Shown here: one piece after another, positions 1 through 64,000 of the stretch
Numbering within the stretch: position 1 is the stretch's first letter
Layout of the letters: each line of letters opens with the position of its first letter
NCBI GenBank assembly: GCA_003279935.1
Contig: QCGL01000005.1
Coordinates: 25,954 to 89,953 of the forward strand
Direction: 5' to 3'
Source of the DNA: Prochlorococcus sp. AG-388-A04
GTDB taxonomy: Bacteria; Cyanobacteriota; Cyanobacteriia; PCC-6307; Cyanobiaceae
Length of the DNA stretch: 64,000 nucleotides
Translations under genes and position numbers: made by a program
Notes under the pieces: generated by a model
Database searches by the model: none
Seen by the model: the letters and a program-made list of their open reading frames with translations, nothing else
What the model was told of the DNA's origin: nothing

Positions 1-1836
1 AAGGGAATGACTCTTCTAACTCCTTTTGCCAAGGTCCATCTTCTGGAAATATATGACCTTTAAGTTTTTCCCTTTTTGCATAAAGTTTTAAAATGTCTAA
101 GGCAACTTTTTTTATTATTTTTCTATTTTTATCTTTTATTTTTAACCATTCTGTACCTCCTAATTTATTTATTCTAGGCTTTATTTTTCCACTAGATCTA
201 TATCTGTTTATACTCCCAAGTTGATCAGCTGCAACACTTATTTTTCCATCAAGATAACGAATGACTAAGTAGTCTCTTGATTCACCTGTAATGTTTATTT
301 TTTCTATTTTTAAAAATTGTCCAATACCATGGTTTTTATGAACTATAAAATCTCCTGGATTTATTTTATTTACATTTATATTTGAATTTACACTCCTTTT
401 TCTTCTTCTTATAAATACATTATTAAATAAAGCTTGCTGAGAAAATAATTCTTTGTCTGTTATTAGAATTACTTTCCATATCGGTAAATAAAATCCTTCT
501 ATTTCATAATTATTTTTATTTTTAATAATTACTGGTGTCGAATTTTCAATTAACTTATTCGCGCTTTCAAGATCGTTGGGTTTTTCTAAGTAAGTTGTAT
601 TACATTCATGCTCAAAAAATAAACTTCTTGTTCGTAGTGGCTGCGCTGATAATATCCAGACTTTATCTTTATTTAATATAAATTTATTTATTTCTTTTGA
701 AAGTTTGCCAATATTTTTAGAAGAGGTATTTATGCGTTTATCTGACAAAAGAAATCTATTATCTAAATTTCTTTTTGACTCAAATTCATATAAATTTATT
801 ACATTATAATTACTAAAAGTTTTTATAATTGATTCAAATTTTTCATGAAGATTAGATTTAACTTTTATATTTATATTATTAAATTTTAGGTTATTGGCGA
901 TTTCATCTTTGTATTGTTCAAAATTATTATCTGATTCAAGACACCAATTATTAGAAAATTTATTACATTCCTCTTTTTCGTCGATGACAATTAATGTTTC
1001 TTTGTTTATGTAATCTAATAGATTTGATGGATGTTCTTCAATTATCCCCAAGTATCTATCAAGATTATTCTTAGTTGTTATTTCTTCTGAATTAAATATT
1101 CCTTGTTCTGATAAATTTTCTAAGCTTTTTCTTATTAATAAATTAAATCCGACTTGTACAATTTCAACTTTATTAATACTATCTAATGTTCTTTGTGTTA
1201 CGGGATCATATTCTCGTATTTTTTCAATAATATTATCAAAATATTCTATTCTTATAGGTAGTTCATTATTAACTGGATAAATATCAATAATTTCTCCTCT
1301 TCTACTCCATGAACCTTCTTGAGAAGTTAGATTTTCTTTATTATAGCCAAGTAAAACTAACTTTTTTGTTAACTCTTTTATGTCTAGTTCATTTCCCTTA
1401 ATAAGTGTAAATATGTTTTCCTTGAATTGATTATTTTTAATTAAATGAGGTTGAAGGGATCTTTCAGTGGTTATTATTATGTTTATATCTTTTCTTTCTT
1501 TTTTAATAATTTTAGAGATAACTGATAACTGTGAATATTCTGTTTCTCTTGACCTGTTAATTGATGCATATGGTAAATTTTCACTTGGAGGATAATATAA
1601 TACATTTCTATTATCTATACTATCAAAATATCCATACCATTTGTAGGCAATTTCCTCGTTAGGACTTATAAGTAAGATATCTTTATTTTCTTTCTTAGCA
1701 ATACTATTTATAATAATTGATTTTGCATATCTACTGGAGCCAATGATATTTAGTTCATTATTATGTTTAATTCTTTTTACTAACTCTATTATTATTTGTG
1801 AATTTGAAATATAACTAATTAATGAATTTAAACTCA
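1..1836 (-). CDS. mfd: Transcription-repair coupling factor Mfd, N-terminal part (3' end outside window)
   Basis: Open minus-strand frame from ATG at 1836 to the window edge; translation starts MSLNSLISYISNSQIIIELVKRIKHNNELNIIGSSRYAKS...YYPPSENLPYASINRSRETEYSQ, typical of Mfd N-termini. Confidence 0.85.
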
Positions 1837-1911
1837 TTTATATTTAATTAACTTGATTACTACTTAAGGTTATATTATATTATATTTTACAAAGATTGTG
1901 AATAATAATTA

Positions 1912-2622
1912 ATGGATTCTGCTGCAATAAATTCCTTTATACCAACGCTTGATCAAGTTGATAGTTGGTCAGAAATTCTTACACTTTTACCTATCTTGAT
2001 TATTCTAGAATTATTGCTATCGGCAGATAACGCGATTGCTTTGGCATCGCTTACTAAATCTCTTGATAGTCCTTTATTAAGATCTAAAGCTTTAAATATA
2101 GGCATAACTATTTCTTTATTATTCAGAATATTTCTTATTCTTTTATCTAATATCCTTTTAAAATTCATTATTATCCGTATTTTTGCAGGTTTATATCTTA
2201 TTTATTTATTTATTTCAAATGTTTTTTATAGCAGCGAATCAGATAATCAAGATTCAGACAATGATAAAAGCAACAATAATTTTAAATTTCTAAAGATTGT
2301 TGCTTTGCTTTCTTTGACTGATTTTGCATTTTCAATTGACAGCATTACAACAGCTGTTGCCATTAGTGATCAATATATTCTGATTATATTTGGAGCAATT
2401 ATAGGTGTATTAGCATTGCGATTTACTTCAGGTATATTTCTTAGTCTTTTAGAGAAATTTTTAAGATTAGAAACTGCTGGTTACATTGCGATACTAATTG
2501 TTGGGATAAAGCTTCTTCTAAATACATTAGTTACTGAGACTACTCTTCCAGATTATTATTTTTATGTTTTGATATTAATTTCATTCATTTGGGGTTTGTC
2601 CAAGAGGGATCAAATTACTTAG
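1912..2622 (+). CDS. TerC-family integral membrane protein
   Basis: ORF track; multi-TM protein with LSADNAIALASL and FSIDSI motifs typical of TerC family. Confidence 0.8.
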   Translation: MDSAAINSFIPTLDQVDSWSEILTLLPILIILELLLSADNAIALASLTKSLDSPLLRSKALNIGITISLLFRIFLILLSNILLKFIIIRIFAGLYLIYLFISNVFYSSESDNQDSDNDKSNNNFKFLKIVALLSLTDFAFSIDSITTAVAISDQYILIIFGAIIGVLALRFTSGIFLSLLEKFLRLETAGYIAILIVGIKLLLNTLVTETTLPDYYFYVLILISFIWGLSKRDQIT

Positions 2623-3605
2623 TCAGAAAATTTTTCTCCAATTACAGGATTTAATTGTTGTATCAATTGATTTTTACTTGATACGTTTTTCCCTTCCAGT
2701 TTTGCTTCTAATAAAAGAATAGGATCAGTTTTTGTTGTTATGATAATTCCTATGTTTTCTATAAGTCCAATAATTAATCCTGGCTCTATTACATTACTTG
2801 AAATTTTATAATTTTTATTATGTATTTCATCCATTGTTAGGATCCTTATTTTTATTATTTTGAGGTTTTTCCTTTTATAAATTGTATTTGCTCTTGGGTA
2901 TAAAGCATTTATTTTTCTATAAATATCAGTTGAAGAATTTTCCCAATTTATTATGTAATCTAATTTGTTAATCATTCTTGCATATTTTAATTCTCTTTGA
3001 AAATCTGTTTGTTTTTTAAGTAAATGATTAATATCTCTATTTTTATTTTGTTCTATGTCTGATATCGCTCTCAAAATTAACTCTGATGATAAATCACTTA
3101 ATTTTTTAGATAATGTTTTTAGATTATCATTATTCTCAATTTTAATTTGTTTCTCAACCAATACGTCCCCGGTATCTAATCCTTCTTCCATTTTCATAAT
3201 TCCTACACCAGTAAGCTTATCTCCCTCTAATATTGACCATTGAATTGGCGCAGCACCCCTCCATCTTGGAAGTAGTGATGCATGTGCATTCCATGATTTG
3301 TATTTAGGAATATCTAATATCGCTTTGGGTAATATCTTTCCATATGCAATTACAATAAAAAGATCACAAGATAAGTCTTTAATTCCAGTTATAAATTCAA
3401 TATTATCCTTTATTTTTTCTGGTGTAAAAACTGTGATATTTTCCTTAGTTGCATATTCCTTCACCGGTGATGAAATTAACCTATTACCTCTAGATCTTTT
3501 TTTATCTGGTTGGGTAATTACAGCGACAATATCATGATCTGATTTTTTTAATACTTCAAGACTTTTAACTGAATATTCAGGCGTACCCCAAAATATAATT
3601 CTCAC
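2619..3605 (-). CDS. fmt: Methionyl-tRNA formyltransferase
   Basis: MRIIFWGTPEYSVKSLEVL..., NAHASLLPRWRGAAPIQWSI and GVGIMKMEEGLDTGDV motifs. Confidence 0.95.
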   Translation of the reverse strand: MRIIFWGTPEYSVKSLEVLKKSDHDIVAVITQPDKKRSRGNRLISSPVKEYATKENITVFTPEKIKDNIEFITGIKDLSCDLFIVIAYGKILPKAILDIPKYKSWNAHASLLPRWRGAAPIQWSILEGDKLTGVGIMKMEEGLDTGDVLVEKQIKIENNDNLKTLSKKLSDLSSELILRAISDIEQNKNRDINHLLKKQTDFQRELKYARMINKLDYIINWENSSTDIYRKINALYPRANTIYKRKNLKIIKIRILTMDEIHNKNYKISSNVIEPGLIIGLIENIGIIITTKTDPILLLEAKLEGKNVSSKNQLIQQLNPVIGEKFSD

Positions 3606-4954
3606 TCGTCACCAGTTATAGATAATTCATTAATCCATACATGTGGAGAAATCCCACTTGTAGTTAATTCTTTTTCATTTTCAATATTTATTATATTTTT
3701 TAGAAGATACTTTATATCTCCTGCCACAGTCGCTGATTCAATGGAACGTTTTTCCCCATTTCTATAAAGCCACCCCTCAAAAGGAAGAGAGAAGGAACCT
3801 TGACTAGCTCTAACTCCTGCATGAATTGCGTTTAATTCTTCAATATATACAAAATCTCCTTGATAATTTGTATGTACCAAGGAAGTGTTTAAGTCCGAAC
3901 ATTCATTTGATTTTTCAATTACTAACCAATCTGGAGACACTGATACTTTTGAACCAAGTCCAGCATGTCCTGTAGGTATGGTGTTAAAAATTTTTGCAGT
4001 TGATTCTGAATGTATAAAGTTTTCTAATTTCCCTTTATTAATTAAGCTTATTTTTTTTGTTGGAGTCCCTTCACCATCGAATGGTGCAGAAGATATATTT
4101 TTATCATTAAGTCCATCATCGTAGATATTCAAAGCTGGAATTGAAATCAACTCACCAATCGAGTTTTTATTTGAAAGACTTACACCGTCAATAATACTTC
4201 TAGCATTAAAGATTGAACTAAAGGCATTCATCATTGTGAGAAATGCTTCAGGTGATAGACAAATTAAATACTTATCTGTTTTGATTGATGAGTAGTCTAA
4301 ATGTGCAATTGTTTTCTTTGCTGCCTCTTTGATACAGGATTCAATATCAATGTCTTCAACACCGTATCCCAGTTTTACTGAACCTGAACTACGAGGTTTT
4401 TTATCTTTTTCTTCTGCTCTGGCATATAAATATATAGCAGCTTGACTTTTACTATAATTTCGAAATGCCCCATCACTGTTGGCATAAATTCTTTCATAAA
4501 AACTTTCTGACAATCCGTTGTAAGGAATAGATTTAATAGCTTCATGACTATCGATTAGCTTCGATTCAGCCTCTCTAAGAATTTTTAGTAGCTTTTTAAT
4601 TCCTAAAGGATTTTTTTTATCAACTTCTTTTATTTGTATAGGATCTTTGGCTAAGGGAGAAAAATCAGTAAATTCATTTTTATTCCCAAATTCTGAAGCT
4701 ATATTTGCTTGTCTTAAAGCTTTTTTAATACCTGTTTCACTTAGATCACTTGTAGTCGTGATACCAACTAAGTTGTCTTTATTCCAAACTCTTAAAGTTA
4801 TGACCTGTTTTTGAGATGCTTTTAACTGTTTCGCTGCTCCTCTATCAACTTGAACAGAATAATCATTAGAAAAACTAGCACCGTAATCCCATTTATCAAT
4901 ATTTAACATATTTGCAGCATTTGATATTTGACTTGTTATTTCTGTAGGATTCAT
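3602..4954 (-). CDS. pmbA: TldE/PmbA family protein (metalloprotease partner subunit)
   Basis: TldE-like sequence adjacent to tldD; lacks HExxxH as expected for TldE. Confidence 0.85.
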   Translation of the reverse strand: MNPTEITSQISNAANMLNIDKWDYGASFSNDYSVQVDRGAAKQLKASQKQVITLRVWNKDNLVGITTTSDLSETGIKKALRQANIASEFGNKNEFTDFSPLAKDPIQIKEVDKKNPLGIKKLLKILREAESKLIDSHEAIKSIPYNGLSESFYERIYANSDGAFRNYSKSQAAIYLYARAEEKDKKPRSSGSVKLGYGVEDIDIESCIKEAAKKTIAHLDYSSIKTDKYLICLSPEAFLTMMNAFSSIFNARSIIDGVSLSNKNSIGELISIPALNIYDDGLNDKNISSAPFDGEGTPTKKISLINKGKLENFIHSESTAKIFNTIPTGHAGLGSKVSVSPDWLVIEKSNECSDLNTSLVHTNYQGDFVYIEELNAIHAGVRASQGSFSLPFEGWLYRNGEKRSIESATVAGDIKYLLKNIINIENEKELTTSGISPHVWINELSITGDE

Positions 4955-4956
4955 TT

Positions 4957-6381
4957 TTATCTTCCACCTACTGTTATGGAATCGACTTTAATATGTGGCT
5001 GACCTACTGTTACATTAACGCTGCCGCTGACTGAACCACAAAAACCAGGAGCTAACTCTAAATCATTTCCACACATAGATATTTTTGGCATTACTTCTTT
5101 TGCGTCACCTATCAATGTTGCTCCTTTTACTGGTTTAGTTAATTTACCGTTCTTTATTAAATAACCTTCCTCAACAGCGAAATTAAATTGGCCTGTAGCT
5201 CCTACACTTCCACCTCCCATTGACTTACAGTAAAGGCCCTCGCTAATACTATTTATTAATTCTTCTTTTGTGAATTCACCTTTAGCTATATAAGTGTTTC
5301 TCATTCTTGATGCAGCAGCAAATGAATAATTTTGCCTTCTACCACTACCGGTTCTTTTGTGACCAGTCCTTAATTCACCGGCTCTATCAGAAAGAAATTT
5401 CTTTAATATACCGTCTTTAATAAGTATTGATTTCTCTGGTTCCATTCCTTCATCATCAATAGATAATGATCCGAATGCTCCTTCAGAAAGACCCTCATCT
5501 ATTGCTGTCACAGACTCGTGAGCTATTTTTTTGTTCAACTTATCACTAAATGGAGTTGTTCCACGTTCGATCTGAGTTGTTTCAAGTAAGTGCCCACAAG
5601 CTTCATGAAATATAACACCACCGAATTTGTTAGCTAATACAACTGGCATTTGTCCAGCTTGAACATAGTCTGCATACAACATATTCATTGAACTTTCATA
5701 AACTTCATTTGAAGCTTTTTCATGATCCCATAATCTAAATTCATTAGGAATTCCATGCGAGCCATATCTTCTACTCCCGTTCGATCTGTATTGAGCGTCG
5801 TTCGCAATTATGTTAAGTCCTACCGTTTGATGCAGTCTTATATCAGTAGCGTAAGTTCCATCACTTGAAGCTATTATTACTTCCTGCCAGTTTCTTGAGT
5901 AACTACCTTTTCTAACAACTACTTTCTTATCCTTTTTTAATGATTTAGTGCTTAGTAATAATTTTTCGCTTACTTCATTTATTGTGGGTACTTCATTAAG
6001 CCAGTCAATTTTTGACTTACTATAGTCTTTTAGTTTTTCAAGTCCATTAAAAATTAATTTATCAGTTTTTTTAGAGATATCTAACATTTCGATTGCTTGA
6101 GAAATAGATCTCATTAATCCATGTTTTGACAAGTCATTAGTGCTCACAAATCCATCTCTCTTGTCTTTAAATATTCTTATTCCAGCTCCTTTGCTGAATG
6201 ATGGACTTACATTTGTAATAAAATCTTCTTCTGCGAGAACATTTGAATTATCTGAGTTTTCAATAAATAATTCTACAAAATCAGCACCTAGGGATATGCC
6301 ATAGAAAATGACTTCTTCTAGAAGTTTTTTATTACATTCACCAAATCTAATTTCGGAAGATTTAATACTCGCAGATACCAT
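4957..6381 (-). CDS. tldD: TldD metalloprotease
   Basis: GGVIFHEACGHLLE (HExxxH) motif and TldD C-terminal GxCGxxxQ-like region. Confidence 0.92.
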   Translation of the reverse strand: MVSASIKSSEIRFGECNKKLLEEVIFYGISLGADFVELFIENSDNSNVLAEEDFITNVSPSFSKGAGIRIFKDKRDGFVSTNDLSKHGLMRSISQAIEMLDISKKTDKLIFNGLEKLKDYSKSKIDWLNEVPTINEVSEKLLLSTKSLKKDKKVVVRKGSYSRNWQEVIIASSDGTYATDIRLHQTVGLNIIANDAQYRSNGSRRYGSHGIPNEFRLWDHEKASNEVYESSMNMLYADYVQAGQMPVVLANKFGGVIFHEACGHLLETTQIERGTTPFSDKLNKKIAHESVTAIDEGLSEGAFGSLSIDDEGMEPEKSILIKDGILKKFLSDRAGELRTGHKRTGSGRRQNYSFAAASRMRNTYIAKGEFTKEELINSISEGLYCKSMGGGSVGATGQFNFAVEEGYLIKNGKLTKPVKGATLIGDAKEVMPKISMCGNDLELAPGFCGSVSGSVNVTVGQPHIKVDSITVGGR

Positions 6382-6418
6382 TTGAATCTTATAACTTTAG
6401 CTCTTTGTTAAGATCAGA

Positions 6419-7591
6419 TTATCTAATTGATGGTTGAAAATCATCACTTTCAAGAGGTTTTAATAAGTATAGTCTTATCAGTTGATAACCGTTTGAAATA
6501 AATATGGGTAATTTAGATAATACTTTAATTACATTTGGATTATCTTTCTTATCTATCTCTGATAAGCGAGTACCATTTTCAACTATTCTATCTAATCTTT
6601 TGTAAAAAGATTTATCGTACACATTTAAAACAACAGGAAATACTTTGGCTGAAGTTTCATTTGTTTTGTTAATGACAAATTGGTCGTATTCTCTAGCGTT
6701 TAAACCTAGTGCTCCATAAAAATCTCTTTTGGTGCCAAGATCTCTTATATACATAGTTGCAAAAACAGCTAGTAGAAAAAACCTAGACCATAATTTAGAA
6801 ATTATAGGATGATTATTTAAAAAATATCTAAATCTATGGTAATAATCAAAAATTGGATGTTTCAAGGTATAACCAAAAATTTCAAATTTCTGGCTTAAAC
6901 TTTTAACCGTTCGAGGTTGTGCTTTCATTAATGCATCAAAGAAATCACCATGCCTATTTTCATCTTGACACCAATTTTCAAAGAAATTAAATAATGGAAA
7001 AATTTTACCACTAGGATTTTTTTCAAGGTGCTTATAAATTGCTATATATCTCCAATATCCAATTTTTTCAGATATGTAAGTAGCATAAAAAATTGCTCTT
7101 GGAGCAAAATAAGTATAATCCTTGTTGGCTGTTAGAAATCCTAAATCTAACTGTAAACCGAAGTCATTCATTGATTTATTCAAAAATCCTGCATGCCTTG
7201 CTTCATCCCTAGCCATATGAGCAAAACATTCAGCAAGAAGTGGATTTTTGTCTTTTATCCTTTTACTTAATTCTTTGTATAATAGAAATCCTGAAAATTC
7301 AGAGGTACAACTTCCTTCGAGAAAATCTACAAAAAGCTCCCTAGTTTCAGCATCTAATTTATCTGCCGCCCCCTCAAATTCTTTATTTCGTACAAAGTGA
7401 TGCCTATTATAATCTTTTCTAAATTCTTCACATATTGCCTCCAATTCTTCTTCATTAATGGATAAATCCATTTTTTCCATTGCTTCAAAATCTGTCGTGT
7501 AAAAATTTGGAGTTAATATCGTATCCTTTGCGATATCTTTCCCTCTATTAACAGTTTTTTTATTATTTGATTCAATAGTTTGTTGTGCCAT
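6419..7591 (-). CDS. acsF: Magnesium-protoporphyrin IX monomethyl ester (oxidative) cyclase
   Basis: AcsF di-iron protein: [19 protein letters not shown]..., [29 protein letters not shown]. Confidence 0.95.
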
Positions 7592-7674
7592 TTTCTCTAA
7601 TTCATTACTACTATTATTTACTATTTATTGTATTTTTGAGTAAAAAGTTAACTAGGTGTTATTCTTTCATTTTT

Positions 7675-8226
7675 TTAATTAATGCCAATTAATTTTTGTC
7701 CATTTAATCTTTGCAGAATTCTAGAAATAATTAATTTGAGGGTTATTCTTTTTTCATCTATTAAAAATGATTCAATTACACTTGGTTTTTGATCAGATTT
7801 GCATAATGAAATACTTTTTAAAGAGCTTATGTCGTCTTTTTCAAATGATAACCAAAAGTTACAAATGTCTTTTATTTCGCAAAAAATAACCCAGCATTTA
7901 TCACCAGCAATTGGTCTTGATGAGTTTTTTAGATTTATATCTGAAACTTCAAATCCTCTCACTTTAAATTCTTGAATTATGGAAGGTAATAAATGATCAT
8001 TAATAAATTCATTAAAAGGTTTTTTTTCAATAGGTAGTTCCTTTTTTGGTTTTATTTTTATCGGGATTGATTTTTCGTCCCCAACTTTTTGTTTATTAGA
8101 ATCTTGTGAATTTGTATTAATTAAGGTAGATGTTTCTTTTGGATTATCAATATCAATATTATCCTTTTTTAAAGGATCATCTTCATTTCTAATACTTTCT
8201 TTTATCGAATCTAAATTTTCTTCCAT
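7675..8226 (-). CDS. DUF2996-like conserved cyanobacterial protein
   Basis: C-terminal conserved region IAGDKCWVIFCEIKD...KSISLCKSDQKPSVIESFLIDEKRITLKLIISRILQRLNGQKLIG; charged variable N-terminus. Confidence 0.6.
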   Translation of the reverse strand: MEENLDSIKESIRNEDDPLKKDNIDIDNPKETSTLINTNSQDSNKQKVGDEKSIPIKIKPKKELPIEKKPFNEFINDHLLPSIIQEFKVRGFEVSDINLKNSSRPIAGDKCWVIFCEIKDICNFWLSFEKDDISSLKSISLCKSDQKPSVIESFLIDEKRITLKLIISRILQRLNGQKLIGIN

Positions 8227-8304
8227 AACAACAATTTAAATATTAAATTTAATTATAAATATAATTTAACCTGTTTTTATCATTATTTAAAATTAACCAT
8301 ATAT

Positions 8305-8763
8305 TTACCATTCCGATCCATTATTGTTCCAATCATCATCGTATTGTGATTTATTAATTGTCTGGTTACTATCTTTTAATTCATTCTCACCATTATTTTT
8401 AATAACACGATAATTAACAGAAATCGTGGGTTGAGGCTCTCGTAAATCTCTTTCAGGAGTTATTTCGAATAGTTCATCATTGTCTTCTCTTTTTACTGAA
8501 TAATCATTATCATCGATTCTTTTTTCATCACTTTCAAAGATAGTTTTAGTTCTAATGTTATTTCTTAGTGTTTTGTTTAATAGAGAACTCATAAATAAAC
8601 CAGAAAAAAAGGAAATAAATATTAATCTACCTATTGCTACATCTTGAATATTCCAAATAAAATATCTAAAAGAAGTTTTTTGTCTGTTATTTATTAATAA
8701 TAAAATTTGAATACTTACAATTAAAAAAACAATCAATATTAAATTCTTTTTTTTATTATTCAT
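8305..8763 (-). CDS. Hypothetical membrane protein, two N-terminal TM helices (LapA-like topology)
   Basis: ORF track; two hydrophobic segments then charged tail. Confidence 0.55.
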   Translation of the reverse strand: MNNKKKNLILIVFLIVSIQILLLINNRQKTSFRYFIWNIQDVAIGRLIFISFFSGLFMSSLLNKTLRNNIRTKTIFESDEKRIDDNDYSVKREDNDELFEITPERDLREPQPTISVNYRVIKNNGENELKDSNQTINKSQYDDDWNNNGSEW

Positions 8764-8825
8764 TTTGAAAGTAAATTATCTTGCATATTTGAATATAAAC
8801 TTGATAACTAATAAATTTTTAATCA

Positions 8826-11045
8826 TTAAACTAATTCAAGATCTATTTGATATTTTAGAATATCAACTTTAATAATTTTAATATCTATTACATCACCTAT
8901 CTTATATGATTTTTTTGACTTTCTTCCAATTAATAGGTTTTGCCTAGATCTATATTCGTACCAATCATTATTAAGCGTACTTACATGTACTAATCCTTCA
9001 ACATATAATTCTGGAATCTCTACAAAAAACCCATAACTTTGTACTGTCATTATTAACCCACTATATTTATTTCCTATAAACTTTTCGGCTTTCCTTACTT
9101 TCTTTATATTCATCATATTATATTTAAACTGTCTAACTTTATTTTTATACTCGTTAATTTTATCGATCATTACACTATTAAATATTAAATCTAAAGATTT
9201 TAATGTTGATGAATTATATAGACGCCAATTAACATTTTTCCAAGATTCTTTTTCCATTATATTTATCAGATTTCCACCACTATTTTTATTTCTTTTGCCA
9301 TTAATTATCATATTATAAACATTATATTGATTAATTAAGTTAGTAAAATCAAATGAGGGTAATGTCCAAGGTGAAATAATATTTTTAAAATCATTTATAG
9401 AATTATCTTTAGAAATTAATGTCACTTCATTATCCCTAACAACATTAAATAATATTTTATGCAAGATTCTTTTTTTATTATCATCAGTGCATAACTCAAC
9501 TAATTTCTTAAATGAAAGAGTCCCATTATCATTAAGTTCGATATTACTATCAATTAATTCTGAATTTTTTATAATTTCAGTGACATTTATATAATCTAAT
9601 TTTTGAGAAATATATGATGCATTATTTAAGCCATAATTATTTGAATGATTGAACCATATTGAATTCGCCTCGTACAGCAAAGGAGAAAGATATGTTTGGA
9701 TGTCATTATTATTTAATGGTTCAAAATATTCCTTTGAGAACTCAGCTGGGTTGTGAACTAATAATTCTTCTAAAGATTCAATATTATTATTCGACTTTGG
9801 TAATTCAATTTTCCCATTGACTAATTGTTTCTTTCTAAATTCATTTGAGATTTCTATTATTTTCTCTAAATCTTCTATGTAGTCTTTAATTGGTTTAAGT
9901 ATTCTTGAAGTGATTCGAGCATTACTTTTTCTAGTTAGAAGAGCATCTATATGTTGATTTTCTACTAAGAGTGAACATTTCACCTTTGTTAAGTGGAAAG
10001 ACCAATTAATTATTTCATTTTCACTATTCATTTCTATACACAAACTAATAGCATCATTTATTTCGTTTGTATTAAACTTTGCAGCATTATATATTTCATC
10101 ACTAAGATAGTTTTGCCATTTTTCTAGTAAGGGAAATGACTCAAATCTATCAAAGAACATTTGTAAGGATTTCTTATTACTTAGATCTAATCTTTCTGCA
10201 ATAGTATTGGTGTGTATCCAAAGTTTAAAGGTTTTGTCTTTATTTTTGTCTATTTGAAAAATTGGCAGTATTGGCGAATTTTCACTTTTCCAACTTTTGA
10301 ACATATATGAATTTTTACTTGATAGATCTAATCTTTGTTGTTGATTTCCAACAGTAAGCTTTGGATTTTCAAAGTTAGGAATTCTATGAATATTGCTTTT
10401 AGATAATACGAAATCTGTATCTAGCTTTTCGTTATTATTTAATTTTAATTCCTTTATGACATGACCAATACCTTCTTGTTGGGCAATTGGAAATAAGTCA
10501 ATTTCAATTTTTACTATATTTTTATTATCAGAAACATATTTATATTTTTCATCTTTTTTGGGAAGCTTAATTTTAGCTAGAATTCTGTCATCAATAGGTA
10601 TTCCATATACTTCGTCATTAATTATTTCGACTTTTGCTAACAGTATTTGATTAGTTCTTTCAACTATGCAATCAACAACTCCTTCAGGTGATCTTCTTCT
10701 TACACCATCTTTGATTATCCTTACTAAAACTTTATCTCCATTCCATGCATAGTTAAGTAAATTTTCTTTTATGTAAATATCTTCATTATTATTTTCTCTA
10801 ACTGCAAAGCAATAACCTTTGCTACTGCATCTTATTTTAGCAACTAAGTGATTACTATCTTTAACGTTAAAATATTCATTATCTTTATTTTTATTTATTA
10901 TTTCAAGTTCTTCTAATGCTCGTAATGCTATATCTAATTTGGCCTTGTCCGTTTTTTTTGATAATTTTAATAATCTACATAATTTCTTATATTCCAAACC
11001 TTCTTCTTGGTTTAAATTTTCAATTATTGAAGAAGTTGAAAACAT
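8826..11045 (-). CDS. RNase R/RNase II-family protein with cold-shock-like and S1 domains but degenerate RNB core
   Basis: N-terminal CSD-like region (KIRCSSKGYCFAVRENNNEDIYIKENLLNYAWNGDKVLVRI), C-terminal S1 (FIGNKYSGLIMTVQSYGFFVEIPELYVEGLVHVSTL); canonical TIDxxDAxDFDDA and SPxRRYxDL not found. Confidence 0.75.
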   Translation of the reverse strand: MFSTSSIIENLNQEEGLEYKKLCRLLKLSKKTDKAKLDIALRALEELEIINKNKDNEYFNVKDSNHLVAKIRCSSKGYCFAVRENNNEDIYIKENLLNYAWNGDKVLVRIIKDGVRRRSPEGVVDCIVERTNQILLAKVEIINDEVYGIPIDDRILAKIKLPKKDEKYKYVSDNKNIVKIEIDLFPIAQQEGIGHVIKELKLNNNEKLDTDFVLSKSNIHRIPNFENPKLTVGNQQQRLDLSSKNSYMFKSWKSENSPILPIFQIDKNKDKTFKLWIHTNTIAERLDLSNKKSLQMFFDRFESFPLLEKWQNYLSDEIYNAAKFNTNEINDAISLCIEMNSENEIINWSFHLTKVKCSLLVENQHIDALLTRKSNARITSRILKPIKDYIEDLEKIIEISNEFRKKQLVNGKIELPKSNNNIESLEELLVHNPAEFSKEYFEPLNNNDIQTYLSPLLYEANSIWFNHSNNYGLNNASYISQKLDYINVTEIIKNSELIDSNIELNDNGTLSFKKLVELCTDDNKKRILHKILFNVVRDNEVTLISKDNSINDFKNIISPWTLPSFDFTNLINQYNVYNMIINGKRNKNSGGNLINIMEKESWKNVNWRLYNSSTLKSLDLIFNSVMIDKINEYKNKVRQFKYNMMNIKKVRKAEKFIGNKYSGLIMTVQSYGFFVEIPELYVEGLVHVSTLNNDWYEYRSRQNLLIGRKSKKSYKIGDVIDIKIIKVDILKYQIDLELV

Positions 11046-11125
11046 AATATCTTTTAATTTTTAATTAGCATATAACTTATATTCATATTATATCTTTCTT
11101 TCTAATCAAAAAACGATTTAATATT

Positions 11126-11425
11126 TCATTCATTGTTATCATTTTCGATTGAAATAAATGAATTTAAGAAAAGTCTAATACCAATAATAAAAAAGGTTAT
11201 AGATGCGATCGATTTTAAAATGATTTCAGGTACAAAATTTGATATTGATCCACCTGCTAGGGCTCCTACTAAACTGGCTAAGACAAGAGCTGATGAGGAA
11301 CCTAAAAAAACCGCTAGAGGTTTATTGGATGTCCCACTCATTGTTAAAGTAGCTAATTGCGTTTTGTCACCTAGTTCGGCAATAAATATTGTTATGAATG
11401 TTGATAGTAGTAAACTTAAAATCAT
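11126..11425 (-). CDS. UPF0016/GDT1-family half-protein (putative Mn/Ca exporter subunit)
   Basis: ELGDKTQLATLTMSG motif; about 100 aa, three hydrophobic segments. Confidence 0.85.
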   Translation of the reverse strand: MILSLLLSTFITIFIAELGDKTQLATLTMSGTSNKPLAVFLGSSSALVLASLVGALAGGSISNFVPEIILKSIASITFFIIGIRLFLNSFISIENDNNE

Positions 11426-11752
11426 TTATAATATGGGTTTTAAAATGTCATAAGCTAAAAATATACTTATGATCATCATTAATAAACCTGTAAAAAACGC
11501 AAATTTGTTTGGAGATATTTTATTTGATAACCATTTTCCAATTAATACACCTACTAGGCTAGAACTTATTAAAGCTATTGAACTTCCGATAAAAACAATA
11601 ATTGGTTTTCCAGATTCTGCAGATAACATTAGAGTCGCTATTTGAGTTTTATCTCCCAATTCAGCGATAAAAATAGTAGTAAAAGTTGTTATAAAAATAG
11701 ATGAAAAATTCTGTTCAATATTTTTATCCTTTTTTTCTAGTTTAATATTCAT
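11426..11752 (-). CDS. UPF0016/GDT1-family half-protein (partner of 11126..11425)
   Basis: ELGDKTQIATLMLSAESGKP motif; stop TAA directly abuts the ATG of the next half. Confidence 0.85.
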   Translation of the reverse strand: MNIKLEKKDKNIEQNFSSIFITTFTTIFIAELGDKTQIATLMLSAESGKPIIVFIGSSIALISSSLVGVLIGKWLSNKISPNKFAFFTGLLMMIISIFLAYDILKPIL

Positions 11753-12096
11753 TTTTTTGAAACAGCAGATTTAAAGTCCTTCATTTGTTCACTTTTTTTT
11801 CCATAAATAGAAGATATATGTTGTGTACAACAATCAATTAAGAATTTATCACCATTTTTTAAATACTTTTTGAATGACGAAGAAAATTCATTAACACGGC
11901 AGAAATGTGGTCTTGATTCATAAATCATGCATTTTCTGCTTGATCTATCAAGATATTTACACCATCCATCATTGCTTTTCATGGAATTTATTAATGCTAG
12001 ATCTTTATTACTAAGTACCCCTGATAAGTTATCTCTATCATTTAAATCTAATTGGCAGCAAGCCCCACAATTTTCTATACAACTCCATGACTTCAT
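11749..12096 (-). CDS. YkgJ-family cysteine-cluster protein
   Basis: CIENCGACCQLD...RKCMIYESRPHFCRV cysteine pattern. Confidence 0.8.
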   Translation of the reverse strand: MKSWSCIENCGACCQLDLNDRDNLSGVLSNKDLALINSMKSNDGWCKYLDRSSRKCMIYESRPHFCRVNEFSSSFKKYLKNGDKFLIDCCTQHISSIYGKKSEQMKDFKSAVSKK

Positions 12097-12177
12097 AATT
12101 TAATTCAATCTTGTAACGTATTGGTACAGTTGAAAGGTTTATTTGTAAAAATAGTATCACATCATTTAATTATTCAC

Positions 12178-12255
12178 ATGGCAACCCTTATTCCTTTAGC
12201 CGTTGTTGCATTAGCTGGACCTGCAATAATTGCGCTTGTTTTTTTTCGCAAATAA
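12178..12255 (+). CDS. psb30: Psb30/Ycf12-like photosystem II small subunit (25 aa)
   Basis: Manual translation MATLIPLAVVALAGPAIIALVFFRK; single TM helix with the LAGP motif resembling Ycf12; not in ORF track because of its size. Confidence 0.5.
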   Translation: MATLIPLAVVALAGPAIIALVFFRK

Positions 12256-12276
12256 AAATTAATTCTTTAACTCTTA

Positions 12277-13026
12277 GTGACTTACCTTGAGGGTGTTTAT
12301 TGGGATTTAGATGGAACAATTGCTAATACTGAATTAGAAGCTCATTTGCCAGCTTTTAATTTTGCTTTTAATGATTTCAATCTTAATTGGAATTGGGATA
12401 GATCTACATATTTAGACCTTTTAAAAATAAATGGAGGTAAAAATAGAATTTATTATTATTCAAAGTTAATAAAAAAATCTTTGAATAATAAAGAAGTCAA
12501 AGAAATTCATGAACGTAAACAATATCATTATATTAATTATGTAAAAAAAAATAATGTGGTCTCACTTAAAACAGGTGTTTATAGATTAATTAAGGAATTA
12601 AAGAAAAATAAAGTAAGACAATTTATTGTTACTTCGAGCTCTATGAAGCAAGCAAAACTAATAATTAATCAATTATTTTTAGAATTTAATCCTTTTGAAT
12701 TTATTATTTCAAGTGACGATGTTAAATTTCATAAACCAAACCCCTTACCTTACTTAAAAGCGATGAAATTAAGCGGTATAAAATTTAATAAATCTATAGT
12801 TTTTGAAGATTCTATTCCTGGGCTTAAATCATCTTTAGCAGCTAAATTACCCACTATTTATGTTCCTTCAAATATACCTGCGCTTATTGAGAAGGATATG
12901 AATTTAGACTGTTTTATAGATAGTCTGGGAAATGAAAGTTGTAAGGCTAATGTTATTAAAGGACCTAAACTTGATAGAAATTATGTTGATTGCGCTTATT
13001 TGGAAAAATATTTGATGATATTTTAA
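12277..13026 (+). CDS. HAD-superfamily hydrolase (CbbY/beta-phosphoglucomutase-like)
   Basis: YWDLDGTIANTE, FIVTSSS, FEDSIPGLKSS motifs; GTG start. Confidence 0.85.
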   Translation: MTYLEGVYWDLDGTIANTELEAHLPAFNFAFNDFNLNWNWDRSTYLDLLKINGGKNRIYYYSKLIKKSLNNKEVKEIHERKQYHYINYVKKNNVVSLKTGVYRLIKELKKNKVRQFIVTSSSMKQAKLIINQLFLEFNPFEFIISSDDVKFHKPNPLPYLKAMKLSGIKFNKSIVFEDSIPGLKSSLAAKLPTIYVPSNIPALIEKDMNLDCFIDSLGNESCKANVIKGPKLDRNYVDCAYLEKYLMIF

Positions 13027-13027
13027 A

Positions 13028-13354
13028 ATGCAAAAAACAAAATTTTCAAAAATTAATGATCAATTTAATAATTTATTGTTTGGTTTTTTAAGCTCTTCTT
13101 GGAAATCAAAATCTATTAATATTATTTCTGTATTGACAGGTTATTTTTTATTTGCAAATTTTGCTACAAAATTCATATCAGAAGGTAAAAATGAATTAAT
13201 AATGGTTCCCATAATAATATTAATTATTGAACTTATAATAAGAATTAAGCCACCAGTTAGTTCTAGTTTATTTAACTTGTGGTCAATAATTGATAAGGCT
13301 CGAATTGGAGCAACTTATGCTGTGATACTTGAGGCCTTTAAACTAGGCTCTTAA
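13028..13354 (+). CDS. ycf20: Ycf20/DUF565 family membrane protein
   Basis: NNLLFGFLSSSWKSKSINIISVLTGYF...ELIIRIKPPVSSSLFNLWSIIDKARIGATYAVILEAFKLGS. Confidence 0.75.
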   Translation: MQKTKFSKINDQFNNLLFGFLSSSWKSKSINIISVLTGYFLFANFATKFISEGKNELIMVPIIILIIELIIRIKPPVSSSLFNLWSIIDKARIGATYAVILEAFKLGS

Positions 13355-13359
13355 CAAAA

Positions 13360-13536
13360 TTATTCTTCACTTTCCTCTTCTTCGTCAATCGGATATACAA
13401 ATCCTTGTGCTTTACCTGTTAAAACAGATTTACCCAGTGACATTGCTTTTTGAGCAGCTAATGCTGCTTTACCTTTCCAAACAGCATGTCGATGATTTCT
13501 CTTGCTCTTTGATTTTTTCTTCTTTGGAACAGCCAT
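13360..13536 (-). CDS. rpmF: 50S ribosomal protein L32
   Basis: Manual translation [58 protein letters not shown] (58 aa). Confidence 0.93.
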
Positions 13537-13671
13537 ACTAATTTCCTATCTCCATTTATTAATATAACCTTTCAGTGGTTATCTCTCAAATATTTGAGTA
13601 TATTTGTTTTAAATAATGCAATTCTTAATCTTAGCTTTTAAGCTTTAATTATTATATTTTATAGAAGATTA

Positions 13672-15426
13672 GTGTTCTTTAAATCAAATTTCTCATATTC
13701 AGATTCTAATAAAAGTTATTCTGATCTTTTATTAGAACTAGATTCGGGGAATATACAATCTATATATTTTTATCCTAGAAAGAGGGAAATAGATGTTTTG
13801 TATAAGAATGGGAACAAAGAAAAAGTACCTATACTTTATAACGATCAACTAATTCTTGAAAAAGCATCAGAAAATAATGTTGACCTAACCATTAATAACA
13901 GTCGAAAAGAATCTTCAGCAGCCAATTCTTTTGCATCAGCTGGCCTTTTTTTGATTTTTATAATTGCCATTGTTTTAATATTGAAAAGTACCTCAAAACT
14001 CGCCTCAAAAGCTTTAGGCTTTGGTAAAAATAAATCAAAATTTGTCACTATTGATGATGTAGATACACGATTTGATGATGTTGCTGGCGTTCCTGAAGCT
14101 GCTGAGGAATTAAAAGAGGTTATTAAATTTCTTAATGAACCAAAAAAATTTACTGATCTAGGAGCAAAAGTGCCTAAGGGTGTTCTTTTAATTGGCCCTC
14201 CTGGAACTGGTAAAACATTATTAGCTAAAGCTATTGCGGGTGAGTCCGGTGTTCCTTTTCTCTCTATTGCCGCATCAGAATTTGTAGAACTATTTGTGGG
14301 TGTTGGTGCAAGTAGAGTTCGAGACTTATTTGAAAAAGCAAAAGAAAAGTCTCCTTGCATAATATTTATTGATGAAATTGACTCTATTGGAAGACAAAGA
14401 GGTTCGGGGATCGGAGGAGGTAATGATGAAAGAGAACAAACTCTTAATCAGCTTTTAACAGAATTAGATGGTTTTGCAGATAATTCTGGAATCATTGTTA
14501 TTGCTGCCACAAATAGACCAGATACATTAGATTCAGCTCTTTTAAGGCCGGGACGATTCGATAGAAAAATTGAAGTCATGTTGCCTGATCTAGATGGGAG
14601 AAAAAAAATACTCTCAGTTCATTCTTTATACAAACCTCTTGCAAAAGATGTAGATTTGTCATATTGGGCTACAAGAACAGTAGGTTTTTCTGGAGCTGAC
14701 TTAGCAAATTTAATGAATGAAAGTGCTATACATTGCGCTAGAGAAGATTCTAAATTAATTACTTATTCTCATATAGAAAATGCTTTAGATAAAGTTACTC
14801 TTGGTCTTCGTACTTCTATTATTTCTTCTCCAAATATGAAAAAAATTATTGCATATAACGAAGGTGGACGTGCAATTGTTTCAGCGGTTAAAAATGGTAT
14901 TGATTCAGTAGATAAAATAACAATTCTTCCGAGATCTGGATACATGGGAGGATATACGAAAATTAATCCAGACGAAGATATCGTATCAAGTGGATTAATT
15001 TCAAAAAAACTATTGCTATCTAAAATTGAAATAGCATTGGCAGGAAGAGCTGCTGAAACAATTGTATACGGTAAAAATGAAATTACTCAATGTTCATTTA
15101 ATGATATATCGTATGCTACAAACATTGTTAGAGAGATGGTAACTAAATATGGATTTTCTTTAATAGGTCCTCTATCTCTTGAAGATTCCGGAGAAATATC
15201 AATTGGAGATGGTTTTGTTAGGAATAAATCAATAATAGCTGATAACACATACTCCAGAATTGATAATGAAATTATCAACATTTCTAAAATTTCTCTAAAT
15301 AATGCCATTACTATTATCAGTAATAATCGCGTTTTATTAGAAAAATTAGTTGAACTTTTATTGATCAAAGAAACTGTTGAGAATAATACTTTTAAAAAAA
15401 TAACTTTTGATTTATTAAAAGTGTGA
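13672..15426 (+). CDS. FtsH-family AAA protein with degenerate zinc-protease motif (FtsHi-like)
   Basis: Walker A GPPGTGKT, Walker [36 protein letters not shown] intact; HEAGH position reads [12 protein letters not shown] start. Confidence 0.9.
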
Positions 15427-15459
15427 TTAAATACATTTAATTTATATAAAAACTTTTCC

Positions 15460-16218
15460 TTGATAATAAAATTTAGTCTATTAAGACTATCCATAATAAT
15501 TTTATTAGTAATACTTTTTCCATTGGTTCAACAACAATGGTTAAATTTATACTTGTTTAATATTAATAATTTATCTATTTATAAACTTTTATATTATTTA
15601 AGCGGGTTAATTGTCCCTATTCTTGTAATAATAAATTCTTTAAATAAGTTTACTTATTATAAATTTAATTTTCATAAAAAGAATATTAATAATTTTGATA
15701 TTAGTGGTAAATTTTTATTCTTAATAACTCTAGTTATATTAAGTACACTATCAATTCTTATATCACATTATATTTTTATAAATCTAAAAATTATTTTAAA
15801 TTACTTTACGAGTAATAATGAATATTTAGTTCAATTTGAAATATATAATCAAATCTTATTTGTAGTGATTATTTCATTTTTCTTAATATTTAAAAAGACT
15901 AAATTTATTCTAAAAAAAATTATTTTAACAAATTTTTTTATATTTTCTATTATAAATTGGTATTTACAAATTGAAAATTCTTCTTTAAATGATGTGATTT
16001 CATTTTATATTTTTAAATTTGGAAATATAAACTATGTAAATATAGGTTTCCTTTTAGCTATTGAAATAATGTTTTATCTATGGTCATACATTTCATATAA
16101 CTCATATTTAACTGATTGGAATGTTCCCAAACCATATAAAAAAGAAGTCACACCAATATTTTTTATTATTATATTTTATTTATTTATAATATTATATTAT
16201 TCAATACTTTTTAAATAA
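15460..16218 (+). CDS. Hypothetical multi-TM membrane protein
   Basis: ORF track; very hydrophobic, Ile/Leu/Asn-rich; TTG start, so the true start is uncertain. Confidence 0.55.
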   Translation: MIIKFSLLRLSIIILLVILFPLVQQQWLNLYLFNINNLSIYKLLYYLSGLIVPILVIINSLNKFTYYKFNFHKKNINNFDISGKFLFLITLVILSTLSILISHYIFINLKIILNYFTSNNEYLVQFEIYNQILFVVIISFFLIFKKTKFILKKIILTNFFIFSIINWYLQIENSSLNDVISFYIFKFGNINYVNIGFLLAIEIMFYLWSYISYNSYLTDWNVPKPYKKEVTPIFFIIIFYLFIILYYSILFK

Positions 16219-16234
16219 AAAAAGTACTGAATAA
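16197..16234. terminator. Putative bidirectional transcription terminator between convergent genes
   Basis: TTATTCAATACTTTTT ... AAAAAGTACTGAATAA, 16-bp inverted repeat with one mismatch and A/T runs. Confidence 0.5.
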
Positions 16235-16247
16235 TTATCTTTAAGAC

Positions 16248-16832
16248 TTAAAGGGCAGAAAAATACTCTTTACTACCTTTTGGATCTTCTAGCATTGTTT
16301 TCTCACCTGGAGTCCAATTCGCAGGGCATACCTCATCAGGATTGGCTGCTACATACTGATAACCCTGAAGTATCCTTAGTGTTTCATCAACATTTCTTCC
16401 TACAGGTGCTTTATTTACTGTTGTGTGCATTACAATTCCTTCTGGATTAATAAGAAATAAACCTCTATCAGCTTCACCATCATCATTAAGTACGTTGTAA
16501 GCTTGGCAAATTTCTCTTTTCAAATCAGATATCAAAGGGTAGTTAATATCACCGATACCTCCTTCATTTCTTGGTGTTTGTATCCAAGCTAAATGGCAAT
16601 GTTTGCTATCTACAGATACTCCAAGAACTTCAGTATTTAAGTTTGAGAATTTATCAAATTCATCACTGAATGCGGTAATTTCTGTTGGACAAACAAAAGT
16701 AAAGTCTAATGGATAGAAAAACAAGACAACCCATTTACCTTTATAACTTGAAAGGGTAATGTCTTTAAATTCTTGATCATAAACTGCTGTTGCAGTGAAA
16801 TCTGGTGCTTCTTGACCAACTCTTAAACTCAT
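16248..16832 (-). CDS. 2-Cys peroxiredoxin
   Basis: [19 protein letters not shown] and EVCPANW active-site motifs. Confidence 0.95.
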
Positions 16833-17153
16833 GAAATTTTATTCCTTTTTTTGAAAAAATTAAGGCCTTATTATACCTTAATTCTATTATAATTTTAACG
16901 TTTATAATATAGCAAGTAAATCTCTAATATGAATTCATGAAATGGCATCATTCCTTAACAAGGAAATTTACAATAATGAACTATTCTAAATTAATAAAAA
17001 ATCTTAAAAGAGAATTGATCAAATACCCCATTAATAGAGATATTGATAAGAAGAGTAATCAATAATTAAATTTTTTCTCTTTAAAAACATTAATAGATAT
17101 TGATAGCATTATTAAAGCTATTTTACTTAAACTTCTTAGACATTTTTAAAAGT

Positions 17154-17312
17154 ATGACAAATTACATAGATAGGCTTAAAGCAAAACTTAAAATTAAAAA
17201 ATTTGATTCTAACCAACCAATAAATGCCTGGTTATTTGTCTTGATATTAAATATTGTCGGTTTTGCCGGTTACATTTATTTAAAAATAAATGATATTCAC
17301 TTAGGAGATTAA
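17154..17312 (+). CDS. Small membrane protein of unknown function (52 aa)
   Basis: MTNYIDRLKAKLKIKKFDSNQPINAWLFVLILNIVGFAGYIYLKINDIHLGD; ATG at 17154 preferred over the ORF-track start. Confidence 0.55.
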   Translation: MTNYIDRLKAKLKIKKFDSNQPINAWLFVLILNIVGFAGYIYLKINDIHLGD

Positions 17313-17317
17313 CTTCT

Positions 17318-17536
17318 TTATCTAATCTCTTTTTTAATTGATCTACAAAAATTCTTATATCTATCGATTCTTGTTAAGTCAGGTAAAGTCCAAATTAATT
17401 CTTTATCAAATAAAGGATCATTCCATTCCTTAAACTCCTCTCTAATTGAATCACTATTTAATTTGGAAAGTTTTTTTGTTCTTTTCTTTAAATCTGTCTT
17501 AATTACTCTAATGTTTGCATTTATGTATTCTCTCAT
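17318..17536 (-). CDS. Hypothetical protein (72 aa)
   Basis: ORF track; MREYINANIRVIKTDLKKRTKKLSKLNSDSIREEFKEWNDP... Confidence 0.5.
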   Translation of the reverse strand: MREYINANIRVIKTDLKKRTKKLSKLNSDSIREEFKEWNDPLFDKELIWTLPDLTRIDRYKNFCRSIKKEIR

Positions 17537-17598
17537 AATAAATATATGACTTTCATAAAGTTTACATTAAATAGGTCAATTAAACTTATTAGTAACTA

Positions 17599-17769
17599 TT
17601 AAACGTTCTGAACTGCTTGAAATAATCCGAACGAATACCCTCCTATTAAAATCCAACCAAGAACACTTGATATGATAGTTGACCTCCTATTATGTCTTCG
17701 TAATGCATTCTCAATCATCTCGTTGACTTCATCTCTGCTTATGGAATCAGAATTTGAATTTTTATTCAT
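17599..17769 (-). CDS. Small membrane protein of unknown function (56 aa)
   Basis: Manual translation MNKNSNSDSISRDEVNEMIENALRRHNRRSTIISSVLGWILIGGYSFGLFQAVQNV. Confidence 0.5.
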   Translation of the reverse strand: MNKNSNSDSISRDEVNEMIENALRRHNRRSTIISSVLGWILIGGYSFGLFQAVQNV

Positions 17770-18002
17770 TAATTTTTATTTTCAATTATAAGGGAAATAA
17801 ATAGGCAGTGAGTTTAACGTCTTTGATTTATGTTTAAATAATAGCTAATGGGCTTTGTTATTGATATCTCTAAAACTAGTAATAGATGTATTTTTGTTCA
17901 TTTAATTCATTATTTTATTGAATGTATAATTTCAAATTTTCATACCAATAAATAAATAACTAAAATTAAGTTTTAATGGTTTATTTAATTAGGTACCAAA
18001 AT

Positions 18003-18170
18003 ATGAATGTTAATGATACATCTGTTCTTGAAATGATAAACAGACTTATTGCTACCGATAGATTAAATAAAAACCAAATTCTCCAATTAGTAAAATTAGC
18101 ATCAATTTCTAATAGTATTAATGAATTAGAAGAAAACATGAAATGGGAAACTTTGAAATCTAAATATTAA
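18003..18170 (+). CDS. Hypothetical protein (55 aa)
   Basis: MNVNDTSVLEMINRLIATDRLNKNQILQLVKLASISNSINELEENMKWETLKSKY. Confidence 0.45.
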   Translation: MNVNDTSVLEMINRLIATDRLNKNQILQLVKLASISNSINELEENMKWETLKSKY

Positions 18171-18237
18171 AAAAATATAAAAAATAATATAATTAGTTCT
18201 CATAATAAATATCATTTAAATACGGCGAAATTTCAAG

Positions 18238-18393
18238 ATGAATTCTAAAAATATACAAAAAAAAACATCTCTGAACAAATCTTTAGATGCATTAAAGGAA
18301 TTAAATTCTTGCGAAGTAAGTAAAGCTAGTGCTGAAATAATGCTTGAACGATTTTGTAACGGTAAAGAAATTGATTTTCCTTTTTCTCAATAA
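18238..18393 (+). CDS. Hypothetical protein (51 aa)
   Basis: Manual translation MNSKNIQKKTSLNKSLDALKELNSCEVSKASAEIMLERFCNGKEIDFPFSQ. Confidence 0.4.
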   Translation: MNSKNIQKKTSLNKSLDALKELNSCEVSKASAEIMLERFCNGKEIDFPFSQ

Positions 18394-18552
18394 TTAGGAT
18401 TTATTAGTAGTCACGATTTCATTCGGAGCTATTTGAAAATAAGTTTGCTTGTCACTGTCTTTAACTTTATTAATAATAAAAACTGTTGAAATTACAAAAA
18501 TTAAAATTATCATTAGATCACCTACAGTTAATCCTCTCTCCTTTAAATTCAT
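18394..18552 (-). CDS. Small membrane protein (52 aa)
   Basis: Manual translation MNLKERGLTVGDLMIILIFVISTVFIINKVKDSDKQTYFQIAPNEIVTTNKS. Confidence 0.5.
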   Translation of the reverse strand: MNLKERGLTVGDLMIILIFVISTVFIINKVKDSDKQTYFQIAPNEIVTTNKS

Positions 18553-18793
18553 AAAATCTATTTTAATTATTTTTATTATAACTGGGTTTTTTATCTAATT
18601 TTACGTGAATTATCGAAAGTTTATTTAATATAATTATTTATATAAGATAAACTATTACTATATAATTTTTTATTAATTAATATTTAACCGAGCACGAACT
18701 TTAAATACCATAACAATGATAGTCATTTTCTAATTAAGATCCCAGATTTAATCCAAGGTTAAAAAAATTTTCAATTATGTGTAAATAAATCTT

Positions 18794-18946
18794 TTAATAA
18801 CTTTCATTCAGAATATTTAATAACCTTGTCCTTTTAACATAGTTTTCTTTTTCCCAATAACTTGTTACTTCATCATTATTTATTGGTTTCGCTTCATAAG
18901 CAAAATACCATAGTATAAATCCAATTGGAATTATTAATATTTGCAT
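18794..18946 (-). CDS. Small membrane protein (50 aa)
   Basis: Manual translation MQILIIPIGFILWYFAYEAKPINNDEVTSYWEKENYVKRTRLLNILNESY. Confidence 0.45.
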   Translation of the reverse strand: MQILIIPIGFILWYFAYEAKPINNDEVTSYWEKENYVKRTRLLNILNESY

Positions 18947-19019
18947 TTTTTTTTAAGTTGACTTAAGTACAATATAGTGCAACACTATTAATATGCAAGT
19001 GTCACAATAAATCTTTTAT

Positions 19020-19385
19020 ATGCCCACGCAAAGAAGAAGAATTGGGTTTTTACCAAGATTGGAAGTTCAGAATATAATAGATAAAATTTGTAATATTAAT
19101 AAATTAAGTCAATCAAAAGTAACTGGGATATTGGTTGAAGAAGCACTAAGGTCTAGAGGAGTATTAAATACCTCTATTAAAGAGCTATCATTTAAATTTT
19201 GTAGTAATAACGGTGAAGAATTATTAATTGCTAATAAAACAATTAACAACAAAGTACCAAAGGTTGAAGGTATCACTAATTTAGATGATGAATCTATAAA
19301 TGATGAAGTTCAAATGATTAACGACTATATTGATTTTAAGTTCTTTAAAAATATAATGAATAGAAATAAAAGAAAGATAAAGTAA
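19020..19385 (+). CDS. Small protein with ribbon-helix-helix-like N-terminus (121 aa)
   Basis: RRIGFLPRLEVQNIIDKICNINKLSQSKVTGILVEEALRSRG resembles an RHH beta-alpha-alpha unit. Confidence 0.55.
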   Translation: MPTQRRRIGFLPRLEVQNIIDKICNINKLSQSKVTGILVEEALRSRGVLNTSIKELSFKFCSNNGEELLIANKTINNKVPKVEGITNLDDESINDEVQMINDYIDFKFFKNIMNRNKRKIK

Positions 19386-19645
19386 TAGTGTCACACTTTT
19401 TTAGAAATAAATGAGCATTACTTGAACATAAAACTAGAGGCCTAAGTACCCACAACAACATTGGGCAATTTAGTTATAGCCAATAAAAAAAGCAAAGTTA
19501 AAAAATAAAATCGTTGATTTCGAGATTTTTTATACTATTTATGATTGACAGTCGATTTAAAATAAATAATAATTATAATCTTTTTTATGGATAAAAGATT
19601 TATAGCTGAAAAGATAATGACTCTTCTCATTTCATTAATTTGCTG

Positions 19646-19762
19646 ATGAATATTTCTCCCCACTTATTAATAGATGTTGGAATACTAAGTAGTGCATTGA
19701 CTATAACTCTGGTATTGAGAGCTAAAGGTAACGCAGCAAGAAAAGAGCGAGAAACAAAATGA
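19646..19762 (+). CDS. Tiny single-TM protein (38 aa)
   Basis: Manual translation MNISPHLLIDVGILSSALTITLVLRAKGNAARKERETK; ATGA overlap with next ORF. Confidence 0.4.
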   Translation: MNISPHLLIDVGILSSALTITLVLRAKGNAARKERETK

Positions 19763-19899
19763 TTACTAAAAAAGAGGAAACAGAATACGAAAAACCTAAA
19801 TTATTTAGGTTTTGGGATTTTCTAATCTATGGAAGTTTTTTTGCTATTGGTGCTTTCTTAGTTTATTTATATTCGGCTTATATCTTTATAAATAAATAA
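19759..19899 (+). CDS. Tiny membrane protein (46 aa)
   Basis: Manual translation MITKKEETEYEKPKLFRFWDFLIYGSFFAIGAFLVYLYSAYIFINK; stop overlaps next ATG (TAATG). Confidence 0.4.
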   Translation: MITKKEETEYEKPKLFRFWDFLIYGSFFAIGAFLVYLYSAYIFINK

Positions 19900-20135
19900 T
19901 GGAACATTGGCTGATAAATTCCAATAGATCAGAAGTTAAGAGATTTATAAAGAATGATAAGAGTATTGATGAAGTATTCGAGTATATGTTCATTGATTCT
20001 GGAAAAATAGTTGGAGTATTAGGGAATAAACCTCCAGTAATAACTGCAACAGTTTCTGTAGATATAGATTTAGCTAGAGAAATTTATGAAAGATTACTTT
20101 CTAAAGGTTGGCGAAAAACAAAAGTAGTTTGGTAA
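19899..20135 (+). CDS. DUF1651-like protein (78 aa)
   Basis: MEHWLINSNRSEVKRFIKNDKS...DLAREIYERLLSKGWRKTKVVW; the ARxxYxxLLxxGWxKT ending resembles DUF1651. Confidence 0.55.
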   Translation: MEHWLINSNRSEVKRFIKNDKSIDEVFEYMFIDSGKIVGVLGNKPPVITATVSVDIDLAREIYERLLSKGWRKTKVVW

Positions 20136-20204
20136 TAAATAATCATCTATATTTTTGATAATTATTTTTTAAAGTGTGAGTCAATAGATTTGTGATTTGA
20201 ACTT

Positions 20205-20350
20205 TGTACGGGTTAAGGAACGACAATGTTCGGGAGTAGGCACGTATAAATACTTAGTGAATAATTAAGACTTCCTAGAGTAATTGCATGGTTGTCATGA
20301 GACTGCCGCGGAAGCTGCAGAAATCAACCATACTTTTTATACAAGGAATT
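20205..20350 (+). promoter_or_regulatory. Candidate structured leader RNA upstream of a small ORF (glutamine-riboswitch-like element suspected)
   Basis: GTTCGGGAGTAGGCACG core; hairpin ATGGTTG(20288-20294)/CAACCAT(20325-20331) with inner CTGC/GCAG. Confidence 0.35.
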
Positions 20351-20353
20351 TAT

Positions 20354-20503
20354 ATGACCGACCCAATTCTCTATCTTTCAATGATTTTAGGACTTACTGG
20401 AGTGTACGTTTTAATTTCTTCTTTTGGCGATGATGACGATGATAGTAATGATGATGGTGAAAGAAATATCTATAATCTTGAATATGTAAAAGTAGTAAGG
20501 TAG
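20354..20503 (+). CDS. Small acidic-tailed membrane protein (49 aa)
   Basis: MTDPILYLSMILGLTGVYVLISSFGDDDDDSNDDGERNIYNLEYVKVVR; ATG at 20354 preferred over the ORF-track start. Confidence 0.55.
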   Translation: MTDPILYLSMILGLTGVYVLISSFGDDDDDSNDDGERNIYNLEYVKVVR

Positions 20504-20569
20504 ATAGTATCTATTAAATAATTGATTCATTAACTAAGTGATATCTTTTTGATCATTGATCTGACATAA

Positions 20570-20719
20570 TCAGCGAGGAAGAGTTAGTAATATTTAGGAA
20601 TTTTTGCTCTCACGGCTAGAAAAACCTGATGTTAGTATTAATTTACGTTCATCCTAGTAATATCTGGACGCATGACATGGAAATAGGGAACGGGATTTCC
20701 ATTAACTGCAAAGGTCATG
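20570..20719 (+). promoter_or_regulatory. Candidate structured leader RNA overlapping the start codon of a 54-aa ORF (glutamine-riboswitch/downstream-peptide-like suspected)
   Basis: ACGTTCATCC...GGACG; nested stems CATGAC(20671-20676)/GTCATG(20714-20719) and ATGGAAAT(20677-20684)/ATTTCCAT(20695-20702). Confidence 0.4.
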
Positions 20720-20881
20720 AATAACCTCGTACTCATTAGAGAGAAAATCAAAAGAGCGGAAAGGCTAAACAAAGCCCAGCTTCTTGCTACAAAAAATGGA
20801 GAGATTACTCCTTATAATCATTCTGTTTTTGAGCTAAGACAAAAGCAAGCTCGTAAAGATATGGAAGCATTAAATTCTTAA
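20717..20881 (+). CDS. Small basic protein (54 aa)
   Basis: Manual translation MNNLVLIREKIKRAERLNKAQLLATKNGEITPYNHSVFELRQKQARKDMEALNS. Confidence 0.5.
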   Translation: MNNLVLIREKIKRAERLNKAQLLATKNGEITPYNHSVFELRQKQARKDMEALNS

Positions 20882-20908
20882 CTTGAATTTAATTTCTTAC
20901 ATTCGACT

Positions 20909-20937
20909 GAGAGGGTTTTAATAACCCCCTTTTTTTT
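20909..20937 (+). terminator. Rho-independent terminator
   Basis: GAGGGTTTTAATAACCCCCTTTTTTTT: GGGTT/AACCC stem followed by a T run. Confidence 0.8.
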
Positions 20938-20998
20938 AGGAAAGTTTTTTGATAATAAAGTAAATATTGAAACACTAATCACTTGCACCGTTTTTTCT

Positions 20999-21085
20999 AT
21001 GAAAATTAATTCTAGAAAATTACAATTAATAAGAGAAGAATCATATGGTTGCTATCCTTATTGGCAGATGGCAATTAAGAACTAA
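20999..21085 (+). CDS. Very short ORF (28 aa), uncertain
   Basis: MKINSRKLQLIREESYGCYPYWQMAIKN; TAATG overlap with downstream ORF. Confidence 0.25.
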   Translation: MKINSRKLQLIREESYGCYPYWQMAIKN

Positions 21086-21234
21086 TGAAGGAATTACAAG
21101 AAAACACTATTGATCAAATAAGAACTCTTTTGAGGTATTTGATTGAAACGGATTTATTAAAAAATAAGGATATTCTTATGTGTTTAGATGTAATAGCTAG
21201 AGAGTATGGCGGAGAAGTCGTAGATAAAAACTAA
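21085..21234 (+). CDS. Small hypothetical protein (49 aa)
   Basis: Manual translation MKELQENTIDQIRTLLRYLIETDLLKNKDILMCLDVIAREYGGEVVDKN. Confidence 0.4.
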   Translation: MKELQENTIDQIRTLLRYLIETDLLKNKDILMCLDVIAREYGGEVVDKN

Positions 21235-21485
21235 ATATTAATATCCGATTTTATTTTTTGGATCAGTTATGAAAATTATAAGATTAAGAACTAGATTGGC
21301 AGGAAAATTAAGTGGCTTTAGAAGAAGTAAAACCATTCCCTGAGTTACATTAAAATCCATACCTTTTCGGGTCATTTTTGTATGATCCCTAAGACTATAG
21401 ATTGCATCAAGTTGTTCTTATTAAAACTATAGATTTAGATTATGTTTGTATTACATAATGCAATAAAATATTAGTTATGTTCGTT

Positions 21486-21557
21486 GCCGATATAGCTCAG
21501 CGGTAGAGCAACTGTCTCGTAAACAGTAGGTCATCGGTTCAATTCCGATTATCGGCA
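21486..21557 (+). tRNA. tRNA-Thr (anticodon CGT)
   Basis: GCCGATA/TATCGGC acceptor, anticodon stem-loop ACTGT-CTCGTAA-ACAGT, T-arm GGTTCAATTCC. Confidence 0.92.
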
Positions 21558-21797
21558 TTTAATTTTCAAGTATGAGTAGTAGAAATTAGATATAAAATAA
21601 TACTTAATTAGCTTTTTTATTTAGGGTTAATTTTTAAAAGCTGAATCTTTTATCATCAATACGAGAAATAAAAAACAATCCATAAACGGAAATGGTCTAA
21701 TAACATTTAGAGTTACTTAAACTCAATCAATTTTAGGAACTTATGTTGTTAAAATTGCCAATTTTTGAGTAATGCAATTAGGATTTAAAGAATTTTT

Positions 21798-22046
21798 TTA
21801 AAAATACCTTTTAAATATACTGGTCTTCATCCATCCGTCCTCCAATAACTGCTTATATTCCTTTCTTGCCTCTTCAATGGATTCTACTCTTGAACCTTTG
21901 ATAACTGGTTTACTTGATCTTTTATATACACAAGCATATTTAATCTCCATTGCATTAATAGTTGGAGAAGGTTTACTAACATCCTCGAATGGTTTAAATA
22001 TTTTTATTCGATCTCTTCTCTTATTTATTAAAGTAAATTCTTCCAT
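21798..22046 (-). CDS. DUF1651-like protein (82 aa)
   Basis: MEEFTLINKRRDRIKIFKPF...EARKEYKQLLEDGWMKTSIFKRYF; paralogous architecture to 19899..20135. Confidence 0.55.
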   Translation of the reverse strand: MEEFTLINKRRDRIKIFKPFEDVSKPSPTINAMEIKYACVYKRSSKPVIKGSRVESIEEARKEYKQLLEDGWMKTSIFKRYF

Positions 22047-22289
22047 ATATAGTTTACGACAATTAGGCTTCTTGATTTTTTATAGCGATAGATTTTCAAT
22101 GTGGCAACACAGGTCTAGGATAAGAATCTTAAGATCATCTGAAAAATGTTTTTATCTCGTTCTCTTGCAATAAGTGAGTTCTTTTTTATACTCAATCCGT
22201 ACAATTTAGTTCCTCTTACCGCACACATAAAACTCAAGTTAAACTAACCAAATTGATTAGAACATAGATATTAATAAAAGGTAAGTACA

Positions 22290-22474
22290 ATGAAACTAAA
22301 ATCCAGATTTAGTATTCAAGACAAGAATTTTAGAGATCTTGATAATTTGGATGAATATTTAACTCTTGCTGACCTAATGAAAGAGCAGGTATTTCAACCG
22401 ATTTAGCTGATTACTGGGATAAGGAATATGAATTAAATACATCCGACCCTCATTGCTTAGAATATGACGATTAG
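22290..22474 (+). pseudogene. Frameshifted small ORF (about 61 aa when repaired)
   Basis: MKLKSRFSIQDKNFRDLDNLDEYLTLADLMKE in frame 1, then AGISTDLADYWDKEYELNTSDPHCLEYDD in the -1 frame; restored by adding one G at GAG|CAGGT near 22385. Confidence 0.6.
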
Positions 22475-22591
22475 CCTAACAGTGATTTATTACTAATCTC
22501 ATTTCATGTCAATCTATTTAGTATTTTCTACTTATTGAAACTAATAAATTTTCTAACTAGACTTTTAAAAATTATAAATTTGGGGAAATTT

Positions 22592-22735
22592 ATGAGTGGA
22601 GATTATGAGACATTAGAAATCAATCAACCTAAGATTTCTTATTTTAAAAAAAGATCAGAAGACAATTCTTTATGGTTAGATGAAATGATTAATAAGATTG
22701 AAGATATGAAGAACAACATATTTGATGCTGCTTAA
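22592..22735 (+). CDS. Small hypothetical protein (47 aa)
   Basis: MSGDYETLEINQPKISYFKKRSEDNSLWLDEMINKIEDMKNNIFDAA. Confidence 0.45.
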   Translation: MSGDYETLEINQPKISYFKKRSEDNSLWLDEMINKIEDMKNNIFDAA

Positions 22736-22844
22736 TATGACGAATAAAGGCTAATACCTTTTCATATCTTTTATTTTTCTTCAAATGAATGTAAGAATAA
22801 ATCTATGATTAAAAATTTTAATATCAAAAAATTCAAAATAAAAA

Positions 22845-22918
22845 TGTCAATGGGCGGATTTGAACCGCCGACCGCGACGATATGAATGTCGTGCTCTAAC
22901 CAACTGAGCTACATTGAC
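22845..22918 (-). tRNA. tRNA-Met (anticodon CAT)
   Basis: Reverse complement GTCAATGTAGCTCAGTTGGTTAGAGCACGACATTCATATCGTCGCGGTCGGCGGTTCAAATCCGCCCATTGACA; CAT anticodon (Ile2 not excluded). Confidence 0.88.
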
Positions 22919-23433
22919 GTGAATTATATCTTACTATTTTATTGCATTATTGAGCAATTATTTAATTAATTTCGACTGAATCAAAATGTATATTTTTCAA
23001 TTATTTTTTTATCCATCATTGATATTTCTTTAAATATACGTCCATATCATTTCTAATATTATTCTCTGTTTTACATTGTTTAGATGTTTCCATTCTTTGT
23101 CTGCAGCTTATCCTTTAGCCCATCTATAACCTAAATAAATACTGTTATCTGGGTAGTGTTTTCGTACTCTCTCAGTTTATCTCAGGTTCAGAAGTAATCT
23201 AATCTTGAATATGTCTTATATTCCTTTCATTTAACAATCCACCAATTTTTGTCTTATTTACGAAAAATTCTTAAATAAGTATGTCTGTTATTAAGATTCC
23301 ATTGAATTGTATTATTTAATTAGCACATTATTATTGGCTTAGATTTCTCAGGTAATAATTTATGATATTGATGAAATTAATCTAGTAAATGATATTGGTC
23401 TATCCAACCTGAAAAGTTCAAGCATGAGTTGCC

Positions 23434-23916
23434 TTAATTTGCATTTTTAGAATTTATTTGTTTATAAGCTTCATATATAGCTATTCCACACGCTACTGAT
23501 AAATTTAGACTCCTTACACCTTTGGGATCATTATTCGATAACTCTACCTTGGGCATAAATATTGATATTAATGAACTACTAGCGCTAATAATATTATTAG
23601 GTAATCCAGTGTCCTCCCTTCCAAATAATAATATATCGTCTTCGTGAAACCTAAAGTCTTTCAAGTAAACCCCGTTTTTTTTGCTAAAGGCAATAATCCT
23701 TTTATTTTTTTTTGAATCTTTAAAGTTATTAAAGTTAGGATAATTTTTTAATTTCACTAACGGCCAATAATCAAGACCAGCTCTTTTTAAATATTTATCT
23801 TCTAATTTAAAACCTAAAGGCTCGATTAAATTTAGTGTGATATCAAAAGCAGCACAAGTTCTGGCAATACTTCCTGTATTTTGAGGAATCCTTGGTTCAA
23901 AAAGTGATATTTCCAA
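23434..23916 (-). CDS. trmL: tRNA (cytidine(34)-2'-O)-methyltransferase
   Basis: SPOUT MTase: MEISLFEPRIPQNTGSIARTCAAFD, LLFGREDTGLP, NLSVACGIAIYE. Confidence 0.92.
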   Translation of the reverse strand: MEISLFEPRIPQNTGSIARTCAAFDITLNLIEPLGFKLEDKYLKRAGLDYWPLVKLKNYPNFNNFKDSKKNKRIIAFSKKNGVYLKDFRFHEDDILLFGREDTGLPNNIISASSSLISIFMPKVELSNNDPKGVRSLNLSVACGIAIYEAYKQINSKNAN

Positions 23917-23919
23917 TTT

Positions 23920-24468
23920 CTAAATAGGTATTTCAATACTTATGTTATCTAGTTTTATAGCTCTACCATTCAAAGTAAGCCAATTCTCTAGAGAAATCCT
24001 AGTAATTCTTTTTTGAAGATCTCCAAGCCTCTCTATATATTTATTACCAATTTCATATTCTGAAACTAGACTCCAGCCTACTTGCTCTCCAACAATTAAT
24101 GTTGTTTTAACCCTCATTACTAAAAGATCTAAAAGTGAATTAATCATTTTTTCCCATTCCTCATCATTTTTATTGATGCTCTCCATTATAAAACCGCCAA
24201 TAGAATCAATCAGTATTGGACCATTTTCATTTTTTAATGTATGAATTAGGTTATTTGTCTCAACTAATCCCCACTCTTTTGGCCTTCGTTTACGATGATT
24301 AATGATCTTTTTTTGCCAATTAATATCTTCGGGTCTTGATTCAGATAATGCTATGTATGTTACTTTACTAATTTTTTTACCCAAATATTCTGCAAATTCG
24401 CTCTTCCCACTTTTTGTACCACCGGTAATAAATATGATATTAGACGAAATATTATCCTTGACTTCCAT
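23920..24468 (-). CDS. cobU: Adenosylcobinamide kinase/adenosylcobinamide-phosphate guanylyltransferase
   Basis: FITGGTKSGKSEFAE P-loop, HRKRRPKEWGLVET, VGWSLV motifs. Confidence 0.9.
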   Translation of the reverse strand: MEVKDNISSNIIFITGGTKSGKSEFAEYLGKKISKVTYIALSESRPEDINWQKKIINHRKRRPKEWGLVETNNLIHTLKNENGPILIDSIGGFIMESINKNDEEWEKMINSLLDLLVMRVKTTLIVGEQVGWSLVSEYEIGNKYIERLGDLQKRITRISLENWLTLNGRAIKLDNISIEIPI

Positions 24469-24476
24469 AAAAAAAG

Positions 24477-24791
24477 TTATTTAGAGAAATACCACCATGT
24501 TGCAAGTGGTATTAATGTGGCCGCTACTAATAAGCCAATAACAATATAAATTGATGTTGATGAACTCTCGGCGTCAACATCCCTCATAGCATTAAAATTT
24601 GGATCTACCACTGGGTTATCAATAGAAGAAGGCTGACTTTTTTCGTAATTAATAATTGTTTTTTGCTGACCAACTATAAACAGATCACCAATGTTATTAA
24701 AACTTTCTGCATAAGTACTTATTGGTAGTGCAATGAAAAGAAAACCTATTATTACAATTGAAAAAAAAGGTTTATAAATAATGTTTTTCAT
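24477..24791 (-). CDS. Hypothetical protein, N-terminal signal/TM and C-terminal TM
   Basis: ORF track; hydrophobic ends. Confidence 0.55.
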   Translation of the reverse strand: MKNIIYKPFFSIVIIGFLFIALPISTYAESFNNIGDLFIVGQQKTIINYEKSQPSSIDNPVVDPNFNAMRDVDAESSSTSIYIVIGLLVAATLIPLATWWYFSK

Positions 24792-24902
24792 TTTAGTTTT
24801 AAATCAATTATATAATAATAAACTATAAGCCTGAATTTCTTTGATATAAAAATCAAATATAATTATTAGAATTAATTTTTTTTATTTACTAAATTATATT
24901 TT

Positions 24903-25529
24903 ATGTATTTTAATGGTAAAACGTTAATCATTATTGGTTCTATTCTTTTTTTCTTTCAATTAGGGAATTTTTTTTCAATAGATTCAATTTCCCCAGCATT
25001 AGAAAGAGCACAAGTATTATCAGCAATATCATCTGTAATTATTGTATTAATAGGTTTTTTATTTAAGCAATTTAATCCAAACTTAGGAGATAAAGTTGAA
25101 TTAAAAGGTGAAAATAAATTTATATTCGAGCCTGATATACCTAGGGATATTCTAGATGAATTGGCATGGGGCACAGAAGCAATATTAACTTCAACAGCCG
25201 CGGCTACAGTATTAATTCATAATGATGGTAAAAACATCTTAAAAAGAGGTATCACAACGAATAATGTTTTTAAACCTGGTGAAACTTGCAATAGATCTTT
25301 AAAAGATATGAAATTAATTTCATTAGCAAACACTAAATTTTATCCAGGAAGAGATGAATTTTTCAGTTTTTGCCCAAACGTACCTTCCATTTTAATAATT
25401 CCAATAAATAGTAAATCCTTCATTTTAATAGGAGGATGGAGTTATAGATGTTTTACTAAGTCAGATGAAAAATGGATTAATAATTGGTCTAAAAAAGTAA
25501 ATAATATATTTATAAAAAATAGTTTTTAA
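24903..25529 (+). CDS. CCB-type cofactor assembly of complex C protein (DUF2930-like)
   Basis: Two N-terminal TM helices followed by the conserved soluble domain DELAWGTEAILTSTAAATVLIH...PSILIIPINSKSFILIGGWSYRCF. Confidence 0.65.
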   Translation: MYFNGKTLIIIGSILFFFQLGNFFSIDSISPALERAQVLSAISSVIIVLIGFLFKQFNPNLGDKVELKGENKFIFEPDIPRDILDELAWGTEAILTSTAAATVLIHNDGKNILKRGITTNNVFKPGETCNRSLKDMKLISLANTKFYPGRDEFFSFCPNVPSILIIPINSKSFILIGGWSYRCFTKSDEKWINNWSKKVNNIFIKNSF

Positions 25530-26152
25530 AAATATATTTTAGAACGAACTCTTTCTTCTTTTGAATTGAACTTTACAGATTTATTCTCAATATTATAATA
25601 AGCATTCTCAGAGTTAATTTCATATCCACTATCTTTCATATTGTCTTTAAATTTATATTTTACAGGATTAAAAAATTCAATAATATTTGTACTTTTTTTT
25701 AAAATTGCTTTATTTGAGCTTAATGTTACAAGACTATTTTCAAATTTAACATTTCCTATTAATAAATATTCAGAATTTTTAATATTCCAGGTGAAACTAT
25801 TAGCTGTTAATTTATCACCTTGTTGAATAATAGTTTTGACTGATACATTACCATCTAATTCTAATAATTTATTATTATTAGATAATTTTGAATTGTCTGA
25901 ATTTATTATATATTCAAGATTATTATCTTTAAATAAATTTATTGTTGTTTCTTTAAGATCAAATATATTTCTCTCTTTATCATAGTTAGAATAGGGACTT
26001 TTAATTGAAATTAATTTTTCTCCCTCTTTAGAGAATATATTCATATTCAAACTATTAATGCTTTGACTTAAATATTTCTCATCTGATTGCTTATTCTTAC
26101 ATCCAATTATTATTAGTGGTAATACCAGTAAAAGTTTATACAATCTATTCAT
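25526..26152 (-). CDS. lptC: LPS export ABC transporter periplasmic protein LptC
   Basis: Lipoprotein-like N-terminus (LPLIIIGCKNK) and LptC repeats (LDGNVSVKT..GDKLTANSFTWNIKNSEYLLIGNVKFEN). Confidence 0.75.
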   Translation of the reverse strand: MNRLYKLLLVLPLIIIGCKNKQSDEKYLSQSINSLNMNIFSKEGEKLISIKSPYSNYDKERNIFDLKETTINLFKDNNLEYIINSDNSKLSNNNKLLELDGNVSVKTIIQQGDKLTANSFTWNIKNSEYLLIGNVKFENSLVTLSSNKAILKKSTNIIEFFNPVKYKFKDNMKDSGYEINSENAYYNIENKSVKFNSKEERVRSKIYF

Positions 26153-27680
26153 ATTCGAGCTTTTCTATTACTGGATTTGGTGCTGGTAAAATTGATTCAT
26201 GTATTAATTTACCCCAATCTAATTGCTTTTTCCAAGATTCTTTTTTGTTATATAATAAACCAAGTTGTTGATCAATTTTTGATGATAAATTAGGTAATAT
26301 AGGTAATAATAATAAGCCAACTATTCTAGTACTTTCTAAAACATTATAAATAATATTTCTTACAAAAGGTATATTTTTTTCGTCTTTAATTAATGTCCAA
26401 GGTTGTTTTTCATTAAGATACAAATTTGTATTAATTGCAAGACTAAGGATTACATTAGCTGCTGAATCTAATTCATAGGAATTAAAATGTCTAAAATAAT
26501 GCTCAACTGTCTTTTTTGCACATAACTCCAGAGTATTATCTTTACTTAACATCTCATTACTTGGAACTCTATTATCAAACCATTTTCTAGACATCGAAGA
26601 AGTTCTATTTAATAAATTTCCAATTGTATTTGCCAAATCGTTGTTGATAATATCAACAAATCTTTTATTTTGAAAATCGCCATCTTGCCCCAATGTAATA
26701 TCTTTTAGTAGATACCACCTAACAGCTTCTTTACCGTATTTTGATAACAAAACATCTGGATCTAATACATTTCCTAAGCTTTTACCCATTTTTTGTCCTT
26801 CCCTAGTAAGAAAACCATGACCATAAACCTTTTTAGGCACTTTCATGCCGGCGGAAATTAGCATTGCAGGCCAATAGACTGCATGAAACCTGAGAATATC
26901 TTTACCTATTAAATGAATATCAGCAGGCCAACCATTATCAATTGATTCATCTAATGAGGGTTGATTCATATCTAGGCTTATCGCACTGACATACCCAAGC
27001 AAAGCATCAAACCAGACGTAAAAAGTATGGTTATCAATATCGGGGACTGATATACCCCAAGATACATTTGTTCTTGATATTGAGAAATCTTTTAAACCTT
27101 TAGATACGAAATTGATAATTTCATTTCTTCTTTCTTTTGGCTGGATAAATGTAGGCTCTTTAATAAGTTCCTCTATTTGTGATTGGTATTTTGATAACTT
27201 AAAGAAAAGATTTTCCTCATTTTTCCATTCCAAAGTTTTTTGATGAATAGGACATTTATGTGTTGGTGAATTATCTGGATTATCTTTAAATTCTTCACAA
27301 CCAACGCAGTACCAACCCTTTTGGACTCCCATATAAATATCATCTGATTTTTTTACTCTGTTGTAAAATTCTTTAACTATATATTCATGTTTTTGGGAAC
27401 TGGTTCTTACAAATTTATTGTGTGTTATGTCCCAATCCTTCCAGTTCTGCTTAAAGATATCTGAAATTTCATCACAATGAAATTGAGGTTCAATACCTTT
27501 ATTTTTTGCTGTTCTTTGGATCTTTAGACCATGTTCATCTACTCCGGTAATAAATATCACATCTGCTCCTGTAAGCCTCTTATACCTTGCTATTGAATCG
27601 CAGATCAATGTAGTATATATACTACCCAAATGAGGTTTATCGTTTACATAATATAACGGTGTAGTAATTACAAAACTCAT
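26145..27680 (-). CDS. metG: Methionyl-tRNA synthetase
   Basis: PLYYVNDKPHLGSIYTT, GYGHGFL-like region, KMGKSLGNV (KMSKS-type) motifs. Confidence 0.95.
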   Translation of the reverse strand: MSFVITTPLYYVNDKPHLGSIYTTLICDSIARYKRLTGADVIFITGVDEHGLKIQRTAKNKGIEPQFHCDEISDIFKQNWKDWDITHNKFVRTSSQKHEYIVKEFYNRVKKSDDIYMGVQKGWYCVGCEEFKDNPDNSPTHKCPIHQKTLEWKNEENLFFKLSKYQSQIEELIKEPTFIQPKERRNEIINFVSKGLKDFSISRTNVSWGISVPDIDNHTFYVWFDALLGYVSAISLDMNQPSLDESIDNGWPADIHLIGKDILRFHAVYWPAMLISAGMKVPKKVYGHGFLTREGQKMGKSLGNVLDPDVLLSKYGKEAVRWYLLKDITLGQDGDFQNKRFVDIINNDLANTIGNLLNRTSSMSRKWFDNRVPSNEMLSKDNTLELCAKKTVEHYFRHFNSYELDSAANVILSLAINTNLYLNEKQPWTLIKDEKNIPFVRNIIYNVLESTRIVGLLLLPILPNLSSKIDQQLGLLYNKKESWKKQLDWGKLIHESILPAPNPVIEKLEYE

Positions 27681-27740
27681 AATATTTTTTACTTATAATA
27701 ACAACTATAAATTGTACAGTAGGTCAGCAAAAATTTTTAT

Positions 27741-28925
27741 CTAGTGAATAAACTCTAATAAATTATTATTACTTATATTATATTTAACTTTATATATTTT
27801 ATTAGTATATGTTTCTACAGAAATAAAGAGTACAATTAAGAGTTCTAATGAATATTCTGGAAAGTATACTAAAGCAATACCTTTTTTATTATTTATCCAT
27901 TTTATAAATATCATTTTATGGGATATTTTTATTTTATTCTTAAAGAATAAATTTAAATATTTTAATTTATCATTTTTGTAAATATTATTATTTTCTAATT
28001 GTTTAATTTTTGTGATATCTATTAATTCATTAATCTTATTCTGACTTAATCTCTCAATATTATTTATATTATTAAAAACTTGTCTTTGAACAATTAAATC
28101 TAAATATCTTCTTAGTGGTGAAGTACATTGAGTATACTTAAGGAGACCTAAAGATTCATGTTTATTAGCCTTAGTAGTAATATAACTTTTACCCATATAT
28201 TGCTTTAATATTGAATATTTTATATCACTGTCTTTGTATTTTTCTAAAATCTCGTTTGCATCACAATTAATTTTATGTGTTCTATAGGGAGTAGCTATAT
28301 TATTTTTAAATAAATATAAACTAGTGACATAACCCATTAGTATCATAGATTCAGATACAATTGAATGCGAAATACATTTTTGTATATTATTAATTTCTAC
28401 ATTACCATTTTTAATATTAATTTTATAACCTGGGGTATCAAAAATAATTGCTCCTTGTTTTTTTCTATAATTAATACTTTTAAGTAATAAATTTTTAATT
28501 TCAATTATCTCAAATTCTTCTTTAGGTTCTAATTCAATAATTTCTTCTGCATCTTCATATAATAATTGATATTTTGGTTTTATTTTTGCCTCTACTATTT
28601 CATATTTATTTATTGAACCATCATCATTAAAGATAATTGAGGCACTTATTGTATCTGAAATTTTATTTTGATTTAAATTTGCTTTTTCTATAATTTCAGC
28701 AGGCAGCATAGGAATATATTGATTAATCAAGTAGAGGCTGCTACTTTTACTTCTTGCATCAATATCAATTTTAGAATCTATTAAAAATAATTTGCATGGA
28801 TTGCTGATGTGTATCCATAATTTTTTTTTGTTTCCTTCAATTAATTCCAAGGAAAAAGCATCATCAACTTCTTTTGGATCCTTGGAATCAATTATAAAAG
28901 TTTTTAGATTAGTTAAATCTCTCAA
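27741..28925 (-). CDS. RNB-domain ribonuclease (Zam-like), catalytic motif present
   Basis: FIIDSKDPKEVDDAFSLE, WIHISNPCKLF, CTSPLRRYLDLIVQRQ. Confidence 0.85.
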   Translation of the reverse strand: MRDLTNLKTFIIDSKDPKEVDDAFSLELIEGNKKKLWIHISNPCKLFLIDSKIDIDARSKSSSLYLINQYIPMLPAEIIEKANLNQNKISDTISASIIFNDDGSINKYEIVEAKIKPKYQLLYEDAEEIIELEPKEEFEIIEIKNLLLKSINYRKKQGAIIFDTPGYKINIKNGNVEINNIQKCISHSIVSESMILMGYVTSLYLFKNNIATPYRTHKINCDANEILEKYKDSDIKYSILKQYMGKSYITTKANKHESLGLLKYTQCTSPLRRYLDLIVQRQVFNNINNIERLSQNKINELIDITKIKQLENNNIYKNDKLKYLNLFFKNKIKISHKMIFIKWINNKKGIALVYFPEYSLELLIVLFISVETYTNKIYKVKYNISNNNLLEFIH

Positions 28926-28964
28926 ATATTTAAAATATTATTTAAATAACTATTATTTATAAAA

Positions 28965-29186
28965 TTATCCTTCAGGGTTAACAAATGGCAATAAAGCAAC
29001 AATTCTTGCTCTTTTTACTGCTAATGTTAAATCTCTTTGTTGTTTGGAGGTCAATCCAGTCATTCTTCTTGGTAATATTTTTCCTCTTTCAGTTATGAAT
29101 TTTTTAAGAAGCTCAACGTCTTTATAATCGATTGGATCACCTGGTTTAATTGGGGATAATTGTTTTTTAAAAATGGAATTTGGCAT
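28965..29186 (-). CDS. rpsR: 30S ribosomal protein S18
   Basis: [51 protein letters not shown]. Confidence 0.97.
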
Positions 29187-29194
29187 TGTTTTTC

Positions 29195-29389
29195 TTATTT
29201 AATTTCTTTGTGAATTGTCATTTTGTTTAGATGTGGATTGAATTTTTTAAGTTCTAATCTTTCAGTAGTATTCCTTTTGTTTTTTTCAGTTGTATATCTG
29301 GAAACACCATTAGATCTCCTTGGTTCTGAACTTGTTCTAGCTTCAGTACATTCTAAGGTTACGACAACTCTTGTACCTTTTTTGGCCAT
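29195..29389 (-). CDS. rpmG: 50S ribosomal protein L33
   Basis: [64 protein letters not shown]; internal ATG preferred. Confidence 0.95.
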
Positions 29390-29490
29390 TTTGATTAATA
29401 CGTTGTTGTATAATTTTCTATTGTACAACTTCAAGAAACTATTTTGCATATATTTGCTTTTCTTTTAGTATCATTAGACAAAAATAATAA

Positions 29491-31956
29491 ATGAAGGTCT
29501 CTCAGAATTGGTTGAAATCCCTTGTAGAAATAAATACTACAGCAGACGATTTATCTGAAAAACTATCAATAGGTGGTTTCGAAGTTGAGTCACTTGTTGA
29601 TTGTTCAGAAAATGTAAAAGGTGTAGTTCTTGGAAAGGTTTTGTCAGTAGTTAAGCATGAGAATTCAGATAAGTTATCTATATGCACTGTTGACATTGGA
29701 AGGTCTAATCCTTTACAGATAGTTTGTGGAGCGAAAAATGTAAAGCAAAATATATATGTTTATGTAGCTACTGTCGGTACACATTTAAGTGCGATAAATT
29801 TAACTATTAAAAAGAGTGAAATAAGAGGTGTTTCTAGTGAAGGAATGATTTGTTCGCTAGAAGAATTAGGAATAGAAGATACTAGTGAAGGAATCGCCAT
29901 TATTGATGAGGATTTAGCTTTAAAGCATAAATTAGGGACATCAGGAGCTGAAATACTTAATCTAAACGACTACATCTACGATTTAGCAATTACTGCAAAT
30001 AGACCTGATGGAATGTCTGTAGTTGGCATCGCAAGAGAAATATCTGCTCTTTTGGAAACTAAGTTAATCTTTCCAGATTTAAAAACTAAGTATAAAACAA
30101 ATGTTTATAAAAATTTTAATCTCTGCTCCGAAGCAATCACAAAAAATTGTCTTTATTCAATTAGCAATATTGAGTCTGTCAATGGGAAACAATTGTCTCC
30201 AGGATGGCTCAAAGATCGTTTAGATAAATCAGGAATTAAATCTATCAATCTTTTGGTTGACATAACTAACTACATTCTTTTAGAACAAGGACAACCATTA
30301 CATGCTTTTGATAAAGACAAATTATCTAATTTAATTGGTCGAAAGGTTTCATATAACGATTTCTCGGTTAGAAAGGCAAATAATAATGAAAATCTGTTGT
30401 GTTTGAATGGTGAGGATTATAAATTAAATGAAAATATAACTATCATCGCTTGTGACGACAAACCAGTCGCTATAGCGGGTGTAATTGGTGGTTTGGAAAC
30501 ATCTGTAAATGAGGATACCACATCAATATATCTTGAAGGAGCAGTTTTTAATCCCGTCACGATAAGAAAGTCATCAAAAGAAATTGGAATTAGAACAGAA
30601 TCTAGTAGTAGATATGAAAAAGGAATTTCTTATAAAAATACATTAGATTCAGTAACCCGTGCCATTAATATTTTAGAAGAATACTTTAATGTTCTAAATC
30701 CAATAATTAATATTTCCAAGGAATTAGATTCCACAAAAATACTAATACCGTTGAGAAGAGAAAGAATTAATAAAATACTTGGTCCAATTGTAATTAGAAA
30801 TGAGAATTACGATACTAATATTAAATTAGAAAAAAGGTATTTATCAGATAATGAAATTTCGGAGAAATTAAAGCTAATAGGTTGTACCTTAAACATAAAA
30901 GAATATGGATGGGATGTAGAAATTATTCCCAACAGGTCTCAAGATTTATTACGAGAAATTGATTTAATTGAGGAAATTGCAAGATTAATTGGTTATGACA
31001 TGTTTGATTTGAATTTACCAAATCCCATAAAACCAGGAAAGCTTTCTTCATCTCAAATAGCATTAAGGAAGTTAAAAACAGGATTAATAGTAAATGGATT
31101 TAACGAAGTATTGTCTTATTCTCTTGTTCCAGAAAGTAAGAATGATTTAATCAAGATTTCAAATCCATTACTTTTGGAAACAAGTTGCTTAAGAGATAAT
31201 ATTTGGCAAGAACATATTAAGATATGTAATCAAAATATTAAGTCAGGACATAATTATTGTTGGATATTTGAGGTTGGAAATATTTTTAGTAAAAAATCTG
31301 ATTTTTCACAAGATGAAATCCTAAATGGAGCTCTTTATGGAAAAAATAAATTTGAACAATGGTTAGATTCAAATAAGGATAATAATTTGACTTATTACGA
31401 GGCAAGAGGAAAGTTAAAGGAAGCATTATCAATATTAAATTTAAAAATAGAAGATAGATCAACAGATACGATAGATTTTCTTCATCCAGGCAGATCCTCT
31501 AAATTATTTACCGAAGGTAACGAAGTCGGATATTTTGGTGAGATTCATCCAAATTTAATATCTAACAAAATATCATTAAAAAAAATGTATTTATTTAGTT
31601 TAAAAATAAATAATATCTTAAAAGCCTGTACCAGACAAAATAAATGGATAACAGTTTATAAACAATTCCCAACAGTACCCAAAATGGAACGAGATATTTG
31701 TTTTATATTCAATAAAAAATACCTAGTAAGTGAGATAATTTCACAAATAAAAAAATCTGGTAAAAAACTATTAGAAGATGTTAATTTAATTGATGTTTAT
31801 GATGATGAAAGTTTTGGTAAAGAATTAATAAGCTACACATTTAGATTGTCTTATAGAGATTCTGAAAAAACATTATTAGATTCTGACATCGCATTTCTTC
31901 ACGATAGTATTGTTGAAATAATTGAAAAAAAATTCTCCACTAAATTAAGAGATTAA
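29491..31956 (+). CDS. pheT: Phenylalanyl-tRNA synthetase beta chain
   Basis: MKVSQNWLKSLVEI..., EQGQPLHAFD, NRSQDLLREIDLIEEIARLIGYD. Confidence 0.97.
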   Translation: MKVSQNWLKSLVEINTTADDLSEKLSIGGFEVESLVDCSENVKGVVLGKVLSVVKHENSDKLSICTVDIGRSNPLQIVCGAKNVKQNIYVYVATVGTHLSAINLTIKKSEIRGVSSEGMICSLEELGIEDTSEGIAIIDEDLALKHKLGTSGAEILNLNDYIYDLAITANRPDGMSVVGIAREISALLETKLIFPDLKTKYKTNVYKNFNLCSEAITKNCLYSISNIESVNGKQLSPGWLKDRLDKSGIKSINLLVDITNYILLEQGQPLHAFDKDKLSNLIGRKVSYNDFSVRKANNNENLLCLNGEDYKLNENITIIACDDKPVAIAGVIGGLETSVNEDTTSIYLEGAVFNPVTIRKSSKEIGIRTESSSRYEKGISYKNTLDSVTRAINILEEYFNVLNPIINISKELDSTKILIPLRRERINKILGPIVIRNENYDTNIKLEKRYLSDNEISEKLKLIGCTLNIKEYGWDVEIIPNRSQDLLREIDLIEEIARLIGYDMFDLNLPNPIKPGKLSSSQIALRKLKTGLIVNGFNEVLSYSLVPESKNDLIKISNPLLLETSCLRDNIWQEHIKICNQNIKSGHNYCWIFEVGNIFSKKSDFSQDEILNGALYGKNKFEQWLDSNKDNNLTYYEARGKLKEALSILNLKIEDRSTDTIDFLHPGRSSKLFTEGNEVGYFGEIHPNLISNKISLKKMYLFSLKINNILKACTRQNKWITVYKQFPTVPKMERDICFIFNKKYLVSEIISQIKKSGKKLLEDVNLIDVYDDESFGKELISYTFRLSYRDSEKTLLDSDIAFLHDSIVEIIEKKFSTKLRD

Positions 31957-32001
31957 TTGTATTACTGTTCTTAATCTGGTCTTAATAGTAGTCTATATTT
32001 A

Positions 32002-32017
32002 AGTCTTATATTAGACG
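32002..32017 (+). repeat. 16-nt near-palindrome, member of a local cluster
   Basis: AGTCTTATATTAGACg, 15/16 match to the local consensus AGTCTTATATTAGACT. Confidence 0.7.
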
Positions 32018-32061
32018 GTTGGTATTCGTATAAATCTAAATCATCATATATAATATTAGCT

Positions 32062-32310
32062 ATGATTAATATCCTCTCATTTTTAATATCTTCCATCCTT
32101 TGGGTGCAGGTTCCTCAATGGTCTGATGATTGGTCTAAATGTGCGGTAGATGTACCAGATTCATCATGCCATTGGTACATCACAGCACCAGACAATACTT
32201 TTGGAGATGGATTTGACTGGGCAAGTGCTCCATGGTTCGATGCAAATGGCTTGAGTGATGTTCCAAGCATTGAGAGAGAAACAGCCCTCCAAAAGCTTCA
32301 GGCTAAGTAG
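32062..32310 (+). CDS. Trp-rich small, probably exported protein (82 aa)
   Basis: MINILSFLISSILWVQVPQWSDDWSKCAVDVPDSSCHWYITAPDNTFGDGFDWASAPWFDANGLSDVPSIERETALQKLQAK. Confidence 0.65.
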   Translation: MINILSFLISSILWVQVPQWSDDWSKCAVDVPDSSCHWYITAPDNTFGDGFDWASAPWFDANGLSDVPSIERETALQKLQAK

Positions 32311-32427
32311 TACTGTCTTTAAGGCAGAGCTACATAATTAAAACTTTAGTTGTATTAGGGTTTTTAGTACATTAATTAAAAATTGGACACACAAAGGACA
32401 ATAAACTATAAGATTAGATATATTGAT

Positions 32428-32478
32428 AGTCTTATTTAAGATTAATTATTAGACTATTTATAAGTCTTGAATGAGACT
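32428..32478 (+). repeat. Two further 16-nt near-palindrome copies
   Basis: AGTCTTATTTAAGATT (32428-32443, 13/16) and AGTCTTGAATGAGACT (32463-32478, 13/16, half-sites at consensus spacing). Confidence 0.55.
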
Positions 32479-32551
32479 AGTAATTCCATCTCTTTTATTA
32501 AAATTTATTCAACTCTTCTACATAGGGAGAATTGATAATTGTATTTTATTA

Positions 32552-32567
32552 AGTCTTATATAAGAAT
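32552..32567 (+). repeat. 16-nt near-palindrome copy
   Basis: AGTCTTATATAAGAAT (13/16); contains perfect palindrome TCTTATATAAGA. Confidence 0.55.
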
Positions 32568-32687
32568 ATTTATACAGTGTCATTTTATTTAATAGGCATC
32601 ATTTAATAACCATTATTCACTTTTAGCTACTCTTAAAAGAAAGAATTAATTGGATAAGAAATTTTTAATTTAAAGTTATATCTTTAT

Positions 32688-32738
32688 AATCTTATATGAG
32701 ACTTTTTATTAGACTTAGGCTAAGTCTAATATAAGACT
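32688..32738. repeat. Dense palindrome block (three overlapping elements)
   Basis: AATCTTATATGAGACT (14/16), TATTAGACTTAG-g-CTAAGTCTAATA (12-bp perfect inverted repeat), AGTCTAATATAAGACT (16/16 on minus strand). Confidence 0.75.
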
Positions 32739-32745
32739 ATTAAAA

Positions 32746-33759
32746 CTATCTTCTATACATATTTTTAAGCAATTGATATGCATCATTTAATTTCCTCATC
32801 TCATCAGTAGATCCCCCAGAATCTGGATGGGTTTCTAAAGCTTTAATTTTATATGCTTCTCGTATTTTATTTAATGTATGTGCTGAACCTGCGGCGGTAG
32901 ATAAATTTAATAATTTTAGAGCTCCATGAACAGTCATTGTTGAATCAAGTGCTTCAAATGAATTTCCTTTATTTTTTCTTTTAAACCTACTTATAAATCT
33001 TCTTACTAATGTTGGGACCCTATTTATCAAATCAGATGTTGCAAATGGATCTTCTAATACACCTATCATTAAAATTACTAACTCTAAGGAGGGAGTTTGT
33101 TTTATCCAAAAAGGGCATAAATCCGACATTAATTTATTTGCGGCACTCCAGGTGAATGGCAACTGCTCAGTTCCATCAATATTTGGCCAAATATCTATAC
33201 AAAACCAATCAATAGATGCTTCTATTACTTGTTCATTTGGAATTGATCCATATAGGTTTTTCCAATGGCTTATAATTTCAATTCGACATTTAATTAAATC
33301 ATTTTCCTTAATAGTATTAATTTGAATATCATTAATTTTTTGTTTTGTCTTTTCAATATTTATACTTCTTCTCAGATTTTTAACTTTTTTTCCAACAAAA
33401 TTAGGTAGGTTGATGTTTAAGTTTGGTTTTTCATTAACTTCTTTATTATTTAATAGAAGTTTTTCTTCGGATTCTGTACTAGTACTCTCATCCTTATCAG
33501 ATTTAATAAGGACTAAAGCACTATTTTCATCAAAGTTAGAGTATTCATTAATATTCCCCTTTTCACTGTAATCAATTGTCTGTTGTTGACTTTTAGGTAA
33601 TAATTCTTCTTCTTGAAGAATTTCTGTAAGCAACTTTTCTATTACAGGTCCTCTTGCTCTAAAACCCCATTCTTTTCGTAATTGATCAAACCTAGAAACT
33701 AACTCTTCTGGCAAATCAATTGAAATTCTTTTTGTATTTGAATTCTCAGAATTATTCAA
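32746..33759 (-). CDS. Protein with N-terminal ribbon-helix-helix-like and C-terminal J-domain-like segments
   Basis: N-term KRISIDLPEELVSRFDQLRKEWGFRARGPVIEKLLTEIL; C-term AHTLNKIREAYKIKALETHPDSGGSTDEMRKLNDAYQLLKNMY (HPD). Confidence 0.8.
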   Translation of the reverse strand: MNNSENSNTKRISIDLPEELVSRFDQLRKEWGFRARGPVIEKLLTEILQEEELLPKSQQQTIDYSEKGNINEYSNFDENSALVLIKSDKDESTSTESEEKLLLNNKEVNEKPNLNINLPNFVGKKVKNLRRSINIEKTKQKINDIQINTIKENDLIKCRIEIISHWKNLYGSIPNEQVIEASIDWFCIDIWPNIDGTEQLPFTWSAANKLMSDLCPFWIKQTPSLELVILMIGVLEDPFATSDLINRVPTLVRRFISRFKRKNKGNSFEALDSTMTVHGALKLLNLSTAAGSAHTLNKIREAYKIKALETHPDSGGSTDEMRKLNDAYQLLKNMYRR

Positions 33760-33904
33760 TTAATCATTTTTTTTTATAATAGATCAAAAGTATTAATTGT
33801 ATTCATATTATGAAAGTCTAAATAAATATATTGTCTTTAAATCAAAATCTTGCTTTTTATGAGTCACGTCTAAACAAAATAAATTTTTATAATAATAATA
33901 AAAA

Positions 33905-34081
33905 ATGTTTTACTGTAACTTTAAATCCTCAGAAGATAAAAAGTCTTTTTATCAAAAAAAGAAATTAGAGATGCTTAATTACATCAAGGATTCGCTTGAA
34001 AGAAAAATTGCATCAGTAAGCGCTTCAATAGAAGTTCTAGAAAATCAAATTTCCAGAGACAAAGTTGAAGTTAGTAGTTAA
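33905..34081 (+). CDS. Small hypothetical protein (58 aa)
   Basis: Manual translation MFYCNFKSSEDKKSFYQKKKLEMLNYIKDSLERKIASVSASIEVLENQISRDKVEVSS. Confidence 0.45.
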   Translation: MFYCNFKSSEDKKSFYQKKKLEMLNYIKDSLERKIASVSASIEVLENQISRDKVEVSS

Positions 34082-34084
34082 TTT

Positions 34085-34915
34085 TCAAACAAAATTTTCA
34101 AGAAGTTTCTCTGGTCCATATTTCTTTAAATAATTAATATTAGATTTTTCTGTAACTAGTAAATATCCTGCAAAACCCAACCCATTAACACTAAAACCAT
34201 GGACGTGATCATACTTTCTTTTAATTATGGCTAACCAATTATTTGTAATTAAAATATTGTAAGGAAATCTTGGTTTTTCATCATCAATTGGATTTCCTAA
34301 ACCAATTTTTTTTGAAAGTTCTAAGTATAAATTATAAATATTTATTGAATTATCTAAAAAGTTAAATTTTGACACAACAGCATTTTTCTTAAGTTTGCTA
34401 TCTTGATCATTATTATTTTCTAAATCTAAAAACCACTTCTCTCTTGGACAAATAATTTCACCATGATCTCTTCTTAAAAGCTGAAAATGCCTATGCGGTT
34501 GACTTGCTCCTGCTATGGGAGAACTATTAAAAAACCATAGGCCACTTGTATCTTCATTTACCATTTGTATAGCTATCCAATCATTAATATCTAACCATCC
34601 ATCTTGAGGTCTCCAAGTATTTGTTATTAGTAAAATATGACCTTTTTGTACAGGATATTTATTTAGTATTAGTTGATGATCTGTTCCAATTTTATCAACT
34701 TCAAGTATCTTATCCCACGGGTTAAATGGATTCTGATTTGGACCATAACTATTTTTTTTCTTAAATCTTGAAGTATCAAGTTCTCTAATTATAAAATCAT
34801 TTTTATTGTAATATTTCCTAGTTACAACAGTCGTTTTTAAAGGAAATAAGCCATTATTGGTAATAGATAAATGAGTTTGATCTAATGCTTTAACCCAATA
34901 TTTTTCGCTTCTCAT
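34085..34915 (-). CDS. ATP adenylyltransferase / Ap4A phosphorylase-like (HIT superfamily)
   Basis: NPFNPWDKILEV, LNKYPVQKGHILLIT, GASQPHRHFQLL. Confidence 0.85.
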   Translation of the reverse strand: MRSEKYWVKALDQTHLSITNNGLFPLKTTVVTRKYYNKNDFIIRELDTSRFKKKNSYGPNQNPFNPWDKILEVDKIGTDHQLILNKYPVQKGHILLITNTWRPQDGWLDINDWIAIQMVNEDTSGLWFFNSSPIAGASQPHRHFQLLRRDHGEIICPREKWFLDLENNNDQDSKLKKNAVVSKFNFLDNSINIYNLYLELSKKIGLGNPIDDEKPRFPYNILITNNWLAIIKRKYDHVHGFSVNGLGFAGYLLVTEKSNINYLKKYGPEKLLENFV

Positions 34916-34972
34916 TTATAAAAGTAGAAATAAATTCTCATAATCATTTTAAAAAAGATAATTAATTTGGAA

Positions 34973-35365
34973 TTACTTTTTATTAAATTGATATTCTTTT
35001 AATTTTTCTAACGATACAGATTCTAAAACTTTTATATTTGTTGCTTCTAAAATAACCATAGGTGCTAAGCCATCAAGCAATGCCTGTCTCCACCTATCTA
35101 AACAAATACACCAATGATCTCCATCCTTCAAGCCTTGGAATGAATACATTGGCATAGGTGTAATTAAATCATTACCTTGAGACTTACTGTATTTAAGGAA
35201 ATTATCATCCATTATGCAGCAAATTGAATGATTTCCTACATCATTTGAATCGTATTTGCAATACCCATCTCGAAACCAACCTGTAAGAGGTTTGCAGCTG
35301 CATACCTCGAGCTTTTGTCCTAAAACATTTAAATGTTCATTATTTTTTTGACTTTCTTTATTCAT
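34973..35365 (-). CDS. DUF2237 family protein
   Basis: LNVLGQKLEVCSCKPLTGWFRDGYC...GDHWCICLDRWRQALLDGLAPMVILEATN. Confidence 0.8.
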   Translation of the reverse strand: MNKESQKNNEHLNVLGQKLEVCSCKPLTGWFRDGYCKYDSNDVGNHSICCIMDDNFLKYSKSQGNDLITPMPMYSFQGLKDGDHWCICLDRWRQALLDGLAPMVILEATNIKVLESVSLEKLKEYQFNKK

Positions 35366-35473
35366 TTTTAGATAATTTATTTAAATAATAATAAATACTC
35401 ATACATTTCTTAAAAAAGGGTTGACGAATATGGGGGGTAAAGAGGTAATAATTTTAATAAGGTTTTTTTCAAT

Positions 35474-35695
35474 ATGGATTGGGACTTCACTGAAAACATA
35501 GCATTTAAATCCCTAATTGAAGCTTTTAAAGAATGTGATGAAACATCAGCAACTGAATTCTTGGCAAGCGATGGGGCATCATATTATTTAGAATTAATTC
35601 AAGATGCTGCAGGTGATGGCATCGATATAAGTGATTCTGAAATTATGGAAGAACTTCAAGAAGAAATTATAGATTATCTTGAAAATAATCTATAA
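35474..35695 (+). CDS. Small acidic conserved hypothetical protein (73 aa)
   Basis: ORF track; MDWDFTENIAFKSLIEAFKECDETSATEFLASDG... Confidence 0.65.
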   Translation: MDWDFTENIAFKSLIEAFKECDETSATEFLASDGASYYLELIQDAAGDGIDISDSEIMEELQEEIIDYLENNL

Positions 35696-35707
35696 TCTAA
35701 AATTTAT

Positions 35708-38700
35708 TTAGGCACTAAAATACTTTGCTTTTGAATGTAGTGAAATTATAGCAGTAGTACTTTGTTCAGGATGTAATTGCTCTGATTCATCCATTGTTAA
35801 ATTAATCCTTTTTGTATCCAGTAATGATAACTGTATATTTGAATCAGAAACTTTAGGACAAGCTGGATAACCAAATGAGTATCTAGCTCCTCTATATTTT
35901 TGAGCTAATATTTCACGGTTATTGTTTGGCTCATATGTTTTAAATCCGCATTCAATTCTTACTATTGAATGAACATATTCTGCAAGAGCCTCTGCTAATT
36001 GAACGGTTAAACCATGAAATATTAAATAATCACTATATTTATCAGCTTTAAATAATTCTTGGGAATATTCGCTAGCTATTTCACCCATTGTCACTGCTTG
36101 CATTGGAAATATATCTACTGGTTCATTATTTTTAAGATCACAGTAAAAATCAGCAATACAAAGATTATTTCCTGATTTTTGTCTAGGAAAATTAAATTCA
36201 GAAATTCTTTTATTTGATACATTATCAAAGAGATAAATGCTATTATCATTCCTACCGCAACGGAAGTAGCCATAGACTGCTTTTGGTGAAATTAGGCCTT
36301 TATCTAAAATAATATTGATCCATTTTTCAAGTAATGGATTTGCATATGAATCTAAATAATTATTGTATTCTTCTACTGATTGACCTTTATTTTTTTTAAT
36401 TTGCCATTGACCACTAAATAATGCTTTTTTATCCAAATAAAAAATTAGTTTGTCAAAGTCTATTTCAATATCTTGAAGAACTCTAGTTCCCAAAAATGGA
36501 GCCTTTATAGGTTCCTCTTCCTCTACAAAATTAGATCTATTAAAATTCTCAATTAATTGCATACTTTTGGTATTTTCATGATTTTTATTTAAATCTTTAT
36601 CTTTAGCGGAAGACCTTGGGGAAGCTAATTTAATTTGAATATCATCTGTATTAGTAAAACCATTTTCATTAGACCAATTACCCTTCTTTTTACTATCCAT
36701 ATATTCATTCATAAATTGTAAATCTGTAAAAGCATCTTTACCATATAAAATTTTACCTTTATATATCTGACTACAATCTTCGTTCACAAATTTTGGAGTT
36801 AATGCTGCACCTCCAAGAATAACTGGAACATTAATTTCAGCATTGTTAAATGCTTCTAAATTATCCTTCATAAATGCTGTAGATTTAACAAGCAAACCAC
36901 TCATAGCAATACAGTCTGCTTTATGTTTTTTTTGTGCATCAATAATCGCTGAAACATCTTGCTTAATTCCAAGGTTGATTACATCAAAACCATTATTTGA
37001 GAGAATTATATCAACTAAATTTTTACCTATATCATGAACATCTCCTTTAACAGTTGCTATTAGTAATTTTCCGTTAGATATTTTTTCATCTACTGTTTCC
37101 ATATGTGGTTCAAGCAGTGAAACAGCAAATTTCATTGTTTCCGCTGATTGCAATACAAAAGGTAATTGCATTTGGCCGGATCCAAATAGTTCACCGACTA
37201 CTTTCATTCCATCTAATAAATAAGTATTAATTATTTCAAGTGGCTTGTATTTTTTCAGCGCATTATTTAATTGTTCTTCTAAACCTATTTTTTCCCCATC
37301 TACAATATGGTTTTTAAGTTTTTCTTCTAAGGTGAGGTTTTTGTTTGAAGTAGATGCTTTTTTAAAGTCACTTATTGTTATGTCTTGGAATGCTTTTGTT
37401 AGTTCAACTAATGGATCATATATACATATTTCATTTTCGAAAATCCTTCTGTCATAAATTAAATCTAAACATAATTTTTTTGTTTCCGCAGATATTTTTG
37501 AAAGAGGCAATATTTTATTTGGTGCAATAATCGCTGAATCTAATCCTGCCTTTATACATTCATCGAGAAATATTGAATTTAGATTAATTCTTGATAATGG
37601 AGAAAGCCCGAAACTAATATTAGATATACCTAAAATAATATGAATATCTGGGAAGCTTTTTCTTATTTTTGATATAGATTCAATAGTTGCTTTAGCATTT
37701 AATCTATCTTCTTCAATTCCAGTAGATATTGGCAATGCTAGAGGATCAAAAAATATCTCATAATCAGCGAGGCCACTTGATCTAGTTTTAATTAATGCTC
37801 TTTTTGCAATGTCATATTTTTTCTTTGATGTTCTTGCCATTCCATCTTCATCAATAGTTCCAATTACTATTCCAGCACCATAGTCTAATGCGAGTTTTAA
37901 GACCTGATTAAATCTGTCATCTCCATCTTCGTAGTTGGTTGAATTTATAATGCATTTTCCTCCTACAGTCTTTAATCCACTTTCCATTTTATCTGCTTCT
38001 GTTGAATCTATCATTAATGGAAGGTTTATATTTGTAACTAATCTTGAGGTAATTTCTTTCATATCTTTAACTCCATCTCTTCCTACATAATCAACATTGA
38101 CATCTAGTATGTGAGCATTTTCTTTTTGCTGTTGCTTAGCAATTGATACCAAGCCGTCCCAATCATCTTCATTTAGTAATTCCCTTACTTTTTTTGATCC
38201 ACTAGCATTTAAACGCTCTCCAACTATTAATATTGAGTTATCTTGTTTATATGGAACTGCGTTATATATAGAAGCTGCTGATGGAACAAAATTTGTTTTT
38301 GCAGTAGGAAGTTTTTTATTTATTTTTTTATCAACTATTTCCTCAATGATTGAGGATAAATGCTTGATATGTTCTGGAGTGGTACCACAACATCCGCCAA
38401 TAAGTTGTACGTTAAAATCATAAATAAAGTTCATTAACTGCATTTTCAACTCCAATGGAGTCAATTTATAGTGAGCAACACCTCCTATATTTTCAGGTAA
38501 TCCTGCATTAGGTATACAACTAATTGCAAAAGGTGAATTTTCAGCTAAATACTTAATATGTTCTTTCATTTGAACTGGGCCAGTTGCACAATTCAGTCCC
38601 AGAATATCAATATTGTATGGCTCTAATATTGTTAATGCAGAGGCTATATCTGACCCGACAAGCATCGTTCCTGTGGTTTCCATAGTTATGGATATCATTA

Positions 38701-39268
38701 TTGGTAATTCAATATTCCTGTTTTTAACAACTTCTTGAGAAGCAGATAAGGCTGATTTTATTTGTAAAACATCTTGGCATGTTTCAATCAATAGAAGGTC
38801 AATACCTCCGTCAATTAGACCATTTATTTGTTCTTCATATGAATCTTTAAGCTTATCAAAATCAATATGACCTAATGTTGGTAATTTTGTAGTTGGCCCA
38901 ATTGATCCAGCGACAAATCTAGGAGTATTAATAGATGAAAATAAATTTGCACATTTTTTAGCTATCTGAGCTGCTTTTTTATTGATTTCATAAGCTTTAT
39001 TAGAAATACTATATTCGTCTAAAACAATAGATGAAGCACCAAATGTATTGGTTTCAATTACATGACAACCTGCTTCAAGAAATGAATTATGTACTTGTTC
39101 AACAGTATTAGGAGAGGATAAGACTAAGTTTTCATTACAACCCTCTAATTCATCTCCACCAAAATCATGTGATGATAAATTTAAATTTTGAAAAGAAGTA
39201 CCTGTCCCGCCATCGAAAATAATAATTGGTTTATCATCTCTATTTAAATAATTTCTAAATGAAACCAT
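35708..39268 (-). CDS. metH: Cobalamin-dependent methionine synthase
   Basis: Hcy domain [21 protein letters not shown], pterin-binding domain, [10 protein letters not shown] cobalamin site, activation domain [10 protein letters not shown]. Confidence 0.97.
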
Positions 39269-39289
39269 GATTTAAAAGGAAAATTAAAA

Positions 39290-40204
39290 TTAACTAATAT
39301 TGATGCGTGTTATCCAATCATCATAGTCTTGTGAACGGCCTTCCGTTATTTCGATAAGCTTATTTTTCAATTTATTCATTATGGGACGATCATTATTAAT
39401 ATTTGTTGATTCTATTTGCTTTACAGGTGTAATTTTAGCTGCTGTACCAGTTAGAAATACTTCATCAGCAATAAGTAATTCTGTTTTATCAACAGGTCTT
39501 TCAATAACATTTATACCAAACGATTTCGCTAATTCAATAACACTAGCTCTAGTAATTCCTTCTAGGATGTCTTGATCAACTCCTGGGGTAATCAGTTCAC
39601 TATTTCTTACTATAAATAAGTTCATTCCACTAGCTTCACTTACTTTACCACTAGAATTTAACAGCAATGCTTCGTCAAATCCTGATAAACTAGCCTCTGT
39701 TTTGGCTAATGAACTTGTAATGTAAGCACCGCTTATCTTACCTCTTAAAGGTAGGGATCTATCTTCTTGTCTTGTCCAACTACTCATCCTACAAGACACA
39801 CCATCGGGAGATAAATAGTCTCCAAGTTCAATACAATAAATGAAGAAATCAGTTTCTATATTATGTAATCTTGGAGCAATACCTAAATCACTTGTATAAA
39901 CAAAAGGTCTTATATAGATCGGTTTTGTAGGTTTATTTTTTTTTAATAATGTTTTAAGTGCATTAAATATATATTCTTCAGATATTTCTGTTAAAAGCAA
40001 CCTTGCACTTTGAGATAACCTTTTTATGTGTTTGTCTGTTCTAAATAAAAGAAATTCATCCTTATTAGATGGATTTGGAATAGCTCTCATTCCTCCAAAA
40101 GCTGCTGTTCCATAATGAAGTGCATGAGTTGCTATTGACACTTTTGCATCTTTAAAGGGTATACACTTACCTTCAAACCATGCATATGGAAGAAATTCTT
40201 GCAT
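39290..40204 (-). CDS. ilvE: Branched-chain amino acid aminotransferase
   Basis: YAWFEGKCIPFKDAKVSIATHALHYGTAAFGGMRA, ITPGVDQDILEGITRASVIELA. Confidence 0.95.
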   Translation of the reverse strand: MQEFLPYAWFEGKCIPFKDAKVSIATHALHYGTAAFGGMRAIPNPSNKDEFLLFRTDKHIKRLSQSARLLLTEISEEYIFNALKTLLKKNKPTKPIYIRPFVYTSDLGIAPRLHNIETDFFIYCIELGDYLSPDGVSCRMSSWTRQEDRSLPLRGKISGAYITSSLAKTEASLSGFDEALLLNSSGKVSEASGMNLFIVRNSELITPGVDQDILEGITRASVIELAKSFGINVIERPVDKTELLIADEVFLTGTAAKITPVKQIESTNINNDRPIMNKLKNKLIEITEGRSQDYDDWITRINIS

Positions 40205-40275
40205 ATTTTATTTAAGAAATGAGTTAAAATTGTTTTAACTTACTTAAGTATTCTAAACCTAATTGTTATATTTAA

Positions 40276-43200
40276 ATGCATAGGATATTAAATATTGCTG
40301 GAAATGGAAATAATAACGTTGATTTAATAGAACATCCTAAAGCTGATTTTATATTTATCACAAGTGTAAAAGCTGATATTAATATAATTTCGGATTTAAT
40401 TGAAGATAAAGAATTTCTTTTATTACAAGATAATTTCAGAGCATTAGAAATTTCATACCTAAATACATTTGCACAAGTAGATAATTATTTTTTAAAAACA
40501 ATAAATTATGCCAAGATAGTTGTTTTAAGATTGTTTGGAGATAAAGGAACATGGAGTTATGGACTTGAACAATTAATAAAATGGCAAGAAGCAAATATTA
40601 ATAAAACTCTTTTAATTCTTTCTGGTACGGATGAAGAAGATTTATCACTAAATGAATTAAGTAGTGTTGATTTAGATACTTCATTAAAAATTAGTAAACT
40701 TCTTAAATCAGGTGGTAAGGAAAATTATAGAAGATTTCTTCATTGTTTAACTTATCTATCATCTAATGAAACTAATATTCCACAAAAGTATATCTCTAAC
40801 ATCATCTATCCAGATCCTTATCTATATGATTGGAAAAATGAAAAAGGATTAAAGGTTGGAATAATTTCTTATAAATCATTGTTTTTAGCAAACGAAATTG
40901 AATTATCAAATGAATTAATATCTCAAATAAGGTGTAATGGTTTGTCACCTAAAACAGTATTTATTTCAACTTTAAAAAATTACGATGTTCAGAGGGAATT
41001 GATTAATCTTTTTAAAAAAGAAGATATAAAATTAATAATTACAACTACCTCTTTTTCTTCCTCAATTAATAGTTGTAATGAAAATATAGATAATAATTTA
41101 AATATCTTCAAATCATTAAATCTTCCAATTCTTCAAATACTCTCTTCTAATAAATCCAGAAAGAATTGGTTGCAGTCATCAACTGGAATGAATTCAACAG
41201 ATTTATTAATGCAAATAATTATTCCAGAATTTGATGGTCGAATTACAACAAAACCTTGTGCTTTTAAAGAGGTTATTTCTGAAAATAAAACCTTATGTAG
41301 CAAAATTACAAGTTACAAAGTTGATTTTGGAAATATTAAATGGATAACCAAACTTACAAGTAATTATTTAAGACTAAATAATTTAAATAATTTTGATAAA
41401 AAGATATCATTAGTAATTGCAAATTATCCTGTAAAAAATGGAAGAATTGGAAATGGAGTCGGTTTAAATACTCCGCAGTCTGTCCTTAATATTCTTTATT
41501 GGTTAAAAGATGAAGGTTATGATCTTGGTTCTGGAGAATTACCTAAAAATTCATCAGAACTAATTTCGTTACTTATAAAAACTAGAACAAATGATATTGA
41601 ATCTCAAAATAACAAACCTCTTGATTATTTATCATTAAATGAATACTTAGAATTTTGGAACCAACTATCCCTTAAACCTAAAAATCTTATCGTTGATAGA
41701 TGGGGTATTCCATCTATGTCTCAAGATTTAGAAAACCAAGGTTTTTCGATTAATGGTCTTTTATTTGGAAAAATATGTTTACTAATTCAACCTCAAAGAG
41801 GCTACGATATTGAATCTAATAAAGATATACATTCTCCAGATCTACCACCACCCCATAGATATCTAGCCCAATATTATTGGATTGAAAGTAAATTTGATTC
41901 GAATGCTATTTGTCATATAGGTAAACATGGCACTATCGAATGGTTACCAGGTAAATCTATAGGACTTAGTGATGAATGTTTTCCGAGTATTATTTGTCCA
42001 CCAATTCCAAATATATATCCATTTATTGTTAATGATCCAGGAGAAGGATCTCAAGCAAAAAGACGAACTCATGCAACAATAATTGATCATCTAACACCTC
42101 CTTTAGATAGATCTGATTTGTATGGAAAACTCTCGATTTTAGAACAATGTTTAGACGAATATTATGAGGCTAAGTTATTAAATTCTAAGCGATTAAACAT
42201 CATTGAAAAATCTATATTAGAAATTATAAAAATTGATTTTAAAGACATTATATTATTAGACGACTCAAATAAAATTGAAAAAATTGACTCATATCTATGT
42301 GAACTAAAAGAATCACAAATAAGAACTGGTCTTCACATTTTTGGAAGTAGACAAAAATTTATAAATGAAATTAATTTAATCCTAAGTATTGCAAGAGTTC
42401 CAACTTCAAAACGTAGTGGTATAGTTCAATACATCGCTTCAAATCTTAATTTAGATTTAGATCCATGGACTAATAACTATGATCAAGTTCTTAGTGATAA
42501 CGATAAAGAAATTATTAGTAATTATTCAAAAGATAATATCAATAACTTTAGAAGAGCATTAGAATTTATAGAAAATCAAGCAAAATATTTAATTTATCAT
42601 TATTTTTACAAAGACCATATAACTCTAAATGAATTAAAAATATTAGAAAATAAAAATATATTATTATTATTTAATGTAGAAAAAAAACATAAAGACTATT
42701 TTAATCTAATTCATAAAGAAATATTAGAACCTATAATTAAATCGACCATAAATGAGAAGGCTTCATTTATAAATGCCTTAAATGGAATATATGTAAGTAG
42801 CGGACCATCAGGAGCTCCAACAAGAGGCAAAACTGAAGTTCTTCCTACAGGTAAAAATTTTTTTTCGGTTGACTCCAGAGGCTTACCAACAGAATCGGCA
42901 TGGATTGTTGGATGTGAATCAGCTTCTCAAATAATTGATTTATATAAACAGGATCATGGACAAGACCTTAAAAAATTAGCAATTTCTGTATGGGCGACAT
43001 CTACCATGAGAAACGGAGGGGAAGATGTTTGTCAAATATTGTATTTACTAGGCGTAAAACCAATTTGGGATGGCCCTTCTAGAAGAGTCATTGATATAGA
43101 AATAATTCCTTTAAGTATTCTTAATAGACCAAGAGTTGATGTTACTTTAAGAATTTCTGGTATGTTTAGAGATGCATTTCCACAATTAATATCTTTAGTT

Positions 43201-44013
43201 TACAAAGCTATAAAATTAGTTTCTCAACTTGATGAAGATAAAAAATTAAATCCAATTTCAGCATCTTATAAAGACGGAGATTCTTTAAATCGAATTTTTG
43301 GTTCTGCACCTGGATCATATGGAGCTGGATTACAAGAACTTATATCTAATTCTAGTTGGGAAAATATAAATGATTTTGCTGATTCTTATTTAAACTGGAG
43401 TAAATGGATATATTCTGATGGAAATGAACCTATCGAAAATAAAAAAGAATTAGAAAATGCGCTTAAAAATATTCAAGTAGTTATTCAAAATCAAGATAAC
43501 AGAGAACATGATATTTTAGATTCTGATGATTATTATCAATTTCAAGGAGGAATATCATCAGCAATAAATAAACTACAAGGCAAATTTCCCGAAATATATC
43601 ATGGTGATTTATCAAAATATCGTTTATCTAAAATAAATAAATTAAGCTATGAAATAAATAAGGTTGTTAGGACAAGAGTGCTTAATCCAAAATGGATAGA
43701 TGGAATGAAGGAAAACGGATATAAAGGTGCCTTTGAGTTTTCTGCAACGCTCGATTATTTATATGCTTATGATGCCACAACGGAAATCGTATCTGATTGG
43801 TGTTATACCCAAATATATAATTCTTGGATATGTGATGAGAACCTTAAAAAGTTTTTTATCGAGAATAATCCATGGGCCTTACGAGATTTATCCCAAAGAT
43901 TTCTTGAGATTATTAATAGAGAAATGTGGAGTGACCATACTCCAGAAATATTAGAAAATTTAAAAAAGATTGTTAATATGACTGATGCCAAAATTGAGAA
44001 AAACGAATACTAG
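40276..44013 (+). CDS. cobN: Cobaltochelatase subunit CobN
   Basis: GKHGTIEWLPGK, SGPSGAPTRGKTEVLPTGKNFFSVD, TMRNGGEDVCQILYLLGVKP. Confidence 0.95.
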   Translation: MHRILNIAGNGNNNVDLIEHPKADFIFITSVKADINIISDLIEDKEFLLLQDNFRALEISYLNTFAQVDNYFLKTINYAKIVVLRLFGDKGTWSYGLEQLIKWQEANINKTLLILSGTDEEDLSLNELSSVDLDTSLKISKLLKSGGKENYRRFLHCLTYLSSNETNIPQKYISNIIYPDPYLYDWKNEKGLKVGIISYKSLFLANEIELSNELISQIRCNGLSPKTVFISTLKNYDVQRELINLFKKEDIKLIITTTSFSSSINSCNENIDNNLNIFKSLNLPILQILSSNKSRKNWLQSSTGMNSTDLLMQIIIPEFDGRITTKPCAFKEVISENKTLCSKITSYKVDFGNIKWITKLTSNYLRLNNLNNFDKKISLVIANYPVKNGRIGNGVGLNTPQSVLNILYWLKDEGYDLGSGELPKNSSELISLLIKTRTNDIESQNNKPLDYLSLNEYLEFWNQLSLKPKNLIVDRWGIPSMSQDLENQGFSINGLLFGKICLLIQPQRGYDIESNKDIHSPDLPPPHRYLAQYYWIESKFDSNAICHIGKHGTIEWLPGKSIGLSDECFPSIICPPIPNIYPFIVNDPGEGSQAKRRTHATIIDHLTPPLDRSDLYGKLSILEQCLDEYYEAKLLNSKRLNIIEKSILEIIKIDFKDIILLDDSNKIEKIDSYLCELKESQIRTGLHIFGSRQKFINEINLILSIARVPTSKRSGIVQYIASNLNLDLDPWTNNYDQVLSDNDKEIISNYSKDNINNFRRALEFIENQAKYLIYHYFYKDHITLNELKILENKNILLLFNVEKKHKDYFNLIHKEILEPIIKSTINEKASFINALNGIYVSSGPSGAPTRGKTEVLPTGKNFFSVDSRGLPTESAWIVGCESASQIIDLYKQDHGQDLKKLAISVWATSTMRNGGEDVCQILYLLGVKPIWDGPSRRVIDIEIIPLSILNRPRVDVTLRISGMFRDAFPQLISLVYKAIKLVSQLDEDKKLNPISASYKDGDSLNRIFGSAPGSYGAGLQELISNSSWENINDFADSYLNWSKWIYSDGNEPIENKKELENALKNIQVVIQNQDNREHDILDSDDYYQFQGGISSAINKLQGKFPEIYHGDLSKYRLSKINKLSYEINKVVRTRVLNPKWIDGMKENGYKGAFEFSATLDYLYAYDATTEIVSDWCYTQIYNSWICDENLKKFFIENNPWALRDLSQRFLEIINREMWSDHTPEILENLKKIVNMTDAKIEKNEY

Positions 44014-44014
44014 G

Positions 44015-44662
44015 TTATCTGCCCAATAATGAATATCCATGACTATCTGTTCCGCAGGTTTTAAGCATATTAAGGCTTTCCGTTATTTTATTTATCTCTG
44101 AACATACAAAATTACTTGCTTGCCATCTTTCTTTTAAATCATAATCGTACCAAACTTCAATCCCATCAACTCCTTGCTTATTAGCCTCAGGGATAAGTTT
44201 ATAAAAGGGAATTCTGTACCTCGCTGGATGTGCAAGAAAAGATAAACCTCCAGCTAATCTGATTGCCTTGGTTACTGATTTGATGTGTAAATCATTCCCA
44301 ATTGGTGACTCGCATTGAATATAAGGTGTTAGATGAGTACTTTTTATATTAATTCCTAATCCAATAACATGAACTAAGCATCCTAGAAGTAAACAATTTA
44401 TTTCAATTCCAGAAATTAGTTTAAATGAATCAATTGGATATTTTTTGAGTATATTATTACGTTCAATAAAATCATGTGCTTTAACAGTGTGATGATCTGT
44501 TATGGATATAAATTTTATTTTATTTATAAAAGCTTGATCTAATAATTGTTCTGGATCAAAGCTCCCATCGCTAAATTTCGTATGACAATGAAAATTCACA
44601 ATGCCTGGACAGCTTTCCTTATTTATATTTGTTGTTATTTTTATTAAATCTTGCCTATCCAT
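44015..44662 (-). CDS. PHP-domain metal-dependent phosphoesterase
   Basis: NFHCHTKFSDGSFDPEQLLDQA, ISITDHHTV, FLAHPARYR, GTDSHG. Confidence 0.88.
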   Translation of the reverse strand: MDRQDLIKITTNINKESCPGIVNFHCHTKFSDGSFDPEQLLDQAFINKIKFISITDHHTVKAHDFIERNNILKKYPIDSFKLISGIEINCLLLGCLVHVIGLGINIKSTHLTPYIQCESPIGNDLHIKSVTKAIRLAGGLSFLAHPARYRIPFYKLIPEANKQGVDGIEVWYDYDLKERWQASNFVCSEINKITESLNMLKTCGTDSHGYSLLGR

Positions 44663-45254
44663 TCTTTAGAGTTTCTTCATTTTTTCTCCTGATTTTTGCA
44701 TATAACTGAATAGATACAAGCATAAATATTATTAGTCCAAATACACTCCATGTCGCAATACTAGTAGGAAAATTATTTTTAAAAATAACTAATAGTACAA
44801 TAATAAATAATAATAACGTAGGAAGTTCATTTAATAATCTAAGGTTTTTTGCTGATATTTTTGAAGTACCATTCTGTAAAGAGTTCATTATTTTATAACA
44901 ATAAAAATGATATATTACTAAGCCCAAAACAAAAGAAATTTTTACCTGAAGCCATTTTTCACTTAGCCATCCAGGTTGCATAATTACTAAACAGATAGCC
45001 ATACTTAAAGCAAGTATCATTCCCGGTGTAGTAATAATATTGGCAAGCCTTTTTTCCATTAAGGAATATTGATCATTAAACGCAATCTTCAAATCATCTT
45101 GCATGGTTCTTGACTCTTCATGATATATAAAAAGCCTAACTAAATAAAAAAGACCAGAAAACCATACAATTACCCCAATGATGTGAAGAGACTTAAACCA
45201 TAAATATGCTTCTGATGACAAATTAATAAAATATAATTTATAAACTATTACCAA
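44655..45254 (-). CDS. hemJ: Protoporphyrinogen oxidase HemJ (UPF0093)
   Basis: WFKSLHIIGVIVWFSGLFYLVRLFIYH...WLQVKISFVLGLVIYHFYC, LNELPTLLLFIIVLLVI. Confidence 0.9.
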   Translation of the reverse strand: MVIVYKLYFINLSSEAYLWFKSLHIIGVIVWFSGLFYLVRLFIYHEESRTMQDDLKIAFNDQYSLMEKRLANIITTPGMILALSMAICLVIMQPGWLSEKWLQVKISFVLGLVIYHFYCYKIMNSLQNGTSKISAKNLRLLNELPTLLLFIIVLLVIFKNNFPTSIATWSVFGLIIFMLVSIQLYAKIRRKNEETLKNG

Positions 45255-45309
45255 TATAAATACTTATTTAATAGTGAATAATTTTAAATTTATAAAAATT
45301 AATCAATAT

Positions 45310-47280
45310 TTATAACTCATTAAAGTAATTATAAATATCATTTGCTGAATGTATACCCAGACCTTTAACTTTTGAAAGTTCCTCTCTACTTGCAATTCTA
45401 ATTGCATCAATTGAATTAAAATGCTCAAGCAAATCTTTAATACGTGAAGGTCCTAAACCTGGTATTTGGGATAATTGAGATCTATTCATTCGCGTAGATC
45501 TTTTATTTCTATGAAATGACAATGCAAATCTATGTGCTTCATCTCTTACTCTTCGAAGTAATAGAATACCTTTTTGATTTTGATCAGTTTCGAGAGATTT
45601 TGAGAAACCTGGTATGAATATCTCTTCATTTTTTTTTGCTAATGAACATATACTAACTTCTTCATGTAGATCTAATTTTGTTAATGCCTTCAATGCTGCA
45701 TTTAATTGTCCTTTACCCCCATCAATCATAATCAAATCTGGCCAATCTGTTAGTAGATCATTTTCTAATGCACTTTTTTTCTTATCTTGTAAAGAACTAA
45801 TGTCTCCGCCATCAATTTTAAATTTTGACCATTTTTTAAATCTTCTGTATATAACCTCATAAATTGAAGCAAAATCATCACTATGACCAATATATACATT
45901 TGGATCTTTAATCTTATATTTTCTATAATTTTGTTTGGATGGAATACCATCTATAAAGACTACTTGTGATGCTACAGGATCTGTTCCTTGTATATGACTA
46001 ATATCGTATCCTTCGATTCTTCTCGGCTGGTTAGTTAATTCAAGTATTTGTGTCAAGTCTTCTATTGCAGATTCATTATCTTGAATTCCATTTAATATCC
46101 TCTCTAATTCTAATTTTGCATTTTTTAAAACCATTTCAACGGTTTCAAACTTTTTATTTCTTTTTGGGATAATTAACTTAACCTTTTTCTGCCTTAATTC
46201 ACTCAACCATTCTTCAATTGTTTTATGTTTTGGAAGATTAAATTGCAATAAAATTTCTGATGGTATTTCAACTCCTTCTACATTAATGTAGTGCTCTTCT
46301 AATACTCTTTGTAGGATCTCTTTCTCATCTCTATTATCAATTTTTTGAGTATATCCAATCCTTCCTATTAATTTACCAGACCTCATTTGAAAAATTTGAA
46401 TACTAGAGATATTATTTTCAGAAACAATGCCAAAAATATCTCTATTAATTGATGAGTCTGGTATCGAAATTTTTTGAGATTCGGTTAATAATTTTAAACC
46501 TAAAATTTGATCTCTTATTTTAGCAGCATTTTCAAATTCTAAATCATTGGAATATTGATTCATTTTTCGTTCTAGAAAAACTTTTAGATCATCGTTCCTT
46601 CCTTGAAAAATCATAGATACTTGCTTCATAGTTTTTTTATAATCTTCTGAGGATATTATTTCTTGACAAACACCTGGACATCTCCCAATTGAATAATTTA
46701 AGCAAGTTCTATCTTTATAAACAGGACGTGGTCTTTGTCTTAACGGAAATATTTTTTTAATAATGAATAATGTTTTTCTTAATAATCCAACATCAACATA
46801 AGGTCCATAATATCTATCAAAATTATTTCTATTTCTCCTTTTTCTTGTTATGAAAATTCTTGGATATTGTTCGCTCCATGTAATGCAAAGGTATGGATAT
46901 TTTTTATCATCTTTTAATAAAATATTAAAATAAGGTTTATTAGTTTTAATTAAATTTGATTCTAAATTTAAAGCTTCATACTCACTATCTGTAACTATAA
47001 TTTCAATTTCAGTTATTTGTCTAACCATTAGACTTAATCTTGGTGACAGTTCAGCATAATTATTAAAGTAACTACTGACCCTATTTCTTAGTGTTTTAGA
47101 TTTGCCTATATAAAGTAAGTTATTATCAATATCCTTAAAAAGATAACAACCAGAGGATTTTGGTATTTCAGTTAGTCTTGATTTTAATAACTCCTTATTT
47201 TTAATAAGTTTATATTCAATTTTAAGATTATATTTTTTATCAAATACTTTAGTAGAAACCTTTGTTGAAGGATTATTCAT
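45310..47280 (-). CDS. uvrC: Excinuclease ABC subunit C
   Basis: GIY-YIG domain (SSGCYLFKDIDNNLLYIGKSKTLRNRVSSYF), RRIEGYDISHIQGTDPVASQVVF, HhH C-term. Confidence 0.97.
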   Translation of the reverse strand: MNNPSTKVSTKVFDKKYNLKIEYKLIKNKELLKSRLTEIPKSSGCYLFKDIDNNLLYIGKSKTLRNRVSSYFNNYAELSPRLSLMVRQITEIEIIVTDSEYEALNLESNLIKTNKPYFNILLKDDKKYPYLCITWSEQYPRIFITRKRRNRNNFDRYYGPYVDVGLLRKTLFIIKKIFPLRQRPRPVYKDRTCLNYSIGRCPGVCQEIISSEDYKKTMKQVSMIFQGRNDDLKVFLERKMNQYSNDLEFENAAKIRDQILGLKLLTESQKISIPDSSINRDIFGIVSENNISSIQIFQMRSGKLIGRIGYTQKIDNRDEKEILQRVLEEHYINVEGVEIPSEILLQFNLPKHKTIEEWLSELRQKKVKLIIPKRNKKFETVEMVLKNAKLELERILNGIQDNESAIEDLTQILELTNQPRRIEGYDISHIQGTDPVASQVVFIDGIPSKQNYRKYKIKDPNVYIGHSDDFASIYEVIYRRFKKWSKFKIDGGDISSLQDKKKSALENDLLTDWPDLIMIDGGKGQLNAALKALTKLDLHEEVSICSLAKKNEEIFIPGFSKSLETDQNQKGILLLRRVRDEAHRFALSFHRNKRSTRMNRSQLSQIPGLGPSRIKDLLEHFNSIDAIRIASREELSKVKGLGIHSANDIYNYFNEL

Positions 47281-47289
47281 CTATTATTT

Positions 47290-47778
47290 CTAACCTCCGT
47301 AATTCCATCCCGTAGTATTTAAATTTAACGAATCAACATCATTATTTAAATAAGCAGATAAAACCTCACCAACAAAAACTGTATGATCACCATACATAAC
47401 ATTTCCTACAACCTTACATTCGACACCACCAACACTATCAACTAATATCGGTAAACCAAATTCTCCCAAATTAAATTCTACAGATTCAAATCTTCCTCCA
47501 AGTGCTTTTTGCGGCTTAAAAAAGACTGCGGCTAAATCCTTTTGATCACTTTTCAGAACATTTAAAGAAAACTTACCAGTATTTTTTATTATTTCATGAC
47601 TGGAACCTTCAGCTCTTACAGCCATAACAACTAGGGGAGGGTTAAATGAACCTTGTGTAACCCAGCTAGCAGTAAAGCCATTAACTTCATTTGTTTCATC
47701 ATCTTTCACTCCGCAAATAAACAATCCATGTGGTATTTTTCTTAATAAGATTTTTTTTGCTTCAAGATTTAATGTCAT
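47290..47778 (-). CDS. Flavin reductase-like domain protein
   Basis: LLRKIPHGLFICGVKDDETNEVNGFTASWVTQGSFNPPLVVMAV...; resembles the C-terminal flavin reductase domain of cyanobacterial flavodiiron proteins. Confidence 0.8.
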   Translation of the reverse strand: MTLNLEAKKILLRKIPHGLFICGVKDDETNEVNGFTASWVTQGSFNPPLVVMAVRAEGSSHEIIKNTGKFSLNVLKSDQKDLAAVFFKPQKALGGRFESVEFNLGEFGLPILVDSVGGVECKVVGNVMYGDHTVFVGEVLSAYLNNDVDSLNLNTTGWNYGG

Positions 47779-47837
47779 AATTGATTTAACTCATAATCGT
47801 ATTTTAACCAAATATACTTTCTAATCATAATTAAATT

Positions 47838-48317
47838 ATGAAAATTCTTTACCCAGGTACATTTGATCCTTTAACAAATGGTCATTTAGATTTAATACAA
47901 AGAGCTGAAAAATTATTTGGAAATGTAGTTGTAGCTGTTTTGGAAAATACTAGTAAAAACCCAACCTTTGATATTAGTAAACGAATAGTACAAATAAACA
48001 ATGCTGTATCTCATCTATCAAATATTAGTGTTATTTCCTACGAGGGTCTTACAGTAGATTGTGCAAAAGACGTTAACGCGAATCTAATATTAAGAGGATT
48101 AAGAGCTATGAGTGATTTTGAATATGAACTTCAAATCGCGCATACAAATAAATCTCTTAATACAGAAATAGAAACAATTTTTCTTTCTACTAATACAAAT
48201 TTTAGTTTTTTAAGTAGTTCCTTGGTTAAAGAGGTTGCTAAATTTGGAGGTGAAATAAACCATATGGTGCCTGATTCCGTAGAAAGAGATTTAAAAAAAT
48301 ATTATAAGAAAGATTAA
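47838..48317 (+). CDS. coaD: Phosphopantetheine adenylyltransferase
   Basis: [47 protein letters not shown]. Confidence 0.97.
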
Positions 48318-49543
48318 ATACATCCTTCTAATCTATAGATGTTTTTTAAAAGGTTAAATGTCTTATCCCTGTCTATATTTTCTGAGTTTTGAATAATACT
48401 TATAACTAGAGGTTTCTTATCTTTGTATAGATATCCTGATAAGGCAAATACATTTGATAAAGTACCTGTTTTCCCAAAAAACTTACCTTGTAATTCTGAG
48501 TTTGTGAATCTTTTAGCCAATGTTCCTCTTACGCCAATAATTGATAGTGAAGATTGGTAAGTACTAAAGTTTTTTGAATATTTCATCTTATTCAAGAATT
48601 CTGATATTAATTTTGTTGTTACTCTATTATTTCTAGAAAGACCACTGGCATCAGAAATAGTTGAATTATCAACTTTTAATCCTCTATTTTTCAACCAATA
48701 TTTTAATTTAATATAATCATTCTCATTCCAAGAATTGGAAGCATTTTTAAAAAGTGATTCTGCAGTAAAGTTATGGCTTTCAGAATTAGCTAATGTTATT
48801 AATGATAATAATGGATTAGCAGCAATTGCTTCCAATCTAATTGATGAATTCAAATAATGTTTTTCAGAATTATCTTCAATATTTATATTTATTGAGGCAT
48901 AAGGAAATTTTTTAAAAATATATTTTTCTATAGTATTTTTTAAGTATTCAATATTTTCATATTTACTCTCATTACTATTTAATGCCAAAGTTGTAATAGG
49001 AGCTCCGTAATCGTATTGCTTATCAATATATGTCCAACCTTTTGGCCAATAATTTTTAGAATTTATTTCTAAGATATACAGATTAATATTATTACTGTAA
49101 GTAATATTAGATAGTAATTTATAAATATCAGAATAGTTAAGATCTGGATCCCCTTGACCTACTAAATAATATTTATCTTTACCCTTTCTAAATATTGACG
49201 TTTTAAAACTTCTTGAGGATTTGAATTTATTTAATACATATGCAGTACTAAATAACTTTAAATTTGAAGCTGGTATTCTTAATATATCATCATTATATGA
49301 ACCTATAAGAAAACCATTTTCATTAATAATGGATACGCTAAAAGTCTTATCAAGTGATTTAAATAATAATTCATCATACTTAATACACTTTTTGTTATTC
49401 CTAATTATTCCTGCAGAATTAAAATATATGTTATTTAATAATTTACTTTTTTGAGTATTTAATAAATTCCATATTAAAAGAGGAAAACTTAATAAGCCAA
49501 TAAATAAAATTATATAAAAATAAAATTTTCTAAAAACTTTCAA
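48314..49543 (-). CDS. dacB: D-alanyl-D-alanine carboxypeptidase (PBP4/DacB-like)
   Basis: [14 protein letters not shown] (SxxK), [21 protein letters not shown] (KTG). Confidence 0.85.
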
Positions 49544-49545
49544 AA

Positions 49546-50211
49546 CTATAAATTTACAAAAATAGTTTCATTATCAGGTCTCTCATCAAATTCTTTTATA
49601 AATAAATATCTTTTATTAATTTCTTTAAAAAGTAACCAATTATTTGGATAAGAATGCATTAATGCACCATTATCAATTGGTTGAAGAAAGTAAACGTTAT
49701 ACCAAGTTTTTACAAAGTTTTTTCTTCTTTCTCTTATTACACTTCCTATCCCAATATTTGCATCTTCAAATTTTGGATTTAAAGAATAATGCAAACCTTT
49801 AAAGTTATCACACATAGGTTCAAATGTATCAAAATCGTAAGGTTGAGGCCGTATCGATATCAAGATTGATTCATCCTGATCGATATAAATGGATTCATTA
49901 AAACCTTTAAATGTAAAAATATTTTCTTTAATATCTGGATAATCCCTCTGAGCTAAAGCTACAGCTCCTGGATCAGAGTAAGTAAGAAAAACATTTTTTT
50001 TTATTTTTTTATTATTATAGTAATTTGCAAGAATCTTATAAATAGTTATACCTATTTTATTAAATTTTAATCCCTCGAAATTAAATTCAACAGTAAATCG
50101 AAAACTTGATAGTTTTAAACTAGAGATTATTGAATGTTCAAGATTTTTTAAAGCATCATTAAGATCCTTAGGTAGCACATAAATAGTATTCATTAGAATT
50201 TTTTTATACAA
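49546..50211 (-). CDS. DUF1995 family protein
   Basis: LPKDLNDALKNLEHSIISSLKL...RFTVEFNFEG, YSDPGAVALAQRDYPD, HSYPNNWLLFKEI. Confidence 0.7.
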   Translation of the reverse strand: MYKKILMNTIYVLPKDLNDALKNLEHSIISSLKLSSFRFTVEFNFEGLKFNKIGITIYKILANYYNNKKIKKNVFLTYSDPGAVALAQRDYPDIKENIFTFKGFNESIYIDQDESILISIRPQPYDFDTFEPMCDNFKGLHYSLNPKFEDANIGIGSVIRERRKNFVKTWYNVYFLQPIDNGALMHSYPNNWLLFKEINKRYLFIKEFDERPDNETIFVNL

Positions 50212-51365
50212 ATTTGAATTAGTTTAAATAATCGATCTATATCAGACTTCTTATTCATAGATCCTAAACTAACACGAATGTTTGAATAAAGTTGATTACT
50301 ATCATATCCCATATTTTCAAGAGTAAGACTATGTTTTCCTGAGGAGCTAGAACATGCACTACCACTACTTATAGCAACATTATTATCAGACATATAATTA
50401 ATAACCTTATAAGCTTTTATTGGTTCTAATTTCGTATTAAATAAAAGAAATGATATATGATTTGGAAGTCTTTCAGTACTACTACCTGTAATTTTAATAT
50501 TTGGATTATTAGATATTTTATTTATAAAATATTTTCTAAGCAGTACTTTTTTATTATTTTCGAACTCGGCATTATACGAATTGAATTTAATTCTTCCCTT
50601 AATATTTTTTATTGACTGATACATTCCTGCTATTAATGGTAAAGGAGTTGTTCCTTGTCTTATTGAATATTCTTGAGAAAGTGAAATATCATTATTTTTT
50701 AATAACAATCTAGATTTTGAATTCGTCAATAGCAATCCTATGCCTTTAGGACCTCCAAATTTATGTGCAGATAAACTTAATAGATCACAGTTAAGTTCTT
50801 TCCAATTAAAAATACCGTTACTTAATATCTGTGTCCCATCGATATGAAATAAAATATCTAATTCCTTGCATTTAGTTCCAACTAATTGGACAGGTTGTAA
50901 AGTTCCTACTTCACTCTGACCCCAAATTAGCGAAACAAGATTTGTGTTATTTTTAATTACTTTATTAATGTTTGATATATTTATAATCCCATCTCTATTA
51001 ACTGGCCATTTATAGATTTCCCAACCTTTTCTTCTTAGCTTATTTGCTGAAATTATTGTGGCTTGATGTTCAACATTAGAGATAACAACTCTTCCACACT
51101 TATATTTATCACTAAGATTACTAAATACTAATGATGTCGATTCTGAAGAGCCTGACGTAAAAACGATATCTTCTGTATTTGCATTTAAAATCTTAGCTAT
51201 TTTAAGTCTTATTTTCTCTAGGTATGTCGCACATCTAATTCCATATTTATAAGTTGAGGATGAATTACTCCAATAGTTTTTGTATGTAGAATTTATTTTA
51301 TTTAATACATTCTTAGATAATGGAGTTGTAGATGCATTATCAAGATAAATATACTTATTGTTCAT
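50193..51365 (-). CDS. Cysteine desulfurase (NifS/IscS-type)
   Basis: YLDNASTTPLSKNV, DLLSLSAHKFGGPKGIGLLL, SGSACSSSSGKHSLTLENMGYD. Confidence 0.92.
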   Translation of the reverse strand: MNNKYIYLDNASTTPLSKNVLNKINSTYKNYWSNSSSTYKYGIRCATYLEKIRLKIAKILNANTEDIVFTSGSSESTSLVFSNLSDKYKCGRVVISNVEHQATIISANKLRRKGWEIYKWPVNRDGIINISNINKVIKNNTNLVSLIWGQSEVGTLQPVQLVGTKCKELDILFHIDGTQILSNGIFNWKELNCDLLSLSAHKFGGPKGIGLLLTNSKSRLLLKNNDISLSQEYSIRQGTTPLPLIAGMYQSIKNIKGRIKFNSYNAEFENNKKVLLRKYFINKISNNPNIKITGSSTERLPNHISFLLFNTKLEPIKAYKVINYMSDNNVAISSGSACSSSSGKHSLTLENMGYDSNQLYSNIRVSLGSMNKKSDIDRLFKLIQICIKKF

Positions 51366-52226
51366 CTATTTTAGAATATATGTTCCAGAAAAAACTTTTT
51401 TTGCATTACCAGTCATCAAAATTTCATCTTCTGATCTAGACCAATTAATTATGAGATTACCTCCTGGTAGATTTATTACTGTTTTTGAATTACATAAACC
51501 TAGTTTGTATGCTGCCACATGTACAGCACAAGCTCCTGTTCCACAAGCTAATGTTGCTCCTGCTCCTCTTTCCCATACAAGAACGTTAATATTATCTCTA
51601 TTTATTATTTGGGAAAAATGAACATTTGTTTTTTCAGGAAACAATTCATGTTTTTCAAATACTGGACCTAATAGTGAAAGTGATATTTTAGTGATATCTT
51701 CAAGAAAAAATATCAAATGTGGATTTCCCATCCCCACTGCATATCCCTGTTGTTCAAAATTCTTTTCTTTAAAGAGGCATGAAGGAATTGAATTGATTTT
51801 TGTATCTATTTTTGTTGGAATAGATTTAGTTTCTAATATTGGTTTTCCCATTTTTACAGTAATTTCGCCATTATTATATTTAGCAATTTTTATACCAGCT
51901 TTTGTTTCGATCCTATATTCAGAAACGCTATAAGAACCTTTATTGCAATTGTGTAGATATTGAACTAAACACCTGATTCCATTTCCACACATTTGAGCCT
52001 CCGAACCATCTGAATTATAGATAATCATCTTTGCGTAATTATTTCTATCAGGTTCCAATATGAAAATAACGCCATCACCACCTATACCGAATTGTCGATC
52101 ACATAAATTTTTAATATCGATATTTTTGTCAGATAGAAATTTTTTGTAAATATTACTATTTCTGGAATCAATTATAATAAAATCGTTGCCATTGCCATGA
52201 TATTTTTCAAATATTATATTGTTCAT
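51366..52226 (-). CDS. dapF: Diaminopimelate epimerase
   Basis: FEKYHGNGNDFIIID, GSEAQMCGNGIRCL, ERGAGATLACGTGACAVHVA. Confidence 0.97.
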   Translation of the reverse strand: MNNIIFEKYHGNGNDFIIIDSRNSNIYKKFLSDKNIDIKNLCDRQFGIGGDGVIFILEPDRNNYAKMIIYNSDGSEAQMCGNGIRCLVQYLHNCNKGSYSVSEYRIETKAGIKIAKYNNGEITVKMGKPILETKSIPTKIDTKINSIPSCLFKEKNFEQQGYAVGMGNPHLIFFLEDITKISLSLLGPVFEKHELFPEKTNVHFSQIINRDNINVLVWERGAGATLACGTGACAVHVAAYKLGLCNSKTVINLPGGNLIINWSRSEDEILMTGNAKKVFSGTYILK

Positions 52227-52334
52227 TTAAAAATTATATATCTAATAAATTTTAATTATAAATTAAAGCTTTTAACAATCTATTTCTTTTTATAGAATCA
52301 ATATTAAAATAATATTTTAATAAAGCTAAAATAA

Positions 52335-54911
52335 GTGATTACTTCTGAAAATACAGATAACAGAGCATTTAATTTATATAAACCATCTGATATAGAGGGT
52401 AAATGGCAGAAAATTTGGGAAGACGATAACTTATATAATACAGATGAGCAAGCAAGTAATAAAGAAAAATTTTATGCCTTATCCATGTTTCCCTACCCTT
52501 CAGGAAACCTTCATATGGGTCATGTGCGCAATTATGTAATAACAGACTTAGTTGCACGATTTCAAAGATTTCAGGGCAAAGTAGTGTTACATCCGATGGG
52601 CTGGGACGCATTTGGTTTGCCTGCTGAGAACGCCGCGATAGAAAGAGGAATAAATCCTGAAAAGTGGACTAAACAAAATATCGCTCATATGAAATCACAA
52701 TTAAAATTATTAGGTCTTTCTGTTGATTGGGATAGAGAATTTGCTACTTGTGATGAAAATTATTATGTATGGACTCAATTTTTATTTTTGGAATTACATA
52801 AAGCTGGTCTTGTTTATCAAAAGGAGTCTGAGGTAAATTGGGACCCAATTGATAATACTGTTTTAGCCAATGAGCAGGTTGATTCAGAAGGCAAATCATG
52901 GAGATCTGGAGCGATAGTTGAAAAGAAACTTTTGACTCAATGGTTTTTAAAAATTACTGATTATGCAGAAGAGTTATTGCAAGATTTAGAAAAATTAAAT
53001 GAGTGGCCTGAAAGAGTTAAGATAATGCAGGAAAATTGGATTGGTAAATCAATAGGTACAAATATAAATTTTAAAATAAAAGAATTTAAAAAGGAAAAAA
53101 TACAAGTATTCACAACAAGACCTGATACTTTATTTGGGGTAACTTATTTAGCAATATCAGTTAATCATCCTTTAATTAAAAAAATATCTGATAATAAAAT
53201 TTTAATTAAACTAGAAAATTTAAAAATCTATTTACAAGAAAGTAAAGATAAAGATCAAAAGAAAATTGGTATTCCCACAAATTTAATAGCTATAAATCCT
53301 ATAAATTCAAAGGAAATTCCTATCTGGATAGCAAGTTATGTTCTTGATGAATATGGAACTGGAGCAGTTATGGGAGTCCCCGCACATGATGAAAGAGATT
53401 TTGAATTTGCCAAAATTAATTCTATTGATATTAAACAAGTAATTATTAAGGATAAAGATAAATCTACAACCGAATTAACAAAGGCTTTTACCGACAATGG
53501 TTTTTTAATTAACTCAAATAATTTTGATGGCTTAAATAATAGTGATGCCAAAAAAAATATTTCAGAATATGGTGAACGAAATGGATGGGCTGAAAATAAA
53601 ATTCAATTTCGTTTGAGAGATTGGTTAATTTCTAGGCAAAGATATTGGGGATGTCCAATTCCAATTATTAAGTGTACTAATTGTGGTTCTGTTCCAGTAA
53701 ATAAAGAGGATATTCCTGTTAAATTACCAAATGAGATCAAAATATCCTCTAATAAAATTAATTCTCTAGGTAATAATAAAAGTTGGATTAATACGACATG
53801 TCCAAAATGCGGTAATTTGGCGAGTAGAGAAACGGATACTATGGACACCTTTATGTGTTCATCATGGTATTTTTTAAGATATCCTTCATCCAAATCTTTA
53901 ACAAAGCCATTCGAAAAAGAAAAAATTAATAAATGGTTACCTGTTGATCAATATGTTGGAGGTGTAGAGCATGCCATTTTACATTTGCTTTATGCAAGAT
54001 TTCTTACCAAAGCCCTAAGGGACAATAATCTTTTTGATATTGATGAACCATTTAAGAGGCTCTTGACACAAGGTATGGTTCAATCTGCAGCTTATAAAAA
54101 TTCAATAACAGGAAAATATATCTCTCCAACTGATATTAAAGATATAACTGATCCAAAAGATCCAAAAGACAATTCAAATCTTGAAGTTCTTTTTGAAAAA
54201 ATGTCAAAATCTAAATATAACGGTGTAGACCCTGAATCTGTAATAAAAAAATATGGAGCAGATACAGCAAGAATGTTTATTTTATTTAAAGCACCTCCAG
54301 AAAAAGACCTCGAATGGGGTGATTCTGATGTAGAAGGGCAATATAGATTTCTATGTAGAATATGGAAACTTTTCTCGGATTACACTAATAATGATATTTC
54401 TCATGAATTAAATAAACTTAAAAAAGAAAATGAAAGCTCATTATTAAAGTCTATAAATATTGCTATAAAAGAAATTTCTAATGATATAAAAAATAATCAA
54501 TTTAATACAGCAATATCAGAATTAATGAAGTTTTATAATTCAATATACGCGAACCTAAATCATGTAGGTAAAGACTTAAGAAGAGAAGCTCTTATGAAAT
54601 TTTGTATATTGTTAGCGCCATTTGCTCCTCATATTTCCGATGAAATCTGGCATTTAATTGGTAATTCAAAATCAGTACACCTAGAAAAATGGCCAATATT
54701 CGATGAAGATGCTCTAAAGGAAAATAGTTATGAATTAGTAATTCAAATAAATGGAAAAGTTAGAGATAAAATTAATTTAGAAATTAATATTTCTGATGAT
54801 GAAATTAAAGAAAAAACATTAGTTAGACCTAATGTAAAAAAATGGATTGATAATAAAACAATCAGAAAAGTAATAATTGTAAAAGGCAGAATTATAAATA
54901 TTGTCGTTTAA
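52335..54911 (+). CDS. leuS: Leucyl-tRNA synthetase
   Basis: FPYPSGNLHMGHVRNYVI, GWDAFGLPAENAAIE, KMSKSKYNGVDP. Confidence 0.97.
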   Translation: MITSENTDNRAFNLYKPSDIEGKWQKIWEDDNLYNTDEQASNKEKFYALSMFPYPSGNLHMGHVRNYVITDLVARFQRFQGKVVLHPMGWDAFGLPAENAAIERGINPEKWTKQNIAHMKSQLKLLGLSVDWDREFATCDENYYVWTQFLFLELHKAGLVYQKESEVNWDPIDNTVLANEQVDSEGKSWRSGAIVEKKLLTQWFLKITDYAEELLQDLEKLNEWPERVKIMQENWIGKSIGTNINFKIKEFKKEKIQVFTTRPDTLFGVTYLAISVNHPLIKKISDNKILIKLENLKIYLQESKDKDQKKIGIPTNLIAINPINSKEIPIWIASYVLDEYGTGAVMGVPAHDERDFEFAKINSIDIKQVIIKDKDKSTTELTKAFTDNGFLINSNNFDGLNNSDAKKNISEYGERNGWAENKIQFRLRDWLISRQRYWGCPIPIIKCTNCGSVPVNKEDIPVKLPNEIKISSNKINSLGNNKSWINTTCPKCGNLASRETDTMDTFMCSSWYFLRYPSSKSLTKPFEKEKINKWLPVDQYVGGVEHAILHLLYARFLTKALRDNNLFDIDEPFKRLLTQGMVQSAAYKNSITGKYISPTDIKDITDPKDPKDNSNLEVLFEKMSKSKYNGVDPESVIKKYGADTARMFILFKAPPEKDLEWGDSDVEGQYRFLCRIWKLFSDYTNNDISHELNKLKKENESSLLKSINIAIKEISNDIKNNQFNTAISELMKFYNSIYANLNHVGKDLRREALMKFCILLAPFAPHISDEIWHLIGNSKSVHLEKWPIFDEDALKENSYELVIQINGKVRDKINLEINISDDEIKEKTLVRPNVKKWIDNKTIRKVIIVKGRIINIVV

Positions 54912-54913
54912 TA

Positions 54914-56494
54914 TTATCTAATTTTTTTAATTCTTATTGTACTTGGGTTAGACCAATCTCCATTTATAAGATAGTCATCATTACCAAAACACATCTGACG
55001 AATTATAAAAAATATTGGCTCAGCTGATGAATTCTCGATAAGAGAAGTAATTTCTTTAATTGATAATTCTTCGCCATTATTAAATATTTCTGTTACTTGT
55101 TTTTGATAATCAATTATTTCTGCGGCTGCTTTTTTACCAGCTTCTACACCTGGTTGATCATAAGCATTTATATCAACTAATTCTGCGTAAAAAGAAACAG
55201 CTCGCTCAAATAGAGCAATTAAGGCACCTAGCGTTAAACAATTTAACTTATCCAAGGTGATTGTTATGCTTTGCCTATTTTCGTTGGATAGTGCAGATCT
55301 TGTACCTTGTAAAAATCCTGATAAAAATTCTTTAGGATTTTCAGAGTCAAAATAGTAATTACTATTAGGGGTATCAAGTAACTCTATAAAAACACAAAAG
55401 AAATTATCAATACCATCTCTTAACTGTTGAACATATGCATGTTGATCAGTAGAGCCTTTATTACCAAAAACAGATATTCCTTGATGAACGATATCACCCT
55501 TCCTATTAAACTTTTTACCTAGAGACTCCATAACTAATTGTTGAAGATATTTACTAAATACTTGTAACCTGTCTCTATAAGGTAATACAACCATATCTCT
55601 CTTACCTATTCCATCACCAGAAAAAAACCATGCTGATGATAGTAAAGCCGCAGGATTATGTTTAAAATTGGGTATCCGAGTTAACTCATCCATTATTGCT
55701 GCACCTTTAATAAATTCAGAAACATCTCGATTAATAAGAGCTAAAGGAAGCAGGCCAACTGAGCTAGTAATACTGGTTCTACCGCCAACCCAGTCAGGAA
55801 GATTAAATATTTTCAACCAATTCTCAAATTGTGCTTTTTTATATAATTGGCTATCTTTCATTGTTATTGCTATTGCGTTTGAGTTCCAGTCTAAATTTTT
55901 ATTTTCTACATGCTTTTTAATTATATTCATTGCTATTTTTGGTTCAGGTGTTCCACCTGACTTACTTACAACAACAAATAATGTGGTAGCCAATTTATCA
56001 GATAATTCATCTAATTTCTCACTTATTAAAAATGGATCAATATTATCAATGTATGAAAAATTCAATCCACAAGAATTCTCTTGTAATGCTTCAGTTATTA
56101 ATAATGGACCTAAACCGCTTCCTCCAATACCTATCCATAAAACGTCAGTAAATTTTTGATTTTTATTATTAGTGATTTTACCCTCTAATATATTTTCTCC
56201 AAATATTGAAATATCTCTAATCTCTTTATTGATTTCATCCTTTATAAGATTATTTGGAGCAACAGATGGATTTCTTAACCAATAATGTCCAACTTGTCTT
56301 TTCTCATCAATATTTGAAATAGCACCAGCTTCTAATTCCTTAAGGGCTGTAAAAACGTTTTTAAATTTATTTTCTAAAGATGATATTTGGTCGAGAGTAA
56401 AATTTATTTTGCTGATATCTAACCATATATTTACTTGTTTATCAAACCAAAGGTAGTTGCAATATTTATCCCATGAATTAAAATCATTATTCAT
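54914..56494 (-). CDS. pgi: Glucose-6-phosphate isomerase
   Basis: [46 protein letters not shown]. Confidence 0.95.
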
Positions 56495-56676
56495 TTTATA
56501 TGTTGACTATTTTCTTATTTTGTTTATTATATCGAGTTTATTCTTCGTAAATACTAATCATTTCAATTTATTTAGTTATATTATTTTTAGATCATAATGT
56601 TTGTGAATTTTAATAAATAATATTAGGGGTTTTTTTTATTTATATCTCATTTATTATTCAATAAAAATATCAACTT

Positions 56677-57333
56677 TTGGATAAATCATTCAATTATTTA
56701 ATTTCACCTGAAATTTCACAACTTAGAGAATTTTCACCAAAATTAAAAATAGCAATTTTAGCTTCAGGTGAAGGATCAAATTTTCAAGAATTAATTGATC
56801 TCTCCAATTCAAATAAATTTGATATAGATATTAAGATTTTAATTACAAACAAATCAGAGGCTGGCTGTATATCCAGAGCTAAAAACTCAAATATCTCTTA
56901 TAAGGTAATTAAAAGTTCTGATTATGAAAATAAGGATTATTTTGAGGATGAAATTATTAATACAATAAAAAAACAGGATATAGAACTTGTTGTTATGGCA
57001 GGTTGGATGAAAATTATGTCATCAAAATTTGTTAATGAATTTAAGAATAAAATAATAAATATTCACCCATCATTACTTCCTTCTTTTAAAGGAAGTAATG
57101 CAATTAAAGAAGCCATAACAAATGGTTCCAAAATCACTGGTTGTTCAGTACATTTTGTGGAACCAGAGGTTGATAGTGGTCCCTTAATTATGCAAGCAGC
57201 ATTAGCTATTTCGGATAAGGATAATTTAGAGACAATAACTCAGAAATTACATTTATTGGAACATAAAATATTACCACTCTCAATTTCTCAGGCTGGATAT
57301 ATTATCCGGAATAAATTCATGGGTAATGATTAA
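56677..57333 (+). CDS. purN: Phosphoribosylglycinamide formyltransferase
   Basis: IAILASGEGSNFQELID, VVMAGWMKIMS, INIHPSLLPSFKGSNAI. Confidence 0.95.
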   Translation: MDKSFNYLISPEISQLREFSPKLKIAILASGEGSNFQELIDLSNSNKFDIDIKILITNKSEAGCISRAKNSNISYKVIKSSDYENKDYFEDEIINTIKKQDIELVVMAGWMKIMSSKFVNEFKNKIINIHPSLLPSFKGSNAIKEAITNGSKITGCSVHFVEPEVDSGPLIMQAALAISDKDNLETITQKLHLLEHKILPLSISQAGYIIRNKFMGND

Positions 57334-58372
57334 TCATTTCTAACCCATTATTTATTGGCAAACCAGATATTAGATTAAGATTTTGTATGGCTTGCCCTGT
57401 TTGTCCTTTAATTAAATTATCTATTACTGATAAAATAATTATTCTTCCATTTCTAGTATCAACTTTGACAGAGAGATGGATTTCATTTGTATTCTTAACC
57501 CACTTGGTGGAAGGATAAATATCAACTGGTAATACTCGAATATGCGAGTAGTTTCTATAATAATTTTCTAATATAATCCTACAATCAGAAGAAGTTAAAC
57601 CTGGATCTCTTAATCTTCCATAAATTGTCGAATGCATACCTCTTGTCATTGGTATTAAATGAGGAGTGAATAGTAGTTCAATATCATTACCAGAAATAAA
57701 ACTTGCAATTTGTTCTATTTCTGAAGTATGTCTATGCTTTATTAGTCCATAGGCAGATATACCATCTCCACATTCAGAAAATAATAAATTTTGATGTGGT
57801 TCTCTGCCTCCACCTGATGTACCACTTTTTGAATCTATTACTATACCTTCATTATCAATAATCCCTTGGGATAAAAATGGGGTAAGAGGTATTAGAGCAG
57901 ATGTTGGGTAACATCCAGGGCAGGCGATTAATCTTGCTTTAGATATATCTTTAAAATTAATTTCTGGAAGACCATAAACTGCTTCTTTACATAAATCATC
58001 GTCATCTCTCTTATATTTTTTCGCTTCGTTGCAATAGACACTTTTCCATTGATCAAGATACTTATACCTATAATCGGCTGATAAATCAATTACTTTTACT
58101 CCTTTTTCTAATAAACCTCTTGTTAATGTAGAAGAAATTCCATTAGGCAAGCAAAGTAAAGCAACATTAGCTTTATCGGCGATTCTATCTATTGATATTT
58201 TTTCAATTAAATTGTCAGACTCTAAATTTATGAATGGAAAATTATCAGTCCATTTTGTTCCTGAAGATTTGTTACCTCCTAAATAAGAAATTTTATAATT
58301 TTTATTATCCTTTAATAGATTTACTGCTTGTATTCCCCCGTAACCAGTAGCACCAACTATTGCAACATTCAT
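57317..58372 (-). CDS. argC: N-acetyl-gamma-glutamyl-phosphate reductase
   Basis: MNVAIVGATGYGGIQAVNLL, IACPGCYPTSALIPLTPFL, KSGTSGGGREPHQNLLFSE. Confidence 0.97.
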   Translation of the reverse strand: MNVAIVGATGYGGIQAVNLLKDNKNYKISYLGGNKSSGTKWTDNFPFINLESDNLIEKISIDRIADKANVALLCLPNGISSTLTRGLLEKGVKVIDLSADYRYKYLDQWKSVYCNEAKKYKRDDDDLCKEAVYGLPEINFKDISKARLIACPGCYPTSALIPLTPFLSQGIIDNEGIVIDSKSGTSGGGREPHQNLLFSECGDGISAYGLIKHRHTSEIEQIASFISGNDIELLFTPHLIPMTRGMHSTIYGRLRDPGLTSSDCRIILENYYRNYSHIRVLPVDIYPSTKWVKNTNEIHLSVKVDTRNGRIIILSVIDNLIKGQTGQAIQNLNLISGLPINNGLEMINHYP

Positions 58373-58459
58373 TTCTCTTTATTGGCAGACTTTAAGATAG
58401 GATTGTAAGTGTTGACTAAATAATAATTAAAACACTTTTTTCTATATTGAATAGTAATA

Positions 58460-60184
58460 ATGAAAGAAACAAGTCCCAAATCAAATAATGGAACAATTGT
58501 GGATAATAACGAAATTTTTAATATAGAATTTGATCCCATAAGCGATGCATTAGCTGCCATAAGAAATGGAGAATGCATAATTGTTGTTGATGATGAGAGA
58601 AGAGAAAATGAAGGCGATTTAATTTGTGCGGCTCAGTTTGCAACTCCTCAACAAATAAACTTTATGGCTACAGAGGGCAGAGGTTTAATATGTTTAGCAA
58701 TGCAAGGAGACAAGTTAGATGCCTTAGATTTGCCTTTGATGGTTGATCGAAATACAGATGAAAATCAAACTGCATTTACTATTTCAATAGATGCAGGTCC
58801 TGAGAATAATGTAACTACTGGAATATCAGCAGAGGATAGAGCTAAAACTATCCAAGTTGCAATAAATCCTTCAACTAAGCCAGAAGATTTAAGAAGACCA
58901 GGACATATATTTCCACTAAGAGCAAAAAAAGGAGGAGTATTAAAAAGGGCTGGGCATACCGAAGCCGCTGTAGACATTGCTGCTATGTCTGGACTTTATC
59001 CTGCTGGTGTGATTTGTGAAATACAAAATTCAGATGGGTCAATGTCAAGACTTCCTCAGCTTAAGCAATATGCGAAAGAATGGGGAATGAAGTTAATATC
59101 CATTGCAGACCTAATCAGTTATAGATTTCAAAACGAAAGATTTGTTTATAGAAAATCTGATGCAATACTCCCAAGTATTTTCGGTAATTTTAAGGCATAT
59201 GGATATATAAATGAACTTGACGGTTCTGAACATATTGCACTAGTAAAGCAAAAGTCAAATAAATTAAGTGAACCAGTATTAGTAAGGATGCATTCAGAAT
59301 GTTTAACCGGTGATGCTTTTGGATCACTACGTTGTGATTGTAGACCCCAGTTAGAGGCTGCGTTAGCAAGGATTGAAAAAGAAGAAGAGGGTGTGGTTGT
59401 TTATTTAAGACAAGAAGGAAGAGGTATTGGTTTGATTAATAAATTAAAAGCATACAGTTTACAAGATGGTGGTTTGGATACTGTAGAAGCAAATGAAAAA
59501 TTGGGTTTCCCTGCAGACCTAAGAAATTATGGAGTTGGAGCACAAATATTAACTGACCTTGGGATCAAAAAGTTAAAACTACTTACAAATAATCCTAGAA
59601 AAATTGCTGGATTAGGTGGATATGGAATAGAAGTTACGGAAAGAGTCCCATTAGTGATATGTCCTGGCGAGCATAATTCTGAATATCTAAATGTAAAGAG
59701 ACAAAAACTTGGACATATGTTAGATGAAGAAAAATTAAATTCTATAGATATAGATCCTTATATTGCAATTTTCCTTGATGGTGATTATAAATCAATAGAT
59801 TTAGTTCCTATCAAAAATAAAATAATTGATTTCTGCAAAAAAAACAAAATAAATATTATCTTAGAAAGCTCTCCTAGACTTTTAGCTTTTTGGAATAGAC
59901 CTAAATTAGTATGGAAAATATTGCATGACAAAAACAGAGAAGATTTCACTATTAATGATAATGAAATTAATAAGATTGAAATCTTTATTCAATTTTTATT
60001 AGAATATAATAAAAGTACAAAAGTAGGAATTATCGTATCAAAAAATATTCAACAGGCTTTACATCCAAAAAACAGTATTAAATTAAAAAATACCAAGTTT
60101 TCAATAAAAAATGAAGAATTATACTCATCCACTAGGAAATTTAATCTCGATAAAGAAACGTTCAGTATTATTTTTGATAAATAA
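58460..60184 (+). CDS. ribBA: Bifunctional DHBP synthase/GTP cyclohydrolase II with C-terminal extension
   Basis: [16 protein letters not shown] (RibB), [24 protein letters not shown] and [16 protein letters not shown] (RibA), plus about 150 aa after KRQKLGHML. Confidence 0.95.
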
Positions 60185-60189
60185 TTATC

Positions 60190-60627
60190 TTAAACTAGAC
60201 TGGCTTTAACAATTTTTGAGCCGTTTGTTAGTTTTAAAACAATATCCATATCTTCTGTTTTTCCAAAGACAGTATGTACTCCATCCAAATGAGGTTGTGC
60301 TTCATAAACTATGAAAAATTGACTACCACCAGTATTTTTTCCTGCATGAGCCATTGATAGCGAACCTTTTAGGTGTTTGTTAGGGTTGATTTCACAATTA
60401 ATTTTATATCCTGGTCCACCTGTTCCAGGCATGCCTGAAGATCCTGCACGTGTATTAGGGCAACCACCTTGAGCCATAAAACCTGGGATAACACGATGAA
60501 AGGCCAATCCGTCATAAAAACCTTCACTAATTAGTTTTGTGAAATTATTAACTGTATTAGGTGCGTCATTAGAAAATAATTCAATATTAATAGTGCCTGC
60601 ATCTGTTTCAAATAAAGCTTTTGTCAT
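60190..60627 (-). CDS. ppiB: Peptidyl-prolyl cis-trans isomerase, cyclophilin type
   Basis: [32 protein letters not shown]. Confidence 0.95.
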
Positions 60628-60662
60628 TGTGAGTTTAATTATCTTAATTTTTATTTTAAACG

Positions 60663-61067
60663 TTAGAGAAGCTTTTCAAGATTCTCCTTAATGGAATTTA
60701 AATCTATATTTTCTTCTATATTTTCTTCTTTATTTTCTTCTTTATGTTCTTCTTCGTTCCAAGTCTCCACTTCTAAATTTTTTTGAGGAGGAGAAATTAA
60801 TAATCTATCCTCTGCTGTCTTTGGCACGAAATTTTTCTCAACTAATTTACATTCATAATCTAGTTTTGTACAAAAATCTCTAATTTCATCTATCGAAATC
60901 ATTTCTACGGAAGGCAAGGGGAAATCCTGAGCCTCTAAAAGTCCACAGTAACGTTTAGCATCATCTATTTCTTCAAACATTAGAACTATAGTTCTACCTT
61001 TAAGTTCTATTGAATGTATTCCTTCTTTCTCTGTACCGAAGTTATAAAGTAAAACATAAATATTCAT
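60663..61067 (-). CDS. DUF3110 family protein with Glu/Asn-rich C-terminal repeat
   Basis: [57 protein letters not shown]. Confidence 0.75.
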
Positions 61068-61100
61068 AAAAACTTTTTAAAATTATTATATATTATTTAG

Positions 61101-62042
61101 CTATTCATCTGATAGTGATAATTCTTGAAGTCTGGTATATAAAGCTATCTCCTCATCATTTATATCTGCTGGAATAACAACTAAGATTTCTACAAACTGA
61201 TCTCCAATATTATCTCCAAAACTTAATCCTCTTCCCTTAAGTCTTAACAATCTTCCAGTTGAAGACTTTGGAGGTACTTGAAGAGTTACATTTCCATCAA
61301 GAGTAGGAACTTCTACTGCACATCCAAGAAGGGCGTCAGGGGGAAATAACTCTAATTTATAAAGAACACGTAGACCATCTATTCGAAGTCCATTTTCAGT
61401 TTGGACTTTTAATTGTAAATAATGATCTTTTCCACCTTTTGCAATATTCTCTAATCTCAATCTCCAACCATCACCTGCGAATGGGGGAGTATCAACTTCT
61501 ACAACAGTTTCATCTTCTAGTTCTATCAATATGGATGCCCCAATCAGAGCTTCATCTGGTGTTAATTCGATAATAGTTTCGATATCTTGATGAAGTTTTA
61601 CGGGTGGTGGTTCTTCTGGAGATCTTGCTGGGTAGTCGTAACTATTAAACTCTTCTTCATTAAAAATTTCATTAGGCTTTTCATCTTCAAAAAAATCAGA
61701 AGTTTGATCATAGCTATCATTATCTAATTCAGATTCGTATTCAAATCCAAATAGAGAATTGAGATAATCTTTAAATTCAGGAAAACCTGTCCTGTACTTT
61801 TTATAATTTTCTTCGTTAGAAGAATTAGAATCTAAAGGTTTAACTCGTCTGGCAGGATCACGTAAGAATTCGTAAGCTTCATTAATTAATTTAAATCTAT
61901 CCTCAGCGTTTATATCGTTTTTATTTAAATCGGGATGCCATTTTCTTGCTTCCCTTCGAAAAGCTTTTTTAAGTTCAATATTGTCGAATTCAGAGGATAA
62001 ACCTAAAATCGACAAATAGTCTTTTTTAGAGGAAGTAGTCAT
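61101..62042 (-). CDS. dnaJ: DnaJ-family chaperone lacking the zinc-finger domain (CbpA/type II)
   Basis: J domain YLSILGLSSEFDNIELKKAFRREARKWHPDLNK; C-terminal DnaJ domains, no CxxCxGxG repeats; MTTSSKK start preferred. Confidence 0.88.
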   Translation of the reverse strand: MTTSSKKDYLSILGLSSEFDNIELKKAFRREARKWHPDLNKNDINAEDRFKLINEAYEFLRDPARRVKPLDSNSSNEENYKKYRTGFPEFKDYLNSLFGFEYESELDNDSYDQTSDFFEDEKPNEIFNEEEFNSYDYPARSPEEPPPVKLHQDIETIIELTPDEALIGASILIELEDETVVEVDTPPFAGDGWRLRLENIAKGGKDHYLQLKVQTENGLRIDGLRVLYKLELFPPDALLGCAVEVPTLDGNVTLQVPPKSSTGRLLRLKGRGLSFGDNIGDQFVEILVVIPADINDEEIALYTRLQELSLSDE

Positions 62043-64000
62043 TGTCCCATGGATCGTCATCCCTAGAGTTACCATACCTCGAATTTCTAGAATTACTATT
62101 CATTTGATTGTCCCAAGGATCATCATCCCAGTAATCATCTGAAAATAATTCATCTTTTAAAGAGCCAAAGGTATTTTTAATACCTTGTAGTGGATTACTT
62201 TCAACTTTCTTCTCCGCAGCAAATCTTCTATTTAGGCCAAAAAGGGCTTCTTGCAAAGAACTTACAGAAATTTCTAATTCTTGAGGATCATCATCATCTA
62301 TAAATTCTTCAACATCCTGAATTGCAAGTTCTACAGCCCTCTGTTGTCGCTCTGCTCCATATGGTCCAAATTCTAATGAAGCGTCTCTTAATCTCCTCTC
62401 TGCTTGAGCAATTAATGTAAGTGCATTATTTTTCCTATCAATTACTGATCTTTTCATCCTATCTTCCGTTGCTTTTGACTTGGCCTCGGCGATCATCATA
62501 TTAATTTCTTGTTCATTTAAATTTGAACCTCCGGAAATACTTACTGTTTGTTTTCTACCTGTAGTTCTATCAGTTGCACTGACTTCTAGCAATCCATTTG
62601 CGTCAATATCGAAAGCAACTTGTACTTGGGGAATTCCTCTAGGTGCGGGAGGTATACCTGACAATCTAAATTTTCCTAATGATTTGTTTTCTGAAGCCAG
62701 TGGTCTCTCCCCTTGTCTTACTTGAACAACTACTGATGATTGATTGGATTCCGAAGTACTAAAAACATCTGATTGCCTTACTGGTATTGGGGTATTACGT
62801 GGAATAAGAACCTTCATAAGTCCTCCAATAGTTTCTAATCCTAAGGACAATGGTGTTACATCATTTAAAAGTAAATCACGTAAATCTCCACTAATTATTC
62901 CAGATTGTATTGCAGCACCAATTGCAACAACTTCATCAGGATTTACAGACTGACATGGCTCATTAGGAATAAGAGTTTTAACTAATTGTTGAACCATAGG
63001 TATACGAGTACTTCCACCAACAAGGACGACTTCATCAATTTCTTCAGCATTCCAACCAGAATCTTCTAAAGCAATTTGAACAGGTTCAAGCAATCTATCG
63101 AGGAGATCATCAGATAATGATTCAAATAATTTTCTATCGAATTCCTCTTCAATATGTAATGGCCCATCATCACTTGTAGTAATAAAAGGTAAAGAAATTT
63201 TAGTTTTTTGAAGTCCTGACAATTCACATTTAGCTTTTTCAGCTGCTTCTGTAAGTCTTTGAAGTGCTTGCCTATCTCGTCTTAAATCGATCTTATGTTT
63301 CTCAAGAAATCGTTCAGCAATCCAATCTACTATTTTGGAATCAAAATTATTACCTCCGAGTTGAGTATCTCCACAAGTCGCTTTTACATCAAAAACGCCA
63401 TTAGATATCCTTAACAAAGAAACATCAAAAGTCCCTCCGCCTAAATCAAAAACTAGTACGTTATTGGAAGAGCTTTTTTCAAAACCATAGGCTAATGCTG
63501 CTGCTGTTGGTTCATTTAAAATTCTCTCAACTTTTATCCCCGCTAACACAGCAGAATCCTTAGTAGCTTGCCTCTGAGACTCATTAAAATAGGCAGGTAC
63601 AGTAATTACGGCAGAATCGATTGTATCTCCTAAATAAGTTTCTGCATCATTAATTAATTTTCTTATTATCGAACTTATTAATTCTTCAGGGGCATACTCT
63701 CGCTCAGTAAATGGACTTAGAATCCTAACACTACCATTATCATTAGCTTTAACATTATACGGAACAGAAATACTTGTTTCATCAAGTTCATCCCAATCTC
63801 GTCCTATGAATCTTTTTAAGTTATAAAATGTATTTTTAGGATTTAGAACAAGTTGCCTTCGAGCCTGATTACCTATAACAATTTCGGAGTTTTTAGTGAA
63901 TCCAACTATCGAAGGGGTAGTTCTTGTACCCTCTGAATTTGCAATTACAACGGGGCGGCCGGCCTCTATAACTCCTACAACGGAGTTAGTAGTACCTAAA
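62026..64000 (-). CDS. dnaK: Hsp70 chaperone DnaK (5' end outside window)
   Basis: Frame open to window edge: GTTNSVVGVIEAGRPVVIANSEGTRTTPSIVGFTK..., VFDLGGGTFDVSLL, VLVGGSTRIPMVQQLV; tail ends DDDPWDNDYFL. Confidence 0.95.
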   Translation of the reverse strand, partial: LGTTNSVVGVIEAGRPVVIANSEGTRTTPSIVGFTKNSEIVIGNQARRQLVLNPKNTFYNLKRFIGRDWDELDETSISVPYNVKANDNGSVRILSPFTEREYAPEELISSIIRKLINDAETYLGDTIDSAVITVPAYFNESQRQATKDSAVLAGIKVERILNEPTAAALAYGFEKSSSNNVLVFDLGGGTFDVSLLRISNGVFDVKATCGDTQLGGNNFDSKIVDWIAERFLEKHKIDLRRDRQALQRLTEAAEKAKCELSGLQKTKISLPFITTSDDGPLHIEEEFDRKLFESLSDDLLDRLLEPVQIALEDSGWNAEEIDEVVLVGGSTRIPMVQQLVKTLIPNEPCQSVNPDEVVAIGAAIQSGIISGDLRDLLLNDVTPLSLGLETIGGLMKVLIPRNTPIPVRQSDVFSTSESNQSSVVVQVRQGERPLASENKSLGKFRLSGIPPAPRGIPQVQVAFDIDANGLLEVSATDRTTGRKQTVSISGGSNLNEQEINMMIAEAKSKATEDRMKRSVIDRKNNALTLIAQAERRLRDASLEFGPYGAERQQRAVELAIQDVEEFIDDDDPQELEISVSSLQEALFGLNRRFAAEKKVESNPLQGIKNTFGSLKDELFSDDYWDDDPWDNQMNSNSRNSRYGNSRDDDPWDNDYFL

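Follow-up and report, generated by a model that had tools for sequence, protein, structure and literature searches.

Between pheT and a gene for a ribbon-helix-helix protein of Prochlorococcus sp. AG-388-A04 lies a short stretch of DNA that holds a tight group of 16-nt near-palindromes, which raises the question of what larger structure these repeats belong to, what kind of molecule reads them, and why they are found at this place on the chromosome. We addressed this question in a 64,000-nt stretch of the genome (the window) and by comparison with other cyanobacterial genomes.

From palindromes to a multi-box element

The original prediction described six palindromes and several half-sites on both sides of a small gene. 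All six palindromes, as well as the half-sites at 31990, 32451 and 32711, were confirmed by direct reading of the window. The genes and the palindrome copies of the locus are:

29491..31956, plus strand: pheT, which bounds the locus on the left and is convergent with the RHH-J gene across the family
32002: palindrome copy, AGTCTTATATTAGACG
32062..32310, plus strand: gene for a small protein with a cyanophage homologue, located between element copies A and B
32428: palindrome copy, AGTCTTATTTAAGATT
32463: palindrome copy, AGTCTTGAATGAGACT
32552: palindrome copy, AGTCTTATATAAGAAT
32688: palindrome copy, AATCTTATATGAGACT
32723: palindrome copy, AGTCTAATATAAGACT (minus strand AGTCTTATATTAGACT)
32746..33759, minus strand: RHH-J gene, encoding an N-terminal ribbon-helix-helix and, at the C terminus, a J domain that keeps its HPD motif

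A genome-wide scan against a control had been proposed for the motif, and its outcome was divided, with clustering far above chance but motif density itself not raised. Single-motif enrichment was absent both in the window (28 matches with up to two mismatches vs 28.1 in shuffles) and genome-wide (36 sites with up to one mismatch vs 77 for the reversed control). Of these 36 genomic sites, 6 fall inside 737 bp, where 0.015 are expected (Poisson P ~1.5e-14), and a fuller consensus had six matches in the window, all six in the pheT/RHH-J locus. The palindrome signal is thus one of clustering, not of motif abundance.

Beyond what had been predicted, the palindrome copies turned out to be parts of 51-67 bp units, and the palindrome at 32002 has a degenerate partner at 31967. 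They are components of a larger, fixed, dyad-symmetric element of ~67 bp, with a core of five AGWCT boxes spaced 11/12/12/11 bp, and weaker outer boxes 8 bp away. In the congener alignment, paired palindromes start exactly 35 bp from each other, and an additional box lies at +23, which gives a 16-7-5-7-16 unit (AGTCT-N6-AGACT, N7, AGWCT, N7, AGTCT-N6-AGACT). The seven box centres lie at -6, 2, 13, 25, 37, 48 and 56 (8/11/12/12/11/8 bp), the dyad is at the middle box, and the outer boxes, as we read the consensus, are approximately GTCTC on the left and GAGAC or TATAC on the right. Since AGACT and AGTCT are identical except for the central base, each box comes close to a palindrome and the element shows little polarity. 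An alignment of 62 copies from many genera spans 79 columns with zero gaps. The window holds three full copies (A, B and C) and one half copy:

31953..32024, minus strand: element copy A, directly after the pheT stop (profile E=1.2e-11), with a degenerate palindrome at 31967-31982, middle box AGTCT at 31990-31994 and a palindrome at 32002-32017
32418..32490, plus strand: element copy B (profile E=2.3e-14), with palindromes at 32428-32443 and 32463-32478 and middle box AGACT at 32451-32455
32545..32576, plus strand: half copy (profile E=4.1e-5, model positions 41-72), consisting of the single palindrome at 32552-32567
32678..32752, plus strand: element copy C, at the 3' end of RHH-J (profile E=1e-14), with palindromes at 32688-32703 and 32723-32738 and middle box AGACT at 32711-32715

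The training set of the profile included copy C and left out copies A and B. The spot of copy A is conserved in congeners, and the half copy lies close to where other high-light strains have the right palindrome of copy B. The idea that these are sites for a dimeric protein gained support from the invariant boxes, the helical spacing, the gap-free alignment and the lack of compensatory changes; judging by these features, the element probably binds a protein.

Conservation of the element and its neighbours

Conservation in sister strains, by which the original prediction was to be judged, was complete, with sites present in 30/30 congeners and 79/79 named loci. Each of the 79 named Prochlorococcus loci in which both borders are present carries three (n=74) or four (n=5) elements between pheT and RHH-J, none was found beyond this interval in the same loci, and the end copies are centred 32-40 bp past the RHH-J end and 36-44 bp past the pheT end. 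In 20 further loci, of which 19 come from low-light Prochlorococcus and Synechococcus-like genera, an iterated profile took 53 matches, and 53/53 were within the RHH-J/pheT interval, which in some of these loci holds other genes too; at the final, looser cut-off (E up to 1), two weak matches were obtained outside the interval, in L150 and L151.

A whole-genome profile search detected the element in 111/151 near-complete Cyanobiaceae genomes and in 28/34 genera. Among the 150 matches listed, 139 come from genomes that have RHH-J (or, in genome G041, what remains of it) and all of these lie <4 kb from RHH-J, while the remaining 11 belong to a single genus, g5. Match clusters also occur in other cyanobacterial families, where a genome has them at one place or at two that are close together (e.g. 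G221, G305, G298, G214). Genome G014, with 40,000 of its bases read as N, has its four top-ranked 16-bp sites, and six of its top eight, in the pheT/RHH-J locus; elsewhere on the chromosome such sites are scarce and close to the expected number (only ~2-fold within 50 kb, with small numbers). Searches of mobile DNA returned nothing convincing in two cyanophage flanks, no full-consensus five-box pattern in viral contigs, and no credible match in plasmids. By the profile evidence, the element is kept across Cyanobiaceae and beyond.

RHH-J, whose ribbon-helix-helix is of the NikR/CopG type, is an unusual fusion of this fold with a J domain. It is near-universal in Cyanobiaceae (139/150 genomes) and was not detected in other cyanobacterial families, and its structure prediction was poor (pLDDT 42). 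Some low-light Prochlorococcus-like genomes (G061, G077, G099, G121, G177) additionally encode a small separate protein (frames of 64-80 aa) that is related to the ribbon-helix-helix part. The neighbouring ribbon-helix-helix protein had been put forward as the partner of the sites, and as a general partner it found no support. In G041, RHH-J is reduced to a pseudogene with an internal deletion and many stops (L135:3120-3575) and the three elements are intact, a case that is not decisive by itself because the decay of the pseudogene is moderate. In genus g5, RHH-J is absent from 7/7 genomes, even by profile search, and 6/7 of these RHH-J-less genomes have strong elements at another place. These g5 elements (L235-L240) form AT-rich islands in 60% GC DNA, beside mnmE (named from sequence) in 4/6 loci and elsewhere in the other two. 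Elements therefore do not depend on an intact RHH-J, as G041, g5 and other families show; the general reader is not RHH-J and must be more widely distributed, and RHH-J itself may be a lineage-specific partner.

The small gene at 32062-32310 is conserved within the genus, and we regard it as incidental to the element because elements persist in genera where no small-gene homologue was found in the interval. Its cyanophage homologue carries the annotation carboxylesterase/esterase (PHROG 14182, 1187) and shares ~80% DNA identity with it over 138 bp, and most complete congeners carry a second paralogue elsewhere. At another place in the window, positions 20643-20702, we noted a glutamine-II riboswitch (RF01704, 43 bits).

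Location at the replication terminus

In RHH-J-bearing Cyanobiaceae, the cluster sits at the replication terminus. The arc from RHH-J to dnaN has a median of 0.48 of the chromosome (maximum 0.5) in 57 single-contig genomes, and is at least 0.45 in 48 of them; some genome lengths were rounded to 0.1 Mb, and the 57 arcs are not independent of each other because gene order is inherited. To locate the terminus within individual chromosomes we used third-codon strand bias, a measure corrected for gene orientation; within +-8 kb the bias is too weak to resolve a switch. In the MED4-sized genome G014 (1,657,990 bp), the locus lies at 0.500 of the chromosome (828.9-829.6 kb) and the strand bias flips sign there, with the best origin at 0 and the best terminus at 814 kb (bootstrap 95% 810-864 kb).

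In the MIT9313-sized genome G104 (2,410,873 bp), the locus is off-centre at 0.33, with elements at 801.8-802.6 kb. The best strand-bias switch in this genome is at 800 kb, a fit at the antipode is several hundred log units worse, and at the geometric antipode (1,200 kb) the bias is already of the other arm's kind. A second solution, at 450 kb, falls short of that at 800 kb by only 2.3 units, because a block of ~450-690 kb looks inverted; the reversed sign of the strand bias across this block (G104:C1, L264-L267) suggests an inversion near the terminus. The pattern would also arise if an inversion had moved the terminus along with the elements, and therefore G104 shows co-location, not cause. 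MIT9313 has been listed independently as a chromosome with unequal arms (PMC2099444).

Candidate roles for a terminus element

Several known kinds of site might explain such a cluster. A terminal position, inverted half-sites around a 6-bp centre and a universal recombinase are what would be expected of dif or accessory sites in a chromosome-dimer resolution region; a single tyrosine recombinase orthologue, weakly similar to XerA, is encoded in 150/151 Cyanobiaceae genomes, G041 and g5 included, and dif prediction failed in 5/5 cyanobacteria tested (PMC3025954). We nevertheless consider this explanation unlikely. Instead of a single 28-31 bp site with two ~11-bp arms and a 6-8 bp core, each locus has 3-4 multi-box copies in both orientations, with 5-bp boxes and no unique asymmetric core visible in the conservation profile; moreover, the enclosed gene was never flipped or lost in 30 congeners, and the recombinase is a candidate reader by gene presence only. 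The recombinase gene (L076:15023-16186, minus strand, equal to G014:C1:495023-496186; ~390 aa) adjoins a cobO-like gene. A replication fork barrier, i.e., a cyanobacterial counterpart of Ter-Tus or of terC-RTP of B. subtilis, would likewise place several sites at the point of fork fusion near a gene for a DNA-binding protein (PMC10331603), and the strand-bias switch does stay at the element even where this is off-centre, in G104. Known fork traps, however, are polar and have sites in opposed, conserved orientation, whereas the element is nearly symmetric, its orientation varies among genera (all one way in L138, L140 and L147, mixed in high-light strains), and the neighbouring RHH-J gene is dispensable. 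We demoted the polar fork trap because of this variable orientation, and judge a fork barrier to be improbable.

Two further explanations look to local gene expression. The boxes might be operators of a transcription circuit in which RHH-J or another regulator controls RHH-J, the small gene or pheT, since a ribbon-helix-helix gene is adjacent in 139/150 genomes of the family, and box size and spacing suit ribbon-helix-helix dimers. The sites, however, lie past the stop codons of two convergent genes and not upstream of RHH-J; they also do not follow the RHH-J gene in their occurrence, outlasting its loss in G041 and g5 and occurring outside the family, and they are found in genera without the small gene, so that we give operators little credence. 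Still far less credible are RNA hairpins or bidirectional terminators in 3' UTRs. The end copies do lie directly past stop codons, and 2/6 copies tested fold well as RNA (z ~-4), but the remaining tested copies have no unusual folding, compensatory changes are not above those in shuffles, no terminator-like site (a stem followed by a U tract) was found, and an Rfam search gave no match at the locus; there is, in addition, one cluster per genome, with conserved primary sequence.

The reading we put forward is a terminus-specific protein-binding array with a role like that of matS, of XerD sites or of a centromere, and with a reader other than RHH-J, and we give it an even chance of being right. 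MatP, which acts on the Ter macrodomain of enterobacteria, contains a ribbon-helix-helix, and its matS sites are isolated 13-bp sequences scattered across hundreds of kb. The element resembles them as a short, terminus-specific, palindromic and non-polar site with predicted protein binding, and its sites are confined to the terminus region; it differs in that 67-bp seven-box units form one 0.5-3 kb cluster, instead of single palindromes dispersed over a large Ter domain, and in that RHH-J is dispensable whereas MatP is required. Plasmid centromeres of the ribbon-helix-helix type (ParR-parC) are clustered arrays of short boxes one helical turn apart, and the element shares both the clustering of short boxes and the helical-turn spacing, here at a chromosome terminus and with a dispensable linked ribbon-helix-helix gene. 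MatP unloads MukBEF (PMC8669397), and terminus XerD sites of B. subtilis unload SMC, according to the citation of Karaboja 2021 in PMC12322038. The likeness to XerD sites lies in a cluster of sites at ter, and in a binding protein, here a predicted one, that is conserved and encoded at another place in the genome; the boxes differ in sequence, spacing and symmetry. In its action the element would come closest to terminus markers such as matS or the XerD sites, or to a ribbon-helix-helix-type centromere, and in our comparisons it matches each of them in part.

Under the proposed array, each box would be occupied by a single small, symmetric dimer of a DNA-binding protein, and the dimers, lined up along successive turns of the helix, would join cooperatively into a large, non-polar nucleoprotein complex at ter. 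Such a complex could serve the last steps of the chromosome cycle, e.g., holding or segregation of the terminus, removal of SMC, or seating of the recombination or decatenation machinery, and its reader would be a protein that is conserved in many cyanobacteria and distinct from RHH-J. A broader version of this proposal, a cyanobacteria-wide terminus centromere with a fixed multi-box element, one cluster per chromosome and a conserved reader, which acts in the last replication and segregation step and is unrelated to matS, dif, XerD sites and Ter, is more tentative, and we think it somewhat doubtful.

We found no earlier report of the element, or of any cyanobacterial terminus element, in the open-access literature, and a recent review of fork traps does not mention cyanobacteria (PMC10331603). 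Among terminus-specific DNA elements, it has a fair chance of proving to be a separate kind once its reader is known, and it may be the missing end-of-replication signpost of cyanobacteria. If so, it would serve as bait for a new chromosome protein and as a terminus marker of fixed position when growth is estimated from metagenomes (as in PMC9589681), and it would give physical access to how replication ends and chromosomes segregate in the most abundant phototroph of the ocean.
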